A DNA stretch of 64,000 nt from Haloplanus natans DSM 17983 (GTDB lineage Archaea > Halobacteriota > Halobacteria > Halobacteriales > Haloferacaceae). Under the pieces are notes generated by a model that was not told the DNA's origin, searched no databases, and was given only the letters and a program-made list of their open reading frames with translations. Below, piece after piece: positions 1 through 64,000 of the stretch. The stretch covers positions 2,464,938 to 2,528,937 of the forward strand of contig NZ_KE386573.1 of the NCBI RefSeq assembly GCF_000427685.1. Direction: 5' to 3'. A program made the position numbers and the translations under genes. Each line of letters starts with the position of its first letter. The stretch's first letter is position 1.

Positions 1-198
1 GAACTTGGTGTCCGAATCGAAGAGTTCGGCGCCACAGCCGGCGCAGGTGTACGTGCCGTTCCCCTTCCGGTCGAGGAAGTCGCCGCTGAACTTGGGTTCG
101 GTGCCGCGTTCCCGCAGGATGCGATACTCCTCTTCGGTGAGTCGGTCGCGCCACTCGTCGTCGGACAGGTCGGCGAGTGAGCGGTCGTGTTCGCTCAT
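1..198 (-). CDS. msrB: Methionine-R-sulfoxide reductase MsrB, partial (N-terminus only)
   Basis: Only the first 66 residues are inside the window; the gene reads leftward from ATG at 198 and runs off the left edge. Residues 27-39 (ILRERGTEPKFSG) match the conserved beginning of MsrB proteins, and C52/C55 in CAGCGAELF form the first half of the structural zinc site of this family. MsrB enzymes repair oxidised protein methionine (R-sulfoxide) using a C-terminal catalytic cysteine, which cannot be seen here. The assignment is secure because the N-terminal signature is distinctive, but completeness and activity cannot be judged from this fragment. Confidence 0.85.
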   Translation of the reverse strand, partial: MSEHDRSLADLSDDEWRDRLTEEEYRILRERGTEPKFSGDFLDRKGNGTYTCAGCGAELFDSDTKF

Positions 199-240
199 AC
201 CCGGTGTAGGGGCCGGAGACTCATAGCCTCGGCGCCCGGG

Positions 241-915
241 TCACCGCCCGCGGACCGGAACGCCGTCGATACCGAGCAAGTCGGACAGCCCGTCCAGTTC
301 GTAGGTCGGATCGACCGACAACTCGTCCGTTTCGCGGTGGGGCCGCCGGACGAACGCGGCGTCGAGGCCGGCGTTTTGCGCCGCCAGTACGTCCGATTCG
401 CTGTCGCCGACGAACAACGCACGGTCGACCGCCAGATCCGACAGCGCGCGGTGGAGGTAGTAGGGATCGGGTTTCTTCCGTGCCAAACTCCGGATCGTGG
501 GGTCGCGGCCGTAGGCGGTCGCGAAGAGATCGCGGGTGGCGAAGAAGTCGTGCATGAACTCGACGGTGTCCTGCTGGTTCGAACTGACGATACCGCGGGG
601 AGCGTCGATCTCGCGGACGGCGTCGAAATCGTCGTAGAGGGCGGCCCGGCCGGCCCGGAGTTCGACCCGCTGGGCGTGCGAGGAGTGGTAGTCGCGGGCG
701 CGCCAGAACCGGGCCGGATCGAGATCGTAGGCCGCACAGACATCGGCGAGTACGTCGGGCGTGACGCCGAGGGAGAGCCGGTCGATATCGTCGGGGTCGG
801 GGTCGGGGACGCCGAGGGCGTCGAACGCCTCCCACGTCGCGCGGCGGAGCACCGATCGTTCGATCGGTTCGACCAGGACGCCGTCGTTGTCGAACAGAAC
901 CGCCTCGTAGCTCAT
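241..915 (-). CDS. HAD-superfamily hydrolase (phosphoglycolate-phosphatase-like)
   Basis: A 224-residue haloacid-dehalogenase hydrolase. Motif I is DNDGV with nucleophile D9 and acid D11, motif II is the S-S-N around residues 111-113, motif III is a lysine at K147/K148 before PDPYYLH, and motif IV is GDSESD (residues 170-175) that binds magnesium. The helical cap sits between residues 15 and 90, as in class I phosphatases of the phosphoglycolate or beta-phosphoglucomutase type. The physiological substrate cannot be inferred. The start is ATG at 915. It lies 42 bp from the start of msrB on the same strand, so the two could be co-transcribed. Confidence 0.85.
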   Translation of the reverse strand: MSYEAVLFDNDGVLVEPIERSVLRRATWEAFDALGVPDPDPDDIDRLSLGVTPDVLADVCAAYDLDPARFWRARDYHSSHAQRVELRAGRAALYDDFDAVREIDAPRGIVSSNQQDTVEFMHDFFATRDLFATAYGRDPTIRSLARKKPDPYYLHRALSDLAVDRALFVGDSESDVLAAQNAGLDAAFVRRPHRETDELSVDPTYELDGLSDLLGIDGVPVRGR

Positions 916-1072
916 ACCCGAGGTACGCCCGTAGAGACGAAAAGGGTTTCATGCGGATCGCCGTCCCGGATTGCCGGCCGCGGTGGGGAAAGAGCGAGCG
1001 TGGTCGCCGCCGGTCTCGGCGCTGAGAATCGAAGGGCGAGCTTTAATCCCCTCGACCGCTACGTCCGCGTCG

Positions 1073-1648
1073 ATGGGCGACGACCGTGTCGAACGACGGA
1101 CGATCCTCGGCGCCGGTGCCGGCCTGCTCGCGTCGCTGAGCGGCTGTAGCGGCCTGTTCATCGAACCCGAAGCGACGGGGACGCCGGGCGGGGACGCGCC
1201 GACGGCGACGACGACGGCCACACCGACGGCGACGGCCACGCCCGAACCGACCCCGGAACCGACGCCGACGCCGGCCCCGCTCCCGAGCGAGGACATCGAG
1301 ATTCGGAACCGCCGGCTCGCCGTCCGGCGGAGCCAGTTCGAGAAGTTCGCCTTCGTCACGTATCGGTTCGACATCGAGAACGTGGGGACGCGGACGATCA
1401 GGGACGCCGAGTTCCGGGTCCGGGTCCGGTACGAACACGAGGAGTTCTCGCGGCTCGCCGCCACCGACTACCCCCGGTTCCGGTTCGACGACGACGCCGA
1501 CGACGACGAGGACGGCCTCACTCCCGACGAGACGGCGGGCGTGAGCGGGCGGGTTCGTTTCGAGCGCGACGGACGGGCACAGGAGTCCACCGCCGGCGAA
1601 CGGTTCGACCTCGAACTCGCGGTACGCCGAATACGGTACGTCCGATAG
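1073..1648 (+). CDS. Tat-exported lipoprotein of unknown function
   Basis: The ATG at 1073 is preferred over an upstream in-frame ATG at 971 because it places a twin-arginine signal (ERRTILG, R8-R9), a hydrophobic stretch and a lipobox (LSGC, C25) at the N-terminus, typical of haloarchaeal lipoproteins secreted folded through Tat. A Thr/Pro/Ala-rich linker spans about residues 30-70. The folded part (about 75-192) reads as a beta-sandwich with the phrase DIENVGTRTIRDAEF, a pattern common in extracellular haloarchaeal domains. A DDDADDDEDG stretch near residue 140 could bind cations. No function is recognisable. It is a 192-residue protein, probably anchored on the outer face of the membrane. 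Confidence 0.75.
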   Translation: MGDDRVERRTILGAGAGLLASLSGCSGLFIEPEATGTPGGDAPTATTTATPTATATPEPTPEPTPTPAPLPSEDIEIRNRRLAVRRSQFEKFAFVTYRFDIENVGTRTIRDAEFRVRVRYEHEEFSRLAATDYPRFRFDDDADDDEDGLTPDETAGVSGRVRFERDGRAQESTAGERFDLELAVRRIRYVR

Positions 1649-1656
1649 CGATCATT

Positions 1657-1714
1657 GTAAGTCAGTACCGGTGGTTCTCCGACCCGTTCTGGCGAACCGC
1701 GGGTAAACAGTTAC
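1657..1714. repeat. Diverged copy of a dispersed palindromic element (partner at 44012-44093)
   Basis: These 58 bases align without gaps to the reverse complement of 44024-44081, with 50 of 58 positions identical. The central arms (1667-1680 and 1691-1704) still pair at 11 of 14 positions, so a hairpin remains possible. The outer arms seen in the 44-kb copy are not recognisable here. Like its partner, it begins within a few bases of a stop codon (lipoprotein stop at 1648). The end shared with the other copy, GGTAAACAGTTAC, is at 1702-1714. Confidence 0.8.
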
Positions 1715-1793
1715 TATGAGACGGGCGGTCGTTATCGCGGCTGAGAGCGCGGGCGAATAACTAAGTCGATCGCTCACCGAGCGGGGGGCAACG

Positions 1794-2828
1794 GTGTTCA
1801 CCCTCGCCGCCGCTGCGCTCGGCCTCGCACTCGTTTTCGGTGCCGGAGCGTACGCCGTCACCCGACTCGACGCCCTCGACCATCGCGCCGTACTCGTCGT
1901 GGTCGCGGTGGGGTTGGCGGTCGGAGGCGTGGCCGCCCAGGCGGCACCCGTCACACCCGCGACGACGACCGGGACCGACCGGGTGCCGGACGCGGGGGCG
2001 GCCGACGGCCGGGCGGCGCTCGAAGCGACCGATTCCGTCGCCGCCACGAACGACTCGACGGCAGTGACGACGGCGACGGTCGTCGGCGTCCTCGCCCCCG
2101 ACCGACTCACCTACCGGACGGCGGCCGGCGAGCGGCGGACGGTTCGACTCGCGGGCGTCGCCGCGCCCGGCGTCGACGGGGGCAACCCCGAGCGATTCGA
2201 CGGGGTGGTGACCGGACAGCGGGGGCGGACGTGTCTCGCCGAACAGGGTCGGCGGGCGCTGGTCGACGCGCGGACGAGCCTCGTCGGCGAGTCGGTGACG
2301 GTCGCGTCGGTCGACGCCGGGGGCGCCGTGCTGGTCGCCGACGGCCGGTCGATCAACCGGCGTGCCGTCGAGCGTGGATACGCACGCGCCACCGACGACC
2401 GATACGCCGACGCGGAGCGGGCCGCCCGGAGTGCCGGGCGCGGCGTCTGGTCGTGTGCGACCGTCGAAGCGACGCCCCCGATCCGGGAGTCCGAGGAGCC
2501 GGGGATGTACGTCGCGGCCGTCCACCCGAACCCCCCGGGTGACGACGCGACGGCACTGGCCGAGGAGTATCTCGTCCTCAAGAACGCGGGCGATCGGACG
2601 GTCGACCTCTCGAACTGGTATCTCGTCGACGGGGACGGGAAGATGTACTTCTTTTTCGACGGGCGGACGCTCCGCCCGGGCGAGGAACTCGTCGTCCACG
2701 TCGGGGGGGGCCGGAACACCGACCGCCACGTCTACTGGGGGTCGTCGTCGCCGATCCTCGATAACGATCACGAGACGTTGAAACTCGTCGACGGTGACAC
2801 CGAGCGGACGGTCAGACTGTCGTACTGA
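1794..2828 (+). CDS. Membrane-anchored SNase-like / lamin-tail domain protein
   Basis: A 344-residue protein with GTG start at 1794. Two hydrophobic segments occupy about residues 2-22 and 32-52. Residues ~95-220 follow the staphylococcal-nuclease fold: an opening strand (TVVGVLAPDRL), RTVRLAGVAAPGV, then RAVERGYARATDD...AERAARSAGRGVW. The catalytic acids are not conserved, since the usual DGDT and GIDTPE motifs read APDR and GVAAPG, so nuclease activity is doubtful. Residues ~235-344 form a lamin-tail domain (EEYLVLKNAGDRTVDLSNWYL, then RPGEELVVHVG), which is often fused to secreted nucleases. A surface-exposed DNA-binding or cell-surface role is an inference. Confidence 0.7.
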   Translation: MFTLAAAALGLALVFGAGAYAVTRLDALDHRAVLVVVAVGLAVGGVAAQAAPVTPATTTGTDRVPDAGAADGRAALEATDSVAATNDSTAVTTATVVGVLAPDRLTYRTAAGERRTVRLAGVAAPGVDGGNPERFDGVVTGQRGRTCLAEQGRRALVDARTSLVGESVTVASVDAGGAVLVADGRSINRRAVERGYARATDDRYADAERAARSAGRGVWSCATVEATPPIRESEEPGMYVAAVHPNPPGDDATALAEEYLVLKNAGDRTVDLSNWYLVDGDGKMYFFFDGRTLRPGEELVVHVGGGRNTDRHVYWGSSSPILDNDHETLKLVDGDTERTVRLSY

Positions 2829-2956
2829 TCTCCGAGCGGTTCGCTCGCTGCCTTCGGGACCCAGCACGTGCCGAACAACCATTCACCAGTTGAATTTCGT
2901 TGCCGTTGAATAGGGGTAATCGTCATCGTTATCCCCAGCGCACCGCAGGGGAAACT

Positions 2957-4588
2957 ATGAGGCGGCTCACGATTCTGTCGGTCGTTGGACTTCTGCTGGT
3001 CGCACCGATCGTTCCCGCGGTGGCGTCGAGCGTCGTCACGGGGAACCCCGACTTGAGTTACAGCGTCGCTGACAACACGTTCCGGGCGAACGAGCGGGCA
3101 CAGTTGACGGTCGTGGCGACCAACGACGGCGACATCGACGACGGGGGCGTCGCGCGCTTCGAGGACCAGGTGCAGACGGCACGGAGCGTCCAGATGCGCG
3201 TCCGCGAGGGACAGGTCGACGACGCCATCGACGTGAAGACGGGGACGGTGACGGCGGGGAGTATCGGCCCCGGCGGCACCGCCGAGTTCGGCTTCGCCCT
3301 CGAAATCGGCGACGCCGAACCGGGCACGTACACCATTCCGATCGAGGTGACGTACCGCCACGCTCGGGCGGTCGTCTTCGACGAGACGCCGTCCGGTCCG
3401 GCCGAAATCGAGTACACGTGGCTCGACGAGGAGGAGACGATCGACCTGCAGATCCGGGTCGAGGAGCGGGCGAAATTCGACATCGTCTCCGAAGGGACGA
3501 ACCAGTTGTTCGCCGGCGACACCGGATCGCTGGCGTTCACGATCGAGAACACGGGGACACAGACGGCCGCGAACGCGTCTGTTCGGCTGTCCTCGGGCGC
3601 GTCGGGCGTGTTCTTCGGCAGTCCATCGACCCCGTCGGCGGAGACGGGCGTGTTCGTGCGGTCGCTCGACCCGGGTGAGACGCGACGGGTGTCGGTTCAG
3701 GTCGGCGCCACCGACGACGTGACGCCGGGCGCGTACCCGGTCAACGCCGTCGTCACGTACCGCGACGAGAACGACATCGGCCAGCGTTCGGATACGTTGA
3801 CGACGGGCGTGACGGTGCGAGCAGAACGGACGTTCTCGATGTCGGAGCTATCGACCGAGAACTTCCGGGTCGACGAGTCCGAGGCGCGGCTTTCGGGCGA
3901 GATCACCAACACGGGGCCGGCCCCCGCCCGGAACGTCGTCGTCAGGATGCGCAATCAAGGCCCAGTGACGCCGACGAACGGCGAGTCGGCGGTCGGCACG
4001 CTCGATCCCGGTGAATCGGCCGCGGTGAACTTCACCGCCGCCATCGCGAGCGACGCCGAACCGGGATCGAACTCCTTTACGTTCGACGTGGAGTACGAGA
4101 ACGCCGACGGCGACGTGTTGACGGCGTCGAACCCGATCCGAAAGACGGCGGTCATCGGCGCCGAGCGGGACCGCTTCGAGGTGTCGAACGTCTCGACGAC
4201 GGTCACCCCCGGCGGGACGGCACGGCTCACCGCCGACGTGCGCTACGTCGGCGACGATCCCATCTCGGCGGTCAACGCCCGCCTGTTCACCAGCGACCCG
4301 CTGTCGACCTCCGACGACGGCGCCTTCCTCGGGACGATGGAACCGGGCGACACGGCGACGGCCACGTTCCGGATCAGCGCGACGAGCGACGCGCTCCCCA
4401 AACAGTACGCCTCGTCGATCGAGGTGCGGTACGACGAACCGGACGGCGACACGGAGTTCACCGACGGCATGCCGATCGGCGTATCCGTGAGCGAACCGTC
4501 GGGCGGCCCGCCGGTGCCACCGATCGTCATCGGCATCGTCGTCGTACTGGCCGTCATCGGCGGAGTCGTCTGGTATCGCCGACGATGA
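2957..4588 (+). CDS. COG1361-type S-layer / CARDB-repeat exported protein
   Basis: Starts at ATG 2957, giving a clear signal peptide (MRRLTILSVVGLLLVAPIVPAVAS); the upstream GTG-type extension has no signal character. The 543-residue protein carries successive Ig-like repeats with the pattern ENTGTQTAANASVRL / ITNTGPAPARNVVVRM / LDPGESAAVNF, the NEW3/CARDB-like domains of archaeal S-layer-associated proteins. A single C-terminal transmembrane helix (IVIGIVVVLAVIGGVVWY) precedes RRR, so the protein is anchored with its bulk outside. It lies 54 bp before the RND transporter on the same strand. Pairing of these two families is frequent in archaea and suggests an accessory ectodomain for the pump (inference). 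Confidence 0.8.
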   Translation: MRRLTILSVVGLLLVAPIVPAVASSVVTGNPDLSYSVADNTFRANERAQLTVVATNDGDIDDGGVARFEDQVQTARSVQMRVREGQVDDAIDVKTGTVTAGSIGPGGTAEFGFALEIGDAEPGTYTIPIEVTYRHARAVVFDETPSGPAEIEYTWLDEEETIDLQIRVEERAKFDIVSEGTNQLFAGDTGSLAFTIENTGTQTAANASVRLSSGASGVFFGSPSTPSAETGVFVRSLDPGETRRVSVQVGATDDVTPGAYPVNAVVTYRDENDIGQRSDTLTTGVTVRAERTFSMSELSTENFRVDESEARLSGEITNTGPAPARNVVVRMRNQGPVTPTNGESAVGTLDPGESAAVNFTAAIASDAEPGSNSFTFDVEYENADGDVLTASNPIRKTAVIGAERDRFEVSNVSTTVTPGGTARLTADVRYVGDDPISAVNARLFTSDPLSTSDDGAFLGTMEPGDTATATFRISATSDALPKQYASSIEVRYDEPDGDTEFTDGMPIGVSVSEPSGGPPVPPIVIGIVVVLAVIGGVVWYRRR

Positions 4589-4642
4589 TCCAGCCGTCCG
4601 ACGGCGACGCGACGACGACCGCGACGGGGGAGGGGTGTTGAC

Positions 4643-7033
4643 GTGTCGGGACTCCGCCGGCTGTTCCGCACCGTCGGCCACGAGATTCAGGCCCACCCGG
4701 TCGCGACGCTTCTGATCGCCGCAGTCCTCCTCGTTACGGCGTTCGGCGGCGCGGCACAGATCACCAGCGTCACGGGCGATCAGGCGTTCACCGCCGAGAA
4801 TCCGACCCTCGAGAAGTTCGACGACGCCTTCGACCGCGGGTCGATATCCGTCCTCGTGAGAGGTGAGGTCACCGACCCCGCGACGGTCAGGGCGATGGCC
4901 CGCTTCGACGACCGGATGTCGGCGGTCGACGACGTAGCGTACGTCTCCAGTCCCGCCGACCGGGTGCGCGCGGAGTACGGCCGGATTCCGGACTCTCAGG
5001 CGAAAATCGAGCGCGTCCTCGGCACGCCGGATCTGGCGTTCGTGCAGGTGGTGTTCGATCCCGGCCTCACACAACCCGAGGAGCGACCCATCTACACCGA
5101 GTCGCTGTCCGCCGAGGAGTGGGCGCGCTTCCCCGCGGGCGTCGGCGTGATCATCACCGGCTCGGCCGCCTTCTCGGCGCAGCTCTCGGTGCTCATCCAG
5201 CAGAGCACGAACCAGTTGCTCGGCCTCGCAGTCGGGCTGATGATCGTCGCGCTCTTTTTCATCTTCCGTGGCGTGCGGCTGCGACTCCTGCCCATCGTCG
5301 CCGTGTTCGTGGGGGTGCTCTATACGTTCGGCGCGATCGGCTACGCCGGCGTGCCGAACTCGACGCTCACGAGCGCCGTCTTCCCCATCCTGATCGGCCT
5401 CGGCATCGACTACTCCGTCCAGTTCCACGAACGGTACGAGGAGGAGTTGGAGACGGCACCGCCGCGACAGGCGCTTCCGCGGGCGCTCGCGGGCATCGGT
5501 CCGCCGGTGTTCGTCGCGATGCTCGCCGCCGCGCTCGGCTTCGGCGCCACCTGGATCTCGACTCAGGGGACGCCCGCGTTCGTCTGGTTCGCCCAGACCT
5601 CCATCTTCGGCGTCCTGCTGACCTTCCTCGCGGGCCTGATCGTCCTGCTGCCCGTGTTGACGCTGTACGCCCGACTCCGACGGCGCGGGCTGGGCGAACT
5701 CGGCCTCCGCGAACTCGCCGACGGCGGGTGGACGGGGGACGCAAACGACGGCGACGAAACGGCGTCGGACGAGGCGGTCGGTGAGCCGGACGCGACGGTG
5801 GAACCGGCCCCGGAGCCGGAGCGGGTCGCACAGCCGGACGCCGCCGACCCCACCGACTCCGAACGCGTCGGCGCACTCGGGCGGCTGCTCGGACGCACCT
5901 CGCGAGCGCTGGCGGCCAACCCCGGGGTCGTCCTGCTCGTCGCCATCCTGCTGATGGGAGCGGGCTTCCAGGCCGGATCGGAGCTCGACACCCTGGCGGA
6001 CACCGAGGAGTTCATCCCCCAGGACCTGCCGGCCTACGTCGACCTCCAGCAGTTCCGGGCGGCGACCGGCGGCGGAACGGCCGTCCAGTACGACGTGATG
6101 GTACTCGGGAGCGACCTCAGACATCCGGCGGTGTTACGGTGGATGGATCGGTTCGAGCGGACGGCCGTCGGGGCGCCGCTCGTCCAAGGGGTCGACTCGC
6201 CGGCGACGCTCGTCAAGCAGTACAACGGCGGGGAGATTCCGGAGACCGAAGCGGGTGTCGAGCGCGTCCTCGACCGCGTCCCCGCCCAGGAGCGGGCCAG
6301 ATACTACAACGACGGCTACGCCCACATCACGGTCGTCGCGGCCCAGGACATGACGACGGGCGAGACGCTCTCGTTCATTTCGAACGTGAACGAGGTCATC
6401 TCGTTCAGCAACCCGCCGCCGGGCGTGCAGGTCGAACTCACCGGCACGGCCGCCATCTCGCCGCCCTCGATCGTCGATCAGATCGAGAGCCGGAACGTGA
6501 CGACGGGGCTGGGGGTCGCCCTCATCTTCGCGCTCCTGTTGCTCTACTACCGGCGGCTGGTGAAGGCGGTGGCACCGCTGGTTCCGATGCTGTTCGTCAT
6601 CGGGTGGCAGAACCTCTACATGGCGGCGCTGTCGATTCCCGTCTCCCCGCTCGGCGCCTCGCTGGGGGCGTTGACGGTCGGCATCGGCGCCGAGTACACC
6701 ATCATCGTGATGGAGCGCTACTACGAGGAGAAGGGACGAGCGGGTGCGAGCAAACTCGACGCCGTCGAGATAGCGGGCACCCGCGTCGGCAAGGCCATCT
6801 CCGTCTCGGGGATGACCACCGTCTTTGGCTTCTCGGCGCTGACGCTCTCGCCGTTCCCCATCCTCTCCGATTTCGGCTTCCTGACCGTCGGGGTCATCTT
6901 CCTGACGCTGGTGGCCGCACTGGCGACGCTGCCGCCGACGCTGATCGTCCTCGATACGGCCGAAGAGCGCCTCCATGCCGCGTTCGGCCGGTCGGGGGCG
7001 GACGCCGACCCATCCCCCGAGGGGAACGCCTAA
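4643..7033 (+). CDS. RND-superfamily (MMPL/SecDF-like) membrane transporter
   Basis: A 796-residue protein with the duplicated RND architecture. Each half has one transmembrane helix (about 20-42 and 425-445), a large extracellular loop (about 45-180 and 450-610) and a cluster of five helices. Family hallmarks are visible: GLGIDYSVQFHERYEEE after TM4 of the first half and GIGAEYTIIVMERYYEEK in the second, each with the intramembrane acidic residue. A cytoplasmic linker around residues 365-415 is acidic. The GTG start at 4643 gives the shortest sensible N-terminus. Such pumps use ion gradients to move lipids or hydrophobic compounds; the substrate is unknown. It probably forms an operon with the preceding S-layer-domain protein. 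Confidence 0.85.
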   Translation: MSGLRRLFRTVGHEIQAHPVATLLIAAVLLVTAFGGAAQITSVTGDQAFTAENPTLEKFDDAFDRGSISVLVRGEVTDPATVRAMARFDDRMSAVDDVAYVSSPADRVRAEYGRIPDSQAKIERVLGTPDLAFVQVVFDPGLTQPEERPIYTESLSAEEWARFPAGVGVIITGSAAFSAQLSVLIQQSTNQLLGLAVGLMIVALFFIFRGVRLRLLPIVAVFVGVLYTFGAIGYAGVPNSTLTSAVFPILIGLGIDYSVQFHERYEEELETAPPRQALPRALAGIGPPVFVAMLAAALGFGATWISTQGTPAFVWFAQTSIFGVLLTFLAGLIVLLPVLTLYARLRRRGLGELGLRELADGGWTGDANDGDETASDEAVGEPDATVEPAPEPERVAQPDAADPTDSERVGALGRLLGRTSRALAANPGVVLLVAILLMGAGFQAGSELDTLADTEEFIPQDLPAYVDLQQFRAATGGGTAVQYDVMVLGSDLRHPAVLRWMDRFERTAVGAPLVQGVDSPATLVKQYNGGEIPETEAGVERVLDRVPAQERARYYNDGYAHITVVAAQDMTTGETLSFISNVNEVISFSNPPPGVQVELTGTAAISPPSIVDQIESRNVTTGLGVALIFALLLLYYRRLVKAVAPLVPMLFVIGWQNLYMAALSIPVSPLGASLGALTVGIGAEYTIIVMERYYEEKGRAGASKLDAVEIAGTRVGKAISVSGMTTVFGFSALTLSPFPILSDFGFLTVGVIFLTLVAALATLPPTLIVLDTAEERLHAAFGRSGADADPSPEGNA

Positions 7034-7061
7034 CTGCTCGCGTGCCGAGACGGCAATCACT

Positions 7062-7970
7062 ATGCCAACCCCACCCGCCGACTCGGAGTATGGTACGGCG
7101 CTCGTCCCGACGGTCACGCCCTTCGCGAACGGTTCGGTCGACGCCGAGGCGGTCGCCGACCTCGCGGAGTTCGTGCTCGATGGGGGAGCCGACGGCCTCA
7201 TCCCCTGCGGGACGACCGGCGAGTTCGCCAGCCTCAGTGACGCGGAGTACGGGACGGTCGTCTCGGCGAGCGTCGACGCGGCGGACGGCGCACCCGTCCT
7301 TCCCGGCGCTGGGGCGACGAGCGTCGCCGGCACGCTCGAGCGCATCGACATCGCGGCCGACTGCGGCGCCGACGCCGTCCTGGTCGTCCTCCCGTACTTC
7401 CACGGGGCCAACGACCCCGCGGGCAACGAGCGGTTCCTGCGCGCCGTCCTCGACGACGCGTCGCTCCCCGTTATCCTCTACAACATCCCTTCCTGTGTCG
7501 GGCAGTCCATCGACGCCGACCTAGTCGAGGCGGTGGCGGACCACCGGGCGCTCGCGGGCATGAAGGACACGAGCGGCGACCTGACGCATCTGCTCGAAAT
7601 CGTCCGGCGAACGGGCGAGGAGTTCCACCTGTTCCAGGGGTGGGACAGCCAGCTCGTCCCCGCGGTGTCGATGGGCGCCACCGGCGGCATCAACGCGGTG
7701 TCGAACTACCTCCCCGGCCTCATGGCGGAGGCCATCGACGCGGCGGCCACCGGCGACATGGACCGCGCCCGTGACCTCCAGTTGGATCGTATCGCGCCCC
7801 TGTTCAACACGTCGCTGGAGTATGGCTTCGCGCCGACGACGAAGGCGGCGCTGGTCGAGCGCGGCGTCATCGACGACGATGCGGTCCGCCCGCCGCTGGT
7901 CGAACTGAACGACGACCAGACGGCGACGGTCCGGGACGTGCTCGGCGAGTCGCTGACAGCGGCAGAATAG
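7062..7970 (+). CDS. Dihydrodipicolinate synthase / KDG-aldolase family protein
   Basis: A 302-residue TIM-barrel class I aldolase. The pyruvate-binding signature CGTTGEF places T51-T52, the catalytic tyrosine is Y140 (LYNIPS), and the Schiff-base lysine is K168 (GMKDTSG). This family includes dihydrodipicolinate synthase, N-acetylneuraminate lyase and 2-keto-3-deoxy-sugar-acid aldolase. The sequence lacks an obvious lysine-pathway neighbourhood, so a sugar-acid aldolase is at least as likely. ATG 7062 is chosen because the open frame upstream reads low-complexity Arg/Pro sequence overlapping the RND gene. It starts 28 bp after the RND stop. Confidence 0.8.
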   Translation: MPTPPADSEYGTALVPTVTPFANGSVDAEAVADLAEFVLDGGADGLIPCGTTGEFASLSDAEYGTVVSASVDAADGAPVLPGAGATSVAGTLERIDIAADCGADAVLVVLPYFHGANDPAGNERFLRAVLDDASLPVILYNIPSCVGQSIDADLVEAVADHRALAGMKDTSGDLTHLLEIVRRTGEEFHLFQGWDSQLVPAVSMGATGGINAVSNYLPGLMAEAIDAAATGDMDRARDLQLDRIAPLFNTSLEYGFAPTTKAALVERGVIDDDAVRPPLVELNDDQTATVRDVLGESLTAAE

Positions 7971-8168
7971 CTACCGGTCGCGTGCTCGAACCCGGTAGTA
8001 GCTGATCGCTCCGGAGAGGGCCACGAGTCTGAGGCCGAATCCGAGCCCGACGTACAGCAACGTCCCTTTGGGCAAGATGGCAGTCAGCAGTCCGAACAGA
8101 GCCATCGAGGCGACGATCAGGGCCTGTACGATTTCGATCGGGGACCAGTCGCGAGCCGTCTCGACCAT
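7971..8168 (-). CDS. Small two-helix membrane protein, unknown function
   Basis: A 65-residue protein starting at ATG 8168 (an in-frame ATG three codons earlier, at 8177, is an alternative). Two hydrophobic segments (about IVQALIVASMALFGLLTAIL and LLYVGLGFGLRLVALSGAISYY) predict a helical hairpin with a basic C-terminus. Its stop directly abuts the stop of the convergent aldolase gene. It has no recognisable family, and coding status rests on composition and membrane-protein character. Confidence 0.5.
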   Translation of the reverse strand: MVETARDWSPIEIVQALIVASMALFGLLTAILPKGTLLYVGLGFGLRLVALSGAISYYRVRARDR

Positions 8169-8253
8169 CGGGCCCACGTTGCGTCGGCCGCCCCGTAGCT
8201 GTTGTGTGGAGCGAAGCCACGAGGCTTATCCTGTCCGCCGACGAACGTACGGT

Positions 8254-9024
8254 GTGAGTCAGACGACGCTCCGGATCGACCCGCACGTCCACTCGGAGGC
8301 TTCCTACGACGGCCACGACCCCGTGGAGCTTCTGCTGGAGCAGGCGGCCGAAATCGGGCTGGACGGCATCGTCGTCACCGATCACGACGTGATCCACGAG
8401 TCGCTCCGGGCGGCGGCGCTGGCACCCGACTACGGCCTGATCGGGATTCCGGGCGTCGAGGTGTCGACGGCGGTGGGCCACCTGCTCGCCATCGGCGTCT
8501 CCGAGATGCCGCCGCGGCGCGCGCCCCTCGACGAAACCGTCGCATGGGTTCGCGACCACGGCGGCGTGGCGGTCGTCCCCCACCCGTTCCAGCGGAGTCG
8601 CCACGGCGTGCCCCGGCGACACCTCGTCGACTGCGACGCGGTCGAGGTGTTCAACTCGTGGCTGTTCACGGGGTTTCGGAACCGTCGGGCGCGGCGGTTC
8701 GCCGTCGAACACGGCTACCCGGCGCTGGCGGCGAGCGACGCCCACTCCGTCCCCCACGTCGGCCGGGCGTTCACCGAACTCGCCTTCGACGGCGTCGACC
8801 GGGCCGACATCGACGGGGCGGCGGTGCTTGACGGTGTTCGCAACGGATCGACGCGGATGCGGGGCCGCCGCCAGCCGATCCCCACTTCGGCCCGGCACTA
8901 CGCGATCGGCTCAGCGCGAAAGAGCGGCTACTACGCGAAAGTCGGCGCGCTCAGGGGGCAGGCGGCGGCCCGGGCGGGAGCGCTCCGTGGCGTGCAGTTG
9001 CTGGCCGAACTTTCGCCGCTGTGA
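8254..9024 (+). CDS. PHP-domain metal-dependent phosphoesterase
   Basis: A 256-residue protein with the polymerase and histidinol phosphatase (PHP) metal motifs: DPHVHSEASYDG near the N-terminus, VVTDHDVI in strand two, PGVEVST, VVPHPF in the middle, and AASDAHSVPHVGRAF near residue 160. These His/Asp ligands bind a di- or trinuclear metal centre and hydrolyse phosphoesters in family members. GTG 8254 was chosen because the upstream frame overlaps the opposite gene and is not protein-like. The basic C-terminal ~50 residues (SARKSGYYAKVGALRGQ) are a haloarchaeal extension. The substrate is unknown. Confidence 0.8.
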   Translation: MSQTTLRIDPHVHSEASYDGHDPVELLLEQAAEIGLDGIVVTDHDVIHESLRAAALAPDYGLIGIPGVEVSTAVGHLLAIGVSEMPPRRAPLDETVAWVRDHGGVAVVPHPFQRSRHGVPRRHLVDCDAVEVFNSWLFTGFRNRRARRFAVEHGYPALAASDAHSVPHVGRAFTELAFDGVDRADIDGAAVLDGVRNGSTRMRGRRQPIPTSARHYAIGSARKSGYYAKVGALRGQAAARAGALRGVQLLAELSPL

Positions 9025-9040
9025 GCGACGGCGCCCGACG

Positions 9041-9046
9041 TTTTTT
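9041..9046 (+). terminator. Oligo-T termination signal after the PHP gene
   Basis: A run of six T residues begins 17 bases after the PHP stop codon, in an otherwise GC-rich gap. Short oligo-T tracts act as intrinsic terminators in archaea. It sits just before the SppA start at 9072. Confidence 0.45.
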
Positions 9047-9071
9047 GTAGTGGTACACCTTGACGTACGCT

Positions 9072-10031
9072 ATGGCGAGCAGAATACGGGCCCTCCTGAC
9101 GCGAATCGCACGTTCCTACGTGCTGTTCGTCGTCATCGGAGTGATCGTCGGCCTCGCGTTGGCACCCGTGGCGTGGAACGCCACGTCCTCGGAAGGGACG
9201 GTCGCCGTCGTCCCCGTCGCCGGGACCATCGATGGCGGGACCGCCGCCGGCGTGTCGTCGATGCTGCAACAGGCCCGTGAAGATCCGGACGTGAAAGCAG
9301 TCGTGTTGCTCGTAAACAGCGGGGGTGGTGGCGCCGCCGCCAGCGAGGAGATGTATCTCCAGACCAAGCGGACAGCCCAGGAGATGCCGTTGATCACGAG
9401 CGTCGACGCCGCGGCGGCCTCCGGCGCGTACTACACCATCGCGCCGAGTGACCACATCTACGCCAAGCCGGCGTCGACCGTCGGGAGTGTCGGGGTATTG
9501 GCGACGACGCCGACGGCGCTCGAGCCCACCACCATCATCTCCACGACCGGACCGAACAAGCTGACCGGCGGCGACGAACGCGAGTTCAATTACATCCTCG
9601 AATCTCTGGGTAACGCCTTCATCAGCGCCGTCTTCGAGCAACGCGGTGACCGGCTAGAGCTCTCGCGGACCGAACTCGAACAGGCACGCATCTACAGCGG
9701 AACGCAGGCGGTCCAGAACGGTCTCGTCGACTCCATCGGCGGGCGCCAGGCCGCAGTCGAACACGCCGCCAACGAGGCGGGACTCGACAACTACAACGTG
9801 CGGGTCATGCGCCCGGACGGAACGGCGCGCTTCCTCTCGCGCTCGAACTACATCGCCTCGACCGCCCCGAACAAGACGATGGTCTCGGCGGCGTACCTCT
9901 ACGGCGAGGAGCCGTCGGGGCCGGTGTTCCTGATGGTGCCGGCGGCGTACGTGGAGCCGGCGACGAACGACTCGGCCGGCGGCCCCGCGGCTGCGGCGAC
10001 GGGCACCACGGGAGGCGCCAATGTGGCGTGA
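9072..10031 (+). CDS. sppA: SppA-like S49 signal peptide peptidase
   Basis: A 319-residue membrane-anchored serine protease of family S49. One N-terminal transmembrane helix (about residues 17-34) is followed by a crotonase-fold protease domain. AVVLLVNSGGGG (77-88) is the oxyanion strand, and AAAASGAYYTIAPSDHIYAKP carries the nucleophile S117, followed by STVGSVGV. The family degrades signal-peptide remnants and membrane fragments. ATG 9072 is preferred over the ATG at 9060, since the former starts the basic N-terminus directly (MASRIRALLTR). The 3' end overlaps the next gene by 11 bp, indicating translational coupling. Confidence 0.85.
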   Translation: MASRIRALLTRIARSYVLFVVIGVIVGLALAPVAWNATSSEGTVAVVPVAGTIDGGTAAGVSSMLQQAREDPDVKAVVLLVNSGGGGAAASEEMYLQTKRTAQEMPLITSVDAAAASGAYYTIAPSDHIYAKPASTVGSVGVLATTPTALEPTTIISTTGPNKLTGGDEREFNYILESLGNAFISAVFEQRGDRLELSRTELEQARIYSGTQAVQNGLVDSIGGRQAAVEHAANEAGLDNYNVRVMRPDGTARFLSRSNYIASTAPNKTMVSAAYLYGEEPSGPVFLMVPAAYVEPATNDSAGGPAAAATGTTGGANVA

Positions 10032-11025
10032 GTTGGGGAAACGGCTGGTCGTCCTCGTCCTGACCGTCGCCGTCGTGGTCGCCATCGCGGCCGGGGGCCC
10101 GGCACTCCTGGGGAACGACGACGAGCGGGAGCCGCTCCAGAACCCCGAGTACAACCCCGACGAGGTGGTGCCCCAGACGCTGGCGGCGACGGGGACCGTC
10201 GAGGCGAACCCCGCCGCCTCCGCGGACGACACGGGGACGGTCGTCATCGACCGCGGACACGGCAACCGGTTCACCCGCTCGGATATCGAGCCTCTGGTCG
10301 ACGCGCTGGTTCGCGAGGGCTACCACGTCGAGTTCTACACCGACGGCGACCTGGCGACGGCGCTCGAGGACGCGGACGCGTTCCTCGTGATCGACCCCAG
10401 TTCGGAGTATCTGTCCGGCGACATCGACGACGTACGGCAGTTCACGGGCAACGGCGGGCGACTGGTGATGATCGGCGAGCCGGATCGGACGGCAGTCAGC
10501 GCCGGCCTGTTCGGGGCGAGCATCCAGACCCAGGAGAGCCGGCTCACGGCACTCGCCTCGCGGTACCGGATGAGCGTCGATACCGAGTATCTCTACAACC
10601 AGGAGAACGCGGACGGGACGTTCAAACACGTCATCGCACAACCGACGGGCGAGGGCGGACTAGGTGGTATCGACCGCGCGGCGGTGTATACGGCGGCGGC
10701 CGTCACCGCCCAGAACGGGACGGTACTCCTCCGGAGCGCGCCGAACACCCACAAGTCCGGGAGCGACGAGGTGACCGGCGAGTATCCGCTCGTGGTCCGG
10801 CGGAACAACGCCCTGTTGCTCGGCGACAAGACGTTCATGAGCGGTGATCGCTACCGCGTCGCCGACAACGAGCGGCTGGTCGCGTACGTGGCCGAGTTCA
10901 TGATCGAAGGCGACTACCAGGCGCCGCCGGACGTGACCGACGAACCGTCGACGGGCAACGGGTCCTCGACGGGCGACGGGGCAGCGAACGTGACGGTGGA
11001 ACCCGCGACAGCCGGCGCCGACTGA
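10021..11025 (+). CDS. DUF4350-like membrane-anchored protein
   Basis: A 334-residue protein with an N-terminal transmembrane helix (RLVVLVLTVAVVVAIAAGGPALL). Its central domain resembles the DUF4350/GldG-type glutamine-amidotransferase-like fold: DRGHGNRFTRSDIEPLVDALVREGYHVEFY, then DADAFLVIDPSSEY and GGRLVMIGEPD. A low-complexity Gly/Ser/Thr tail ends the protein. No catalytic residues are evident, and such domains usually act as sensors or scaffolds in transport complexes. Overlap with sppA by 11 bp implies joint expression, so a role in membrane-protein quality control is possible (inference). Confidence 0.65.
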   Translation: MWRELGKRLVVLVLTVAVVVAIAAGGPALLGNDDEREPLQNPEYNPDEVVPQTLAATGTVEANPAASADDTGTVVIDRGHGNRFTRSDIEPLVDALVREGYHVEFYTDGDLATALEDADAFLVIDPSSEYLSGDIDDVRQFTGNGGRLVMIGEPDRTAVSAGLFGASIQTQESRLTALASRYRMSVDTEYLYNQENADGTFKHVIAQPTGEGGLGGIDRAAVYTAAAVTAQNGTVLLRSAPNTHKSGSDEVTGEYPLVVRRNNALLLGDKTFMSGDRYRVADNERLVAYVAEFMIEGDYQAPPDVTDEPSTGNGSSTGDGAANVTVEPATAGAD

Positions 11026-11083
11026 CGGCCGGCCGGATGGCACAGGACAGCAACGTTATCCCGCCGGACCGCAAGGGGTTGGT

Positions 11084-11629
11084 ATGAGCAATCCGACTGC
11101 GACGCTGCATACGACACACGGCGACATCACGGTCGAACTGTTCGCGGATCGCGTCCCGAAGACGGTCGAGAACTTCGTCAACCTCGCCGAACACGACCCC
11201 GCGGCGAGCGACGACCCCGCTCCCGAGACGGTGACGTGGGAGGACCCGGAGTCGGGCGAGATTCGCGGCGACTCGCTCTATGCCGACATCCCCTTCCACC
11301 GGATCATCCACGGGTTCATGATCCAGGGTGGCGATCCGACCGGGACCGGGCGGGGCGGCCCGGGCTACACCTTCGACGACGAATTCCACCCTGACCTCCG
11401 CCACGACGGGCCGGGCGTCCTCTCGATGGCCAACCGCGGCCCGGACACCAACGGCTCGCAGTTTTTCATCACCCTCGACGCGCAGCCACACCTCGATGAC
11501 GAACACGCCGTCTTCGGCGAGGTGGTAGAGGGGATGGACGTGGTCGAGGAGCTCGGCTCGGTGAAGACGGATCCGAACGACCAGCCGCTCGACGAGGTCC
11601 GCCTCGAATTCGTCGATGTGGATCGTTGA
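11084..11629 (+). CDS. Cyclophilin-type peptidyl-prolyl cis-trans isomerase
   Basis: A 181-residue single-domain cyclophilin that begins with ATLHTTHGDITVELFADRVPKTVENFV. The active-site signature is FHRIIHGFMIQGGDPTGTGRGGPGYTFDDE, and SMANRGPDTNGSQFFITLDAQPHLD completes the proline-binding pocket. A 20-residue insertion around residues 40-60 (DPAASDDPAPETVTWEDPES) is the usual haloarchaeal elaboration. It is cytoplasmic, as there is no signal peptide. It catalyses prolyl isomerisation during protein folding. It stands alone on the plus strand with a short leader after the preceding gene. Confidence 0.92.
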   Translation: MSNPTATLHTTHGDITVELFADRVPKTVENFVNLAEHDPAASDDPAPETVTWEDPESGEIRGDSLYADIPFHRIIHGFMIQGGDPTGTGRGGPGYTFDDEFHPDLRHDGPGVLSMANRGPDTNGSQFFITLDAQPHLDDEHAVFGEVVEGMDVVEELGSVKTDPNDQPLDEVRLEFVDVDR

Positions 11630-11683
11630 GGAGGCGGCAGTGGTGGCGGCTACACCTCGTCACCACGCGACGGAGGGAGGCAC

Positions 11684-13135
11684 GTGAGCGACACGAGCGG
11701 CGGACCGACGGTCGTCACCTCGCGCGACGAGTTCCGCGAGACGGCACGCGGAGCGGAGCCGGGACGCGTCCCGGTCGTCGTTCGGCTGGACGCGGAGCCG
11801 TTCGAGGCGTATCGACGAGCGCGGAGTGACGCCCCCGCGGTGTTTTTCGAAACCTCGGGCGGCCAGCCGGGCTGGGGCTACTTCGGCGTCGATCCGGATT
11901 TCGTTCGGGAAGTGTCCGGAGCGGGTGCCCTCGACGCCATCACCGACCTCGTGGCGAGCGAATCGCTCGCCCGCGGCGGCTGCGAGGTGCCCTACCCCGG
12001 CGGCTTCTTCGGCTGGCTCTCCTACGATACGGTGCGGGAGATAGAGGACCTGCCGTCGTCGGCGGTCGACGACCGCGGCCTGCCGCGCCTCCAGCTCGCG
12101 CGCTACACCTGCCTCGCGGCGTGGCGGGCGGGCGAGTCGACGCTTCGGATCGTCGCGACGCCGCGCGTGGACGGGGACCCCGATGCCGCCTACGACCGGG
12201 GCGTCGAGCGCGCGCTGGCGCTGGCCGAAGTGGCGACGACGGGCGATCCGTCGGTGGATGACCCTCGGGCGACGGGGCCGGTGAGCTTTACCAGTTCCTG
12301 TGACCGCGCGGCGTACGCCGACCGCGTGCGGCGGGTCCAGGAGTATATCCGCGACGGCGACACGTTCCAGGCGAACATCTCCCATCGGCTGACGGCACCG
12401 GCGGCGGTCCACCCGGTCGACGTCTTCGCCGCGCTCCGGGACGTGAATCCGGCGCCGTACTCGGGGCTGGTCGAGTTCCCCGGCGTGGATCTGGTGAGCG
12501 CGAGCCCCGAACTCCTCCTGGAACGTGACGGCGACGGCCTGCGGACGGAGCCAATCGCGGGGACGCGACCCCGGGGGGAGACTGGCGCCGAAGATCGCCG
12601 TCTCGAAGGCGACCTGCGGAGCGACGAGAAAGAGCGGGCCGAACACGCGATGCTGGTCGACCTCGAACGCAACGACTTGGGGAAAGTGAGCGAGTACGGG
12701 TCGGTCACCGTCGACGAGTACCGCCGGGTGGATCGATACTCGGAGGTGTTCCACCTCGTCTCCGAGGTGACGGGGCGGCTAGCCGAGGGGTACGACCTCG
12801 GCGACGCCATCGGGGCGACGTTCCCCGGCGGCACGATCACGGGCGCGCCCAAACCACGGACGATGGAGATCATCGACGAGGTGGAGACGCGGCGGCGCGG
12901 GCCGTATACGGGCAGCATAGCCGCCATCGGGTTCGACGGGCGGGCGACGCTCAACATCATCATCCGGACGCTGGTCCGCCACGGCGACGAGTACCACCTC
13001 CGGGTCGGCGGCGGCGTCGTCCACGACTCGGTGCCCGACCGCGAGTACGACGAGACGCTGGCGAAGGCGCGGGCGCTGGTGAACGCGGTCGACACCGCTC
13101 TCGGCGACGAGATGGAGATGGAGGTCGGGGGATGA
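11684..13135 (+). CDS. pabB: Aminodeoxychorismate synthase component I (PabB)
   Basis: A 483-residue chorismate-utilising enzyme. The C-terminal catalytic half carries the family signatures [61 protein letters not shown] and the magnesium-binding [20 protein letters not shown]. The N-terminal half ([10 protein letters not shown]) is the tryptophan-binding-like sandwich domain. It aminates chorismate with ammonia from PabA. Anthranilate synthase TrpE is the main alternative. The companion PLP lyase gene directly downstream favours p-aminobenzoate synthesis. GTG 11684 is the likely start; the stop overlaps the pabA start by 4 bp (ATGA). Confidence 0.85.
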
Positions 13136-13713
13136 CTCGAATCCTCGTCGTCGACAACTACGACTCCTTCGCGTACAACCTCGTCCAGTACGTCGGCGAG
13201 GCGGCCGCGGAGGTGGTCGTCCGCCGGAACGACGCGGTGAACGTGGCGGGGATTCGTGATCTGGACCCCGACGGCATCGTCGTCTCGCCGGGGCCGGGCA
13301 CGCCGGCGGACGCGGGCGTGTCGATGCCCGTCTTCGCCGACCTCGACTACCCCACGCTGGGGGTGTGTCTCGGCCACCAAGCGCTGTGTGCGGTCCACGG
13401 CGCGACGGTCGGCCATGCCCCCGAGGTGGTCCACGGCAAACGCTCGACGGTCCGGCACGACGGCGAAGGCGTCTTCGCCGGACTGGCCGATCGGATCGAC
13501 GTGGGTCGGTACCACTCGCTCGCGGTCGGGCGCGGGGACGTGCCCGACGTACTGACCGAGACGGCCCACACCGACGACGAGAACGGCGTCGTGATGGGCG
13601 TCCGCCACCGCGAGAAACCGCACGTCGGCGTCCAGTTCCACCCCGAAAGCATCCTGACCGAGGACGGAAAACGGCTCGTCCGAAACTTCCTGGACCTGTG
13701 CAGTACCACGTGA
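13132..13713 (+). CDS. pabA: Aminodeoxychorismate synthase glutamine amidotransferase (PabA)
   Basis: A 193-residue class I glutamine amidotransferase. The N-terminal signature [17 protein letters not shown] is followed by [11 protein letters not shown], the nucleophile C79 in [11 protein letters not shown], and the His-Glu pair in [10 protein letters not shown] near residue 171. It hydrolyses glutamine and channels ammonia to PabB. The ATG overlaps the pabB stop by 4 bp, and the stop lies inside the start of pabC, so all three are translationally coupled. Confidence 0.9.
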
Positions 13714-14564
13714 ACGGCCGGCTGGTCGACGCGAGCGAGGCGACGATCAGCGTCGAGGATCGGGGCTTTCTCTACGGCGACGCCGCCTTCGAGACGTGTC
13801 GTGCCTACGGCGGAACGGTGTTCGAGTGGGAGGCCCACCGGGACCGGTTGGAACGCACCTGCGAGACGGTGGGGATGGCCGGGGCCGTCCCCGCCGACCT
13901 CGACGAACGGATACTGGCGACGCTGGAGGCGAACGGCCTCGATGACGCGTACGTCCGCGCGTCTGTGACGCGGGGGGCCCAGCCCGGCAAGTTGACGCCG
14001 GCCGAGACGGTGGACCCCTCGGTCGTGGTGATCGTCAAGCCACTCCCGCGGAGCGGCGTCGACGGCGAGTCCGTGTGGGACGGCCCCGCCGAGGTGCGGA
14101 CGGTCGAGCGGCGGCGGATTCCGGAGGCGGCGATGCCCGCCGACGCCAAGACGCACAACTACCTCGACGGGATTTTGGCACGACTGGAGCTTCGGGGGAC
14201 GGACGCGGACGAATGTCTCGTCCGGGACACCGAAGGCGCCGTCGCGGAGGGGGCGACGAGCAACGTCTTCTTCGTCGAGGACGGGACGCTCAAGACGCCC
14301 TCGGTCGCCGTACCGATCCTGCCGGGCGTGACGCGGGCCGTCGTCCTCGACCTGGCGGCCGAACTGGGGGTGCCCGTAGAGACGGGGAGCTACGCTCCGG
14401 AGGCGGTTCGGACCGCCGACGAGGCGTTCCTGACGAACACGACGTGGGAGGTGCGTCCGGTGGCGACCGTCGACGACGCCTCCGTCGGCGGCGGGCCGGT
14501 TACCGACGACATCGCGACGGCGTTCGATCGCCGGGTCGAGGCGTGCTACCGGGACGGGAGGTGA
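13698..14564 (+). CDS. pabC: Aminodeoxychorismate lyase / class IV aminotransferase (PabC)
   Basis: A 288-residue fold-type IV PLP enzyme. GTG 13698 gives the typical N-terminus [33 protein letters not shown]. The PLP lysine is K151 in AKTHNYLDG, and EGATSNVFFV and PILPGVTR are the cofactor-phosphate motifs. Branched-chain aminotransferases share these motifs, but the 16-bp overlap with pabA and the pabB-pabA-pabC order indicate the lyase that releases p-aminobenzoate and pyruvate from aminodeoxychorismate. This provides a precursor for folate- or methanopterin-type cofactors. Confidence 0.82.
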   Translation: MQYHVNGRLVDASEATISVEDRGFLYGDAAFETCRAYGGTVFEWEAHRDRLERTCETVGMAGAVPADLDERILATLEANGLDDAYVRASVTRGAQPGKLTPAETVDPSVVVIVKPLPRSGVDGESVWDGPAEVRTVERRRIPEAAMPADAKTHNYLDGILARLELRGTDADECLVRDTEGAVAEGATSNVFFVEDGTLKTPSVAVPILPGVTRAVVLDLAAELGVPVETGSYAPEAVRTADEAFLTNTTWEVRPVATVDDASVGGGPVTDDIATAFDRRVEACYRDGR

Positions 14565-14601
14565 GCGGTGTCGTGTCGGCGCTCGTGTCGCCGTTCTTAC
14601 T

Positions 14602-14617
14602 ATTGTCTGACGACAAT
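14602..14617. promoter_or_regulatory. Perfect inverted repeat over a promoter (operator candidate)
   Basis: ATTGTC-TGAC-GACAAT is a perfect 6-bp inverted repeat with a 4-bp spacer. It directly precedes and touches the TATA-like stretch CAATTTATC (14614-14622), which lies about 29 bases before the ATG of the coiled-coil gene at 14647. The position would let a dimeric repressor block TBP/TFB binding. Confidence 0.55.
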
Positions 14618-14646
14618 TTATCAGCCGACGGTCCGAAAGTGGACGT

Positions 14647-15102
14647 ATGAAAATCGATCCTGCGGAACAGGAAACCGAGACGAACGGGACGGCCGAGGCG
14701 ACGATGGTCGACGAGGTGGACGAGTCGGAGAGCGAGAGCGCGGTCGTCGGCGAAGTCGAACCGCTGACAATCGGGTTGCCGGACGGGAGCGAGAGCGTCT
14801 CGGAGGCCATTCTGTCGCACCGGCGGATGCTCACCAACCCGTCGGAACACGGGCTGGTGTCGGCGGACGACGCCGCGGAGGTCCAAGAGACCGTCGCGGA
14901 GTTGGCGGAGGACGTGCCCGAGGACCTGCAGGGAGAGATGGAGACGCTGGAAGCGTCGGTCGAGGAACTCGCGGCGGGGGTCGGCCGGCAGGAACAACAG
15001 ATTCGGGAGCTTCGTGACACGGTGGCGTCGCTCGCGGAGATTCTCGGGGCGTCGGTCGAGTTCCGAACGTTCGACGAAGCCGACGGCGAGGCCGACGCGT
15101 AA
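14647..15102 (+). CDS. Acidic coiled-coil protein, haloarchaeal hypothetical
   Basis: A 151-residue, strongly acidic protein of unknown function. The first 50 residues are Glu/Thr/Val-rich and probably disordered. Residues ~75-140 form heptad-like helices (EVQETVAELAEDVPEDLQGEMETLEASVEELAAGV...RELRDTVASLAEIL) that predict a coiled coil and probably oligomerisation. Its ATG lies about 29 bases after a TATA-like box, so the mRNA should be leaderless. A perfect 16-bp inverted repeat sits on that box and implies regulated expression. A short spacer separates it from the downstream tRNA-Leu. Confidence 0.65.
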   Translation: MKIDPAEQETETNGTAEATMVDEVDESESESAVVGEVEPLTIGLPDGSESVSEAILSHRRMLTNPSEHGLVSADDAAEVQETVAELAEDVPEDLQGEMETLEASVEELAAGVGRQEQQIRELRDTVASLAEILGASVEFRTFDEADGEADA

Positions 15103-15162
15103 CCGGCCGACGGTTCCACGGACCGAAAGCGATTTGCGGGGGAGCAGGAAACGAACAGTCGG

Positions 15163-15247
15163 GCGAGGGTGGCCGAGCCAGGCCAAAGGCGGCGGGCTTA
15201 AGACCCGCTCTCGTAGGAGTTCGGGGGTTCGAATCCCCTCCCTCGCA
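15163..15247 (+). tRNA. tRNA-Leu (anticodon UAA)
   Basis: The 85-nt sequence folds as a class II tRNA. The acceptor is gcgaggg/ccctcgc with discriminator A. The anticodon stem gcggg/cccgc closes a seven-base loop with TAA at loop positions 3-5. There is a variable arm and a T-arm with TTCGAAT loop. The CCA end is not encoded. Its 3' 21 bases are repeated three more times downstream (see the array), indicating that this tRNA gene has served as an integration site. Confidence 0.95.
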
Positions 15248-15533
15248 CTGCCGCTCGAACGAAGGTGACGAGCGTGCAGTGTGCCGAAGGATTCGAATCA
15301 GGGAGTGAAACGACCGTGGTTCGAATCCCCTCCCTCGCACTGCCGCTCGAACGAAGGTGACGAGCGTGTAGTGTGCCGAAGGATTCGAATCAGGGAGTGA
15401 AACGACCGTGGTTCGAATCCCCTCCCTCGCATCGAGTGAGGCGCCCACGGGCGCCGAGCGAGTGCGTCGGGATTCGCAGCCCGACGAGACGAGCGAAGCG
15501 AGTCTCGGCCCGGTTCGAATCCCCTCCCTCGCA
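15227..15533 (+). repeat. Tandem array of tRNA-Leu 3'-end copies (attachment-site scars)
   Basis: The last 21 bases of the tRNA gene (15227-15247) recur exactly at 15319-15339, 15411-15431 and 15513-15533, spaced 92, 92 and 102 bp. The first two intervals (15248-15339 and 15340-15431) are a tandem duplication differing at one base. The third interval has unrelated sequence containing small inverted repeats. Duplication of a tRNA 3' end is the classical footprint of tyrosine-recombinase integration, where the end is the att core. Repeated copies without an element between them suggest successive integrations and deletions, or repeat amplification. Confidence 0.8.
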
Positions 15534-15582
15534 TCGAGTACACGACGAGCCCCCGGCTCGGGAGTCGTAAACGGAAAGCGAA

Positions 15583-15622
15583 AAGCGATTGGACGGGCAA
15601 AAAGTGGCCCGTCCGATCGCTT
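15583..15622. repeat. 16-bp-stem inverted repeat (hairpin)
   Basis: Arms at 15583-15598 and 15607-15622 are complementary at 15 of 16 positions with one G-T wobble, and enclose an 8-base A-rich loop. It lies in the gene-free zone behind the tRNA array. It could be a transcription terminator for the tRNA locus or a remnant of a mobile element. Confidence 0.65.
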
Positions 15623-15644
15623 GCCGCCCTGAATTGGTCCCCGC

Positions 15645-15674
15645 TGACGCTTCGGCCCTCCAGACGAAGCGTCA
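15645..15674. repeat. 10-bp-stem inverted repeat (hairpin)
   Basis: Arms tgacgcttcg (15645-15654) and cgaagcgtca (15665-15674) are perfectly complementary around a 10-base loop. It lies 22 bases after the previous hairpin in the same gene-free region. Confidence 0.6.
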
Positions 15675-15794
15675 CTTAACACAAACGGGGGGAGAAACTT
15701 AAGCGTGCCGCCGTCGGCAGGATGGTGGGGATGCCGAAAGCGGTGGACGGGACGAACGCGAGGGACTTTTGACCACGGGACGCCTGCAAGGGGT

Positions 15795-16280
15795 ATGACC
15801 GAGACAGCCGGACGGGCCGCGCGGGCGTTCCGCGACCACGGCGGGTTCGAGCGTGCCGGCGACTGCCGATTCGAGTCGACGACGACGACGTTCGACGCCG
15901 TGGTCGACGCGGTGGACAGCGAGGGACGGATCGACTACGCCGTGCGGGTTCGGGTGCCGTCGCTCTCGGCGGCCGTCGACGGCGACGTGGCGGCGGTGGT
16001 AGAGGAGGGCTGGCTAGAGACGTTCGAACTCCGCGTCGGCGACGTCGACGGCGTCGTGCGCGGCGACCACGATTTCGACCCGGCCGTCGACCTGACCGCT
16101 GGCGAGGTAGTCGTCGAGTTCGGGTTCACCGACATCGACGAGCGGCGGGGCGTCGACGACGCGGCGGCGATCATCAACTACGTCGAGGGCACCTACGTCC
16201 AGGGGATTATCCCCGGCTACGACTACGTCGAACCGGTCGACGGCCTCGTCGACCGGGCGCGGCAGGCGGGCGAACGGTAG
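15795..16280 (+). CDS. Haloarchaeal conserved hypothetical (DUF5813-like)
   Basis: A 161-residue acidic protein, probably cytosolic (no signal peptide or membrane helix). ATG 15795 is chosen because the upstream frame is low-complexity. The sequence FRDHGGFERAGDCRFESTTTTFDAVVDAVDSEGRIDYAVRVRVPSLSAAV, with INYVEGTYVQGIIPGYDYVEPV near the C-terminus, resembles a small haloarchaea-restricted family that I associate with DUF5813 (moderate certainty). No catalytic motif is visible. It follows the tRNA-proximal gene-free zone and is the first conserved chromosomal gene after it. Confidence 0.65.
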   Translation: MTETAGRAARAFRDHGGFERAGDCRFESTTTTFDAVVDAVDSEGRIDYAVRVRVPSLSAAVDGDVAAVVEEGWLETFELRVGDVDGVVRGDHDFDPAVDLTAGEVVVEFGFTDIDERRGVDDAAAIINYVEGTYVQGIIPGYDYVEPVDGLVDRARQAGER

Positions 16281-16320
16281 GAGTCGACAGGCCAAAGCCG
16301 ATCGAGTGTCTACTACCGGC

Positions 16321-16641
16321 ATGGCGACGATTCTGGATTTCGCCCTGATGGCCGCCGTCTTCGCCGGGAACACGTTCCTCGCCGCGGTCATGACCCGCTT
16401 CTTCCGCCTCCAACTCAAGACACAGTGGGGGACAGTCGTCTACACCGCGTTGCTGGTGCCCGTGGCCCTCGTCGTGACGACCATCGTCACGTTCAGCCTC
16501 GGCGTCGGCGTCAACCTGGGGAGTCCGGCCGCCGTCCTCGGCCTGATGATCGGACTGCCGATGGGCCTCGGCGTCACCATCGACGTGTTGTACGTTCCCT
16601 CGCCCGAGGAGTACGAGTTGCCGGAGACGACGGGGCGCTAG
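16321..16641 (+). CDS. Small membrane protein, three predicted helices
   Basis: A 106-residue protein starting at ATG 16321 with three hydrophobic segments: [42 protein letters not shown] and [25 protein letters not shown] short charged C-terminus ([14 protein letters not shown]) would be cytoplasmic. It is probably a haloarchaeal conserved membrane protein of unknown function. Its 3' end overlaps by 4 bp the end of the convergent thymidylate kinase gene. Confidence 0.65.
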
Positions 16642-17216
16642 ATGAGGCGGTCGGCGGCGTCGAGGACATCGTCGAGGACGGCCTGTGGCGGTTGCGTGGC
16701 GTCGATGCGGACGAACCGCTCGGGGTCGTCCGCGAGCAGTCGTTCGTAGTTCTCGCGGACGACGGAGAGGTAGTCGGCGCGTTCGAACTTGTTCGTGCCG
16801 CCGCTTCGCTCGGCGGCGGTGTCGGGGTCGACGTCGAGATACAGCGTCGTGTCGGGCGGGCGCGAAAACGGCTCGTGAATCGAGCGGACGTATCCGAGGG
16901 GGTCGTCGAGGTGGTCGGCGAGTGTCGCCGCCTGGTAGGCGATCCGTGAGTCGGAGTAGCGGTCGGAGACGACGAGCGATCCCTCGTCGAGCGCCGGGCG
17001 GATCACGCGGGAGAGGTGGTCGGCGTGGTCGGCGGTGTAGAGGAAGAGTTCGGCCAGCGGATCGGCGTCGGCGTCGGCGATGGAGCGGGCGACGGCCTCG
17101 CCGTACCAGGAGTCGGTCGGCTCGCGCGTGAAGACGGCATCGGGGTAGCGGTCGCGAAGCGCCCGCCAAGCCGTCGTCTTGCCGCTGCCGTCGAGACCCT
17201 CCAGCGTGAGGAGCAT
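16638..17216 (-). CDS. tmk: Thymidylate kinase
   Basis: A 192-residue dTMP kinase, ATG at 17216. The P-loop GLDGSGKTT occupies residues 7-15, the DRY motif is in [14 protein letters not shown], and the lid region follows [26 protein letters not shown]. It phosphorylates dTMP to dTDP for DNA synthesis. The five-codon upstream extension (MVCAS) is less likely. The divergent neighbour on the right is an SDR-family protein; the 165-bp region between them contains a TATA-like tatatattcg for this gene near 17270 and a palindrome at 17327-17341. Confidence 0.9.
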
Positions 17217-17326
17217 ACTGGCACATACCACGGGGGCCGTTTAACCGTCCGGGTCGGCGGCGCGTCACTATATATTCGATTTCTGATACGAATGCGATGC
17301 CGTCGTGGTCGGGGTGCTATCCGTCG

Positions 17327-17341
17327 TGTGAACGGTTCACA
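17327..17341. promoter_or_regulatory. Perfect 15-bp palindrome TGTGAACGGTTCACA (operator candidate)
   Basis: Seven-base arms flank a single central G. It lies 40 bases upstream of the ATG of the SDR gene at 17382, just upstream of a TATA-like ttagctttagg (17348-17358). The arrangement is that of a transcription-factor site upstream of BRE/TATA, so it could be an activator or repressor operator. Confidence 0.55.
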
Positions 17342-17381
17342 GCGCGTTAGCTTTAGGTCGATACGCCGAAATGTATAGGCT

Positions 17382-18269
17382 ATGAAGATTCTTGTAACCG
17401 GCGGGAGCGGGTTCGTCGGCCGACACCTGTGCCGCGAACTGAAAGCGCGCGGACACTCGGTGACCGCACTCTCGCGGCGGCCGAACGAGGGCGATTTGCC
17501 CGGCGGCGTCGAGAAGGCGATGGGCGACGTGACGGCGTACGACTCGTTGCTCGAACCGATGCGCGGGATGGACGCCGTGGTCAATCTGGTCGCGCTGTCG
17601 CCGCTGTTCAAGCCCTCCGGCGGCGATTCGATGCACGATACGGTGCACCGACAGGGCACCCGGAACGTCGTCGACGCGGCGGAGGAGACGGGCGTCGAGA
17701 AGATCGTCCAGATGAGCGCGCTGGGCGCCGATCCGAACGGGGCGACGGCCTATATCCGGGCGAAAGGCGAGGCCGAGGAGATCGTCAAATCGTCGTCGTT
17801 GCGCTACGTCGTCTTCCGGCCGTCGGTCATCTTCGGCGACGGGGGCGAGTTCGTCCCGTTCACGAAGAAACTCGCCCCGCCGTATCTCACCCCCTTGCCC
17901 GGCGGGGGCAAGACGCGGTTCCAACCCATCTGGATCGGTGATCTGACCCCGATGCTCGCCGACGCCGTCGAGGACGAGACGTACGACGGTGGCGTATACG
18001 AACTCGGCGGGCCGGAGAAGCGAACGCTCGCGGATATCGCCAAACTCGTCCACGGCAACGAGGGGCGTCCGGTGACGGTGGTCCCCGTCCCGATGGCGAT
18101 GGCGAAAATCGGCCTGTCGGTGCTGGGATCGCTCCCAGGCGCGCCGATGGGCGCCGACCAGTACCGCTCGCTCCAGTTCGACAATACGACCGCACACAAC
18201 GACGTCGAGGCCTTCGGCGTCGACGAGTCGGAGCTGACGACCCTCGGCGACTACCTGGCCGAGCGCTGA
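17382..18269 (+). CDS. Extended/atypical SDR (NDUFA9-like NAD(P)H-binding protein)
   Basis: A 295-residue Rossmann protein. The N-terminal GGSGFVGRHLC is the dinucleotide-binding glycine motif (residues 7-13), and RRPNEGD follows strand two. The SDR catalytic Tyr-x-x-x-Lys is represented by AYIRAKGEAEEI near residue 127, and VFRPSVIFGDG is the family's substrate-side motif. This pattern matches the NDUFA9/UDP-glucose-epimerase-like atypical SDRs found with complex I or in haloarchaea as stand-alone proteins. The substrate is unknown. The promoter region holds a perfect palindrome at 17327-17341. Confidence 0.8.
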   Translation: MKILVTGGSGFVGRHLCRELKARGHSVTALSRRPNEGDLPGGVEKAMGDVTAYDSLLEPMRGMDAVVNLVALSPLFKPSGGDSMHDTVHRQGTRNVVDAAEETGVEKIVQMSALGADPNGATAYIRAKGEAEEIVKSSSLRYVVFRPSVIFGDGGEFVPFTKKLAPPYLTPLPGGGKTRFQPIWIGDLTPMLADAVEDETYDGGVYELGGPEKRTLADIAKLVHGNEGRPVTVVPVPMAMAKIGLSVLGSLPGAPMGADQYRSLQFDNTTAHNDVEAFGVDESELTTLGDYLAER

Positions 18270-18373
18270 CGGACGGCAGACGCGCGTCTGACAGGGAGCA
18301 CGGACCGTTCATCCGATCGTCGTCGGGCGATTCGTCCGCGAAAATCCCGGCAGTACGCCGCCATCGCCCACAA

Positions 18374-18431
18374 GGTTTATGTCCGTTTTCCGCTTGGGTT
18401 CTTCCCAATGAAGAGGGGTCTGAAACTATGA
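18374..18431 (+). promoter_or_regulatory. cetZ promoter with a seven-codon upstream reading frame
   Basis: A TATA-like GGTTTATG (18374-18381) is followed about 29 bases later by ATG 18408, which opens a seven-codon frame (M-K-R-G-L-K-L, stop at 18429-18431). Its TGA overlaps the cetZ ATG at 18428 as ATGA. The same stretch contains AGAGGGG (18411-18417), a plausible Shine-Dalgarno sequence for cetZ. It may therefore be either a leaderless, translationally coupled leader peptide or simply a short 5' UTR. Confidence 0.5.
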
Positions 18432-19615
18432 AACTGGCTATGATCGGGTTCGGACAGGCCGGTGGGAAGGTCGTCGACAAATTCCTGGAGTACGACCAGC
18501 GGACCGGGAGCGAGATCGTCCGCGCGGCGGTCGCGGTCAACACGGCCAAAGCCGACCTGATGGGCCTGGAGCACATCCCGCAGGAGCAACGAGTGCTCAT
18601 CGGCCAGTCCCGAGTGAAAGGGCACGGGGTGGGCGCTGACAACGAACTCGGTGCGGAGGTCGCCGAGGAGGACATCGGCGAGGTTCAGGGCGCCATCGAC
18701 GGCATCCCGGTCCACGAAGTCGACGCCTTCCTGATCGTCGCCGGCCTCGGTGGGGGCACCGGGAGCGGTGGAGCGCCCGTCCTGGCGAAACATCTCAAGC
18801 GCATCTACACCGAACCCGTCTACGGGCTGGGCATCCTCCCCGGCAGCGACGAGGGCGGAATCTACACGCTCAACGCCGCCCGATCGTTCCAGACGCTCGT
18901 CAACGAAGTCGACAACCTCCTCGTCTTCGACAACGACGCCTGGCGACAGACCGGCGAGTCCGTCCAGAGCGGCTACGACGAGATCAACGAGGAGATCGTC
19001 AAGCGGTTCGGCATCCTCTTTGGCGCGGGCGAAGTCCGCAAGGGACAGGAAGTGGCCGAGTCCGTCGTCGACAGCTCCGAGATCATCAACACGCTCTCGG
19101 GCGGCGGCGTCTCCACCGTCGGCTACGCCCGCGAGACGGTCGAGCGCAAGGGGAAGTCGGGAGGGCTGCTCTCGAAGCTCACCGGCAACGACGAGTCCAT
19201 CGAGGACCAGCTCGACTCCGCCAACACGACCAATCGTATCACCAGCCTCGTTCGCAAGGCCGCCCTCGGTCGCCTGACCCTCCCCTGTGAGATCGACGGC
19301 ACGGAACGCGCCCTCCTCGTGATGGCCGGGCCCTCCGCTTACCTCAACCGGAAGGGGATCGAGCGCGGCCGGAAGTGGCTCGAAGAGCAGACCGGCAGTA
19401 TGGAGGTCCGCGGCGGCGACTACCCCATCAACAACAGCGACTTCGTCGCCTCCGCCATCCTGCTGTCCGGCGTCACGAACGTGCCCCGCATCAAGGAGCT
19501 CCAGCAGGTCGCCATCGAGGCACAGGACAACATCAACGAGATCCGCGAAGAGAGCGAAGCTAATCTACAGAACTTGGTCGAAGATGACGAGGACGAACTG
19601 GAATCGCTCTTCTAG
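18428..19615 (+). CDS. cetZ1: CetZ tubulin-superfamily cytoskeletal protein (CetZ1-like)
   Basis: A 395-residue member of the tubulin/FtsZ superfamily. The N-terminus MKLAMIGFGQAGGKVVDKFLEYD is near-diagnostic for haloarchaeal CetZ1. The tubulin signature GGGTGSG spans residues 108-114 (GLGGGTGSGGAPVLAKHLK), and the T7-loop region NNSDFVASAILLSG lies near residue 345. The acidic C-terminal tail (LVEDDEDELESLF) recalls tubulin tails. CetZ1 assembles dynamic filaments that control rod shape and motility in haloarchaea. It is followed by a membrane protein overlapping by 32 bp and then cofC-cofG, an order I recall from Haloferax. A mini-ORF overlaps its start. Confidence 0.93.
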   Translation: MKLAMIGFGQAGGKVVDKFLEYDQRTGSEIVRAAVAVNTAKADLMGLEHIPQEQRVLIGQSRVKGHGVGADNELGAEVAEEDIGEVQGAIDGIPVHEVDAFLIVAGLGGGTGSGGAPVLAKHLKRIYTEPVYGLGILPGSDEGGIYTLNAARSFQTLVNEVDNLLVFDNDAWRQTGESVQSGYDEINEEIVKRFGILFGAGEVRKGQEVAESVVDSSEIINTLSGGGVSTVGYARETVERKGKSGGLLSKLTGNDESIEDQLDSANTTNRITSLVRKAALGRLTLPCEIDGTERALLVMAGPSAYLNRKGIERGRKWLEEQTGSMEVRGGDYPINNSDFVASAILLSGVTNVPRIKELQQVAIEAQDNINEIREESEANLQNLVEDDEDELESLF

Positions 19616-20384
19616 GGTCGTCCTCGCCACACTCGTCGTTCTGCTCGCCGCGGCCGTCCCGGCGGCAGCAGTCTCCGTCACTGGCGAGGACGTTCCCGAG
19701 GAGGGACAGGTCGGCACGCAGGTATCGGCGACGATCACCCTCGACGAACTGTATCGGAACCCACAGAGCGAGCAGTGGCAGCTCTCCGGGACGACCGAAC
19801 TGACCGACGTGTCGTGGACGGTCGTCTTCTACGACCAGACGGGGTCGCAGGTGAACCTGATCGAACCCACCGGGCAGTCGTTCTCGGGGGTCGACGTCGC
19901 CGCGAGCGACGGGATAGCGGAGATCGAGGTTCGCGTCACGGGGACCGTTCCCGAAATCCAGTCGTACAGTTACGACCCGCCCCAGCGGTTCACGATGATG
20001 GAACTCACCCGCGGGCAGTCCGGGGGCGCGAGTAGCACCATCGACACCTGGCGCAGCCACCACTACACCGAGTCGAGCGACTCGGCCCGACAGGCCATCG
20101 ACGAAGCGGGCAGCGCCATCGAGGACGCCCGCGCCGCCGGCGCGAACCCCAGCGACGCCCAGGCCAACTACGAGGACGCCATCGCGGCGTACGAGGACGG
20201 CAGTTTCGACGTGGCGACCAACCTCGCCAACCGCGCGGCCGAGGGGGCGAATCAGGCCGCGCAGTCGAGTCGGACTCGACGGACCATCATCTACGCGGTG
20301 GGTGGACTGCTCGTTCTCGCAGTCGTCGTGGGCGGTGTCCTCTACTGGCGCTCCCAGCAGGGGCCCGACGACCCGCTCGGGTAA
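19584..20384 (+). CDS. Exported membrane-anchored protein downstream of cetZ
   Basis: A 266-residue type I membrane protein. It has a signal peptide (RVVLATLVVLLAAAVPAAAVS), an extracytoplasmic beta domain up to about residue 150, an alpha-helical segment (SSDSARQAIDEAGSAIEDARAAGANPSDAQANYEDAIAAYEDGSFDVATNLANRAAEGANQA) with TPR/coiled-coil character, and one C-terminal helix (IIYAVGGLLVLAVVVGGVLYW). Function is unknown. The 32-bp overlap with cetZ1 in a different frame implies co-expression, so it may act at the envelope with the CetZ cytoskeleton (inference from context only). The alternative is a chance neighbour within the F420 operon. Confidence 0.7.
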   Translation: MTRTNWNRSSRVVLATLVVLLAAAVPAAAVSVTGEDVPEEGQVGTQVSATITLDELYRNPQSEQWQLSGTTELTDVSWTVVFYDQTGSQVNLIEPTGQSFSGVDVAASDGIAEIEVRVTGTVPEIQSYSYDPPQRFTMMELTRGQSGGASSTIDTWRSHHYTESSDSARQAIDEAGSAIEDARAAGANPSDAQANYEDAIAAYEDGSFDVATNLANRAAEGANQAAQSSRTRRTIIYAVGGLLVLAVVVGGVLYWRSQQGPDDPLG

Positions 20385-21001
20385 TGCGACTTCTCGTCCC
20401 GTTCGAGGCGACACGGCCCAAGACCCGCCTCGACGGGGTCCTCGATCCGGGGGAACGCGCGACGTTCGCGCGAGCGATGCTTCGGGACGTACTCGACGCC
20501 TGCCGCGAGGCTGGCCACGACCCCGAAGTCGTGGCGACGGGGCCGGTAGCGACGGCCGACGTGCCGGTGACCGTCGACGACCGCCCGCTCTCGGCGGCCG
20601 TGAACGCCCGCCTCGGTGGTGACGACCCCCTCGGCGTCGTCGCCGCGGACCTCGCGCTCCTGACGCCCGCCGCCGTCGACCGTCTGGTCGACGCCGCGGT
20701 CGCGGCCGACGTGACCATCGCGCCGGGACGCGGCGGAGGGACGAACGCCCTCGTCGTGTCCCACCCCGACTTCCGCGTCGACTTCCACGGCGCCTCCTAC
20801 CGCGATCACCGGCGTGTCGCCCGGGCGGTGGGTGCCGACGTGGCGGTCGTCGACTCGATGCGACTGTCGACGGACGTGGACGAACCCGCGGACCTCGTGG
20901 AAGTGCTCCTCCACAGCGAGGGCGAGGCCGCGGCGTGGCTGGGCGAGCGGTTCGAACTCGACGCCGGCGAGGGACGGGTCGGCGTCGTCCGGACGGAGTG
21001 A
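20384..21001 (+). CDS. cofC: 2-phospho-L-lactate guanylyltransferase (CofC)
   Basis: A 205-residue nucleotidyltransferase. The N-terminus MRLLVPFEATRPKTRLDGVLDPGERATFARAMLRDVLDA carries the CofC signature in which the arginine/lysine pair contacts nucleotide phosphates. VAADLALLTPAAVDRLVDAA holds the metal-binding aspartate, and GRGGGTNAL and VDSMRLSTDVDEPADL are conserved in the family. It activates 2-phospholactate (or phosphoenolpyruvate) with GTP for coenzyme F420 side-chain synthesis. Its ATG shares one base with the preceding stop (taATG). Confidence 0.9.
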   Translation: MRLLVPFEATRPKTRLDGVLDPGERATFARAMLRDVLDACREAGHDPEVVATGPVATADVPVTVDDRPLSAAVNARLGGDDPLGVVAADLALLTPAAVDRLVDAAVAADVTIAPGRGGGTNALVVSHPDFRVDFHGASYRDHRRVARAVGADVAVVDSMRLSTDVDEPADLVEVLLHSEGEAAAWLGERFELDAGEGRVGVVRTE

Positions 21002-21033
21002 GGTTTTTCACCGTCCGGCGCGGAGGCGGGACC

Positions 21034-22170
21034 ATGACACGGGCGCCGGAGACCGACGACGAACGGGTCGCCCCCGAGACCCTCGTCGAGGCCGACGCGA
21101 CCGACGCCCTCCTCGACGTGACGCCCGCCGACGTGGAGCCGGCGTCCGAACTCACCTTCGCGCGCAACGTCTTCCTGCCGCTCACGACGGCCTGCCGGTA
21201 CACCTGCACCTACTGCACCTTCTATGACCCCCCCGGCGAGGCGACGCTCATGCCGCCCGAAGCGGTGCGCGAACAGCTACAGGTTGGCGCCGACGCCGGC
21301 TGTACCGAGGCGCTCTTTACGTTCGGCGACGCGCCGGACGAGCGCTATTCGGGGGTTCACGACCAACTCGACGACTGGGGCTACGACGACGTACTCGACT
21401 ACCTCTACGACGCCTGCGAGATGGCGCTCGATACGGGCTTGCTCCCCCACAGCAATCCCGGCGACCTGCGGGAAGACGAACTGGATCGGCTGGCCGAGGT
21501 CAACGCCAGCATGGGCGTCATGCTGGAGACGACGGCGGACGTGAGCGCGCATTCGGGCGGGCGAAAGAAGACCCCGGAGCGGCGGCTTGGCACCATCCGG
21601 GCCGCGGGCGAGGCCGGCGTTCCCTTCACCACGGGGATTCTGGTCGGCATCGGCGAGAATCGCCGCGACCGTGCGGAGAGCCTACTCGCCATCGGCGAAC
21701 TCCACGACCGCTACGACCATATCCAGGAGGTGATCGTCCAGAACGTCGTTCCGAACGAGCGCTCGGACTTCGAGCGGCCGAGCGTCGAGACGATGCGCGA
21801 GACGGCGGCGATGGCGCGGGCGGCGCTGCCTACGGAAGTGTCCGTACAGGTGCCGCCGAACCTCTCGCCGACCCGAGAGCTCTTGGACTGCGGCGTCGAC
21901 GACCTGGGGGGCGTCTCGCCGGTCACGGACGACTACATCAACCCGGAGTACGCGTGGCCGGCGCTCGAGGAACTCGAATCGCTCGCCGCCACGGCGGGTA
22001 TCCCCCTCCGGGAGCGCCTGCCGACCCACGAGCGGTATCTGCCCCCGACCGTCCGGCGGGCGGGCGTCGAGGGCGCGCCGGGGACGTGGCTCCGACCGGC
22101 GATCCGGGCGGCGCTCGGCGCCGACGACGACGCCGGGATGCGGTATCGCGCCGTCGCGGACGCCCCGTGA
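21034..22170 (+). CDS. cofG: FO synthase subunit 1 (CofG), radical SAM
   Basis: A 378-residue radical SAM enzyme. ATG 21034 is chosen because the frame upstream overlaps cofC and is Arg-rich. The 4Fe-4S motif is CRYTCTYCTF (CX3CX2C), followed by GDAPDERYSGVHDQL, LPHSNPGDLREDEL and MGVMLETT, all characteristic of CofG. Together with CofH it builds the deazaflavin FO from tyrosine and the flavin pathway intermediate. cofH lies nearby, convergent and separated by one hydrolase-like gene. A cofC-cofG operon is likely given the 32-bp spacing. Confidence 0.92.
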   Translation: MTRAPETDDERVAPETLVEADATDALLDVTPADVEPASELTFARNVFLPLTTACRYTCTYCTFYDPPGEATLMPPEAVREQLQVGADAGCTEALFTFGDAPDERYSGVHDQLDDWGYDDVLDYLYDACEMALDTGLLPHSNPGDLREDELDRLAEVNASMGVMLETTADVSAHSGGRKKTPERRLGTIRAAGEAGVPFTTGILVGIGENRRDRAESLLAIGELHDRYDHIQEVIVQNVVPNERSDFERPSVETMRETAAMARAALPTEVSVQVPPNLSPTRELLDCGVDDLGGVSPVTDDYINPEYAWPALEELESLAATAGIPLRERLPTHERYLPPTVRRAGVEGAPGTWLRPAIRAALGADDDAGMRYRAVADAP

Positions 22171-22174
22171 GCGG

Positions 22175-22729
22175 TCACAGGAGCCGTTCTTCGAGGTCCG
22201 GCAGGCGCTTGCGGACGAGCGTGTAGGCGCCGCCGACGACGAGGAACGTGAGGGCGACGCGACCGACGGGTGGGTCGAACAGGATCAGCCCCGGCGACAT
22301 GAACAGGACGGTGAGCAGGTAGTCCTCGGGGGCGCCGTCGTAGCGAACCAAGTAGCGGGGGCGGAGCCACCGGCTCCGGGAGTGGAGGTAGACCGCCTCG
22401 GCGGAGGTCCGCTCCCAGGGCCGGGGTTCGGTGCCCGCGCCGAAGGTGTCGCTGACGGAGTGGACGGCTGCCGAGAGGAGGAAGTACGCGACGGCAACGG
22501 TCACGGCCGAGGGCCGGAGGGCGGCGACGGCGAGAGCCGGGACCGCCCCCAGCCAGTAGTAGTCGGGGAAGTGGAGCGTCTTGCGGTGGACGCCGGCGAA
22601 GAGGTCGAGGTCGGGGAAGACGCCGCCGGCGATGGCGGCGATGGCGGCAGGGGCGGCCAGTTCGGGCGCGACGAACGTTAGGGGCACCGCGAGCAACAGT
22701 CCGACGGCCGCGTGCGTCGTCGCCATCAT
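22175..22729 (-). CDS. YdjM/DUF457-type membrane-bound metal-dependent hydrolase
   Basis: A 184-residue integral membrane protein with four or five predicted helices. The family's His/Asp residues are present: TTHAAVG at the N-terminus, GGVFPDLDLF, HRKTLHFPDYYW and HSVSDTFGAG. These are the motifs of the LexA-binding, inner-membrane hydrolases of the YdjM/DUF457 family. Substrate and role are unknown. It reads away from cofG, ending 4 bp from that gene's stop, and lies 2 bp downstream of cofH, with which it is probably co-transcribed. Confidence 0.75.
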   Translation of the reverse strand: MMATTHAAVGLLLAVPLTFVAPELAAPAAIAAIAGGVFPDLDLFAGVHRKTLHFPDYYWLGAVPALAVAALRPSAVTVAVAYFLLSAAVHSVSDTFGAGTEPRPWERTSAEAVYLHSRSRWLRPRYLVRYDGAPEDYLLTVLFMSPGLILFDPPVGRVALTFLVVGGAYTLVRKRLPDLEERLL

Positions 22730-22731
22730 GC

Positions 22732-24099
22732 TCAGTCGTCCGCCGGGGTGGGCGATCGATCGAGCATCGGCGTCCCGTCGGCCCGGGGGCCGAGTCGGGG
22801 GCCGTAGGGGGCGTCGTCGGGGTCGATCGGTCGGCGCCGTTCGTAGTCGGTAGAGCGCTCGACCGGCCGGCGACCGATGGCTGTCACCATGTCGACGTAG
22901 TCGGCGACGGACCGGAACTCGCCGTAGTCGCCGCCGGCGCGTTTCGTTATCTCCTCGGAGAGGAGCGTCCCCATGAAGTCGTTGGCGCCACAGGAGAGGG
23001 TCTTCAGCGACTTCTCGTCACCGAACTTCACCCACGAGGTCTGAATGTTCTCGATGTTGTCCAGAAAGAGCCTGGAGACGGCGATCATGAGTTCGTCCTC
23101 GGCGTCGGTGGCGCCGCCGGAGACGAGGCCGCGGTCGTAAAGCGGTGTCCGCTGGTGGACGAAAGAGAGGGGGACGAACTCGGTGATCCCGCCCGTTCGG
23201 TCCTGCAGGTCACGCACCCGTTTCAGGTGCATGGCTCGGTGCATCTCGTTTTCGACGTGGCCGTACATCATCGTCGCGGTGACGGGGAGGCCGGCGGCCA
23301 TCGCTCCCTCCATCGCGTCGAGCCACTCGCCCGTGTCCATCTTCGCCGGACAGATCACCTCGCGCACCTCGTCGACGAGGATTTCGGCGGCGGTGCCGGG
23401 CGCGCTGTCGAGGCCCGCCCCACGCAGGCGGCGGTAGATCGACTCGTACGACCAGTCGGTGCCACGGCGAGCGTGATAGGCCTCCTCGGGCGTCACGGAG
23501 TGGACGTGGACGCCGTCGACGGACATGGCGCGGATCTGCTCGGCGTAGGTGCCGGGCGAAGTGGTGTACGCCTCCGGCGGGCGGTAGTTCACGCGCTCCG
23601 GGTCCTCGACGGCGTCGAGCAGTTCGCGGTGGTCGGCGTCGAGGGCGAACGCGGGGTGGAGCCCGCTGACCGAGCACACCTCGGAGATACCGCGGTCGAC
23701 CGCCGCCTCGACGGCGCGTCGCGACTCGGCGGGCGTCTTCGTGAAGCCGCCGTGGTCGTCCGGGGCGTCGGCTTCGAACGCCGACGCGCGGTCCTTGAAG
23801 TTACAGAACAGACAGCCGGTGTCACAGGCCGTCGTGACGTTGTTGTTGAGGTTGACGACGAACGTCACGTCGTCGCCGACGACGTCGGCGCGGCGCCGGT
23901 CGGCCGCCTCCAGCACCCGTTCTTTCCGGACGGGGTCGATTCCCGGGCGATCCGTCCCGGTCGTCAGGAGTTCGACCCCGTCGTCGACGGTGAGCCGGTG
24001 GCCGTCACGCGCGTTCGCCAGCGCGTTCTCGAACGACTGGTCGGTGACGGGGACGTGCTCGAAATCGAAATCCCCCGCCGCCGTGTCGGCGTCACTCAT
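22732..24099 (-). CDS. cofH: FO synthase subunit 2 (CofH), radical SAM
   Basis: A 455-residue radical SAM protein. NNNVTTACDTGCLFCNFKDR supplies the CX3CX2C cluster motif, and GGFTKTPAESRRAVEAAVDRGISEVCSVSGLHP, SPGTAAEILVDEVREVICPAKMDTGEW and TATMMYGHVE are typical of the CofH/MqnC/MqnE branch. With CofG it forms FO. MqnC (menaquinone futalosine pathway) is the closest alternative, but the neighbouring cofC and cofG make CofH the better call. The C-terminal 40 residues (RRPIDPDDAPYGPRLGPRADGTP) are a haloarchaeal extension. Confidence 0.88.
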   Translation of the reverse strand: MSDADTAAGDFDFEHVPVTDQSFENALANARDGHRLTVDDGVELLTTGTDRPGIDPVRKERVLEAADRRRADVVGDDVTFVVNLNNNVTTACDTGCLFCNFKDRASAFEADAPDDHGGFTKTPAESRRAVEAAVDRGISEVCSVSGLHPAFALDADHRELLDAVEDPERVNYRPPEAYTTSPGTYAEQIRAMSVDGVHVHSVTPEEAYHARRGTDWSYESIYRRLRGAGLDSAPGTAAEILVDEVREVICPAKMDTGEWLDAMEGAMAAGLPVTATMMYGHVENEMHRAMHLKRVRDLQDRTGGITEFVPLSFVHQRTPLYDRGLVSGGATDAEDELMIAVSRLFLDNIENIQTSWVKFGDEKSLKTLSCGANDFMGTLLSEEITKRAGGDYGEFRSVADYVDMVTAIGRRPVERSTDYERRRPIDPDDAPYGPRLGPRADGTPMLDRSPTPADD

Positions 24100-24192
24100 C
24101 GTGACATCACAGACGCCCGAGGCTAATAGGGGTTGTCGTCACCGCCGTCGCGTGTCAAAAGACCCATACCGGACGGTGCCGACACCACGGGT

Positions 24193-25122
24193 ATGCACGC
24201 GCGGGTCCGTCGCCTGATCGAACGCGCCTACGAGCGCCTCCTCCGGCGCGACATCGACGGCACCCCCGACCACGTAGCCATCATCCAGGATGGCAACCGG
24301 CGGTACGCCCGCGAACGCGGCAACGGGGCCGCCGACGGCCACCGCGAGGGCGCCCGGACGACCGAACAGGTGCTCCGCTGGTGTCAGGAACTCGATATCG
24401 ACGAGCTCACGCTCTATGCCTTCTCGACGGAGAACTTCGAGCGCCCGCCCGCGGAGCGCGAACACCTGTTCGACCTCATCGAGTCGAAACTGCGGAGCTT
24501 CGCCGACAAGGAGGACGTCCACGAGAACGAGGTGTGTATCCGGGCGCTCGGCGAAGTCGACCGCCTGCCCGACCGGGTTCGCGAGGCCGTGGCCTACGCC
24601 GAGGAGCGGACGGCGGGGTACGACCGCTTTCGGCTGAACGTCGCGCTGGCCTACGGCGGCCGGGCGGAGTTGCTGGGCGCCGCCCGCGACACGCTGCGGG
24701 CGGTGGCCGACGGCAACCTCGACCCCGCGGACGTCGACGCCACCGAGATCGAACGCCGGCTCTACGCCCGACCCGTCCGCGACGTGGACCTCATCGTCCG
24801 CACCGGCGGCGACGAGCGAACGAGCAACTTCCTGCCGTGGCACGCCAACGGCAACGAGGCCGCGGTCTTTTTCTGTGCGCCCTACTGGCCGGAGTTCTCG
24901 AAGATCGACTTCCTGCGGGCGATCCGTACCTACGAATCGCGGGCGGCGTCGTGGCGCCACACCCGCCGGGAGCGGGCCGCCGCGCTGGTTCGGGCCGTCG
25001 CGGGGTCGTCGCTGATCGAGACCCGGGAGGTCGTTGGCCGCCTTCGAGAGCAGGCTCCCCACGTCGCCACCGACGAACTGACCGCGGAACTCGACCCGCC
25101 GGACGGCAACACGACGGAGTAG
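24193..25122 (+). CDS. uppS: Cis-prenyltransferase, catalytic type (UppS family)
   Basis: A 309-residue cis-prenyltransferase. HVAIIQDGNRRYARERG carries the catalytic Asp (D33) and the diphosphate-binding residues, TLYAFSTENFERP binds the allylic primer, and VRTGGDERTSNFLPWHANGNEAAVFF matches the conserved C-terminal motif. The family's terminal R-x-G (as in NRERRFGG of homomeric enzymes) is missing: the corresponding stretch reads YESRAASWRHTRRERAA. In heteromeric enzymes that motif is supplied by a partner subunit. A homologue with the opposite pattern lies at 27419-28027. The product would be the polyprenyl phosphate carrier for N-glycosylation. Confidence 0.9.
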   Translation: MHARVRRLIERAYERLLRRDIDGTPDHVAIIQDGNRRYARERGNGAADGHREGARTTEQVLRWCQELDIDELTLYAFSTENFERPPAEREHLFDLIESKLRSFADKEDVHENEVCIRALGEVDRLPDRVREAVAYAEERTAGYDRFRLNVALAYGGRAELLGAARDTLRAVADGNLDPADVDATEIERRLYARPVRDVDLIVRTGGDERTSNFLPWHANGNEAAVFFCAPYWPEFSKIDFLRAIRTYESRAASWRHTRRERAAALVRAVAGSSLIETREVVGRLREQAPHVATDELTAELDPPDGNTTE

Positions 25123-25159
25123 GCCGAGACGCTTTGTACCGCCCGGCCGTGTCGCCCGT

Positions 25160-26050
25160 ATGCTCCAAGTCGCACTCCAGACGGCCACGTCGGCGCCGAC
25201 ACCCGTGGTCGGCCCGGGGGGTCTCGCCGCCTACTGGGACCTCGCCCGTCGTGCGGTGTGGTTCGTCGCCGGCTTCGTCGCCGTCGTCCTCGTCGGGTGG
25301 TTTGTGATCGAACCGCTCGTCGCGCGGTTCGTCCGCCGGCGCAACCGGAACAACCCGACGATTCAGGAGGCCGTCTCCCGGTACGTCCGCCTGCTCGCCC
25401 TCGTCGTCGCCTTCTTCGTCGCCGCGGGCACCGCGGGCTACGGCCGGTTCATCGGCGACTCGGCGCTCGTCATCGCGGCCGGGACTCTCGCCGTCGGCGT
25501 CGCCGGCCAGACCGTCATCGGCTCCATCGTCAGCGGTCTCGTCCTCGTCGTCGACCCCGAGTTCAACGTCGGCAACTACGTCGAGTGGGCGGACCACGAG
25601 GGGACCGTCCAGTCCATCACGCTCCGGGTGACGCGGGTCCTGACGCCCGACGGCGAACTCGTCACGGTCCCGAACACGCTCCTGACGGGGCAGGCGATCA
25701 CCCGACCGTACGGCCGGGGACGGTACCGGATCGTCGAACACGTCGGCGTCGCCTACGAGGCGGACGTGGCGGCGGCGCTCGATCACCTCACCGCGGCCAC
25801 CGAGGCCGTCGACGACATCGTGGCCGAGCCGACGCCGAAGGCGTACGTCGACGACTTCGGCGCCGACGCGGTGGTGCTACGGGTCCACTACTGGATCGAA
25901 GACCCACGCAGACAGGACATCTTCGCCGTCCGGTCGGCGTACGCCCGGGCGGCCAAGGAGCGACTGGAGGCGGCCGGAATCACGATCAGCCCGGCTTCGA
26001 AGCGGGAGCTTCTGGGTCGGATCGACGTCGACGACGGCGAGGCCGACTAG
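25160..26050 (+). CDS. MscS-family small-conductance mechanosensitive channel
   Basis: A 296-residue protein with three N-terminal membrane helices (about residues 25-45, 70-95 and 100-128). The pore-lining region is GTLAVGVAGQTVIGSIVSGLVLVVDPEFNVGNYVEW, the hallmark Gly/Ala-rich TM3 followed by the beta domain (TVQSITLRVTRVLTPDGELVTVPNTLL). The mixed alpha/beta cytoplasmic vestibule completes the protein. It would release solutes on hypo-osmotic shock. It begins 38 bp after uppS. Its stop overlaps the stop of the convergent broken gene at 26047-26263. Confidence 0.88.
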   Translation: MLQVALQTATSAPTPVVGPGGLAAYWDLARRAVWFVAGFVAVVLVGWFVIEPLVARFVRRRNRNNPTIQEAVSRYVRLLALVVAFFVAAGTAGYGRFIGDSALVIAAGTLAVGVAGQTVIGSIVSGLVLVVDPEFNVGNYVEWADHEGTVQSITLRVTRVLTPDGELVTVPNTLLTGQAITRPYGRGRYRIVEHVGVAYEADVAAALDHLTAATEAVDDIVAEPTPKAYVDDFGADAVVLRVHYWIEDPRRQDIFAVRSAYARAAKERLEAAGITISPASKRELLGRIDVDDGEAD

Positions 26051-26263
26051 TCGTCGCGTGCCACCGTCGCCAGCAGGAGCCGTTTCGTGCCGCGTCGAAG
26101 CGCTCGAACGACTCGGACCGGACGACGAAGTGGTGGCTCCCCGAGTCGGTTTCCGTCCCCGCCTCGCGGATGGGATGGACCGTTGGCTCCGGTCCCGGAC
26201 CACCGTCTCCATCAGCGTGAGGTCCGGGTGTTCGTTCCGGCGGACCGCCGTCAACTCGCTCAC
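26047..26263 (-). pseudogene. Small conserved-looking gene with two one-base deletions
   Basis: GTG at 26263 overlaps the EamA stop as GTGA. The first frame reads SELTAVRRNEHPDLTLMETVVRD. Protein-like sequence then continues in a second frame (EPTVHPIREAGTETDSGSHH...SFERFD) and a third (GTKRLLLATVARDD, stop at 26047-26049). Each switch is repaired by inserting a single base, near 26193 and near 26085-26090. The span of 217 nt becomes 219 nt, exactly 72 codons plus a stop. Family unknown. It is either a decayed gene or a stretch of sequencing errors; the EamA gene immediately upstream has a third such deletion. Confidence 0.6.
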
Positions 26264-27194
26264 CCGTCCGACCCCTCCGTTCGGTTCCGGCGCCCGCGCA
26301 ACCAGTCGCCGACGACGCGCTCGGTCGCCGGCGACGCGAGGACGACGCTCGCGAGGATACCGCCCCGCCGACTGCGATAGCCGGCGTGAGCGGCTCGCTC
26401 AGGAGGACGATTCCGAGGACGACCGTCGTCAGCGGCTCGCTCGTGCTGACGATGCTGGCCGTGCTGGCCGGGATGCGCGCCAAACCGGCGGTGAACAGGA
26501 TCATCGGGAACAGCGTCCCGACGACGGTGATGCCGGCGATCAGGCCCCAGTCGGCCGGCGCCGTCGGCACGGTGAGCGTCCCCGTCCCGACCCCGTACAG
26601 CAGGACGGCGGCCGTCACGCCGAGAAAGACGTACGCGGCGTGGACGAGCGGGCGAACCGTCGCCACCATGACGCGGGTGCCGATCGAGTAGACCGTGTAG
26701 GCGAGCGACGCGACGCCGACGAGGAGGAATCCGGGGAGGCCGAACGCCACGCCGCCGCCCGCGACGAGCGCGACCCCGCCGAGTCCGGCGGCCAGCGCAA
26801 GCGTCTTCGGAACCGTCACCGATTCGTCGAGCGTGACCGCCGAGACGAGCGTCACCTGTACCGGGTAGGTGAAGAGCACGAGCGTCGCGACGCCGGCCGA
26901 CAGCCACGCCAGGCTCTCGAAGTAGGCAATCGACATGAGACCGTAGACGAGGCCGAGGCCGAGTTCGGCGGCGAGCGTCCGGGGGGCGAGGCGAACCTCG
27001 TACCCCCGGCGGGCGAGATAGCCCCAGAGAATCGCCGTCGCGGCGAGAAAGCGGCCGCCGAGAAGGGTCGCCGTCGACAGCCCGACGGCGCGGGCGAGTT
27101 CGCCGAAGATGCCCAGGGTCCCGAAGAGGGCCGCACCGGCGACGACGAGGGCGACGCCGGTGCCCGTGCCGGCGTCGGGGGGTCGTCCGTCCAT
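26260..27194 (-). pseudogene. EamA/DMT-family transporter, frameshifted near the 3' end
   Basis: ATG 27194 opens a ten-helix drug/metabolite transporter with two EamA repeats: GVALVVAGAALFGTLGIFGELAR... and, after about residue 155, GLPGFLLVGVASLAYTVYSIGTR...STASIVSTSEPLTTVVLGIVLLSEPLTPAIAVGGAV. At about 26358-26362 the frame breaks. The expected last helix and tail (ILASVVLASPATERVVGDWLRGRRNR) continue one frame over to TGA at 26260-26262. One inserted base restores a 311-residue protein. Left unrepaired, the frame runs on into Arg/Ser-rich nonsense through the next gene. Substrate unknown. A TATA-like gtaattaaac lies near 27250. Confidence 0.75.
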
Positions 27195-27418
27195 ACGCGT
27201 ACCAGTGTCCCCCGCGTCAACTACCTGCCGGATACGAGTGTCGGCCGTTTAATTACGCGGGGACAGCGAAGACACACGTGTGCCGCCGATTCGCCGGGAC
27301 GGGAGCGGCGTCACTCCGAGCGGCTTGCCAGCGGGCCGGCGACGGGGACGGCCCGAGAGCGGCGTCGGCGTCCCAACTTCCGAGGGACATCACTCCCGTT
27401 CGTCCGCCGGCGTTCCGG

Positions 27419-28027
27419 CTAGCGACCAAATCGCCGCTGACGGTTCTGGTAGTCCAGCACGGCCCGCAGATAATCGCGCTTGCGCACGTCCCGCCAGTTC
27501 ACGTCGGTGAAGTAGAGTTCGGAGTAGACGGACTGCCAGATCATGAAATCGGAGAGTCGTTCGGCGCCGGTTTTGATCAACAGATCGGGTTCGTCGGGAA
27601 AGACCAGTCGGCGTTCCACGTCCGCCTCGTCCACGTCCGCGGGGTCGAGGTCGCCGGCCTCGACCTCCTCGGCGAGCGAGCGGACGGCGGCGGCGAACTC
27701 CCCTTTGCCGCCCAGGCCGACGTTGACCTGCACGGGGGCGTCGACGGGCTCGGTGTCGTCGGGGGCGCGGACGGCGACGGGTCGGGGGGCGTCGATGGTC
27801 CGAAGCTCCCGTTCCAGCGTCGGCACCACGGCCTCGTCGAGGACGCTCACCGAGACGGTGGCGCGCTCGGCGCCGTAGTCGAAGGCCCAGCCGAGGACGC
27901 GTTCGAGGCGGTCGTACGCCCCCTGTTCCAGCAGGTCCCGCTCGGTGAGAACGAGGGCGACGTGTGCCGGCGGGTCGGCGGCGTGGAAGCGCTGTCTGAG
28001 CGCGAGATACCGATCGTACAGGCCCAC
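27419..28027 (-). CDS. Non-catalytic-type cis-prenyltransferase homologue (second UppS-like protein)
   Basis: A 202-residue UppS-family protein. The N-terminal strand HVALVLTERDLLEQGAYDRL aligns with HVAIIQDGNRRYARERG of the other homologue but lacks the catalytic Asp and the DGNRR motif. The C-terminal half is well conserved: LLIKTGAERLSDFMIWQSVYSELYFTDVNW, and it ends with NRQRRFGR, which contains the family's R-x-G motif. Loss of the first motif with retention of the last is the pattern of the eukaryotic NgBR/Nus1 subunit and of reported archaeal heteromeric cis-prenyltransferases. It probably partners the uppS product at 24193-25122 (inference). Confidence 0.8.
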   Translation of the reverse strand: MGLYDRYLALRQRFHAADPPAHVALVLTERDLLEQGAYDRLERVLGWAFDYGAERATVSVSVLDEAVVPTLERELRTIDAPRPVAVRAPDDTEPVDAPVQVNVGLGGKGEFAAAVRSLAEEVEAGDLDPADVDEADVERRLVFPDEPDLLIKTGAERLSDFMIWQSVYSELYFTDVNWRDVRKRDYLRAVLDYQNRQRRFGR

Positions 28028-28134
28028 GGTGAGGGCAGGTGACGCGGGTGCAAAAGCCCACGGATTCGGCCAACTCGGTGACGTGAGCGGGCCGTGTCGG
28101 GACCGTTAAGTGGCCGTCCGAGGTAGCGGAGGGT

Positions 28135-29448
28135 GTGACGTCCACCCTTCGTCGGGCCGGAGGGTTCGCGGCGGTCGGGACGCTCGCGCTCGCCGCCCCG
28201 GAACTCGGGCGGGCGGCCGCCGCCCCCTTCGCCATCGTGGCGCTCCTCGCCGCGTTCGTCGTCGACGAGGGGCCGGTGTTCGAACTCTTCGCCCGGCCAC
28301 AGGACCGGCGCGACGGCCGACTCAACGGCCTCGCCGGGTTCGCACTCGCCGCGACAGGGCTCGCCGTCCTCGCGACCGCCCCCCGAGAGTCGATGCCGAC
28401 GACCGTCTTCGTCGCGGCGGTTTTCGTCGTCGCCTACGGCAACGTCGGCGCACGCGCCGTCGAGCGACTGTGGAGCGATCCCGGTCGATCGGTCGCCGGC
28501 TTCAGCCTCGCGGCCTTCCTCGCCGCGCTGATCGGTCAGGTGGTCGTCGGGTGGAACCTCGGCGCCGTCCCGTCGCCGGCGGCCGTCGTCTTCCTCGCCG
28601 CCGCTGGCGCCCTCGTCGCCGCGCTCCTGCGGTCGATGCTCTACGAGCGCGACGACCCAATCGTGATGCTCTCGACCGGCCTCCTGCTGTGGCTGTTCGA
28701 CACCATCGGCGTCGAATCCGGGGTGGTGGAGGTGAGCGTCGCGCTCTTCCTGACCGTCGCCCTCGGCTACGTCTCCTACCGGACCGGCACCGCGTCGGTG
28801 CCGGGGATGGTGACCGGCGTCCTCCTGGGCCTGCTCACCATCGTCTTCGGCGGCGTCGGCTGGTTCGCCGTCCTCATCGCCTTCTTCGGCATCGGCGGCC
28901 TCTCCGCGAAGTATCGGTACGAGGAAAAGAGCGAACGCGGCGTCGCCGAGGACAACGAGGGCGCCCGTGGCAGCGGGAACGTCCTAGGGAACGCCGCCGT
29001 TGCCCTCGTTGCCGTCATCGGCTTCGCCGCCAGTACGGGTATGGGCGTCGATCCGGCGCTTTTCCGGTTTGCGTTTACCGGCTCGCTCGCCGCCGCGATG
29101 AGCGATACGCTCTCCAGCGAAATCGGCGTCCTCTTCGACCGTCCACGCCTCATCACGACGCTCGAACACGTCGACCCCGGCACCGACGGCGGGGTCACGT
29201 GGCAGGGCTACGTCATCGGCGTCGTCGGCGCCGGCATCGTCGCCGCCGTCTCCGTCACCATCTTCACGTTCGAGGCGCCGCGACTCGCCGCCCTCGCCAT
29301 CGTCGGCGGCGGCATCGCCGGCATGACCGTCGACAGCGTCCTCGGCGCGACACTGGAGGGCGGCCGCGTCGGCAACCAGACCGTCAACTTCTTCGGGACG
29401 CTCGCCGGGGCCGTCGTCAGCGCGGCGCTCGCGCTCCTCCTGTTGTGA
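28135..29448 (+). CDS. DUF92 / VTE6-like integral membrane protein
   Basis: A 437-residue polytopic protein with about ten hydrophobic helices. The C-terminal half carries the DUF92 signature: SYRTGTASVPGMVTGVLLGLLTIVFGGVGWFAVLIAFFGIGGLSAKYRYEEK, then GSGNVLGNAAVALVAVIGF, AAAMSDTLSSEIG and GMTVDSVLGATLEGG. The plant member VTE6 is a phytyl-phosphate kinase, so a prenyl- or phytyl-phosphate role is possible. It is divergent from the cis-prenyltransferase-like gene, 107 bp away, which supports a lipid context. A TATA-like ccgttaag near 28102-28109 fits a leaderless GTG at 28135. The stop overlaps the next start (GTGA). Confidence 0.82.
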   Translation: MTSTLRRAGGFAAVGTLALAAPELGRAAAAPFAIVALLAAFVVDEGPVFELFARPQDRRDGRLNGLAGFALAATGLAVLATAPRESMPTTVFVAAVFVVAYGNVGARAVERLWSDPGRSVAGFSLAAFLAALIGQVVVGWNLGAVPSPAAVVFLAAAGALVAALLRSMLYERDDPIVMLSTGLLLWLFDTIGVESGVVEVSVALFLTVALGYVSYRTGTASVPGMVTGVLLGLLTIVFGGVGWFAVLIAFFGIGGLSAKYRYEEKSERGVAEDNEGARGSGNVLGNAAVALVAVIGFAASTGMGVDPALFRFAFTGSLAAAMSDTLSSEIGVLFDRPRLITTLEHVDPGTDGGVTWQGYVIGVVGAGIVAAVSVTIFTFEAPRLAALAIVGGGIAGMTVDSVLGATLEGGRVGNQTVNFFGTLAGAVVSAALALLLL

Positions 29449-29864
29449 TTCGCGCCGCGACGCCGGCTGACGCCCCGACGCTCGCCCGACTCCAGTCGGT
29501 CCTGCCCGAACCGAGTCCCGACCTCCTCGAGAGCGCCCTCGACGACGGCGCGATGACGCCGGCGACGGCGCTGGTGTCGACGGCCGACGCGGACACGCCC
29601 GTCGCGTACCTCCTCGCCGTCCCCGGCGAGGCTGTCTACGTCGCGGAACTGGTCGTCGCCCCCGACCACCGAAGAGAGGGGCGAGCGCGGGCGCTACTCG
29701 ACGCGTGTGCGGCGCGGGCAGGTCCCGACGCGGCGCTGACAGTCACCGTCGCGCCCGACAACGAGGCGGCGCGGTCGTGTTACCGGGCGTGTGGCTTCGA
29801 GAAAGAGGGGCGCGTTCCCGACTTCTTCGACGACGGCGACGCGGTGCGGTACCGACGCGACTAG
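29445..29864 (+). CDS. GNAT-family N-acetyltransferase
   Basis: A 139-residue acetyltransferase of the RimI-like GNAT fold. VYVAELVVAPDHRREGRARALLDACAARA is motif A, with R-R-E-G-R-A binding the acetyl-CoA pyrophosphate. TVTVAPDNEAARSCYRACGFEKEGRVPDFF is motif B with the catalytic/structural tyrosine. The GTG start at 29445 overlaps the DUF92 stop by 4 bp, so the two are coupled. The acceptor substrate (protein N-terminus or small molecule) cannot be inferred. The stop overlaps the end of the convergent dnaG gene. Confidence 0.82.
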   Translation: MIRAATPADAPTLARLQSVLPEPSPDLLESALDDGAMTPATALVSTADADTPVAYLLAVPGEAVYVAELVVAPDHRREGRARALLDACAARAGPDAALTVTVAPDNEAARSCYRACGFEKEGRVPDFFDDGDAVRYRRD

Positions 29865-31189
29865 TCGGCAGTCGCGAACTGATCGACGGTCCGGACGCGA
29901 ACGTCGACCGGCGTCTTCACCATCTCGCCCGACGAGCGCGAGACGATCTGTTCGATGCCGCGCTGGGCCGCCACGTCGAGGACACGCTGGGTCAACTGGC
30001 CGTCGAGGACGAGCGCGTAGGGGGCCGTCTCCGCGTCGGCCAGGGCGTCGAACGCCTCGCCCGCCGGCACCGTCTCGATGACCTCGAAATCGGCATCGAG
30101 GAGCCGCGCGGACGCCGTCTCATCGTCGATGACGGCGCGGACGTGTTCCCGGAGCGTCGACGGGGCTTCGTCGGCGGCGCCGTTCCGGTCCGCGGACGTG
30201 GTGCCGTCGGCGTCGGCGTCAGCGTCCGGAGCCTCCGTCTCGGCGGCCGCCGTGGCGTCCGCCGCGTCGCCGACGGGAACGGTGGCGGTGGCCGCGATAG
30301 CCTCGCTCGACCGCTCGTCCGTCTCCGTCTCGGTCGACTCCGGCGCCGGCGTCGACTCCGAATCCAGGTCCGGTTCGGCCGAGTCGTCGAAGAGGTCGCC
30401 GTACGGCGTCTTATCCCGGAGTGCGGACATGACCTCGTGTCGTTCGAGGTCCTCGACCGACCGGCCCTCGGGCGCGAAGACGACGTAGTCCACGTCGCCG
30501 ACCTGCGCGAGTTCGCGCAGGATCAGTTCACCGCCACGGTCGCCGTCGAGAAAGGCGGTGACGGTCCGCTCCGCGGAGAGATTCGAGATGGCGTCGGGGA
30601 CGTTCGTCCCTTCGACGCCCACGGCGTTTTTGATGCCGTACTGGAGGAGCGTGAGCACGTCGGCGCGGCCCTCGACGACGATGATGGCGTCGGAGTCGGC
30701 GACGCGCGGCCCCGCGGGGAGACCGTCGAACTCCGTTATATCCTCGATTCGGACGCTCTCGCGCACTTCCTCTAGGATCTTGGAGGAGTCCATGACGCTC
30801 TCGTCGAACGACCCCGCGAGCAGTTCCTTGGCGCGGTCGATCACCTGCCTGCGCTTGGCTTCGCGCACGTCTTCGATGTTCGTCACTTCGACGGAGGCCT
30901 GACAGGGGCCGACGCGGTCGATGGTCTCCAGTGAGGCGGCGAGGATGGCCGTCTCGACCTTGTCGAGGCTGCTGGCGATGGTGATGCGACCGAACGACTG
31001 TCCGTTCTCGCTGTCGATCTGTACGTCTATTCGGCCGACCTTCGAGGACTGCTGGAGGTCCCGAAGATCGAGTTCGTCCCCGAGCAGTCCTTCGGTCTGC
31101 CCGAAGACGGCACCGACCACGTCGCTTCGTTCCACGACGCCGTCGGCCGCGATAGATGCGTGAATGAGGTATTTCGCTGTGTCGTCCAT
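29861..31189 (-). CDS. dnaG: Archaeal DnaG (TOPRIM primase / exosome subunit)
   Basis: A 442-residue archaeal DnaG. ATG 31189 gives the conserved N-terminus MDDTAKYLIHASIAADGVVERSDVVGAVFGQTEGLL. The TOPRIM domain follows: AIIVVEGRADVLTLLQYGIKNAVGVEGTNVP (catalytic Glu), then TAFLDGDRGGELILRELAQVGDVDYV (DxD). A low-complexity acidic linker (~residues 270-350) separates the C-terminal domain. Archaeal DnaG is also a component of the RNA exosome. The gene has a TATA-like box at about 31252-31262 and a 5' leader with an inverted repeat CCCCTCGTAGGGG (31197-31209) just upstream of the start. The linker composition is unlike the rest of the protein. Confidence 0.92.
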   Translation of the reverse strand: MDDTAKYLIHASIAADGVVERSDVVGAVFGQTEGLLGDELDLRDLQQSSKVGRIDVQIDSENGQSFGRITIASSLDKVETAILAASLETIDRVGPCQASVEVTNIEDVREAKRRQVIDRAKELLAGSFDESVMDSSKILEEVRESVRIEDITEFDGLPAGPRVADSDAIIVVEGRADVLTLLQYGIKNAVGVEGTNVPDAISNLSAERTVTAFLDGDRGGELILRELAQVGDVDYVVFAPEGRSVEDLERHEVMSALRDKTPYGDLFDDSAEPDLDSESTPAPESTETETDERSSEAIAATATVPVGDAADATAAAETEAPDADADADGTTSADRNGAADEAPSTLREHVRAVIDDETASARLLDADFEVIETVPAGEAFDALADAETAPYALVLDGQLTQRVLDVAAQRGIEQIVSRSSGEMVKTPVDVRVRTVDQFATAD

Positions 31190-31347
31190 TGATGATCCCC
31201 TCGTAGGGGTGATGATGGTGATGACGGGTCTACGGGGCGACCCATGTACGCCTATATACTTTTCGGGCGCGCGTAAAATACCTGTCGTACCGATCGGGGT
31301 CCGCGTTCGCACCAACGGTTATGTGAGCGACTGTCGAAAGGCAGGTA

Positions 31348-32166
31348 ATGGCACACATCGAGCGACTGCAGGTGTTTCCCGTCAAAGGGCTCGACGGGGT
31401 CGAGGTGGAGACGATCGGGATCAGCGACGCCGGTACGGCCGCGGGCGACCGGGAGTACGCCATGTGCGACCCCGACGCAGGTCGCATCGAGACGGGTGAG
31501 GATATGCTGACTCTCGCGTACAACGGCAAGCAGACCGACCGCCTCCACGACGTGCGGACGGCGTTCGACGCCGGGACACACACCCTGACCGTCGAACCGA
31601 AAGACGGCGGCGAGCGACGGTCGTTCGATCTCTCGACCGACGAGGGGCGCGCCGACGCGGGTGTCTGGCTCGGCGACTTCATCGACGACCCGGTCGACCT
31701 GCGCCGGCGCGAACCGCCGTCGTTCGTCGACCGGCCCGACGCCGGCCCCTCGGTGATCAGCACGGCCACCCTGGAGGAAGTCGCGTCCTGGTTCGACGAC
31801 ATGACCGTCGACGGCGCCCGGCGGCGCCTCCGGGCCAACGTCGAAGTCGGCGGCGTCCCCGCGTTCTGGGAGGATCGGTTCGTGGGAACCGACGTCCCCG
31901 GGTTCGCCGTCGGGGAGGACGCCGTCCGGTTCGAGGGCGACGAGCCCTGTGCCCGGTGTGTCGTCCCCAGTCGCGATCCGGAGACGGGGGACCCGTTCCC
32001 CGAGTTCCGGCAGCGATTCGTCGAGCGCCGCGAAGCGACGTTCCCCGAGTGGGCGGATCGGGACGCGTTCGAGCATCTCTACACCGTGATGCTCATCTCG
32101 CGGGTGCCCGAGGCGTCGCGGGGCCGGGCGATATCGGTCGGGGACGCGGTGACCGTGCCGGAATAA
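31348..32166 (+). CDS. MOSC-domain protein (MOSC N-terminal beta-barrel type)
   Basis: A 272-residue protein. The N-terminal domain is IERLQVFPVKGLDGVEVETIGISDAGTAAGDREYAMCD, the typical MOSC_N beta-barrel. The C-terminal MOSC domain contains RLRANVEVGGVPAFWEDRFVG and the conserved cysteine motif EPCARCVVPSRDPETGDP that binds molybdenum cofactor or transfers sulfur in mARC- and YcbX-like proteins. A TATA-like ggttatg around 31317-31323 fits a leaderless ATG. An oxidoreductase or Moco-sulfurase-like role is likely. The electron partner is not adjacent. Confidence 0.85.
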   Translation: MAHIERLQVFPVKGLDGVEVETIGISDAGTAAGDREYAMCDPDAGRIETGEDMLTLAYNGKQTDRLHDVRTAFDAGTHTLTVEPKDGGERRSFDLSTDEGRADAGVWLGDFIDDPVDLRRREPPSFVDRPDAGPSVISTATLEEVASWFDDMTVDGARRRLRANVEVGGVPAFWEDRFVGTDVPGFAVGEDAVRFEGDEPCARCVVPSRDPETGDPFPEFRQRFVERREATFPEWADRDAFEHLYTVMLISRVPEASRGRAISVGDAVTVPE

Positions 32167-32218
32167 CAACGGTCGGAAGACTGGTACTTTATATAAACAC
32201 CCGCCCCACGTACCGCAT

Positions 32219-33139
32219 ATGCAGACCCACATCGTTCCGGTCGGGTTCGACTACGACCGGCTGATCGCGCCGCTGATCCGCGACCAGTTCGACGTGGATC
32301 GGGTGATCCTGCTCGAAGGCGCCGTGGGAAGCGAGGCCAACGTCGAGTACTCGCGGAACATCTCGGCCAAACTGGAGCAGGACTTCCGCAACCTGCTCGG
32401 CGCCGAGACGTGCCGTGTCGTCATCGCGGACGTATACGACTACGACGCCGCCTTCGAGGATGCGTACGACCTCATCAACGACGAGTTGGACGCCGGCGCG
32501 CCGGACGGCGAGGTGTGGGTCAACGTGAGTTCGATGCCCCGGCCAGTGAGTTTCGCCTTCGCCACCGCCGCCCACTCCATCACGCTCGAACGGCAGGCCG
32601 ACCGTGACCGCATCCACACCTACTACACCGCCCCGGAGAAGTATCTGGAGACGGAGCTCGCGGAGGAGTTGCGCGCGAACCGCGACCTGTTGGCGGCCCT
32701 CCTCGAGGACGGGGCGGTGGAGGACGAGCGGATCACCGAGCGCCTCGACGGGACGACCGAACTGCTCGACGAGTTCGACGAGCGCGGCACCACCATCGGC
32801 GCCAAGCGAATCGGCGACAACCACATCGTCGAACTCCCGGTCGCCTCCTTCTCGAACGTCAAACCCTTCGAGGAGGTGATCCTGTTCGAACTCGGCGAAC
32901 ACGGCGAGTTCGAGTCGGTGTCGGAACTCGCGGAGGCGCTCGCGGCCGAACTCGGCGAGGAGTACACCGACAGCTTCCGGTCGAAAGTTATCTACAACGT
33001 CGACCGCCTGGGTCCCGGCGGCAAGGGGTACATCGAGCAGGAAGAACACGGCAAGTCCTACCGGACGCGGCTCTCCCGCATCGGCGAACTCTGGGTGCGC
33101 GCCCACGCCGACCGGGAGGACGTGCCGGTGCGCGAGTAG
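32219..33139 (+). CDS. HFX_2341-family (DUF6293) CARF-like regulator
   Basis: A 306-residue protein. The N-terminal ~150 residues read as a Rossmann-like sensor with HIVPVGFDYDRLIAPLIRDQFDVDRVILLEG and the motif VWVNVSSMPRPVSFAFATAAHSI, reminiscent of the nucleotide-binding loop of CARF (Csa3-type) domains. The C-terminal ~90 residues form a winged helix (FEEVILFELGEHGEFESVSELAEALAAELG...SKVIYNVDRL). I associate it with the haloarchaeal HFX_2341 transcriptional-regulator family. A strong TATA box (ctttatataaac, about 32187-32198) lies about 27 bases before the ATG, predicting a leaderless, well-expressed message. Ligand and targets are unknown. Confidence 0.78.
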   Translation: MQTHIVPVGFDYDRLIAPLIRDQFDVDRVILLEGAVGSEANVEYSRNISAKLEQDFRNLLGAETCRVVIADVYDYDAAFEDAYDLINDELDAGAPDGEVWVNVSSMPRPVSFAFATAAHSITLERQADRDRIHTYYTAPEKYLETELAEELRANRDLLAALLEDGAVEDERITERLDGTTELLDEFDERGTTIGAKRIGDNHIVELPVASFSNVKPFEEVILFELGEHGEFESVSELAEALAAELGEEYTDSFRSKVIYNVDRLGPGGKGYIEQEEHGKSYRTRLSRIGELWVRAHADREDVPVRE

Positions 33140-33143
33140 CGCG

Positions 33144-34190
33144 TTAAAACGTCAGCCCGCGGGCGTCGTCGCTCGGCACCAGCGGACTCCCCGGCAGGTC
33201 GTCGGGAAGGGTGGGGAGGTTGTAGCCGCCGGGCGCCACGTCGTTCGGCGCGTCGGGGTAGAACGTCGCCGCGAGCGTCTGGATGTGGTCACGACCCACA
33301 CCGAGTTCGAACTGGCCGCCGCCGTACAGCGCCATATCGTGCTCCCGAGCGTACTCGATCGTCTCCAACACGGATTCGACGGTCCCGAAACGCGAGGGCT
33401 TGATGTTGAGCCACTGTGGCTCGAACGGGCGGTCACGCACGCTCTCGGCGCCCGTGATCGGGGCGTCCCAGGAGACACGCTCGCGCGCCGATTCGACGAT
33501 TTCGCGCGTCTCGTCGGTCACCGCGGGGTCCTCGATCACCGCGTCCGGGAACCCCTCGATCACCCGCTCGTAGAGGGCGGGGTCGGGCGGCTGATCCACC
33601 GTCGTCCCGACGTAGTGGCCCTTCAGGTCGAGGAGGCGGACGGCGCCGGTGTCGGCGAGGGCGGCGACGAGGTCGGCGTCCCAGTCGCTCGTCGGGTCGA
33701 GTTTCAGGCCGAGGTCGGGATGGTGATCGAGGATCGCCGCCACCCGATCGATCGTCGGCGGGTCGCCGAGGCGGGTGCTGACGACGAAATTCAGGGGGTC
33801 GCGCTCCCGGCCCAGCGCCGACGCGAAGTCGGTGTCGGCCTGCCGGAGCGCGAGGTCGAGTGCCGCGCTCTCGATCCCCCAGCGTCGGTAGTGGTGCGCC
33901 GAGGGCTGTCCCGGCTCTTTCGTCGGGAAGAGCGCCACGTCGTCGAGGGCGGCCGAGAACTCGTCGAAGGTGAACTCGCCGGTCGGGACGAGCGCGTCGA
34001 GTTCGGCGAGGGCGTCGTGATCTTCGGTGTCGTAGGTCACGTCCTCCCCGCGGCCAACCGTCCCGTCGCCGTGGAGTTCGAAGACGGTCGTCGCACGGAC
34101 GAACCCGCTGGAGGTGTCACGTTCGTGGCGGGTGCGCGATTCGCGGTCGATCCGAAGCGGGAGGTCGGCGAGGGCGTCGTAGAGAGCCAT
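33144..34190 (-). CDS. Enolase-superfamily-like protein
   Basis: A 348-residue protein with ATG at 34190. Features of a muconate-lactonizing / mandelate-racemase barrel can be traced: an N-terminal capping region (RATTVFELHGDGTVGRGEDVTY), LGLKLDPTSDWD, LLDLKGHYVGT, AVIEDPAVTDE and QWLNIKPSRFGTVESVLETIEYA. Canonical acid residues are only partly recognisable (D in LKLDP, D in LLDLK, ED in IEDPAV), so catalytic competence is uncertain. It is best described as an enolase-like domain protein. It is convergent with the HFX_2341 regulator gene, 4 bp apart. Confidence 0.72.
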   Translation of the reverse strand: MALYDALADLPLRIDRESRTRHERDTSSGFVRATTVFELHGDGTVGRGEDVTYDTEDHDALAELDALVPTGEFTFDEFSAALDDVALFPTKEPGQPSAHHYRRWGIESAALDLALRQADTDFASALGRERDPLNFVVSTRLGDPPTIDRVAAILDHHPDLGLKLDPTSDWDADLVAALADTGAVRLLDLKGHYVGTTVDQPPDPALYERVIEGFPDAVIEDPAVTDETREIVESARERVSWDAPITGAESVRDRPFEPQWLNIKPSRFGTVESVLETIEYAREHDMALYGGGQFELGVGRDHIQTLAATFYPDAPNDVAPGGYNLPTLPDDLPGSPLVPSDDARGLTF

Positions 34191-34270
34191 ACCGTCGGAA
34201 CGGGCGCCAGCGAAATAACGGTGCGCCAGGTACGCTGGGTGACCCAGCGTCGACGGGTCGCCTGACGCGG

Positions 34271-35020
34271 CTACTCGCGGCGGCCGGCACCGGATTCCAG
34301 TTTCTTCACTCGCGTCGCGAGCGTCAGGAAGGTGGCGGTGAGCGTCAGGACGACGGCGAAAGCGGCGGCGAGTTCGTGGGTCGGCGAGAGGTGGGTGATC
34401 GCCCCGTCGACGATTCGCTGGCCGGGGAGGAGGGTGTGGTGGGGCGTGCCGAGAACGGGCACGAAGTAGTCGACCAGATCGTTCAGACCGTACCACGCGA
34501 CGGCGACGGCGACGGCGCCGACGGGGAAGTCGCTGTAGCGGTGGATCAGGAACGCCTCGACGACCATCATCAGATGACTCCCGAGGAGGAAGGCGTACAT
34601 GGGCACCGGCGTGGTCGCGAGGAAGCCGTCGGCGAATGCGACGAGGACGAAGGGCGTCCAGAATCCGAGTTTCCAGCAGCCGAAGAAGGCCAGCGCGTTC
34701 ACGATGTCGTTCGAGCGGCCCAGTTTCCAGAGAGCGAGCGACAGCGCAATAAACAGCGTGGCGACGGGACTGTCCGGGACGAGCGGCCAGATTGCGACTG
34801 GTTCGGCCGCGAACTGGAAGCGGTAGTACCAGAAGCCGAAGGCGGTGCCGACGAGGTTGACCCCGACGACGGCCCACGCGAGCGAGAGGCCGAGGTTCTC
34901 GACGGATCTGGGGAGGGGAGCGAGCCACCGTGGGAGCGAGTCGGGCGCGGGGAGGCCAGTCCCGTCGACGAGGGTGACGAGGCGTCGGAGCGCGGACTCG
35001 GATTCCGACCCGGAACTCAT
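34271..35020 (-). CDS. DUF1405 (YpjA-like) integral membrane protein
   Basis: A 249-residue membrane protein with about seven helices. NLVGTAFGFWYYRFQFAAEPVAIWPLVPDSPVATLFIALSLALWKLGR is the diagnostic DUF1405 pattern (G-F-x-W-Y...P-x-x-x-W-P-x-V-P-D-S-P). HLMMVVEAFLIH and AWYGLNDLVDYFVPVLGTPHHTLLP follow. ATG 35020 is preferred, since the upstream extension is not protein-like. Function is unknown in all organisms as far as I know. It is transcribed divergently from pdxS. Confidence 0.82.
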   Translation of the reverse strand: MSSGSESESALRRLVTLVDGTGLPAPDSLPRWLAPLPRSVENLGLSLAWAVVGVNLVGTAFGFWYYRFQFAAEPVAIWPLVPDSPVATLFIALSLALWKLGRSNDIVNALAFFGCWKLGFWTPFVLVAFADGFLATTPVPMYAFLLGSHLMMVVEAFLIHRYSDFPVGAVAVAVAWYGLNDLVDYFVPVLGTPHHTLLPGQRIVDGAITHLSPTHELAAAFAVVLTLTATFLTLATRVKKLESGAGRRE

Positions 35021-35092
35021 TGTCGACCCGAGGGAGCGGCCCGGTAAATCGGTGACGGTGGTGGCGGACGGCAACATCTACCGAAAGCCCGT

Positions 35093-35099
35093 GCTTAAG
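35093..35099 (+). promoter_or_regulatory. pdxS TATA-like box
   Basis: The A/T-rich stretch GCTTAAG sits 24-30 bases upstream of the pdxS ATG (35123), the usual spacing for a leaderless haloarchaeal transcript. Confidence 0.5.
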
Positions 35100-35122
35100 T
35101 CGATCCCACCGTAACGATAGAT

Positions 35123-36022
35123 ATGACCGACCTCGAAGAGCTTCGTCGCGGTACGGAGTTGGTAAAGCGCGGCTTCGCGCGGATGCAGAAAGGCGGCGTC
35201 ATCATGGACGTGGTCAACGCCGAACAGGCCCGCATCGCCGAAGACTGCGGCGCGGTGGCGGTGATGAGTCTCGAAGCCGTGCCGGCCGACATCCGCAAGC
35301 GCGGCGGCGTGGCACGGATGGCCGACCCCGCGGCGCTCACCGAAATTCTCGACGAGGTGTCGATTCCGGTGATGGGGAAAGCACGCATCGGCCACCGGAA
35401 GGAAGCCGAGATTCTCCAGGCCAAAGGCGCCGACATGATCGACGAGAGCGAGGTGCTCACCCCCGCCGACGACGACTACCACATCGACAAGCGGGAGTTC
35501 ACCGCGCCGTTCGTCTGTGGCGCCCGAAACCTCGGCGAGGCGCTCCGCCGCATCGACGAGGGCGCGGCGATGATCCGCACCAAAGGCGAGGCGGGCACCG
35601 GCGACGTGAACCAGGCGGTGACCCACCAGCGCGCGATCAAAGGGTCGATCCGCGAACTCGACGGCATGGCCTACGAGGAACGTGAGCGATGGGCCCGCGA
35701 ACACGGCGCGCCGCGTGATCTGGCCCACGAGACGGCCGATATGGGCCGTCTTCCAGTCGTTAACTTCGCCGCCGGCGGCATCGCGACGCCCGCGGACGCG
35801 GCGCTCATGATGCATCACGGCTGTGACGGTATCTTCGTCGGCTCCGGCATCTTCGGCGCCGAGAACCCCGAGGCGATGGGAACCGCCATCGTCGAGGCGG
35901 TCAACAACTGGGACGACCCCGACCGCCTCGCCGACATCGCGACGAACGTCGGCAAGGGGATGACGGGCCAGTCCAACGCCGATATGGCCGAAGAGGAGAA
36001 GTTGCAGGGTCGCGGCGTCTGA
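35123..36022 (+). CDS. pdxS: Pyridoxal 5'-phosphate synthase, PdxS subunit
   Basis: A 299-residue TIM-barrel synthase. [54 protein letters not shown] is diagnostic. The ribose-5-phosphate Schiff-base lysine is K86 in VMGKARIGH, and the second lysine lies in [11 protein letters not shown]. It makes PLP from ribose 5-phosphate, glyceraldehyde 3-phosphate and ammonia. The glutaminase partner pdxT is not in this window. Promoter spacing suggests a leaderless message. Confidence 0.95.
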
Positions 36023-36040
36023 TCGACGCCGCCCGACCGC

Positions 36041-37522
36041 TCACCGTTCCGACGTGTCGGCGTCGCCCGGGATCCACCGCGCCGCCGGGAAGACGAGCGA
36101 GACGACCGCCCCCGAGGGCTCGTTGTCAGTTATTTCGACCGTGCCGCCCATCGCCGTCACGAGCCACTTCACGAGCCACAGGCCGAGGCCGCTCCCGTGT
36201 TTCAGTGGCCGCTCCTCTCCCTCGGCGATCACCTCGCGTTCCATCTCGGGGATGCCGTTGCCACGGTCGGCGACGGCGATTTCGAGCGAGCCGTCCGCTC
36301 GTTCCCGGACGCGAACCGTCACGGTCGGGGCGCCGTCGCTCGAATGCTCGATGGCGTTGTCGACGAGTTCCTCGACGGCGACCCGGACGCCCCGTCGGTT
36401 GACGAGGACGACCGGCGCCGCGTCCTCGACGCGGATCGTCGCCCTGGGAGCGGCGTCACGGTACTCCGCCACGATAGCGTCGAGCAACGGCCGGATCTCG
36501 ACGGGCTGGCTGTCCCGAATCCGCCGGTAGAGGTTGTCGAACCGGCGCGCCCGTTCGGCGACGTCGAGCAACTCCTCGGCCGCCGATACGATCGCGTCGA
36601 GATCGGTCCGGGCCAGGTCGGCCGGAAGGTCGCCGTCGGCATCGAGCGTCGTCAGGAGCCCATCGGCCCGCCCGGCAACCACGTTGAGACCGTTTCGCAG
36701 GTTGTGACGGAGGACGCGGTTGAACACCATCAGTTGCTGGCGGCGAGCCGTCTGCTCGGTGACGTCCTGGATGGTCCCGCGCAGGAGGGTCGCCCCGTCG
36801 ACCACGACCGGCTGCCCCGTCGTCCGGACGAACCGGGTCGAGCCGTCCGCCGTGACGAGGCGGGCCTCCACGTCGTAGGGAAGCTCCCACTCGAGGGCGC
36901 GCTCGACGAACGTCCGAACCGTTCGGCGATCGGTGGGGTGGTAGAACTCGATCGCCTCCTCGATCGAGGGCTCGTACGCCGGCTCGACCCCGTGAATCCG
37001 GCGAGTGCCGGGCGTCCACCGGAGCGTCTCCGTGTCGAGAGCGAGCTCCCACCCCCCCACGTCGGCCGCCTCCTCCGTCCGCGCCAACAGGTCACGGCTC
37101 CGTTCGAGCGCGAGTTCGTGTTCCTGTCGCTCGGTCACGTCCGTCTGAATCGAGACGAAGTGGGTGATGGTGCCGTCCTCGTCGGTGATCGGGGCGATGG
37201 TCTGCTCGGCGACGTATCGCTCGCCGTCGGCCCGGCGGTTCACGATCTCCTCCCGCCAGACCTCGCCGGCGCGGATGGTCGTCCAGAGTCGGCAGAAGTA
37301 CGACTGGTCGTGGTGGTCGGCGTTGAGCAGGTTCGGTGTCCGGCCGATGGCGTCGGCGGCGTCGTAGCCGGTGATGGACTCGAACGCCGGGTTCACGTAG
37401 ACGATCCGGCCGTCGGCGTCGGTGATGAAGATAGCGTGGCCGGCCGCCTCGACGGCGCGTTCGAACCACGCCTGGTTCGGCGGCTGGCTCGTCGCGGTCG
37501 TTCGGGTGTCGGCATCAGCCAT
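36041..37522 (-). CDS. PAS-domain sensor histidine kinase
   Basis: A 493-residue cytosolic kinase without membrane helices. The first PAS domain (~residues 15-135) contains AIFITDADGRIVYVNPAFESITGYDAADAIGRTPNLLN; a second PAS/PAC (~150-265) follows. The dimerisation helix has the phospho-acceptor H in RVLRHNLRNGLNVVAG. The ATPase domain shows the N box (VEELVDNAIEHSS), G1 (VADRGNGIP) and G2 (GSGLGLWLVKWLV). ATG 37522 is preferred to the upstream GTG 37540 because a TATA-like cctatatctc (37547-37556) lies about 29 bases before it. The cognate regulator is not adjacent; signal unknown. Confidence 0.87.
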   Translation of the reverse strand: MADADTRTTATSQPPNQAWFERAVEAAGHAIFITDADGRIVYVNPAFESITGYDAADAIGRTPNLLNADHHDQSYFCRLWTTIRAGEVWREEIVNRRADGERYVAEQTIAPITDEDGTITHFVSIQTDVTERQEHELALERSRDLLARTEEAADVGGWELALDTETLRWTPGTRRIHGVEPAYEPSIEEAIEFYHPTDRRTVRTFVERALEWELPYDVEARLVTADGSTRFVRTTGQPVVVDGATLLRGTIQDVTEQTARRQQLMVFNRVLRHNLRNGLNVVAGRADGLLTTLDADGDLPADLARTDLDAIVSAAEELLDVAERARRFDNLYRRIRDSQPVEIRPLLDAIVAEYRDAAPRATIRVEDAAPVVLVNRRGVRVAVEELVDNAIEHSSDGAPTVTVRVRERADGSLEIAVADRGNGIPEMEREVIAEGEERPLKHGSGLGLWLVKWLVTAMGGTVEITDNEPSGAVVSLVFPAARWIPGDADTSER

Positions 37523-37609
37523 CCGTTCTCGACCCTCCACAGCTGAGAGATATAGGCCCTGCGAACGAGTCCAGATCGTGAGAATCGGACGGCGACGGGC
37601 GTCGACCGA

Positions 37610-38491
37610 TCATTCCGTATACAACGTCGCGCCGCGACCGATCCGCGTCTGGTAGGCGCGGGCGTCGACGCCGGCGTCCATGAACGCGTCCACCATCGCG
37701 GCGGCGATGGGCCGACGATCCTCGGAGTGACAGGCAGCGACGACCCCCGGGCCGGCGCCGCTGACGGTGACGCCCGTCGCCCCCGCCGAGAGCGCCGCCT
37801 CGCGAACCTCGGCGTAGCCCGAGATGAGGTCGGCGCGGGCGGGCGTGACGAGGCGGTCGTGCATCCCCCTCCCCACGAGGTCCGGGTCGTCGCGACACAT
37901 CCCGGTCGTCAGCGTGGCCGCGCGGCCGACGGTGTTGACCAGTTGCTCCATCGTCGCGCCCGCGGGCACCACGTCGCGGGCGTCGCGCGTCGAGACGACG
38001 ATTTCGGGGAGGCAGGCCACCAGCGGGATGTCGGCGTCGACGACCGTCACGTCCCGGCCGGTGGCGATGGTGAACCCACCCAGGAGCGCGGGCGCGACGT
38101 TGTCGAGGTGGACCTCGCCGGAGACGGTCGCCTCGCCTTTGCCCGCGATGGGGACGAGGTCGCGTCGCGAGAGGCCGCGGTCGTAGAGTTCGTTGAGCGC
38201 GAGGGCGGCGGCGGCCGCGCTGGCGCCGGAGGAGCCGAGTCCCGAGGATGGGCGGATACCCTTGTCGATGCGGATGTGCGCCGGCGCGTCCAGTGCTTCG
38301 GCGACCGCGCCGACGGTGTTCGACTCGGGATCTTCCGGAATGAACTCGGCCCCGTAGCCCGTCACCTCGATGGTCGTCCGATCGGCCTTCTCGACGCGGA
38401 CGATATCAGCCGGTCGGTCGAGGGCCGCACCGAACACGTCGAACCCGCTACCGAGGTTCGCACTCGTGGCGGGAGCCCTGACCGTAATCAT
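37610..38491 (-). CDS. thrB: Homoserine kinase
   Basis: A 293-residue GHMP kinase beginning ITVRAPATSANLGSGFDVFGAALDRP. The phosphate-binding loop is PSSGLGSSGASAAAAALALN, and the C-terminal GATGVTVSGAGPGVVAACH is the third GHMP motif. The N-terminal APATSANLGSGFD is typical of ThrB rather than mevalonate or shikimate kinases. It phosphorylates homoserine for threonine synthesis. ATG 38491 is favoured; the alternative GTG at 38518 adds nine residues without homology character. Confidence 0.9.
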   Translation of the reverse strand: MITVRAPATSANLGSGFDVFGAALDRPADIVRVEKADRTTIEVTGYGAEFIPEDPESNTVGAVAEALDAPAHIRIDKGIRPSSGLGSSGASAAAAALALNELYDRGLSRRDLVPIAGKGEATVSGEVHLDNVAPALLGGFTIATGRDVTVVDADIPLVACLPEIVVSTRDARDVVPAGATMEQLVNTVGRAATLTTGMCRDDPDLVGRGMHDRLVTPARADLISGYAEVREAALSAGATGVTVSGAGPGVVAACHSEDRRPIAAAMVDAFMDAGVDARAYQTRIGRGATLYTE

Positions 38492-38594
38492 GCCCCGGAG
38501 TTGCGCGAGTCGGGTCAAAAACCTGCCGAAGGGTCGAAGCGGACGGAGTGGAGTTCAACACAAGGATTAGGCGGCTAGCCCGCCGCGTAGGGGT

Positions 38595-39932
38595 ATGGTC
38601 CGCCCCGCCGGCGCGACGGCGACGGTCGAGCGCCCTCCTCGTGCCGTCGCGACGGTCGTGTTCGTCGTCTTTCTGGATCTCGTGGGCTTCGGCATCGTCA
38701 TCCCCATCCTTCCGTACTACGTTCGGAGCTTCGGCGTCGGCGACGTGTTCATCGGCTTGCTGGCGGCGACGTACTCGCTGACGCAGTTTCTCGCCGCTCC
38801 GACGCTGGGTCGCGCCTCGGACCGCTGGGGTCGCCGGCCGGTTCTCGTCCTGTCGCTCGCGGGGAGCGCCGTCGCGTGGACGGTGTTCGGCCTCGGCGAC
38901 CTGGTGGGCGATGTCGCGGGGGCGGCCGCCGGCGTGGCCGTCCTCTTTCTGGCTCGCGCCCTCGCCGGCGCTATGGGGGGCAACATCGCCGCCGCGCAGG
39001 CGTACGTCGCGGACGTGACGCCGCCCGAGAAGCGGGCGGGGGCGCTCGGCCTCGTCGGCGCCTCGTTCAGCCTCGGCTTCATTTTCGGCCCGGCCATCGG
39101 CGGCGCACTGGCGAGCGAGACGGCGGTGCGCGCCGCGTCCGGACTGCCGGTGCCGCTCCCCGCGACGCCCTTTTCGCTGCCCGCGTTCGGCGCGGCGGCG
39201 ATGAGCCTCGTCGCCCTCGTCGTCGCCCTCGTCACGCTAAAGGAACCCGCGCGACACCGGGTGACGGGCGCGCGGTCGACGCTCGTCGACGACTTCGCGG
39301 CCGCGCTCCGTGACCCCGCGCTCCGCGGCCTCGTCCTCGCCTTTTTTCTCGTCTCCGTCGCCTTCGCGGGCGTTCAGGTCATGTTCATCCCCTTCGTCGC
39401 CGACGCGGATGCGTACGGGTTCGACGCCTCGGCCGCCGCCCTGTTGCTCACCTACGTCGGCGTTCTCGGCGCGGTGAATCAGGGCGTCCTCGTCGGGCAC
39501 CTCGCGGACCGATTCGGCTCCGGACGCCTCGCCGTCGCGGGCGCGACGATTCTGTGTGTCGCCCTCGCGGCGCTGCCGTTCGCCCCGGCGCTCGGGGGCG
39601 TGCTGCCGCCCCTCGCCGGCCCGCCGTGGCTCACGCCCGAACTGGTCGCGTTGCTGGCCGTCCTCGGACTCCTCTCGTTCGGCAACGGCCTCCTGAACCC
39701 GTCGCTGGCGGCGCTGGTGTCGGCGAGTTCGGGTGCGGACCGGCAGGGCACCGCCTTCGGCGTGACACAGGGAGCGGGGAGCCTCGGTCGGACCGTCGGC
39801 CCGCCGGCCGCGGCGGCGCTGTACGCGGCCGTCTACTGGTCGCCGTTCGTCGCCGGGGCCGTCGTCGTCCTGCCGGTGATCGCGTTGCTCGTGGAGGTCG
39901 GACGGGGGACGGCGACGGAAGCGGACGCCTAG
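38595..39932 (+). CDS. MFS transporter (TetA-like, 12 helices)
   Basis: A 445-residue permease of the major facilitator superfamily. The A-motif between TM2 and TM3 reads GRASDRWGRRPVLVLSLAG, and the second-half equivalent is GHLADRFGSGRLAVAG. ARALAGAMGGNIAAAQAYVADVTPPEKRAGALGLVGASFSLGFIFGPAIGG is the drug:proton antiporter motif-C region. The relation to DHA1/TetA exporters is clear, but the substrate is unknown. The first residues (MVRPAGATATVERPPRAV) are a short cytoplasmic tail. It is convergent with carA, overlapping by 4 bp. Confidence 0.87.
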   Translation: MVRPAGATATVERPPRAVATVVFVVFLDLVGFGIVIPILPYYVRSFGVGDVFIGLLAATYSLTQFLAAPTLGRASDRWGRRPVLVLSLAGSAVAWTVFGLGDLVGDVAGAAAGVAVLFLARALAGAMGGNIAAAQAYVADVTPPEKRAGALGLVGASFSLGFIFGPAIGGALASETAVRAASGLPVPLPATPFSLPAFGAAAMSLVALVVALVTLKEPARHRVTGARSTLVDDFAAALRDPALRGLVLAFFLVSVAFAGVQVMFIPFVADADAYGFDASAAALLLTYVGVLGAVNQGVLVGHLADRFGSGRLAVAGATILCVALAALPFAPALGGVLPPLAGPPWLTPELVALLAVLGLLSFGNGLLNPSLAALVSASSGADRQGTAFGVTQGAGSLGRTVGPPAAAALYAAVYWSPFVAGAVVVLPVIALLVEVGRGTATEADA

Positions 39933-40996
39933 TCCGACGTGGCGACGGTGGTGTCCGTCGACACCAGATCGAGCACGTCGTCAAAGAAGTCGAGCGAGTC
40001 GTGCGGACCGGGGTTGGCCTCGGGGTGGTACTGGCGGGTGATGACGCCAAGATCCTCGTTTTCCAGCCCTTCGGCGGTTCCGTCGTTGACGTTCACCTGC
40101 GTCACCTCCAGTCGGTCGCCGGGTTCGCCAACGGTGTAGCCGTGATTCTGGGTGGTCATGACGACCCGCCCGGACTCCAGGTCGCGGACAGGTTGGTTGA
40201 CGCCGCGGTGGCCGAAGGCCATCTTCTCCGTGCTGCCGCCGAGGGCGTTGGCGACGACCTGCTGGCCCAGACAGATGCCGGCGACGGGGAGGTCACCGAC
40301 GTACGTGTCGACGAGCGCCTCCGCGTCCTCGAAGTTCTCGGGGTCGCCGGGGCCGTTCGAGATGAAGAGGATGTCGGGGTCGACGGCCGCCACGTCCTCG
40401 GCCGTCGCGTCGTAGGGCAGGACGTGAACCGTCGCGTCCCGTTCCAGCAGGGAGTCGACGATGGAGCCCTTGGCGCCACAGTCGATCAGAGCGACCGTGG
40501 CGGCCGAACCGCCCTCGTAGAGGGTTGGCTCGTCGACGCTCACCTGCGCGCCGATGTCGGTGTGCTCGCTCATGCCCTTGCATTCGGCGAGTTCGGCCCT
40601 GGCGTCGTCGGGCGTGGCGTCGGGGCCGACGGCGATGCCACACTTCATCGCGCCCTCCTCGCGGATGGCGGTGACGAGGTCACGGGTGTCGAGGTGGTCG
40701 ATGGCGGGAACGGCCTCCTCGTGCAGCCACTCGACGACGTCCTCGGTGAACTCGCGGGCGATGGCGGCGCGGGGGTGAATGCGATCGGACTCGAATCGCT
40801 CGGATCGGACGCCGTAGTTGCCGATGAGGGGGTACGAGAAGGTGAGGACCTGCTCCTCGTAGGAGGGGTCGGTCAGACTCTCTTCGTATCCGGTGTACGC
40901 GGTCGTAAAGACCAGTTCGCCACGCGTCCGACCCGGAACACGACCGCGTGCCTCGACGACACGGCCGTCTTCTAGGGCTAGGTAGGCGTCCGACAT
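39929..40996 (-). CDS. carA: Carbamoyl-phosphate synthase small subunit
   Basis: A 355-residue glutaminase subunit. The N-terminal domain is AYLALEDGRVVEARGRVPGRTRGELVFTTAYTGYEESLTDPSYEEQVLTFSYPLIGNYGV, and the class I amidotransferase domain carries the nucleophile in PVAGICLGQQVVANALGG and the His-Glu pair in RQYHPEANPGP. It supplies ammonia to CarB for arginine and pyrimidine synthesis. carB is not in the window. ATG 40996 lies about 27 bases downstream of a TATA-like cttaat. The Lrp-family gene is divergent, with a perfect palindrome in the 97-bp gap. Confidence 0.93.
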   Translation of the reverse strand: MSDAYLALEDGRVVEARGRVPGRTRGELVFTTAYTGYEESLTDPSYEEQVLTFSYPLIGNYGVRSERFESDRIHPRAAIAREFTEDVVEWLHEEAVPAIDHLDTRDLVTAIREEGAMKCGIAVGPDATPDDARAELAECKGMSEHTDIGAQVSVDEPTLYEGGSAATVALIDCGAKGSIVDSLLERDATVHVLPYDATAEDVAAVDPDILFISNGPGDPENFEDAEALVDTYVGDLPVAGICLGQQVVANALGGSTEKMAFGHRGVNQPVRDLESGRVVMTTQNHGYTVGEPGDRLEVTQVNVNDGTAEGLENEDLGVITRQYHPEANPGPHDSLDFFDDVLDLVSTDTTVATSD

Positions 40997-41047
40997 TACG
41001 AGAAACACAGTCATCCGCGGCCATTAAGCCTTCCTTTCGAAGTGAGG

Positions 41048-41062
41048 TTACGAATTTCGTAA
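41048..41062. promoter_or_regulatory. Perfect 15-bp palindrome TTACGAATTTCGTAA between carA and lrp
   Basis: Seven-base arms flank a central T. It sits 31 bases before the ATG of the Lrp-family regulator (41094) and 51 bases before the carA start on the other strand. A/T-rich dyads of this size are typical Lrp/AsnC binding sites, so autoregulation and joint control of carA are plausible. Confidence 0.6.
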
Positions 41063-41093
41063 TCGGTAAGTCGCTTCCGGCGGTACTCGGGGT

Positions 41094-41507
41094 ATGGACG
41101 ACCTGGACCGACGGATTCTGAGCATCCTCCGGCGGGATTCACGCACGCCGTATACGGAGATCGCGGACCGCGTCGGCACGTCGGAGGGGACGGTCCGTAA
41201 CCGCGTCGAGCGACTCGTCGACGAGGGGACCATCGAGCGCTTCACGGTGGCGACACGCACCGGGAACGTCAAGGCGATGATCGAGGTGTCCGTCGCCGTC
41301 GACGTGGACACCACCGACGTGTCGGCGCGGATGGCCGAGTGGAGCGAGGTCGACTTCGTCTGGCAGGTCTCGGGCGAGGCGGACATCGTCATGGTCGTCG
41401 ACGCCGCCGACACCGGCGCGGTGAACGACCTCATCACCAAAGCGCGGGATTTGGACGAGGTGCAGAACACGAAGACGCGACTGATTCTGGACGAGCAGTT
41501 GGGGTGA
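41094..41507 (+). CDS. Lrp/AsnC-family transcriptional regulator
   Basis: A 137-residue regulator. The N-terminal helix-turn-helix is DDLDRRILSILRRDSRTPYTEIADRVGTSEGTVRNRVERLVDEGTIERFTV. The C-terminal RAM/AsnC domain (VSVAVDVDTTDVSARMAEWSEVDFVWQVSGEADIVMVVDAADTGAVNDLIT) binds small molecules and oligomerises. It is divergent from carA, with the palindrome 41048-41062 between them, which suggests nitrogen or amino-acid control of carbamoyl phosphate synthesis (inference). The effector is unknown. Confidence 0.88.
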   Translation: MDDLDRRILSILRRDSRTPYTEIADRVGTSEGTVRNRVERLVDEGTIERFTVATRTGNVKAMIEVSVAVDVDTTDVSARMAEWSEVDFVWQVSGEADIVMVVDAADTGAVNDLITKARDLDEVQNTKTRLILDEQLG

Positions 41508-41515
41508 CGACGCGC

Positions 41516-41932
41516 TCACGCCTCCTGCAGGAGGCGTCCGACAGCGGTCGCCGCCTCCTCGAAGGCGGTGACGTCCATGTCGTCGGTGGTGACGAGGACG
41601 CCGGCGTCGCCCCGGATGACACGGGCGACGAACCCGTCGGCGTGAACGCGGACGGTGAACTCGTAGGGACCGATGTCGGAGCCGCCCGCGTCGCCAGCGA
41701 GGGCCGTCCGAACCGGTATCTCGGCGAACCCGGTTCGCTCGAAATCGACCAGTTGCGACTTCGCTTCGGCCGTCCGCTCGGCCGTCTCGTAGAGGTCCCG
41801 TCGGGTGTACAGGACGTCGAACGCCGACGGGGTGAAGTAGACGACGCTGCGGAGCGAATCACCGAGGGTCGTTCGCGCGGCGCGGACGAGGTGGTCGGCC
41901 GTCTCGGCACCTACTGATGTTTCGAATGACAT
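41516..41932 (-). CDS. Haloarchaeal conserved hypothetical
   Basis: A 138-residue acidic protein, ATG 41932 (a GTG two codons upstream is possible). The sequence GDSLRSVVYFTPSAFDVLYTRRDLYETAERTAEAKSQLVDFERTGF and YEFTVRVHADGFVARVIRGDAGVLVTTDD looks like a conserved haloarchaeal cytosolic family of unknown function. I recognise no catalytic or DNA-binding motif. It is convergent with the Lrp gene, ending 9 bp away. Confidence 0.65.
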   Translation of the reverse strand: MSFETSVGAETADHLVRAARTTLGDSLRSVVYFTPSAFDVLYTRRDLYETAERTAEAKSQLVDFERTGFAEIPVRTALAGDAGGSDIGPYEFTVRVHADGFVARVIRGDAGVLVTTDDMDVTAFEEAATAVGRLLQEA

Positions 41933-42028
41933 TTTCACGTCCCGCTTTGGCGTTACGCTGGCTCAACGGTTTCGGTGAGAGCGGCCGAAACCGTCATCCG
42001 TAAACCGACGCTCCGCGGATACGGGGGT

Positions 42029-42460
42029 ATGAGCGACTCCGACGTACTCGATGCCGACCTCTACCGGCGGACGAAGGCGCTGCTCGAACCCGGCGACATC
42101 GATCTCGCGGGCGCCATCGTCCACACCGACCTCTCGGGACGGGAGGACCTCGAAATGCACGAACTGACGGTCGAACTCAACGAGGTCATCGCTGCCCACG
42201 CGGACACGGGCGAGGCGTACATCCACGCCGGCAACGACGATCCGAACTTCTCCTCGAACCAGTTCCAGGGGCGGACCGTCGAGGACGACGCGTTCGTCTG
42301 GGAGTGTCAGCAGCTCCTTCGGGAGGGGACCTTCGACATCGTGTTCTACTACGAGGCCGACCTCGATCAGGACGCCCTCGTTTCGGCGATCCGGGACCGC
42401 GGATACGACGTGACGAGCGTCGTCCTCGACGCGGACGACGAAATGACCGTCGACGGATAA
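42029..42460 (+). CDS. Haloarchaeal conserved hypothetical (DUF5778-like)
   Basis: A 143-residue acidic soluble protein starting at ATG 42029. It contains LYRRTKALLEPGDIDLAGAIVHTDLSGREDLEMHELTVELNEVIAAHA and FDIVFYYEADLDQDALVSAIRDRGYDVTSVVL, an alpha/beta ferredoxin-like pattern. I tentatively associate it with DUF5778, a haloarchaea-restricted family. No function is known. The upstream in-frame start at 41975 is unlikely because the added sequence is basic and not conserved in character. Confidence 0.65.
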   Translation: MSDSDVLDADLYRRTKALLEPGDIDLAGAIVHTDLSGREDLEMHELTVELNEVIAAHADTGEAYIHAGNDDPNFSSNQFQGRTVEDDAFVWECQQLLREGTFDIVFYYEADLDQDALVSAIRDRGYDVTSVVLDADDEMTVDG

Positions 42461-42505
42461 CACGCGCCGTGACGGGGGTTTTCAACGGGCGAAAGACGAC
42501 GGGAC

Positions 42506-42671
42506 GTTTAAGACCCCGCACCCAAGAGTGCAGGTATGAACGGGGCCCACAGGGTCCGCCGGACGCCCCCGGCAACGGGGTGGCGGCGACATTGGAAGGG
42601 TTTAGGTGGAACAGGGACGAAAGGCGAGATGTCCCGAGGAACGTAACAGACGTGTCATCGGGTGATCAACT
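42506..42671 (+). promoter_or_regulatory. hemA upstream leader with TATA box, upstream ORF and hairpins
   Basis: A TATA-like GTTTAAGA (42506-42513) lies about 26 bases before ATG 42536, which opens a 36-codon frame ending at TAA 42644-42646, 25 bases before the hemA GTG. Within the frame are potential stems such as gtccgccggac (42555-42565) and cgccccc/ggggtggcg (from about 42566). The peptide is basic (MNGAHRVRRTPPATGWRRHW...), unlike haloarchaeal proteins. The stretch could be a regulatory leader, a leader peptide, or an untranslated structured RNA. Confidence 0.4.
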
Positions 42672-44012
42672 GTGACGACGGGTGTCATCAACGGAGTAAC
42701 GGTCTCCCACCAGCGGGCGACCGTCGACGAAATCGAGTCGGCCGGCGCGGCGGACGAGGAGACGGCCGTCCGCGACCTGCTGACTCGCGAGGGGGTCGAC
42801 GAGGCGTTCGCCCTCCAGACCTGTAACCGGGCGGAGGCATACGTCGTCACGGAGTCGGTCGCCGACGGGCGGGCAGCGCTCGCCGACTTCGCCCCCGAGG
42901 TTCGGGACGGGGCGGTCCACGAGATGGATCACGAGGCCAGCCTCCGCCATCTGATGTGTGTCGCGGCGGGCCTCGAATCACTCGTCCTCGGCGAGGATCA
43001 GATCATCGGCCAGTTCCGCCGGGCGTTCGAGACGGCGCGGGGCGCCGGCGGCGTCGGCGGCGTCCTCGACCCGGCGCTAACGAAGGCGCTGCACGTCGGC
43101 GAGCGCGCACGGACGGAGACGGGGATCAACGAGGGCGTGGTGTCGCTGGGGAGCGCCGCGGTCGAACTCGCCGACCAGGAGTGTGACCTGGCGGACGCGA
43201 CGGCACTCGTCGTCGGCGCGGGCGAGATGGGACGCATCGCCGCGCAGGCGTTCGACGACACGGGCGTCTCGACGCTCGTCGTCGCCAACCGGACGGTTCC
43301 CCACGCCACCCATCTCGCGGACGAGGTGGAGACGACGGCGCGTGGCGTTCCCCTCGACGTCATCCCCGCCGCCGCCGAACGGGCGGACGTGCTCGTCACG
43401 GCCACCAACAGTCCCGATCCGATCGTCGACCGGACGACACTCGCCGACGCCGGGCGGACGCTCGTCATCGACCTCGCTCAGCCCCGGGATGTCGATCCGA
43501 GAGTGGCCGACCTCGACGGGGTCGACACCTACGACATCGACTCGCTGGAGGCCATCACCGACCGGACGCGGGCCCAACGGCGCGACGCGGCCGACGCGGT
43601 CGAACGGATGATCGACGAGGAACTCGACCGGCTACTCGACTCGTTCAAGCGCCGGCAGGCCGACACGGCCATCAGCGCGATGTACGAGAGCGCCGAGATG
43701 GTCAAGGAACGGGAACTCCGGACGGCCATCTCCCGGCTGGAGTCACAGGGCGAGTTGACCGACGAACAGCGGGAGACGGTGGCGTCGCTGGCCGACGCGC
43801 TCGTCGGGCAGTTGCTCGCGGCGCCGACCAAGAGCCTCCGCGACGCCGCCGCGGAGGACGACTGGACGACGATTCAGACCGCGCTCGGTCTGTTCGACCC
43901 CGAGTTCGGCGGCGAGAAGTCGGCGCCGCCGACGGCCGAACGACCCCGCGAGGCGCCCGACGACGCCGACGGCATCCCACAGCACGTCCTCGACAAACTC
44001 GGCGACGAGTAA
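42672..44012 (+). CDS. hemA: Glutamyl-tRNA reductase
   Basis: A 446-residue enzyme with GTG start. The catalytic cysteine is C51 in FALQTCNRAEAYVV, the substrate domain continues with LMCVAAGLESLVLGEDQIIGQFRRAFETA, and the NADPH domain has LVVGAGEMGRIAAQAF and VVANRT. The C-terminal dimerisation helices (ITDRTRAQRRDAADAVERMIDEELDRLL) complete the V-shaped fold. It makes glutamate-1-semialdehyde for haem and cobalamin synthesis. A haloarchaeal tail of about 45 residues follows. Its stop codon is the first edge of an 82-bp palindrome. Confidence 0.95.
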   Translation: MTTGVINGVTVSHQRATVDEIESAGAADEETAVRDLLTREGVDEAFALQTCNRAEAYVVTESVADGRAALADFAPEVRDGAVHEMDHEASLRHLMCVAAGLESLVLGEDQIIGQFRRAFETARGAGGVGGVLDPALTKALHVGERARTETGINEGVVSLGSAAVELADQECDLADATALVVGAGEMGRIAAQAFDDTGVSTLVVANRTVPHATHLADEVETTARGVPLDVIPAAAERADVLVTATNSPDPIVDRTTLADAGRTLVIDLAQPRDVDPRVADLDGVDTYDIDSLEAITDRTRAQRRDAADAVERMIDEELDRLLDSFKRRQADTAISAMYESAEMVKERELRTAISRLESQGELTDEQRETVASLADALVGQLLAAPTKSLRDAAAEDDWTTIQTALGLFDPEFGGEKSAPPTAERPREAPDDADGIPQHVLDKLGDE

Positions 44013-44093
44013 TACGGTTTAGTGTAACTGTTTACCGGTGGGTCGCCAGGACTGGTCGGCGACCCACCGGTAATGACTTACACTAAACCGTAT
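44012..44093. repeat. 82-bp near-perfect palindrome (dispersed repeat, intact copy)
   Basis: Outer arms 44012-44027 and 44078-44093 are perfectly complementary (16 bp), as are inner arms 44034-44047 and 44058-44071 (14 bp). Between them, three of six positions also pair. The central loop is 10 bases (44048-44057). It starts on the last base of the hemA stop codon, and its right arm supplies the TATA-like CCGTATAAGG for the next gene. A diverged copy lies at 1657-1714. It could be a MITE-like or REP-like element serving as a bidirectional terminator. Confidence 0.88.
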
Positions 44094-44135
44094 AAGGCCC
44101 CAACCGTTATTCTCCGGGCGACCGATCGTTCGGGC

Positions 44136-44414
44136 ATGCCCAACAGACTCGACGACGACGAGATCGAGCGACAGCTTCCCGACGGCTGGGAGCGCGACGG
44201 CGACGAAATCGTCCGTGTCTACCAGTTCGACGACTACCTCGACGGCGTCACCTTCGCCACCCGCGTCGGCGAAGTCGCCGACGAGGAGTTCCACCACCCC
44301 GAAATCCGCATCCGCTACGACGAGGTCGAAGTCCGGCTGACGAGCCACGAAGCGGGCGGGATCACCGATACGGACGTGCGGCTGGCGAACCTGTTCGACG
44401 ACGAACGCCGATGA
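44136..44414 (+). CDS. 4a-hydroxytetrahydrobiopterin dehydratase (pterin-carbinolamine dehydratase)
   Basis: A 92-residue PCD/DCoH-family protein. Residues LPDGWERDGDEIVRVYQFDDYLDGVTFATRVGEVADEEFHHPEIRIRYDEVEVRLTSHEAGGITDTDVRLA contain the active-site histidine pair (HHP) and the later H in TSHEAGG. It dehydrates 4a-hydroxy-tetrahydropterins or may act in molybdopterin-related pterin recycling. ATG 44136 starts about 40 bases after a TATA-like box formed by the right arm of the upstream palindrome. The stop overlaps the next start by 4 bp. Confidence 0.88.
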   Translation: MPNRLDDDEIERQLPDGWERDGDEIVRVYQFDDYLDGVTFATRVGEVADEEFHHPEIRIRYDEVEVRLTSHEAGGITDTDVRLANLFDDERR

Positions 44415-44770
44415 CCGCCGCGTACGTCTTCCGGGTGACGTTTCGCCTCCACACCGCAGGCGTGACTGCCGACCCCGAGCGCTTCGAGACGGTCGTCACG
44501 AAACCCGCGGCCGACCCGGGGACGGAAGGATGGCTGTTCTTCCGAGACGAACTGTGGCGCGGCGAGGTGAACGACGGGGCGCACCTGCGGTCGCTGGCCG
44601 AGGACTGGCTCGGCGTCCCGGTCGAGTCGGTGACGTTCAGCGAGTTACGGATCGACGAGGGATCGCTCGACGCGCTGCGGGACGAAATCGAAACAGTCGA
44701 CGAGTTCGACGACCCGCCGACATCGGTGCTACACACCCACCTCGGCAGTTCGATTCGGGTGGACGGATAG
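44411..44770 (+). CDS. LWR-salt protein
   Basis: A 119-residue haloarchaeal protein of the family named for its LWR motif, here in WLFFRDELWRGEVNDGAHLRSLAEDWLGVPVESVTFSELRID. The N-terminus AAYVFRVTFRLHTAGVTADPERFETVVTKPA is consistent with that family. It is soluble and acidic, with function unknown. It is coupled to the pterin dehydratase (ATGA overlap). Confidence 0.8.
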   Translation: MTAAYVFRVTFRLHTAGVTADPERFETVVTKPAADPGTEGWLFFRDELWRGEVNDGAHLRSLAEDWLGVPVESVTFSELRIDEGSLDALRDEIETVDEFDDPPTSVLHTHLGSSIRVDG

Positions 44771-44820
44771 TCGGCCGGGGGCGGAAAACACTTGTCCGCG
44801 CCGCGCGTACCTGATACCGA

Positions 44821-45480
44821 ATGGTCGCACACGCCTACGACTTCTGGCTGTTCGACCTCGACGGAACCCTCGTCGACGTTGACCCGGACTACGCGGACGC
44901 GGTGTTCGACCGCGTCGGCGACCGACTCGGTCGAACCTTCTCCGATCGCGAGGTCGAGGTCCTCTGGCACGGGCTGTCGGGGGAGCGCACCCCACAGCTA
45001 CGCGAGTGGGGTATCGACCCCGAGACGTTCTGGGCCGCCCTCCACGAGGCCGAAGATCCCGAAGCCCGCGCCGCGGCAACCTACCTCCACGACGACGCCG
45101 ACTTCGTCGCCGACCTCGACCGCCCCGTCGGCCTGGTCACTCACTGCCAGGAGTATCTGGTCGATCCGGTGCTCGACCACCTGGACATCCGCGACTGGTT
45201 CGATACGGTCGTCTCCTGTACCCACGACGTGGGCTGGAAGCCCGACCCCGCGCCGGTGTATCTCGCCATGTCCGACCTGACCGTCGATACGGACGCCGAC
45301 GGCGTCCTCGCCGGCGACGGACCGAACGACATCGGCGCGGCGTGGAACGCCGGCCTCGACGGCGTCCACGTCGAACGCCACGACCCCTACCGGCGCGGCC
45401 GCTGTGTACTCGGCGACTACCGCGTGCGCTCGTTCGACGAACTGCGGGCGGCGGAGCGGCCGACGGCGGCGGGCGACTAA
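44821..45480 (+). CDS. HAD-superfamily phosphatase (phosphoglycolate-phosphatase-like)
   Basis: A 219-residue HAD hydrolase. Motif I is FDLDGTLVDVDPDY, motif II is VGLVTHCQEYL, motif III lysine is in GWKPDPAPVY, and motif IV is GDGPNDIGAAWNAG. A cap domain spans roughly residues 20-95. Compared with the HAD protein at 241-915 it keeps the canonical DLDGT. Substrate unknown. It overlaps the end of the convergent response-regulator gene by 4 bp. Confidence 0.85.
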   Translation: MVAHAYDFWLFDLDGTLVDVDPDYADAVFDRVGDRLGRTFSDREVEVLWHGLSGERTPQLREWGIDPETFWAALHEAEDPEARAAATYLHDDADFVADLDRPVGLVTHCQEYLVDPVLDHLDIRDWFDTVVSCTHDVGWKPDPAPVYLAMSDLTVDTDADGVLAGDGPNDIGAAWNAGLDGVHVERHDPYRRGRCVLGDYRVRSFDELRAAERPTAAGD

Positions 45481-46169
45481 TCCCGGACGAGGACGACGCC
45501 GTCGCCGGTGACGGCGAGTTCGCAGTCGGCGTAGACGAAGCGAACCTGAACCGCGTCCCGCTTTCGCCCGTCGGCGCGATGGACGAGCAACGACAGCGCG
45601 TCGGCATCGATGGACTCGTACAGCGGCGGGAACTCCGTGGCGTCCCGGCCGGTGTACGCCTCGACGGCGGTGACGATGACCGTCGCCAGATCGTCGGCCT
45701 CGGCCCGGCGGTAGCGGCCGATAGGGACCCACTGTCCGGCATCGGTATCGCCGTCGTTGCGGGTCGCTACGCGGGGCGCCGGTTCGACGACCGACGACGA
45801 GTCGACGGTGACGGTCAGCACTCGGTCGAACAGGTCGTCGAACGGCTCGGCCGACCCTTTCCGGACGTACTCCGTCCGCGAGTCACGGAGGACGGGGTCG
45901 AGGGCGTCGTAGGTCGTGGAGGTGAACAGCACGACCGGCAGATCGGGGAACGTGGTCGCCACGCGCGTGACGAACGGCTCACCGTCGGCAGCCCGGAACG
46001 AATCGCTGACGAGACAGTCGACGTCGTGAGTCGACAGCATCTCCAATCCGGTTTGCGGGTCGGAGGCTGTCAGCCAGTCGAGTTCGTCGCGGACGTCGGC
46101 CCAATCGCTCGACACGTCGAGCATGGCCGGGTCGTCGTCCACGTGCAAGACGGTACGCTTGGAAGACAC
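45477..46169 (-). CDS. Response regulator with HalOD1 output domain
   Basis: A 230-residue two-domain protein starting at GTG 46169. The receiver (residues ~5-120) has VLHVDDDPAMLDV, the phospho-acceptor context DVDCLVSDSF, PVVLFTSTT and the final EYVRKGS lysine. The C-terminal ~80 residues (LATVIVTAVEAYTGRDATEFPPLYESIDADALSLLV... VQVRFVYADCELAVTGDGVVLV) match the haloarchaeal HalOD1 output domain, which has no known activity. A TATA-like attatttg about 27 bases upstream suggests a leaderless message. No kinase gene is adjacent. Confidence 0.82.
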   Translation of the reverse strand: MSSKRTVLHVDDDPAMLDVSSDWADVRDELDWLTASDPQTGLEMLSTHDVDCLVSDSFRAADGEPFVTRVATTFPDLPVVLFTSTTYDALDPVLRDSRTEYVRKGSAEPFDDLFDRVLTVTVDSSSVVEPAPRVATRNDGDTDAGQWVPIGRYRRAEADDLATVIVTAVEAYTGRDATEFPPLYESIDADALSLLVHRADGRKRDAVQVRFVYADCELAVTGDGVVLVRD

Positions 46170-46278
46170 GAACCCACGCTTGGCGGCGGGATTACAAATA
46201 ATCTCGGGCGCCGTATCACAGGAGACACCGGGAGCGTGCGCTGGAGCAGGTCGACTCGCCGACCGGCGTACGCCCGTC

Positions 46279-48165
46279 TCAGGAGTCGACGCCGGCGAGC
46301 GACGCCGTCACGTCGTCGAGGCGGGCGTCGAGGACAGCCCGGAGCGCCGCGACGCCCGGCTTCCCCGTCCGGTCGGGGTTGGCCAGCACGCGAACCGACT
46401 CGACCCCGAGGGGGACGAACCCGCAGTCGAGACGTTCGGCCGTCGCCCGGAGGCCGATACCGGCGTCGACCGCGCCCGCGAGTACCTTCCGCGCCGGGCT
46501 CTCGATCCCCTTGACCGTCAGGTCGTAGCCGTCGACGGCGTCGGTCAGGTCGCGGCGGTCGAGCCCCCGCTCCGCCGCGAGGGCGTCGAGTTCGGCGTCG
46601 AAGCTGGCTCGCAGCCCCGAATCGCGGGCGCGGTTGACGACGCGCAGGTCGCAGTCGACCAGGTCCGCCAGCCCGTCGATCCCTTCGGGGTTGCCCGCGG
46701 GGACGACGAGGCCCCACTCGCGGGTCCAGCCGCCGAGGTCGACCGCGTCAACCTCGCGGTCGGTGGGTCCCGAGACGACGGCCACGTCGGGCACGCCGTC
46801 GCGCAGGCGGCGGCGACCCTCGCGGCTCCCCACGTCGAGATAGCGGGGACGCTCGACGCCGTCGAGCAGGCGGGAGAGCGCGGGGTCGTCTTCGCCGACG
46901 CCGAGGAGGGTCGGGGCACGAACGTCGGGCGAGAAGAGTTGCACCGTCACTGCCTCGCCCGCGGCGAGATACTCCGTGTCGGCGTCCACCTCGACGACGC
47001 CGTCGGCCTCGACGAGGCTCGTCGTCGCGCCGCTGCCCTTGTCGACGGGGTAGACGAGGGTGTCGCCGGCGGCGTCCTCGACGAGGCCGACGGGCATGAG
47101 CCGCGTCCGGCCCTCGCTGTACCGCTCCTGAACCGCCATCTGCCCGTCGACGGTCGCCGTCCCCGAGGCGGGGAGGCCGGCCGCGGACCGGACCGCCGGC
47201 GCGACGAAGGTGCGGAAGATGGTGAGCGCGGAGACCGGATACCCGGGGAGGCCGACGTACGCGGAGTCGCCGAGACGACCGATCAGCATTGGCTTGCCCG
47301 GCTTGACCGAGACGCCGTGCAGGAGGAGGTCGCCCCGCTCCTCGATGACCCGATAGATCACGTCCACCGCGCTCGCGGAGGTCGACCCCGAGGAGAGCAC
47401 GAGGTCACACTCCTCGGCGGCCTCGACGAGCAGTCGCGCCATCTCGTCGTAGTCGTCGCCAGCGTGGGGGTAGAGGACGGCCTCGCCGCCCGCCTCCTCG
47501 ACGCCCGCGGCGATGGTGTAGGAGTTCACGTCGTAGATCTGTCCGGCAGCGCTGTTCAGCGCCTCACCGGGGCGGACGAGTTCGTCGCCGGTGGAGACGA
47601 TACCCACCGTCGGTTTCCCGCGGACGGGCACCGCGTCGACGCCGAGTGCCGACAGCAGACCGATCTCCCGGGCGGTGAGGGGGGTTCCGGGGCCGAGCGC
47701 CCGCGATCCCGCGGCCACGTCGGTGCCCGCGACCATCACGGCGTCGCCGGGGGCGACCGAGGTGCGGATGGCGACCCCGTCTCCCGTCTCGTCGGTTCGC
47801 TCGACCATCACGACGGCGTCGGCACCGTCTGGCATCACGGCGCCGGTCGAGATTTCGGCGCAGGTTCCCTCGGCCACCGCCACGTCGGGTTCGGCGCCGG
47901 CGTGGACCGTTCCGACCGTCTCGAGGACGACCGGGTCCGCCTCGTCGGCGCCGAAGGTGTCGCGGGCGCGGACGGCGTAGCCGTCGACGCTGGCCCGGTC
48001 GAACCCCGGCACGTCGAGTTCGGCGTCGATCCGGTCGGCGAGGACGCGCCCCCGGGCCTCGTCGAGCGGGACCGTCTCCGGCTCGGGCGTCAGATCGAGG
48101 CTCTCGATGGCCTCGTGGGCTTCGGAGGGTGGGCGGAGGTCGCGGAACTGTTTGCGGCTGCTCAC
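46279..48165 (-). CDS. moeA: MoeA-type molybdopterin molybdenumtransferase with C-terminal PBP-like domain
   Basis: A 628-residue protein. Residues 1-400 are MoeA: GRVLADRIDAELDVPGFDRASVDGYAVRARDTFGA, GAVMPDGADAVVMVE, PTVGIVSTGDELV, VLSSGSTSASAVDVIYRVIEERGDLLLHGVSVKPGKPMLIG and GLPGYPVSALTIF. Residues ~415-628 resemble a periplasmic-binding-protein fold (PBP_like), which may sense molybdate or tungstate. GTG 48165 overlaps the stop of the second moeA (GTGA). In archaea the two MoeA copies are thought to specialise in Mo or W insertion. Confidence 0.88.
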   Translation of the reverse strand: MSSRKQFRDLRPPSEAHEAIESLDLTPEPETVPLDEARGRVLADRIDAELDVPGFDRASVDGYAVRARDTFGADEADPVVLETVGTVHAGAEPDVAVAEGTCAEISTGAVMPDGADAVVMVERTDETGDGVAIRTSVAPGDAVMVAGTDVAAGSRALGPGTPLTAREIGLLSALGVDAVPVRGKPTVGIVSTGDELVRPGEALNSAAGQIYDVNSYTIAAGVEEAGGEAVLYPHAGDDYDEMARLLVEAAEECDLVLSSGSTSASAVDVIYRVIEERGDLLLHGVSVKPGKPMLIGRLGDSAYVGLPGYPVSALTIFRTFVAPAVRSAAGLPASGTATVDGQMAVQERYSEGRTRLMPVGLVEDAAGDTLVYPVDKGSGATTSLVEADGVVEVDADTEYLAAGEAVTVQLFSPDVRAPTLLGVGEDDPALSRLLDGVERPRYLDVGSREGRRRLRDGVPDVAVVSGPTDREVDAVDLGGWTREWGLVVPAGNPEGIDGLADLVDCDLRVVNRARDSGLRASFDAELDALAAERGLDRRDLTDAVDGYDLTVKGIESPARKVLAGAVDAGIGLRATAERLDCGFVPLGVESVRVLANPDRTGKPGVAALRAVLDARLDDVTASLAGVDS

Positions 48166-49382
48166 GCGGACCACTCCCAGTTCTCGACTGCGACGGTCGC
48201 CCCGGCGTCGTACCCCTCCCGTCCCTCGGGGACGACGACCCACCCGTCCGCGAGGGCGACGCTGGAGAGGACGCCCGACCCGCTGGCGCGGGTGGGTTCG
48301 GCGACGCGTTCGCCGTCCGCCTCGGACAGACGAACCCGCGCGAACGTCCGGGTGCCGGGTTCGCTCGAAACCTTCCGTTCTAGCCGCGCGTCGACGGTCG
48401 GATGATCGGGGATCGGCATGTTGCCGGCGGTTTTGAGCACGGGCCGGAGGAACTGGACGGCGTTGATGATACAGGCGACGGGGTAGCCCGGCAGCATGAT
48501 GACCGGCGTTTCCTCGACAACGCCGAGGGCGACGGGGTGGCCCGGCTTGAGCGCGACACCGTGGACCAGCACCTCGCCCAGTTCGTCGACGACTTCGGGC
48601 GTGTAATCTCGTTCGCCGACGGAGGAGCCGCCGGTGGTGACGACCACGTCCTTCGCCAGGTCGCGCTGGATGGCGGCGCGGATGGCGTTCGGGTCGTCGT
48701 CGACGACGTTACGGTAGGCGGGAACCGCGCCCCAGCGGTCGGCGAGACGGGAGACCGTGAGGCCGTTCGTCTCGATCACTTCGCCCGGGCCGGGGTCACG
48801 CTGGACGAGTTCCTCGCCCGTCGGGACGACGCCGACCGTCGGCGGGTCGTACACCGTCACCTGATCGACGCCGACGGATTTCAGGAGGCCGAGATCGGAG
48901 GGGCGGATCCGGTGGCCCGGCCGGTAGAGCTCCTGGCCCTCGGCCACGTCCTCGCCCACGTCGCCGACGTTCTCGCCTTCGGCGACGGCGTCGAACACTT
49001 CCACGTCCGAGCCGACCGTCTCCGTCTCCTCGACCATGACGACGGCGTCGGCGCCGTCGGGCAGGTCGCTCCCGGTGTGGACGCGGACGGCCTCGCCAGG
49101 GACGACCGAGTCCGTCCCCTCGCGGAGGACGGCCGGCGAGCGACCGGAGGCGCCGAAGGTGTCCTCGGCGCGGACGGCGTAGCCGTCCATCGCGGCGCGA
49201 TCGTATCCCGGCACCGGGTTGGGGGCGGTCACCGTCTCCGCGAGAACGCGGCCGTCGGCGCGACCGAGCGCCACCCGATCGGTTCGGTCGTGGCCGGCCA
49301 CCGCGTCGAGGACGGTCGACAGTGCCTCGTCGACGCGGGTTCGGTCCTTGAACCCCGCGCGTTCGAGATCGTCGTGACTCAT
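48162..49382 (-). CDS. moeA: MoeA-type molybdopterin molybdenumtransferase (second copy)
   Basis: A 406-residue MoeA paralogue without the C-terminal extension. Key motifs are GRVLAETVTAPNPVPGYDRAAMDGYAVRAEDTFGAS, GSDLPDGADAVVMVEE, PTVGVVPTGEELVQRDPGPGEVIETNGL, VVTTGGSSVGERDYTPEVVDELGEVLVHGVALKPGHPVALG and MLPGYPVACIINAVQF. It inserts metal into adenylated molybdopterin. ATG 49382 is the start, and the two moeA genes form one operon with a 4-bp overlap. Confidence 0.9.
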   Translation of the reverse strand: MSHDDLERAGFKDRTRVDEALSTVLDAVAGHDRTDRVALGRADGRVLAETVTAPNPVPGYDRAAMDGYAVRAEDTFGASGRSPAVLREGTDSVVPGEAVRVHTGSDLPDGADAVVMVEETETVGSDVEVFDAVAEGENVGDVGEDVAEGQELYRPGHRIRPSDLGLLKSVGVDQVTVYDPPTVGVVPTGEELVQRDPGPGEVIETNGLTVSRLADRWGAVPAYRNVVDDDPNAIRAAIQRDLAKDVVVTTGGSSVGERDYTPEVVDELGEVLVHGVALKPGHPVALGVVEETPVIMLPGYPVACIINAVQFLRPVLKTAGNMPIPDHPTVDARLERKVSSEPGTRTFARVRLSEADGERVAEPTRASGSGVLSSVALADGWVVVPEGREGYDAGATVAVENWEWSA

Positions 49383-49467
49383 ACCCGTCCTTGCGCTCGG
49401 GGATACAAAAACCCGTCCGGGGGGAGACACCGCGGCCTTTTTCGATCCCCGTTCCTTACGCACGGTC

Positions 49468-49824
49468 ATGTCCGCACTGCGGGATGCGCTTCGGGACCTC
49501 CCCGAGGCGGTGTTCGCCGATCTGCTCGAGAGCGACGACGCGTATCTGCTGGTCGTCGACCTGCCCGGCGCGACGTCGGAGACGGTCGACGTTCGGGTCG
49601 AGAAGGGGCGCCTCCTCATCGAGGCTCGCCGCGAGAAGGCCCTTCCCGCGTCGTTCGAGTACGTGCGCGAGGACCGGCCGCTCTTCCTCGACGCCGAACT
49701 CCCCCTGCCGCCGGACGCGACGGGCGCGGGCGCCGACGGGTCGATGGATCGGGGCGTCCTCGAACTTCGCCTCCCCAAGTACGAGGCCGCGCCGGAGCAA
49801 TCCATCCCCATCGAGGACGCGTAA
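49468..49824 (+). CDS. Hsp20/alpha-crystallin-like small chaperone
   Basis: A 118-residue protein whose core (DDAYLLVVDLPGATSETVDVRVEKGRLLIEARREKALPASFEYVREDRPLFLDAELPLP... RGVLELRLPKYE) follows the alpha-crystallin domain, with LPG in strand beta-3 and GVLELRLPK as the A-x-x-x-G-V-L-x-V-x-x-P equivalent. It is short at both ends. It would act as a holdase. It lies 5 bp before the AarF/UbiB gene. Confidence 0.78.
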   Translation: MSALRDALRDLPEAVFADLLESDDAYLLVVDLPGATSETVDVRVEKGRLLIEARREKALPASFEYVREDRPLFLDAELPLPPDATGAGADGSMDRGVLELRLPKYEAAPEQSIPIEDA

Positions 49825-49829
49825 GCCGG

Positions 49830-51506
49830 GTGGTCACGCTGGTCAATCTCCGTGCCTACTGGCGGTTCGTCCGCGTCATCCACCAGTTCCTGCCCCTGAT
49901 CGTCACCTACACCCGCGACCGCCGGAAATACCTCCTGTTCGGTGGGGGGCGAAGCGTCAGCCCCGAACGACAGCGTCAGCGGGCGGATCGCCTGCTCACG
50001 TCCCTGCTCACCCTCGGCCCGACGTTCATCAAGCTCGGACAGCTGTTGTCGACCCGACCGGACGTGCTCCCGCCGGCGTACATCGAGGTGTTGAGCAGCC
50101 TGCAAGACGACGTGCCGCCGGCGCCGTGGGAGGAGACCAAGCCGGTACTCGAAGCCGAAGTCGGGCCCGTCGACGACGTGTTCGACGAGTTCGACCGCGA
50201 GGCCATCAGCGGCGCCAGCCTCGGGCAGGTGTACCGCGCCACCTACGAGGGCGAGGAGGTGGCGATCAAGGTGCGCCGACCGGGCGTCGAGGCGCTCGTC
50301 GAGGCGGATCTGCGGGCGCTCAAGTGGCTCCTGCCCGTTCTCCTCCGTTTCGTCGACGAAGCGCGGCGGTTCTCGGTCGAGAACGTCGCCGAGGAGTTCG
50401 ATACGACGATCCGACAGGAGATGGACTACGAGCGCGAGCGCCGGATGCTCGGCGAGATTCGGGAGAACTTCGCCGACAACGACCGCATCCGCATCCCGAC
50501 GGCCGTCGACGAACTCTCCGGGTCGCGGGTGCTGGCGATGGAGTATCTCGCCGGCACCAAGATCAACGACGTGGAGACACTCGACGAACGGGGGATCGAC
50601 CGGAGCGACCTGGCCGAGAGCCTCCAGCGCATCTATCTCCAGATGATCATCGAGGACGGCGTCTTCCACGCCGACCCCCATCCCGGAAACCTCTCGGTCA
50701 TGGACGACGGCTCGATCATCTTCTATGACTTCGGCATGAGCGGACGCGTAGACGCCTTCTTCCAGCAGAAGATCGTCGATTTCTACATCGCCGTCGCCAA
50801 CCAGGACATCGACGGCATCCTCGACGCGATGGTCGAGATGGGGACGCTCAGCCCCACCGCCGACCGCGAGGTGATGGGCAACGTGATGGAACTCGCCATC
50901 GCGGACGTGCGCGGCGAGGACTTGGAACAGTACCGCGTCCAGCAGGTCATCCAGCAGGTCGAAGACACCATCTACGAGTTCCCACTGCGCCTGCCGCGGA
51001 ACTTCGCGCTCATCATGCGGGTCGCGACGGTCGTGGAGGGGGTGTGTGTCACGCTCGACCCCGAATTCGACTTCATCAGCGTCGCCACGGAGTATCTCAC
51101 CGAACAGGGCTACCGCGAGCAGGGGGTCAAACAGGCCGTGGAGACGGCGGGCGACCAGTTGGAGGCCACCGCCCGCTCGCTGGTGACGGTGCCGCCGAAA
51201 CTCGACGACGTGTTGGACCAGGTCAAACGCGACGACCTGACCGTCGAGGTGAAACTCGACGATCAACACGACGTGCTGGATCAGTTGGCGAAACGAATCG
51301 CGTACAGCATCCTCGTCGCGGTCGGCCTGCTCTCGACGGCCATCCTCTACTCGTTCAACGAGGCACCGGAGGCGGCGGGGGTCGCGGGGGCGATCACCCT
51401 CCCCGTCGGCGTCCTGCTCTATCGCTCGTTACGTCGGAAGAAGGGAGTCAAGGCACGGCCACAGTTCACGAGACAGGAGATGCGGCGGCGCCGTGGCGAC
51501 GAATAG
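49830..51506 (+). CDS. ABC1/AarF/UbiB-family atypical kinase
   Basis: A 558-residue protein starting at GTG 49830. The family motifs KLGQLLSTRPDVLP, GASLGQVYRATYEGEEVAIKVRRPG, VAEEFDTTIRQEMDYERE and DGVFHADPHPGNL-SVMDDGSIIFYDFGMSG are all present. KxGQ blocks canonical kinase activity in homologues, and two C-terminal helices (IAYSILVAVGLLSTAILYSF and VAGAITLPVGVLLY) anchor it to the membrane. UbiB/COQ8 proteins support prenyl-lipid (quinone) synthesis as ATPases. It forms a tight pair with the Hsp20-like gene. The substrate here is unknown. Confidence 0.9.
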   Translation: MVTLVNLRAYWRFVRVIHQFLPLIVTYTRDRRKYLLFGGGRSVSPERQRQRADRLLTSLLTLGPTFIKLGQLLSTRPDVLPPAYIEVLSSLQDDVPPAPWEETKPVLEAEVGPVDDVFDEFDREAISGASLGQVYRATYEGEEVAIKVRRPGVEALVEADLRALKWLLPVLLRFVDEARRFSVENVAEEFDTTIRQEMDYERERRMLGEIRENFADNDRIRIPTAVDELSGSRVLAMEYLAGTKINDVETLDERGIDRSDLAESLQRIYLQMIIEDGVFHADPHPGNLSVMDDGSIIFYDFGMSGRVDAFFQQKIVDFYIAVANQDIDGILDAMVEMGTLSPTADREVMGNVMELAIADVRGEDLEQYRVQQVIQQVEDTIYEFPLRLPRNFALIMRVATVVEGVCVTLDPEFDFISVATEYLTEQGYREQGVKQAVETAGDQLEATARSLVTVPPKLDDVLDQVKRDDLTVEVKLDDQHDVLDQLAKRIAYSILVAVGLLSTAILYSFNEAPEAAGVAGAITLPVGVLLYRSLRRKKGVKARPQFTRQEMRRRRGDE

Positions 51507-51528
51507 TCGGTCGAGCGGCTTTCCAAAC

Positions 51529-51537
51529 CGTTTATAC
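51529..51537 (+). promoter_or_regulatory. eIF5A promoter TATA box
   Basis: CGTTTATAC occupies the position 24-32 bases upstream of the eIF5A ATG at 51561, as expected for a strong leaderless promoter. Confidence 0.6.
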
Positions 51538-51560
51538 ACCACCTTCCGTTACCTGCCCGT

Positions 51561-51938
51561 ATGGCGCGAGAGCAAAAGCAGGTGCGGGAACTGCAGGAAG
51601 GGAGCTACGTTATGATGGAGGACGCCCCCTGCAAGATCAACGCGTACAGCACGGCCAAACCCGGTAAACACGGGAGTGCGAAGGCGCGTATCGAAGGCAA
51701 GGGCGTCTTCGACGCCAAGAAGCGGTCGCTCAGCCAGCCGGTCGACGCGAAGGTGTGGGTCCCGATCGTCGAGCGAAAGGGTGGGCAGGTCGTCTCCGTC
51801 TCCGGCAACGACGCCCAGATCATGGACCTCGACACCTACGAGACGTTCACGATGCGCATCCCCGAGGGCGAGTCGCTGTCGCCCGACGACGAGATCGAAT
51901 ATCTGGAGTACGAGGGCCAGCGGAAGATCGTCGGGTAA
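51561..51938 (+). CDS. eif5A: Translation factor aIF5A
   Basis: A 125-residue eIF5A/EF-P homologue. The hypusination loop is [13 protein letters not shown] with target lysine K36. The remaining SH3-like and OB domains ([61 protein letters not shown]) are canonical. It relieves ribosome stalling after modification of K36. The agmatinase-like gene that follows and deoxyhypusine synthase 4.4 kb away form the modification pathway. A TATA box precedes it, and a hairpin (51962-51989) follows. Confidence 0.95.
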
Positions 51939-51961
51939 TGGGCGTCGTAACCGTGCCACGG

Positions 51962-51989
51962 CGGGTCGCTGCGGCGGTTCGGCGACCCG
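51962..51989 (+). terminator. Hairpin between eIF5A and the agmatinase-like gene
   Basis: CGGGTCGC (51962-51969) and GCGACCCG (51982-51989) form a perfect 8-bp stem with a 12-base loop, 24 bases after the eIF5A stop. It may attenuate read-through into the downstream gene. No oligo-T follows, so terminator activity is unproven. Confidence 0.4.
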
Positions 51990-52014
51990 TCAGTACCGGC
52001 TCACACCGACCAGT

Positions 52015-52845
52015 ATGACGTTTCCCGGTGCGACCGCCGGCCGTGACGAGGCGGCGTACGTCGTCGTCGGTGCACCGCTCGATATCTCCACGACCTTCCA
52101 GCCGGGCACCCGGTTCGGTCCCGACCGAATCCGTCGCTTCGCCGGCTCGTTCGAGGATTACGACCACCGAACCGGCCGCCACTTCTCCGACTGCGCCGTC
52201 CACGACGCCGGCGACGTACACGCGTGGACCGACGCCGCCGAGTACGTCGACTACCTTGCCGGCACGCTCCGTGACGCCCGGTCGGACGGCGCCGTCCCCC
52301 TCTTGCTGGGCGGCGAACACACCGTCACCGTCGCGGGCGTCCGCGCGGTCGATCCCGATCTGTTCGTCTGTCTCGACGCCCACCTCGACCTCCGGACCGA
52401 CTTCGACGGCGATCCGTGGAGCCACGCCTGCGTGACCCACCGGGCACTCGACGCCGCCGACCACGCCGTGATCGTCGGCGCCCGCGCCGGCTGTGCGGCC
52501 GAGTGGGAACGGGCGAGCGAGGCCGACGTGACCGTCGTCGACCCCGAGAGGGTGGCCAACGAGGGCGCCGCCGCCGTCACCGCGGCCGTCGACGACCTCG
52601 CTACCGCGACGACGTATCTGAGCGTCGACATCGACGCCGCCGATCCGGGCGTCGCGCCGGGAACGGGGACGATGGAGCCCGGCGGCCTGTCGGCCCGCGA
52701 GATGGCGGCCGTGATCCGCGCCGTTGCCCCGTACGCCGACGGCTTCGACGCCGTCGAGGTGAACGACCGCGACGACGGGCAGGCGGCGGCGCTCGCGGCC
52801 CACCTGCTTCGGGCGTTCGTGGTCGCCCACGCCGACGGAGCATAG
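52015..52845 (+). CDS. Agmatinase-like ureohydrolase (aIF5A modification pathway)
   Basis: A 276-residue member of the arginase/agmatinase family. Manganese-ligand motifs are LLLGGEHTVTVAGVRA, VCLDAHLDLRTDF, and YLSVDIDAADPGVAPGTGTMEPGGLSAREM. The third motif is the family signature. In Haloferax volcanii an agmatinase-like protein next to eIF5A has been reported to convert deoxyagmatinylated eIF5A toward deoxyhypusine. Adjacency to eIF5A here supports that role rather than plain polyamine synthesis (inference). Confidence 0.85.
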   Translation: MTFPGATAGRDEAAYVVVGAPLDISTTFQPGTRFGPDRIRRFAGSFEDYDHRTGRHFSDCAVHDAGDVHAWTDAAEYVDYLAGTLRDARSDGAVPLLLGGEHTVTVAGVRAVDPDLFVCLDAHLDLRTDFDGDPWSHACVTHRALDAADHAVIVGARAGCAAEWERASEADVTVVDPERVANEGAAAVTAAVDDLATATTYLSVDIDAADPGVAPGTGTMEPGGLSAREMAAVIRAVAPYADGFDAVEVNDRDDGQAAALAAHLLRAFVVAHADGA

Positions 52846-52876
52846 TTTACAAACCCCCACCGCCCGAGTGGCCAGT

Positions 52877-53635
52877 ATGCGGCGTGATACATTCGTCTCC
52901 CGGCTGGACGAGCGGCTTCGCACCGACGACTACGCGGACGTGGACGCGAGCGCGAACGGCCTGCAGGTCGGGCGCATCGAGGGCACGGTCGAACTGGTCG
53001 CGCTCGCCGTCGACGCCGCGGAAGCGACCATCGCCGAGGCAGTCGAACGCGACGCCGACCTCCTCCTCGTCCACCACGGCCTCGCGTGGGGTGGCTTCGA
53101 CCGGCTCACCGGCCTCGACTACGACCGGATCGAACCCCTCGTCGAGAACGATGTGGCGCTGTACGTCTCACATCTCCCCCTCGACGGCCACCAGGAACTC
53201 GGTAACGCCGCCGGCGTCGCGGACGTTCTGGACCTGACGGATCGGGAGCCGTTCGGCGAGTACGGCCCCGAGTACGTCGGCACGCGGGGGACGGCGACGG
53301 AGACGTACGACGCGGACGACGTGTCGACCCTGCTGAATAACGCACTCGACACGGAGACACGGGTCCTCGGGTTCGGCCCGAACGAAATCGAGGAGGTGGG
53401 TATCGTCACCGGGAGCGGCGTGGACTGGATCGAGGCGGCGGCCGAGGCGGGTCTCGACGCCCTCGTCACCGGGGAGGGAAAACAGAAGGCGTACCACGAG
53501 GCGCGGGACCGCGGCCTGAACGTCTTCCTCGCCGGCCACTACGCCACGGAGACGTTCGGCGTCCGGGCGCTGGGCCGCGTCGCCGAAGGGTGGGGGATCG
53601 AGACGACATATATAGAACATCCGACAGGTATCTAA
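52877..53635 (+). CDS. NIF3-family dinuclear-metal protein
   Basis: A 252-residue NIF3/YbgI-type protein. DADLLLVHHGLAWGG and VALYVSHLPLDGHQELGNAAGVADVL carry the histidine/aspartate ligands, and the C-terminal ALVTGEGKQKAYHEARDRGLNVFLAGHYATETFGVRAL supplies the rest of the dinuclear centre. Homologues form toroidal hexamers and have GTP-cyclohydrolase-like or hydrolase activity in some cases. The function is not settled. ATG 52877 is preferred to the GTG at 52868. Confidence 0.87.
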   Translation: MRRDTFVSRLDERLRTDDYADVDASANGLQVGRIEGTVELVALAVDAAEATIAEAVERDADLLLVHHGLAWGGFDRLTGLDYDRIEPLVENDVALYVSHLPLDGHQELGNAAGVADVLDLTDREPFGEYGPEYVGTRGTATETYDADDVSTLLNNALDTETRVLGFGPNEIEEVGIVTGSGVDWIEAAAEAGLDALVTGEGKQKAYHEARDRGLNVFLAGHYATETFGVRALGRVAEGWGIETTYIEHPTGI

Positions 53636-53719
53636 CCGGACCGTTCGGACCGTGGAGTGGACGTTAATCGGGTGTCTGGTCGGGGAAACAGTTATGTTCG
53701 ATCCCACTATCGGAGTTAC

Positions 53720-55369
53720 ATGTCGAGACGGACGCCACGGGTCGCCGTGCTGGGTGGAGGAGTCGGTGGCCTGAGTGCCGCACACGAACTCGCCGAGCGC
53801 GACTTCGGCGTGACGGTGTACGAGGCACGGGAGCGACTGGGCGGAAAGGCCCGAAGCTTCCCCATTTCGACGCCCGACGGGGGGACGGTTCCGGCCGAAC
53901 ACGGCTTTCGATTCTTCCCCGGCTTCTATCGAAACCTGCGCGAGACGATGCAACGGATTCCGCTCCCCGAGGGCGGGACGGTGGCTGACAACCTCGTCCG
54001 AACGAACGAGACGCTGATCGCGGCGACGGACGGGGCGGAGACGGTGTCGGAGACGCGGACGCCGGGGTCCATCGCGGAGTGGGCGGCGGCGTTCAAACCG
54101 ACCATCGGGGGCGGCGAGTTGACGCCGGCGGAGACGAACTACTTCCTGCGGCGCCTGCTCGTCCTCCTGACAAGCTGTCGGGCGCGACGCGAGCGCGAAC
54201 TCGACCGGGTGTCGTGGTGGGAGTTCGTCGACGCCGCGGCGCAGTCGCCGGCCTACCGGAAACACCTCGCCGAGAGCACGCAGGCGCTGGTCGCGCTCCA
54301 GCCCCAGCGAGGGAGCGCCCGCACCATCGGACAGATATACGTCCAGCTGATGTTGGATCAAATCGACCCCAACCGACCCACGGAGGCGGTGCTCAACGGG
54401 CCGACGAGCGAGGTGTGGATCGACCCGTGGGTGACGCATCTGGAATCGCTGGGCGTTGAGTTCCACACCGACTCCCCGGTGACGAAAATCGACGCCGACG
54501 GCGAGGGCGTCACGGGCGTCGAACTCGCGGGCGGCGAGCGAGTGACGGCGGATCACTACGTCGCGGCGCTCCCCGTCGAAGTGATGGCGTCGCTGGTGAC
54601 GCCCGGCCTCCGGCGGGCGGCGCCGTCGCTCTCGCACGTCGGACGCCTCGACACCGCGTGGATGAACGGCATCCAGTTTTACTTCACCGAGGACGTGCCC
54701 CTCGCGCGAGGCCACCAGGCCTACACCGACTCGCCGTGGGCGCTGACAGCCATCTCCCAGCGACAGTTCTGGGACGACGGACCGTTCGACGTGGGTGTCG
54801 ACAGCGGCGGCGCCGTTCAGGGCGTCCTCTCCGTCATCGTCTCGGACTGGGAGACGCCGGGCGTCGTCTACGACAAGCCCGCCCGCGACTGCAGTCGGGA
54901 GGAGATCAAAACGGAGGTGTGGCACCAGCTCGCCGCCCACCTGAACCGCGACGCCGAACGCCTCTCCGAGGACGCCCTCTACGACTGGGTGCTCGACCCC
55001 GCCATCGTCGAGGACGGGCGGGGGATGACGAACACCGAACCGCTCCTGATCAACACGGTCGACTCGCTTCGCCACCGGCCACGGGCAGTGACGGTGGCGC
55101 CGAACCTCGTCCTCGCGGCCGACTACGTCCGGACGGAGACGGACCTCGCGACAATGGAGAGCGCGAACGAGGCCGCCCGCCGGGCGGTCGCCGGCATCGT
55201 CGAGCGGGCGGGCGTCGACGCCGACCCACCCGAGGCGTGGGGCCTGGACGAACCCCGGCTGTTCGACCCGCCGAAACGACAGGACGCGGTGGCGTTCAAA
55301 TTCGGCCTGCCGCATCCGGGCGAGGCGGAGCGGGGGCTACGAAAGACGATCCGAGGGCTGTGGGGCTGA
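53720..55369 (+). CDS. FAD-dependent oxidoreductase (amine-oxidase / phytoene-desaturase-like)
   Basis: A 549-residue flavoprotein with N-terminal VAVLGGGVGGLSAAHELAERDFGVTVYEARERLGGKARSF, the FAD-binding GxGxxG...E plus GG motif. PAEHGFRFFPGFYRNLRETMQRIP is typical of carotenoid desaturase and squalene-associated FAD enzymes. The C-terminus (NLVLAADYVRTETDLATMESANEAARRAVAGI) is the second FAD motif. It lacks a signal peptide. Substrate unknown; candidates are polyisoprenoids or amines. The next gene overlaps its end by 10 bp, suggesting a functional pair. Confidence 0.82.
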   Translation: MSRRTPRVAVLGGGVGGLSAAHELAERDFGVTVYEARERLGGKARSFPISTPDGGTVPAEHGFRFFPGFYRNLRETMQRIPLPEGGTVADNLVRTNETLIAATDGAETVSETRTPGSIAEWAAAFKPTIGGGELTPAETNYFLRRLLVLLTSCRARRERELDRVSWWEFVDAAAQSPAYRKHLAESTQALVALQPQRGSARTIGQIYVQLMLDQIDPNRPTEAVLNGPTSEVWIDPWVTHLESLGVEFHTDSPVTKIDADGEGVTGVELAGGERVTADHYVAALPVEVMASLVTPGLRRAAPSLSHVGRLDTAWMNGIQFYFTEDVPLARGHQAYTDSPWALTAISQRQFWDDGPFDVGVDSGGAVQGVLSVIVSDWETPGVVYDKPARDCSREEIKTEVWHQLAAHLNRDAERLSEDALYDWVLDPAIVEDGRGMTNTEPLLINTVDSLRHRPRAVTVAPNLVLAADYVRTETDLATMESANEAARRAVAGIVERAGVDADPPEAWGLDEPRLFDPPKRQDAVAFKFGLPHPGEAERGLRKTIRGLWG

Positions 55370-56256
55370 ATCACGCTGCGATCCGCGACGCGGTGTACGA
55401 CTCGCTGACGGCCGAGTTCGCGACGGCGGCCGGCGACCGGCCGGCGACGGTTCCCTTGACGCCGTTTTACGACCGGGCGCGCGGGGTCGTCGTCGTGACC
55501 GCCGCGCCGGCGTTCGCGGGGAAAGCCGAGCGGGCGGCGGCTGAGCCACGCGTGTCGCTCCTGTTGCACGACGGGACGGACCGGCTACACCTCCAAGGGC
55601 GAGCGACGGTCCGGGACGACGATCTCGAGGAAAACGCCGCCGTCGTCGAGCGCCTGCTCCGCGACGAGCCCCCGTCGCCGAAACGGGCGGCGATGACCGC
55701 CGCGGCGGAGGTTCTGAACACCCGGCTCGGTCTCCTCCTCCTCGACTGGTACGGACTGCGGATCCTGCTCGACATCGAGCCGACGGCGGTCGAGCGCCAC
55801 GCCGACCGCGGCGTCGGAGTGACGGAGCCAGCGTGGTCCGCCGCGGACGTGGACGCGAGCGAGGCGGCGGCGTACGACCGCGCGGTGGCGACGGTCGTCT
55901 CGGACGGCTGGCCACGGAGTTGGCCGCTCGTGGCGCCGGCGGTCCGTGACGGTCACCTCCGGCTCTCGCCGCCATCGGGCGTCTCGCCGACGGACGGTCA
56001 GCCGGCCTGCGTGCTCGTCCACTGGCACGACGACGGCCTCACCGGCCTGGAACAGCGAGTTATCCGTGGGCGGTGCCGGGTCGCGGACGGCGGGACGTGG
56101 TTCGACCCCGCGAGCTCCACCCACCTCCGGAATCGAAGCGTCCGGGATCGGCTCCGGTTCGTCGCCGACGGCAAGCGGCGAACGCGCGCGTACTTCGCCG
56201 AGCGTGGGGAGCAGTACCGTCTGTGGCCGGGGCTCCGAACGCTAGTCGAGTGGTAA
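55360..56256 (+). CDS. PNPOx-like flavin-binding protein with C-terminal extension
   Basis: A 298-residue protein starting at GTG 55360, overlapping the flavoprotein gene by 10 bp. Residues ~20-135 (ATVPLTPFYDRARGVVVVTAAPAFAGKAERAAAEPRVSLLLHDGTDRLHLQGRATVRDDDLEEN) match the split-barrel pyridoxamine-phosphate-oxidase/FMN family, followed by a second helical/beta domain. The sequence lacks an obvious FMN-phosphate signature beyond GKAERAAAEPRVSLLL. It may be an electron partner of the upstream FAD protein (inference) or an F420-binding relative. Confidence 0.68.
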   Translation: MGLNHAAIRDAVYDSLTAEFATAAGDRPATVPLTPFYDRARGVVVVTAAPAFAGKAERAAAEPRVSLLLHDGTDRLHLQGRATVRDDDLEENAAVVERLLRDEPPSPKRAAMTAAAEVLNTRLGLLLLDWYGLRILLDIEPTAVERHADRGVGVTEPAWSAADVDASEAAAYDRAVATVVSDGWPRSWPLVAPAVRDGHLRLSPPSGVSPTDGQPACVLVHWHDDGLTGLEQRVIRGRCRVADGGTWFDPASSTHLRNRSVRDRLRFVADGKRRTRAYFAERGEQYRLWPGLRTLVEW

Positions 56257-56304
56257 CGACCGCGGACCGCGTCGTTGAAATCGCTGGGGCGCACAGAGCG
56301 GCCA

Positions 56305-57318
56305 ATGACGGACGACGACGCGAGCGACGGCGGGCACGACAGCGGCCGCGAGGAGTTCCACGAGGACCCAATCGGTCACGCCGAGGTGTGGCCGGGCATG
56401 AGCGTCGGCGACCTCGCGACGGAGTACCGCATGGCTGGCATCGGCGCCGCGGAGATGGGCCGCGCGGTCGACATCTACGCCGAGATGCTGGGCCGCGACG
56501 ACGTGACCAACTTCTTCGGCCTCGCGGGCGCGATGGTCCCCGGGGGGATGCGGTCGGTGGTGTCGGCCCTGATCCGCGACGGCCACATCGACGCCCTCGT
56601 GACGACGGGGGCGAACCTCACCCACGACGCCATCGAGGCCATCGGCGGGAAACACCACCACGGCCGAACCGCGGCGGCGGGCCACGAGCGCGACCACGAC
56701 GAGCAGCTCCGCGACGAGGGCGTGGATCGCATCTACAACGTCTACCTCCCACAGGAGCATTTCACGCTGTTCGAGGGCCACCTCCGCGACCGGGTCTTCC
56801 CCGAGTTCGACGGCGTCGTCGCCACCAGCGAGTTCACGCGGGAACTCGGGCGGGCGAACCTCGCGGCCAACGACGGCGTCGACGAGGACGCCGGCATCGC
56901 CGCCGCCGCGTACGAAAACGACGTCCCCGTGTTCGTCCCCGCGGTTCAGGACTCGGTGCTTGGCATCCAGGCGTGGATGCACTCGCAGGTGTCCGCGTTC
57001 ACGCTCGATGCACTCGCGGACCTGACGAACATCACCGACGTGGCGTTCGACGCGGAGAAGGCGGGTGCGACGGTCGTCGGCGGTGGCGTCCCCAAGAACT
57101 TCGTCCTCCAGACGATGCTCACGGTGCCCGAGGCGTATGACTACGGCGTCCAACTCACCACCGACCCCGCCTCGACCGGCGGCCTCTCCGGGGCCACCCT
57201 CGACGAGGCGCGGTCGTGGGGGAAGTTGGAGAAGTCGGCCAAAAACGTCACCGTCCTCGGCGACGCGACGATCACCCTCCCCCTCCTCGTCGCCGGCGCG
57301 CGTGACCGACTCGACTGA
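56305..57318 (+). CDS. dys: Deoxyhypusine synthase
   Basis: A 337-residue synthase beginning MTDDDASDGG. Diagnostic stretches are EMLGRDDVTNFFGLAGAMVPGGMRSVVSALIRDGHIDALVTTGANLTHDAIEAIG, then FVPAVQDSVLGIQAWMHS, AGATVVGGGVPKNFVLQTML and SGATLDEARSWGKLEKSAKNVTVLGDATITLPLLVA, in which the WGK lysine is the enzyme-intermediate lysine. It transfers an aminobutyl (or agmatine-derived) group from the polyamine to the aIF5A lysine. It shares the locus with aIF5A and the agmatinase-like gene. Confidence 0.93.
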   Translation: MTDDDASDGGHDSGREEFHEDPIGHAEVWPGMSVGDLATEYRMAGIGAAEMGRAVDIYAEMLGRDDVTNFFGLAGAMVPGGMRSVVSALIRDGHIDALVTTGANLTHDAIEAIGGKHHHGRTAAAGHERDHDEQLRDEGVDRIYNVYLPQEHFTLFEGHLRDRVFPEFDGVVATSEFTRELGRANLAANDGVDEDAGIAAAAYENDVPVFVPAVQDSVLGIQAWMHSQVSAFTLDALADLTNITDVAFDAEKAGATVVGGGVPKNFVLQTMLTVPEAYDYGVQLTTDPASTGGLSGATLDEARSWGKLEKSAKNVTVLGDATITLPLLVAGARDRLD

Positions 57319-57351
57319 GCGAGACCGACGGCAGTGACCGACTGCCCGCGG

Positions 57352-58299
57352 TCACGACCGGCGGTGAAGTTCCGGGCCGACCCGCTCTAAGGCATCGATC
57401 CCCTGTGTGTCTCCCGGTAGCTCCGGCACCCGCCGGACGGGCAGATCGAAGCCCGCCTCCACCGCCGCGAGGCGGTCGGCGTGACGGACTTCGTCGCGCC
57501 GGCACCGGTCACAGGCACAGTCCTCAGGGTTGGTGAACAGCCGATTCACGACCAGCGACTCGACCGACACGTCCGCCTCGCGCAGGCGGGCAACGAGGCG
57601 CTCGCTCTCCGCGATGGCCATCCGCTCGGGTGTGAGAACGACCCGGAAACTCGTCCGCTCGGGATCACGGAGGAGCGCCCCGACCGCCTCGATGCGGTCG
57701 TGGAGGGTCGTCACGGCGTCGGCGTCGTCCGACCTCCCGCCCCAGTACGCCGCCGGCCCCAGCACCATGCTCCGGGCGGCGCGGGCGGTCCGCCGTACCC
57801 GTTGCTGTACGTCGCCCGCGACGCCCAGCGTCTCGGCGAGCACGGCGGGCAGATCCAGCAGTCGTAACGTGTGCCCCGTCGGCGCCGTGTCGAAGACGAC
57901 GGTTTCGTAGTCGGCGTCGGCGTAGCGGGCGATATACTCGAGCGCCGCCACCTCGTCGCCGCCGGGAACGAGTCCGGCTTCGAAGAGTCGTTCGAAATCC
58001 GCGTCGTCGAGGTGGAGGCCAGCGTCGCGGAACTCGGCCGCCAGCGCCTCGATAACGCCACGGTAGGCCGCCTGTCCCGTTTCGGGGTCGACTTCCGCCG
58101 CCGCGAGCGAGTCGGCAACGTCGGTCGGGTCGGCGCCCAGATCGCGCTCGAAGGCGTCACCCAGCGAGTGGGCGGGGTCGGTGGAGACGACCAGCGTCCG
58201 CGCGCCGGTCCGGGAGCGGGCGAGCGCGTGCGCCGCCGCACAGGTCGTCTTCCCGACGCCGCCTTTCCCCCCGTAGAGGACGATGCTGGTATCGGTCAT
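57352..58299 (-). CDS. ArsA/GET3-family ATPase
   Basis: A 315-residue P-loop ATPase. The deviant Walker A is YGGKGGVGKTTCAAAHALA (residues 9-27, signature lysine K12 and K17), switch I is STDPAHSLGDAF, and switch II is VVFDTAPTGHTLRLLDLP. The CACDRCRRDE stretch near the C-terminus supplies a metal-binding CxC/CxxC. Archaeal Get3 members may target tail-anchored membrane proteins or handle metals. It is the last housekeeping gene before the composition change: its start (58299) lies about 140 bp from the edge of the AT-rich element. Confidence 0.88.
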   Translation of the reverse strand: MTDTSIVLYGGKGGVGKTTCAAAHALARSRTGARTLVVSTDPAHSLGDAFERDLGADPTDVADSLAAAEVDPETGQAAYRGVIEALAAEFRDAGLHLDDADFERLFEAGLVPGGDEVAALEYIARYADADYETVVFDTAPTGHTLRLLDLPAVLAETLGVAGDVQQRVRRTARAARSMVLGPAAYWGGRSDDADAVTTLHDRIEAVGALLRDPERTSFRVVLTPERMAIAESERLVARLREADVSVESLVVNRLFTNPEDCACDRCRRDEVRHADRLAAVEAGFDLPVRRVPELPGDTQGIDALERVGPELHRRS

Positions 58300-58912
58300 C
58301 GACTCCCGCTACACGCCCGGAGCACACAAAGCCGTGGGTCGGGGGACATTTGTGGCTCCGGAGCGGAGCGTCGACCGGCCGATGACGAGCGCACCGCTCC
58401 GAACCGGGGTGGCACCCGGTAGTGAAGAGCCCTATGAGTGCCGAGGCCTCTTCTCCTATGTAGGACTATGCCGTGTCCTACTACAATTTAACGGAAGCTA
58501 CGCGGAGAACTGAAGATTTTAAAGCTATTTCCGTATTCTATCTGTCGGCGGTTGAGGCCTGAGATGTGTAGTTGGTGAGTGGATTTCTGGGTTCGGCAGT
58601 GTGGAGATGATCTGATTTGAGGTGTGGTCTGAGTTGGTTAGATTGGGAGGCCTCTCGTTTCTCTGCTCCTCTCTCGCTTTTCCGGTGTTAAGACCGTATA
58701 ATATAGTTGTTAGAGGGTTGGGACCTGTTTCAGTGCTGTTGTCCTGACCTGTGGTTTTCTGTCTGTGCTATTTCTGACCCGGTTTTCTGGCCTGGTGATT
58801 TGGTTCTGGCCTGTTTGATGAGCTGGTTTTCGGGGCTTACTTCTAATATGTAATACAGCCATAGTTGTACATTTAAAAGAGTTGATGGTTAATTAACAGA
58901 TAGGCGGAAAAC
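58300..58912. other. 613-bp gene-free boundary region of the accessory element
   Basis: No convincing protein is encoded. Up to about 58430 composition is chromosomal; beyond it the sequence turns AT-richer. From about 58550 to 58830 the plus strand is strikingly rich in G and T and poor in A and C. It contains an inverted repeat GTAGGAC/GTCCTAC (58460-58466 and 58475-58481), AGGCCT sites at 58444, 58555 and 58648, and a promoter-like ccgtataatatag (about 58693-58705). An att duplication could not be identified because the other end lies outside the window. Confidence 0.7.
58871..58897 (+). promoter_or_regulatory. Promoter of the accessory operon with palindrome GTTAATTAAC
   Basis: ATTTAAAAG (58871-58879) is a TATA-like box. 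The perfect 10-bp palindrome GTTAATTAAC (58888-58897) lies between it and the first ATG (58913), near the expected transcription start, which is a natural place for a repressor. Confidence 0.5.
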
Positions 58913-58993
58913 ATGACACAAGCCGACAACACCTTACAACTTCCACAAAAGGAGAAAATCCAGCTAAGAACAAATCCACAGGTGGATCTTTGA
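58913..58993 (+). CDS. Very small protein (26 aa) at the head of the accessory operon
   Basis: ATG 58913 opens a 26-codon frame: MTQADNTLQLPQKEKIQLRT then NPQVDL, ending at TGA 58991-58993. The next ATG (58995) follows after one base, typical of the tightly packed genes in this element. There is no recognised domain. Coding status rests on the promoter, the packing and the amphipathic composition. Confidence 0.45.
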   Translation: MTQADNTLQLPQKEKIQLRTNPQVDL

Positions 58994-58994
58994 A

Positions 58995-59186
58995 ATGACA
59001 GTACAAGTCTGTGAAGAATGTCCTGAATGTGGTTCTGAACTATCAAGAGAACCGCACATTGAACACGGCACACGAAGACAGAAAACAAAAAGAGTGTACG
59101 TAAAATGTGAGAACTGCGAGTTTTCAAAATACAGTGATGAAATCAGTGAAGAGAACAAAGTCCCTATCGAAGAGGTGGCCCAGTAG
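58995..59186 (+). CDS. Zinc-ribbon small protein
   Basis: A 63-residue protein with two CxxC knuckles: CEECPECGSEL near the N-terminus and KCENCEFSKY near residue 41, spaced as in a rubredoxin-like zinc ribbon. It is basic in the middle (RRQKTKR). DNA- or protein-binding is likely but unproven. It reads through to TAG 59184-59186, whose final G is the first base of the next gene's GTG start, so translation is coupled. Confidence 0.7.
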   Translation: MTVQVCEECPECGSELSREPHIEHGTRRQKTKRVYVKCENCEFSKYSDEISEENKVPIEEVAQ

Positions 59187-59743
59187 TGGGACACAGAGCA
59201 TTCCTGGTCAAACAGGAATCAGAAAACCAATTCAAATACACCTACTCCCACTGGGGAGCAAACAAATTCAAGAAACTCAGCGACGAGGCCTTCTACAGCG
59301 AGAAAGACATCGAAGACGAAGACCTTCACAACAGGTTCTCCAAGCTCTGGGAATCAGCAAAGAACCACGGCGAAGAAATCGAGACAGCATCTTCTCTTGA
59401 CGAAGTCATCGACATAGAACGGACCACGATAGAGGCCTACATTATTGAAGACCGCGGCGGGGAACTTCACGCAGTCTTCCCGACCATCACAGAAGACGTC
59501 AACGTTGCAGTAGCCCGGAAATTGAACGGAGTTAGAGAGCTGCACCGGCTCAAAGGAGTACACCGGAAACTGAGCAACTATATCACGGTGGCAGAGACCC
59601 AAGGCCTTGAGGAAGAGACGATACGACGGGGAGTCCGGACAGCTATCACTGATAGAGTAGCGGGTAACGATGTCACCCTGATTCAGGAAGACGACAACCC
59701 GCACGTTAAAATCTTCAACAAGGTCAGCAGGGTGATTCCCTGA
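59186..59743 (+). CDS. DUF6735-like haloarchaeal virus/plasmid protein
   Basis: A 185-residue protein with GTG start. The opening (V/M)GHRAFLVKQESENQFKYTYSHWGANKF resembles the haloarchaeal family I know as DUF6735 (MGHRA...HYSHWGA), which is typical of plasmids and viruses. The middle region is Glu/Lys-rich, and IIEDRGGELHAVFPTITEDVN suggests a beta-rich core. Function is unknown. Three AGGCCT sites fall inside it (59286, 59433, 59602) in two different codon phases. Its TGA overlaps the next ATG by one base. Confidence 0.65.
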   Translation: MGHRAFLVKQESENQFKYTYSHWGANKFKKLSDEAFYSEKDIEDEDLHNRFSKLWESAKNHGEEIETASSLDEVIDIERTTIEAYIIEDRGGELHAVFPTITEDVNVAVARKLNGVRELHRLKGVHRKLSNYITVAETQGLEEETIRRGVRTAITDRVAGNDVTLIQEDDNPHVKIFNKVSRVIP

Positions 59744-60093
59744 TGGTTCTGAGTAGCAAGAAAGAGAAAGCGAAGAAGCAGGTAGCTGAAGAAATCCGGG
59801 AAATTGGAGGCGTGGCGAATATTGAAAGTCCTGTAAAGCAGGTTCTTGAACCGGCGGTAGAAGAAGTCACTCCTTCAAAGTTCCATTACATTTGGAAGGA
59901 CATCAAGGACGCAGAGAAGCAGGATAGTCTCCCGATGAGAGTCCCAGAAAAGCCGACGATCAAACGGGTAGCTAAGAGAATTATTTATGAGGAGTTGATG
60001 TTGGCGGCAAGAGATGGTTATCAGGAATTGACTGGGGAAGATATTCAACTCAACCTTTCGGGAAGCGACCTTCAAACGGGTGAGGAGCAGTGA
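59743..60093 (+). CDS. Accessory-element hypothetical protein
   Basis: A 116-residue protein with a basic N-terminal helix (MVLSSKKEKAKKQVAEEIREIGG) and a helical C-terminal half (KPTIKRVAKRIIYEELMLAARDGYQELTGEDIQLNL). Composition is closer to neutral than the chromosomal proteins here. No family recognised. It sits in a chain of overlapping genes: one base shared with the previous stop, 4 bp (GTGA) with the next start. Confidence 0.6.
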   Translation: MVLSSKKEKAKKQVAEEIREIGGVANIESPVKQVLEPAVEEVTPSKFHYIWKDIKDAEKQDSLPMRVPEKPTIKRVAKRIIYEELMLAARDGYQELTGEDIQLNLSGSDLQTGEEQ

Positions 60094-60509
60094 AATCTTC
60101 GGTGGCAGCACTAGATCTTGAGTGTGGAGATGCAGCCTTCCAGATCAAAAAGTGGGAGGACGAGTTAGCGAAAGAGACCAAGTCAGCATTGAAGGATATG
60201 GCCGAGGTGGAGGACGCAGATGTCGAGGCTGAGGCCGCGGCCTTCACTGCGAAACTCTTGTTCCTGGTCACGGACGGAGACTGGAAGCAGGCGGAGGGAA
60301 TCGCCTCCGTACTTGAATCGTTTTTCAGCGAACAGACAGCGGGCAGCGAGATAGAGATGCCTGAAGAGATAGAGGCCTCGGAACAGGAGGAAGGACAGGC
60401 CGACGAGGAAGACGTAGATGAGGCCTCAGACACTGAGAAATCTGAAGAAGATGGGGACGGAGAAGAAGCCGAAACAGAAGACGACGGTGACAGGGTGATC
60501 ATCAAGTGA
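60090..60509 (+). CDS. Acidic-tailed accessory-element protein
   Basis: A 139-residue protein with GTG start. Residues 1-90 are helical (SSVAALDLECGDAAFQIKKWEDELAKETKSALKDMAEVEDADVEAEAAAFTAKLLFLVTDGDWKQAEGIASVLESFF). The last 45 residues are almost entirely Glu/Asp/Ser and probably disordered. No family recognised. It overlaps its neighbours by 4 bp on both sides. Confidence 0.6.
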   Translation: MKSSVAALDLECGDAAFQIKKWEDELAKETKSALKDMAEVEDADVEAEAAAFTAKLLFLVTDGDWKQAEGIASVLESFFSEQTAGSEIEMPEEIEASEQEEGQADEEDVDEASDTEKSEEDGDGEEAETEDDGDRVIIK

Positions 60510-60769
60510 CGAACAAGACGATGGAACGCCAGAATGCGGCGAAGACAGTTGGCCAGGTCTTCCAAGGCCAAGGCCCTCTCACCGAAGAAGAGGAACAGCA
60601 GTTCAAGGAATTGATCGAGGACGTAGCCGAGTTCAACAAGCGAGGCCGGTTCAAAGACCGTCAGCAGCCAGATAACGAGGAGCAACAGCCGCAGAAGGTA
60701 GAGATCGAATTATCCACCGACGGCGGAGAAAATCCAGAAGAAGAAACCGAGGAGGAAGATGACGAGTGA
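60506..60769 (+). CDS. Small acidic accessory-element protein
   Basis: An 87-residue protein with GTG start overlapping the previous stop (GTGA). The N-terminus is NKTMERQNAAKTVGQVFQGQ, followed by a helix ELIEDVAEFNKRGRFKDRQQ and a polyacidic tail. No recognisable domain. It closes the first run of coupled genes and is followed by a pyrimidine-rich stretch. Confidence 0.55.
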   Translation: MTNKTMERQNAAKTVGQVFQGQGPLTEEEEQQFKELIEDVAEFNKRGRFKDRQQPDNEEQQPQKVEIELSTDGGENPEEETEEEDDE

Positions 60770-60778
60770 AACCCTCTG

Positions 60779-60798
60779 TCTTCCTTTTCTCTTTCTTT
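60779..60798 (+). terminator. Pyrimidine-rich termination signal
   Basis: Seventeen of these 20 bases or more are pyrimidines, including TTTT and TTT runs, and they lie 10 bases after the stop at 60769. This resembles archaeal oligo-T terminators. Confidence 0.45.
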
Positions 60799-60814
60799 GA
60801 GGTGGAGTTCTGAC

Positions 60815-61264
60815 GTGGGAGAGGTCGGTTTTGCTGAAGAAGCCCGGCGAATCGAAGAAGAAGCTGATTCGCATCAGGAAGTCGTGAGCGAGCTAATGGG
60901 TTCCAGAGAGTATCAGGAGGCGCTCCTGGAACAGGGATGGCACAAGGAAAACTATGGGATTTCAGTAATGGGTGTCTCTTACTGGCAGGAGCAGAGGAAG
61001 GACGCAACCGATACCCACCATTTCGAGTATCTGCTGCGGGAGATCATGGAGGCCAATCTGGTTTTCTGGAAGCACTACCACGACTTTGACTCTGATCAGG
61101 CCTTCGTGGGGGCCGTATCTAATGGAGACCTAAATACTGCCAGCGGCAGTGTGGAGAATATCGTTAAGACGTGGGATTGGCTGACCGAGAAAATCGACGC
61201 ACCGGAGGAACTGGAAAGCCAGCAGGAAGGCCTCAACAGTTTCACAGGGAGGAGTGTTTCCTGA
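60815..61264 (+). CDS. Accessory-element hypothetical protein
   Basis: A 149-residue, mostly helical protein. GTG 60815 follows GGAG (60802-60805) at plausible Shine-Dalgarno distance; the TTG at 60797 is less likely. Sequence such as ARRIEEEADSHQEVVSELMGSREYQEALLEQGWHKENYGISVMGVSYWQEQRKDATDTHHFEYLLREIMEANLVFWKHYHDFD contains many aromatics but no known motif. Two AGGCCT sites (61098, 61228) lie inside in different codon phases. Confidence 0.6.
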   Translation: MGEVGFAEEARRIEEEADSHQEVVSELMGSREYQEALLEQGWHKENYGISVMGVSYWQEQRKDATDTHHFEYLLREIMEANLVFWKHYHDFDSDQAFVGAVSNGDLNTASGSVENIVKTWDWLTEKIDAPEELESQQEGLNSFTGRSVS

Positions 61265-61280
61265 TGGAACTCTTCTCACC

Positions 61281-61303
61281 TGTTTTCTCTATTTTCCTCC
61301 TTT
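61281..61303 (+). terminator. T-rich termination signal
   Basis: A T/C-only-like stretch with TTTT runs lies 17 bases downstream of the stop at 61264 and ahead of a new TATA-like box (TCCATAAAG, 61311-61319), marking a transcript boundary. Confidence 0.45.
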
Positions 61304-61354
61304 AGGTATTTCCATAAAGAGACTTGGAGGAGTGGTTCGTAGAGGTAGAACAAG

Positions 61355-62215
61355 ATGACTGAGGCAGTCGTCAGTGAATCGCGCGGGATAGAGGAAGGGA
61401 ACCGCTGCAGTCTATCCTCGCGCCTGGCCGAGGAATTGGAGAAGGAGCCGGGGAGCCACATAAAGGTAGAAGGCGGGTTGAAGGCTTACTTCGTTGTCGA
61501 CGAGATCCGTGGTGGGGACGAGTCGGAAGAGGTCTGGGTCTCAGTTGAAGGCTTGGACAGGATCAAATCCGAATCCGGGCAACAGGTAGAGATCTCGGCT
61601 ACGGTTCCGGACTCGAGTTACGCGGAGGCTTGGAAAACAGCTGGTTTCTACGAATCACTGTTGGAGTCGGAGGGCAGTGATGTCTTCATCTCTTGTCCTC
61701 ACGGCGGGGATGCGGAGAAGAATACGGATGTGATGGGCCGTCACCTCTGCCAGATGCTGTGGGAGAACAATGTAGGTGCTTCGGCGTGGCTGTGCCAGGG
61801 CTTTGATTCAGGATATGACGGTAAGGATTCGTACAGTCGCTGGCATTTGAGGAAGCCGGTGAAGGCCTTCGATGCGTACCCCAGGTTGGAGAGTGTCAGG
61901 GACCGGCGTTTCGATTATGTCGTCGGGTTCCACCTGCAACAGAAGGATTACAGCACGGTGATGGTGGGAGGTCAGGCCTCGGATGATCTACGGAGAGCTG
62001 TAGCTGAGTCGCTTCAAGAGAAGTTGGGTAGTTATGCGGATGTCGAGTGGAGATACAGCGAGTTTGCTTTGACTGGGAGAGGAGACAAAAACTCGGTGAA
62101 TTACTTCACGAAAGACGGTCAGGGGCTTCAGATCGAGATGCCGCCGAAGGTCTGTAGAAACAAGTTCAAGGCGGTTCCACGGGCGGTCAGGAATGTTTTG
62201 ACTGAGCTTCTTTAG
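61355..62215 (+). CDS. Poly-gamma-glutamate hydrolase-like (PghP/DUF867) metalloprotein
   Basis: A 286-residue protein with a Shine-Dalgarno-like GAGGT (61342-61346) 8 bases before the ATG. Residues ~95-245 resemble phage poly-gamma-glutamate hydrolase: VFISCPHGGDAEKNTD supplies H116 and E121 in the H-x4-E spacing of the family's zinc site, FDYVVGFHLQQKD supplies H193, and STVMVGGQASDDLRRAVAESLQEKLG matches the characteristic VGG helix. The N-terminal ~95 residues are a separate domain of unknown type. Phages use such enzymes to cut host polyglutamate capsules, a material some haloarchaea make. No export signal is seen, so release would need lysis. Confidence 0.6.
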   Translation: MTEAVVSESRGIEEGNRCSLSSRLAEELEKEPGSHIKVEGGLKAYFVVDEIRGGDESEEVWVSVEGLDRIKSESGQQVEISATVPDSSYAEAWKTAGFYESLLESEGSDVFISCPHGGDAEKNTDVMGRHLCQMLWENNVGASAWLCQGFDSGYDGKDSYSRWHLRKPVKAFDAYPRLESVRDRRFDYVVGFHLQQKDYSTVMVGGQASDDLRRAVAESLQEKLGSYADVEWRYSEFALTGRGDKNSVNYFTKDGQGLQIEMPPKVCRNKFKAVPRAVRNVLTELL

Positions 62216-62243
62216 AGAAGGCGACAGTGAGGCCCTGGGATTA

Positions 62244-62253
62244 GGTATAAAAA
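62244..62253 (+). promoter_or_regulatory. TATA box of the second accessory operon
   Basis: GGTATAAAAA is the best TATA-like box in this element. Its centre lies about 27 bases before ATG 62276, so the first message should be leaderless. Confidence 0.65.
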
Positions 62254-62275
62254 AGTATGACTACTACTAATTTAT

Positions 62276-62398
62276 ATGGCAGAGAAGTGTCATAAATGCG
62301 GATATGAATGGGACTGTGACTCCGATATGGATCGGGTGACTTGTCCCAACTGCAGTCGCAAAACCTCGAATACAGCAAAAACACAGGCAGAGGCCTGA
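62276..62398 (+). CDS. 40-residue zinc-ribbon protein
   Basis: ATG 62276 to TGA 62396-62398 encodes MAEKCHKCGYEWDCDSDMDR followed by VTCPNCSRKTSNTAKTQAEA. Two CxxC pairs (CHKC and CPNC) form a compact zinc ribbon. A strong TATA box at leaderless distance supports expression. Its stop codon is part of an AGGCCT site (62391-62396). It leads a run of overlapping small genes. Confidence 0.7.
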   Translation: MAEKCHKCGYEWDCDSDMDRVTCPNCSRKTSNTAKTQAEA

Positions 62399-62404
62399 TA
62401 ATTG

Positions 62405-62608
62405 ATGCCTGAGTTTGTTGAGAGGATTCAAAGAGTCGTTGAGGAATATCCGGAGCTGGAAGATGTTTCGGATGAGGCTTTAGAGGCATTTGCACAAGCA
62501 GCAGGCCTCAACGTAGCAGACGAAATTCAGGAGATGATCTCCGAGGAGACAGAGGGTTCAGAAGAGAGACTCGAAGAACTCCTTGAACAGAGGCCTGATA
62601 ACCAGTGA
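62405..62608 (+). CDS. Small acidic helical protein
   Basis: A 67-residue acidic protein starting at ATG 62405 (6 bases after the previous stop). It reads as two helices: PEFVERIQRVVEEYPELEDVSDEALEAFAQAAGLNVADEIQEMI and EGSEERLEELLEQRPDNQ. No family recognised. AGGCCT sites at 62503 and 62591 fall in two different codon phases. The stop overlaps the next start (GTGA). Confidence 0.6.
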   Translation: MPEFVERIQRVVEEYPELEDVSDEALEAFAQAAGLNVADEIQEMISEETEGSEERLEELLEQRPDNQ

Positions 62609-62823
62609 GTTGTGGGGAGTGTAGAGGCCAGATCACGGTTCAGCACCCGGATGATGAGCCGATCCTTGCTTTCCGAGAGTTGATGGAGAAATTGGCTGAG
62701 GAGATCGGCAGTAGGAAGGAAGCCCGGAATGTAGCGAATCAACTTGTTCAGGATGTCTACCACGGCAGTCCTGAAAACCTGGATTTCATAGAAGCCCTCG
62801 AAGAAGAAGGTGGGAATCAGTGA
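62605..62823 (+). CDS. Small accessory-element protein with a CxxC
   Basis: A 72-residue protein with GTG start. The N-terminus SCGECRGQITVQHPDDEP has one CxxC; the rest is helical (AFRELMEKLAEEIGSRKEARNVANQLVQDVY). Only one cysteine pair is present, so metal binding would need dimerisation or a partner. Overlaps neighbours by 4 bp. Confidence 0.55.
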   Translation: MSCGECRGQITVQHPDDEPILAFRELMEKLAEEIGSRKEARNVANQLVQDVYHGSPENLDFIEALEEEGGNQ

Positions 62824-63059
62824 TTGAAGACCCTCCTGAATGCTTCAAATGCGAGCAAAAAGCCGGTGACGGCGGTTTAGCTCATGGCCTTGTGAAGATC
62901 TACAGCCGTGAAGAAGATGAGGTAACTGTAGTAGGCGGTAAAAGAGATGTGACCTACAAGACTAAGCAAAGATGGGTTTGCATTGAGTGCCTCTTGACCA
63001 CTGTTGCCAGAGCATCATTTGAGGAAGCCTTAGACTACGCAGAGGTGGAAACTCAGTGA
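62820..63059 (+). CDS. Small zinc-ribbon-like accessory protein
   Basis: A 79-residue protein with GTG start. CFKCEQKAGDGG at residues 8-11 and WVCIECLLTTVARASFEEAL near residue 53 supply two CxxC pairs around a beta hairpin (VKIYSREEDEVTVVGGKRDVTYKTKQRW), a zinc-ribbon arrangement. No family recognised. It overlaps both neighbours by 4 bp. Confidence 0.6.
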   Translation: MIEDPPECFKCEQKAGDGGLAHGLVKIYSREEDEVTVVGGKRDVTYKTKQRWVCIECLLTTVARASFEEALDYAEVETQ

Positions 63060-63439
63060 GTGAGGTTTGTGTTGACTGCAGTGAGGAAACCGAGAACAGG
63101 ATGACGATAAACAGGGAGGAACAGCCGGTGTGCGAGGCCTGCGAGAAAGCCCACAAGATTATGCAGTTAACTCGTATGCCTGCTGAAGTGATTCAGCGGA
63201 AGGAAGAATATGTCGCAAGCCTCAGGGAAAAGGCCCGGGTTCTGGCCCGTACAAGGCTGAACAATGGGGAGATGCCTGATGACCAGCACTGCCAGATCTG
63301 CGGAGAAGTCAAAGAAGACGTCAACGAGTTTGAGGCAACAGACGACGTCGAATATGCCTGTATCTCCTGCGTTGGAAAAGCGATTAGAGGAGAAGTCGAA
63401 GGCGTAGAAGTCAACGAAGGGAGGCCTGATATCGAATGA
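63056..63439 (+). CDS. Double zinc-ribbon accessory protein
   Basis: A 127-residue protein with GTG start and eight cysteines in four CxxC pairs: VCVDCSEE, VCEACEKAH, CQICGEVK and CISCVGKAI. The two ribbons are joined by a basic helix (RMPAEVIQRKEEYVASLREKARVLARTRLNNG) that could contact nucleic acid. AGGCCT sites at 63135 and 63422 are in different codon phases. The last four bases overlap the next ATG. Confidence 0.65.
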   Translation: MSEVCVDCSEETENRMTINREEQPVCEACEKAHKIMQLTRMPAEVIQRKEEYVASLREKARVLARTRLNNGEMPDDQHCQICGEVKEDVNEFEATDDVEYACISCVGKAIRGEVEGVEVNEGRPDIE

Positions 63440-63861
63440 AGACGGAAAACTACGTCAATCCTGGATTTTGCGAGGACTGTGGAAAACTCCTTGAAGACCA
63501 GAAAAAATGCCCTGACTGCGGTGGAGACGTTGTAGAGACATGGGAAGAAGAATGTCCTAAGTGCGGTGAAGAGCATTACCACAGGCCTCACAACGAGTGC
63601 AACTGTTGTGGAGAAAAATCCGTTGAGATAGGGATGCACTTCCCCGTTCTCTGCTACGAGTGCAGCAAAGTTCTTGGAGAGATCAGGCAGGAAATCAATC
63701 CGTGCCCTAACTGTGGCGAAACCAAGGGCAGGCAGGATGGAAAGACAGGCCTTCACATCTGTGGCAACAGCAATTGCAGAGTGAAGTATTACGATTCTGA
63801 AGACAACAGAGAGGTCTACGACAGGATTAGAGAACGCAGGGGGCTTGATACCGGTGAGTGA
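63436..63861 (+). CDS. Multi-zinc-ribbon accessory protein
   Basis: A 141-residue, cysteine-rich protein with CxxC knuckles at FCEDCGKLL, CPDCGGDVV, CPKCGEEHY, CNCCGEKS, CYECSKVL and CPNCGETK, plus a final CGNSNCR. This allows three or four zinc ribbons in tandem. Such proteins in archaeal viruses and plasmids usually act as DNA-binding or adaptor factors; no specific function can be assigned. AGGCCT sites lie at 63583 and 63747. Confidence 0.65.
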   Translation: MKTENYVNPGFCEDCGKLLEDQKKCPDCGGDVVETWEEECPKCGEEHYHRPHNECNCCGEKSVEIGMHFPVLCYECSKVLGEIRQEINPCPNCGETKGRQDGKTGLHICGNSNCRVKYYDSEDNREVYDRIRERRGLDTGE

Positions 63862-64000
63862 TCCTTTCCCTGAATTTCTGGACTGCCCTGAATGCGGTAC
63901 TAAGGCCTCAAGAATGAATGAAGTAATTGATCGAGATACAGGAGAGGTTCTGGAGGCCAAATACATCTGTAGTTGCGGATTTGAAGAGGTGAAGTCCAAG
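63854..64000 (+). CDS. Zinc-ribbon protein, partial (runs off the right edge)
   Basis: GTG 63854 overlaps the end of the previous gene by 8 bp and stays open to the window edge (49 codons). It reads SDPFPEFLDCPECGTKASRMNE with a CPEC knuckle and later ICSCGFEE, the two halves of a zinc ribbon. The C-terminus is outside the window. An AGGCCT site lies at 63903. Confidence 0.6.
   Translation, partial: MSDPFPEFLDCPECGTKASRMNEVIDRDTGEVLEAKYICSCGFEEVKSK

Follow-up and report, generated by a model that had tools for sequence, protein, structure and literature searches.

An apparently undescribed 80-bp palindromic mobile element family of haloarchaea that often duplicates host stop codons

Introduction

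Bacterial MITEs of the ERIC, YPAL, RUP and Correia/NEMIS type make a 2-bp TA duplication, and the target of IS1031 and of the Tourist MITEs is TNA or TWA. For the enterobacterial ones among these MITEs the 2-bp TA duplication is described in PMC2759123, and the ends of GTAG REPs often provide a TAG stop codon (PMC3733652). Among the haloarchaea, Haloquadratum walsbyi holds three classes of such sequences, namely MITEs, SMRs and PATEs (PMC3119063).

The locus considered here lies in a window of 64,000 nucleotides of Haloplanus natans DSM 17983 (contig NZ_KE386573.1, positions 2,464,938 to 2,528,937), in which a preliminary description had pointed to a palindrome behind hemA, with no haloarchaeal family of this sequence known to its author. 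The open-access literature searched likewise contained no description of the family, and the term "stop codon" is absent from a review of prokaryotic MITEs. The 80-bp family is, provisionally, an apparently undescribed class of mobile element, carried by about a quarter of the sampled haloarchaeal genomes. We read it as a non-autonomous, MITE-like palindromic transposable element, moved in trans and inserting at C-TNA, with a probability of about 0.87.

The element behind hemA

The host gene hit by the insertion is hemA, which encodes glutamyl-tRNA reductase (42672-44012, plus strand; TIGR01035, 322.9 bits). The palindrome reported at 44012-44093 is present as described on direct reading of the sequence, and a repeat scan of the window gives arms of 36 nt each (44012-44047 and 44058-44093), 92% complementary and 10 nt apart. 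The outermost base on either side, however, belongs to a target duplication, and the element proper comprises the 80 bp at 44013-44092 (plus strand), supported by repeat scan, folding and family HMM, with TACGGTTTAGTGTAAC as its left and CTTACACTAAACCGTA as its right end. On either side stands one copy of a 3-bp target duplication, TAA. The left TAA (44010-44012, plus strand) is the hemA stop codon, as seen from the end of the ORF and from empty sites in congeners; the right TAA (44093-44095, plus strand) is given by the sequence, by copies aligned with their flanks and by the same empty sites.

The hemA copy folds into 16 pairs, a symmetric internal loop of 4 nt, a further 16 pairs and a loop of 10 nt. 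According to alignment, folding and pair counts, the outer arms (44013-44027, pairing with 44078-44092) carry an invariant TA and an invariant TGTAA with eight covarying bases between them. Alignment and folding place next a conserved, symmetric internal loop, where CTGT (44028-44031) faces TGAC (44074-44077), the first C of the left side being invariant and opposite another invariant C. Folding then gives the inner arms (44032-44047 with partner 44058-44073) and the terminal loop of 10 nt (44048-44057). The 10-base loop of the preliminary description is thereby retained, and the perfect inner arm measures 16 bp, not 14. As RNA the structure reaches -56.8 kcal/mol, against -23.3 +/- 3.4 for shuffled sequences (z -9.9), and as DNA its z is -10.5. 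The copy scores 86.7 bits with the family HMM. The sole Rfam match, mir-4850, was rejected as a chance hairpin match (30.3 bits against a cut-off of 93).

The second copy, announced 42 kb away, was borne out: the inverted match of 1645-1714 with 44024-44093 (70 nt, 81%) exceeds all others in the window in length. This copy is a decayed member of the family at 1646-1716 on the minus strand, as judged from sequence, inverted match, ORF and family HMM. It shows how the element ages. About 9 bp are missing from its right arm; its right target duplication is TGA (1717-1719), while the left counterpart, CGA (1643-1645), has probably mutated from TGA; and ORF 971-1648 stops at the TAG formed by the first three bases of the element. 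This decayed window copy is the only one where the element's own TAG serves as stop. Insertion of elements starting with TAG in itself makes tandem stops (TGA-TAG).

Two other features of the window were recorded. Between about 58000 and 64000 the GC content falls from about 69% to about 51%, as a low-GC island of roughly 105 kb begins (contig C7, 2.523-2.628 Mb); it is probably acquired DNA, and no element copies were found in it. At 15226-15539 there are 92-bp tandem repeats with more copies of GGTTCGAATCCCCTCCCTCGCA; by their sequence they resemble repeated tRNA-gene 3' ends, and serial integration or duplication of a tRNA end is possible.

Copy number, target duplication and empty sites

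A BLAST search of the own genome returned 69 matches, in which both-strand matches to one copy are counted twice; the best after the query itself is 99% identical over 82 bases, with an E value of 1e-35. The 22-bp arm has 137 matches in this genome, and its reversed control has none. The genome, four 400-kb stretches of which were analysed as sequence, holds on the order of 100 copies, with an element length of 77-80 bp, and the family is present in 10 of 11 Haloplanus congeners. The proposed dispersed palindromic element, which has conserved ends, is found both in the genome and in its relatives. Two pairs of copies at separate loci show full identity (100%) over 80 bp. Of 90 full-length copies, 36 have a neighbour that matches in at least 76 of 80 bases; such near-identity at different loci indicates that the spread is recent.

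When the copies are aligned with their flanks, the element opens with TAC or TAG and closes with GTA or CTA. The three bases just outside it agree between the two sides and follow the form TNA (TGA, TCA, TAA, TTA). Matching TNA on both sides was observed in 55 of 62 distinct copies, and in 76 of 107 in a wider Haloplanus set. The target-site duplications that the preliminary description had asked about are accompanied by precise empty sites in relatives. At hemA, congeners have GAG-TAA/TGA/TAG followed by the same flank without the element, and H. ruber too has hemA with its stop codon and no element there. Most of 14 further loci, compared with orthologues in two congeners, likewise have a stop codon at the same place and no element there. 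A clean case reads GAGGAC-TGA-[80 bp]-TGA-gcgccacggggg here and GAGGAC-TGA-gcggaacggggg in one congener (G005), the gene looking by eye like V-ATPase subunit I. At another locus (L004) the insertion is common to one relative and absent from the other, and at a third (L003) the relatives carry an apparent decayed half, by which the site may be an old insertion.

The family is thus short, non-coding and multicopy, its terminal inverted repeats are 15-bp outer arms with conserved ends (invariant TA and TGTAA), and it has both a 3-bp TNA duplication and empty sites, all as in MITEs. That two unrelated hairpin terminators merely resemble each other by chance is refuted by about 100 copies with common ends and target duplications; no point is left in favour of this explanation, whose probability is practically nil.

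Placement at stop codons

The preliminary description had both copies beginning at or within 9 bases of a stop codon, and the link proved to be closer than that, the duplication usually being the stop codon itself. Since any TNA reads as a stop on one of the two strands, the test was for an in-frame stop of a real gene, coding stops being called from the codon usage of the ORF ending at each duplication. In Haloplanus, 59 of 76 duplications (78%) lie on coding stops, or 64 with a softer cut-off, compared with 478 of 9000 random TNA sites (about 5%). In many cases the insertion point is precisely a stop codon, which becomes duplicated, and the protein is unchanged. Independently deposited annotation is in agreement: in Haloarcula hispanica pHH400, locus base 1500 is the last of an M48 protease CDS, with the element following directly at 1501-1578; annotated CDSs also end exactly at the element on plasmids of Halomicrobium urmianum and Halomicrobium sp. 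LC1Hm, and further copies in such records sit between genes. The element shows no preferred orientation with respect to the gene (32 same, 27 opposite).

Targeted stop codons, compared with other stop codons, give the consensus S-GAC-TGA-R, with C at position -1 in 83% against 30%, and G at -3 in 78% against 45%. This preference bears on an explanation which disputes stop-codon targeting, not mobility: the bias would result from a preference for CTGA or GACTGA together with purifying loss of insertions inside genes, stops as such being irrelevant. We give it slightly better than even odds. The share of non-coding sites expected at stops climbs from 34% for TNA to 43% for CTGA and 60% for GACTGA, with a motif-weighted estimate of about 39%, and one genome outside Haloplanus (G129) has only 7 of 28 copies (25%) at stops. 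The association with stops differs by lineage, another genome (G358) having 20 of 32 (63%), for about 5% at random; this variation also counts against the main reading. The observed shares of 78%, 82% and 79% nevertheless exceed the expectations for TNA, CTGA and GACTGA (p = 1e-14, 2e-9 and 0.04, respectively), and the control, with its over-inclusive ORF definition, is conservative. Moreover, TNA sites 1-100 bp past stops are almost free of copies: by distance to the nearest coding stop, 59 copies lie at 0, 3 at 1-30 bp and 4 at 31-100 bp, for 0.65, 0.81 and 1.89 available TNA sites per gene, respectively. Motif preference and loss of genic insertions hold as the explanation of much of the bias, and an extra preference or selection beyond the motif is likely but not proven. 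That the integration complex is guided to genuine stops by more than a DNA motif, for example by termination or by the transcript 3' end, we consider unlikely; if there were such guidance, haloarchaea would own safe-site transposable elements, whose insertions leave proteins unchanged.

Promoter, terminator and possible benefit to the host

The downstream host gene (44136-44414, plus strand; ATG in the region of 44136-44138) belongs to the pterin-4a-carbinolamine dehydratase family (PF01329). Its TATA box had been attributed to the hemA copy of the element. At the position expected for the TATA box stands the promoter-like CCCCAACCGTTATTC (about 44099-44113), which is not part of the element and is retained by congeners that have none; being host sequence, it shows that the element does not supply the promoter.

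As for termination, the sequence following the hairpin, TAAGGCCCC, contains no T-tract such as an intrinsic terminator has. This absence weighs against the idea that copies are retained because a hairpin behind the stop codon helps the host gene, through formation of the transcript 3' end or protection of the mRNA, as do the random orientation and the fact that the same genes in congeners are mostly without a copy and hence not dependent on one. The placement at gene ends, the very stable hairpin and the compensatory changes that keep it paired would all suit such a benefit, but a need for both ends to fit one transposase would likewise produce covariation, and retention for the sake of the host seems unlikely.

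Distribution and anatomy of the family

The family signature is TNA-[TA-N8-TGTAAC ... CTTACA-N8-TA]-TNA. A search pattern derived as TGATA-N8-TGTAAS-N36..64-STTACA-N8-TATGA, which detects perfect TGA/TCA cases only, was found in 99 of 392 genomes of the order and in 32 of its 95 genera, with no match for the reversed control and a maximum of 53 copies in one genome; named hosts include Haloarcula, Halomicrobium, Natribaculum, Natronomonas, Halomontanus and Haloplanus. Sampling across the phylum gave 17 positive genomes, all of them within the order, and about 310 other genomes of the phylum gave no match. No copy was present in the phage records and viral contigs examined; matches to the end patterns in viral contigs were dismissed as chance, none having both arms.

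An alignment of 35 sequences spanning several genera has TA, TGTAAC, CTT.C and TA as its invariant letters. The eight bases between TA and TGTAA vary among subfamilies with the pairing kept: the outer stem has 170 double-change cells against 65 in shuffles, and its covariation score is 0.39, which none of 500 shuffles reaches, against 0.15; sliding the partner by 1-3 columns abolishes the pairing. Each of the 30 copies examined from outside Haloplanus has an orientation that puts GTAAC at one end and GTAAG at the other, so the two ends are distinguishable.

Several other forms were observed. Diverged subfamilies in the own genome (TAGGG.., TACTGCCGGC.., 78-100 bp; for instance C7:2361720-2361797, C7:2172-2271 and C7:137526-137603) have the same TNA duplications. 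Nested copies, with one element inserted at a TNA of another element of different sequence, occur in the own genome (C7:200709-200869, L186) and in G129 (C1 16788-16947; L309 6788-6947). Two own copies 6 kb apart (C7:2252888 and 2258971; L016 and L015) have identical flanks, which places the element within a duplicated segment. One copy (L305; G129 C1:417869) has arms from two subfamilies, and copies in L228 and L236 measure 70 bp instead of 78, the loop block being missing; their sequences suggest recombination or deletion within the family.

The mobilising enzyme

The TNA duplication, the distinguishable ends, the random orientation, the nesting and the empty sites together suggest DNA transposition by a trans-acting enzyme of DDE type. 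Most likely this would be a transposase of the IS5/PIF-Harbinger kind making 3-bp TNA duplications. It may recognise TA-N8-TGTAAC at one end and, at the other, the complement with CTTAC, perhaps in cruciform form. The unit of 77-80 bp would be placed into C-TNA, with sGACTGAr preferred, and the TNA duplicated. In GC-rich haloarchaea, acidic proteins often end in Asp (GAC), and the target motif would coincide with the gene end GAC-TGA; insertion there would duplicate the stop, spare the protein and put a long hairpin in the 3'UTR, at a presumably near-neutral cost to the host.

Such a target choice, which spares the host, would amount to damage-free insertion occurring naturally. The hairpins added to many 3'UTRs matter for the reading of haloarchaeal transcript ends, and the copies are markers for strain typing.

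Scans for paired ends over about 2 Mb revealed no autonomous element with matching ends, nor was one seen among the ends listed for the own genome or for G129 and G307; in G307, ends are paired at element length. Since no autonomous element was found, the enzyme class comes from the duplication, and an IS5/IS1031- or PIF/Harbinger-like enzyme is our guess from the length and letters of the 3-bp TNA. To our knowledge, the TA-N8-TGTAA ends are unlike those of known IS5 (IS1031 group) or PIF/Harbinger elements. Two candidates for larger elements were discarded. In one, of 1.49 kb (1491 bp; G129, L304 9054-10550), an IS4-family element with a 10-bp duplication CTTTACGAAC has split a family copy, which in this form mimics an autonomous element; the other, in the own genome, consisted of two unpaired half-ends 62.8 kb apart, which are decayed halves. 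The young spread without an autonomous copy in G307 recalls the case of a single-copy, host-encoded transposase.

Such a transposase might also be of the Y1 (RAYT) type, reading the hairpin of a REP-like element as single-stranded DNA. REPs mobilised by Y1 (HUH) transposases leave, as far as we know, no target duplication; REP-like is for this reason the less apt half of the "MITE- or REP-like" label of the preliminary description, of which the non-autonomous, MITE-like half stands. The conserved hairpin and internal loop and the lack of an autonomous copy with shared ends are in keeping with a RAYT, and bacterial REPs near stop codons are known (PMC3733652). A constant 3-bp target duplication with empty sites is, however, not a Y1 product, and between neighbouring copies no transposase was recognisable by eye among ordinary-looking host genes, which makes this origin very improbable.

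Comparison with known systems

The MITE-like element described here shares a 3-bp target duplication with PIF/Harbinger elements (PMC2213677) and differs from these and from the IS5 family (IS1031 group) in that no linked transposase was found here. The MITEs, SMRs and PATEs of Haloquadratum walsbyi are similarly haloarchaeal, short and non-coding, with inverted terminal repeats and dozens of copies (PMC3119063). One SMR, HqIRS41, is also 80 bp long, and the enzyme mobilising SMRs is not known either (PMC3119063). SMRs, however, leave their target unduplicated and use other mobile elements as insertion sites (PMC3119063), whereas the present family has a 3-bp duplication, most of its copies being at host stops and nested cases few. 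PATEs differ in being without terminal inverted repeats, and no stop-codon targeting has been reported for any of the three classes, the comparison being with their published descriptions (PMC3119063).

ERIC, YPAL, RUP and Correia/NEMIS are alike in being palindromic, with a stable stem-loop, TA at the ends and many copies beside genes; they are bacterial, however, and have a 2-bp duplication, and the sources consulted describe no duplication of a stop codon for them. Finally, the REPs of the GTAG and CGTC families are also small dispersed palindromes near gene ends, but they measure 20-40 bp and bring the stop from their own sequence (PMC3733652), whereas here it is the stop codon of the target that is duplicated, as 3 bp.
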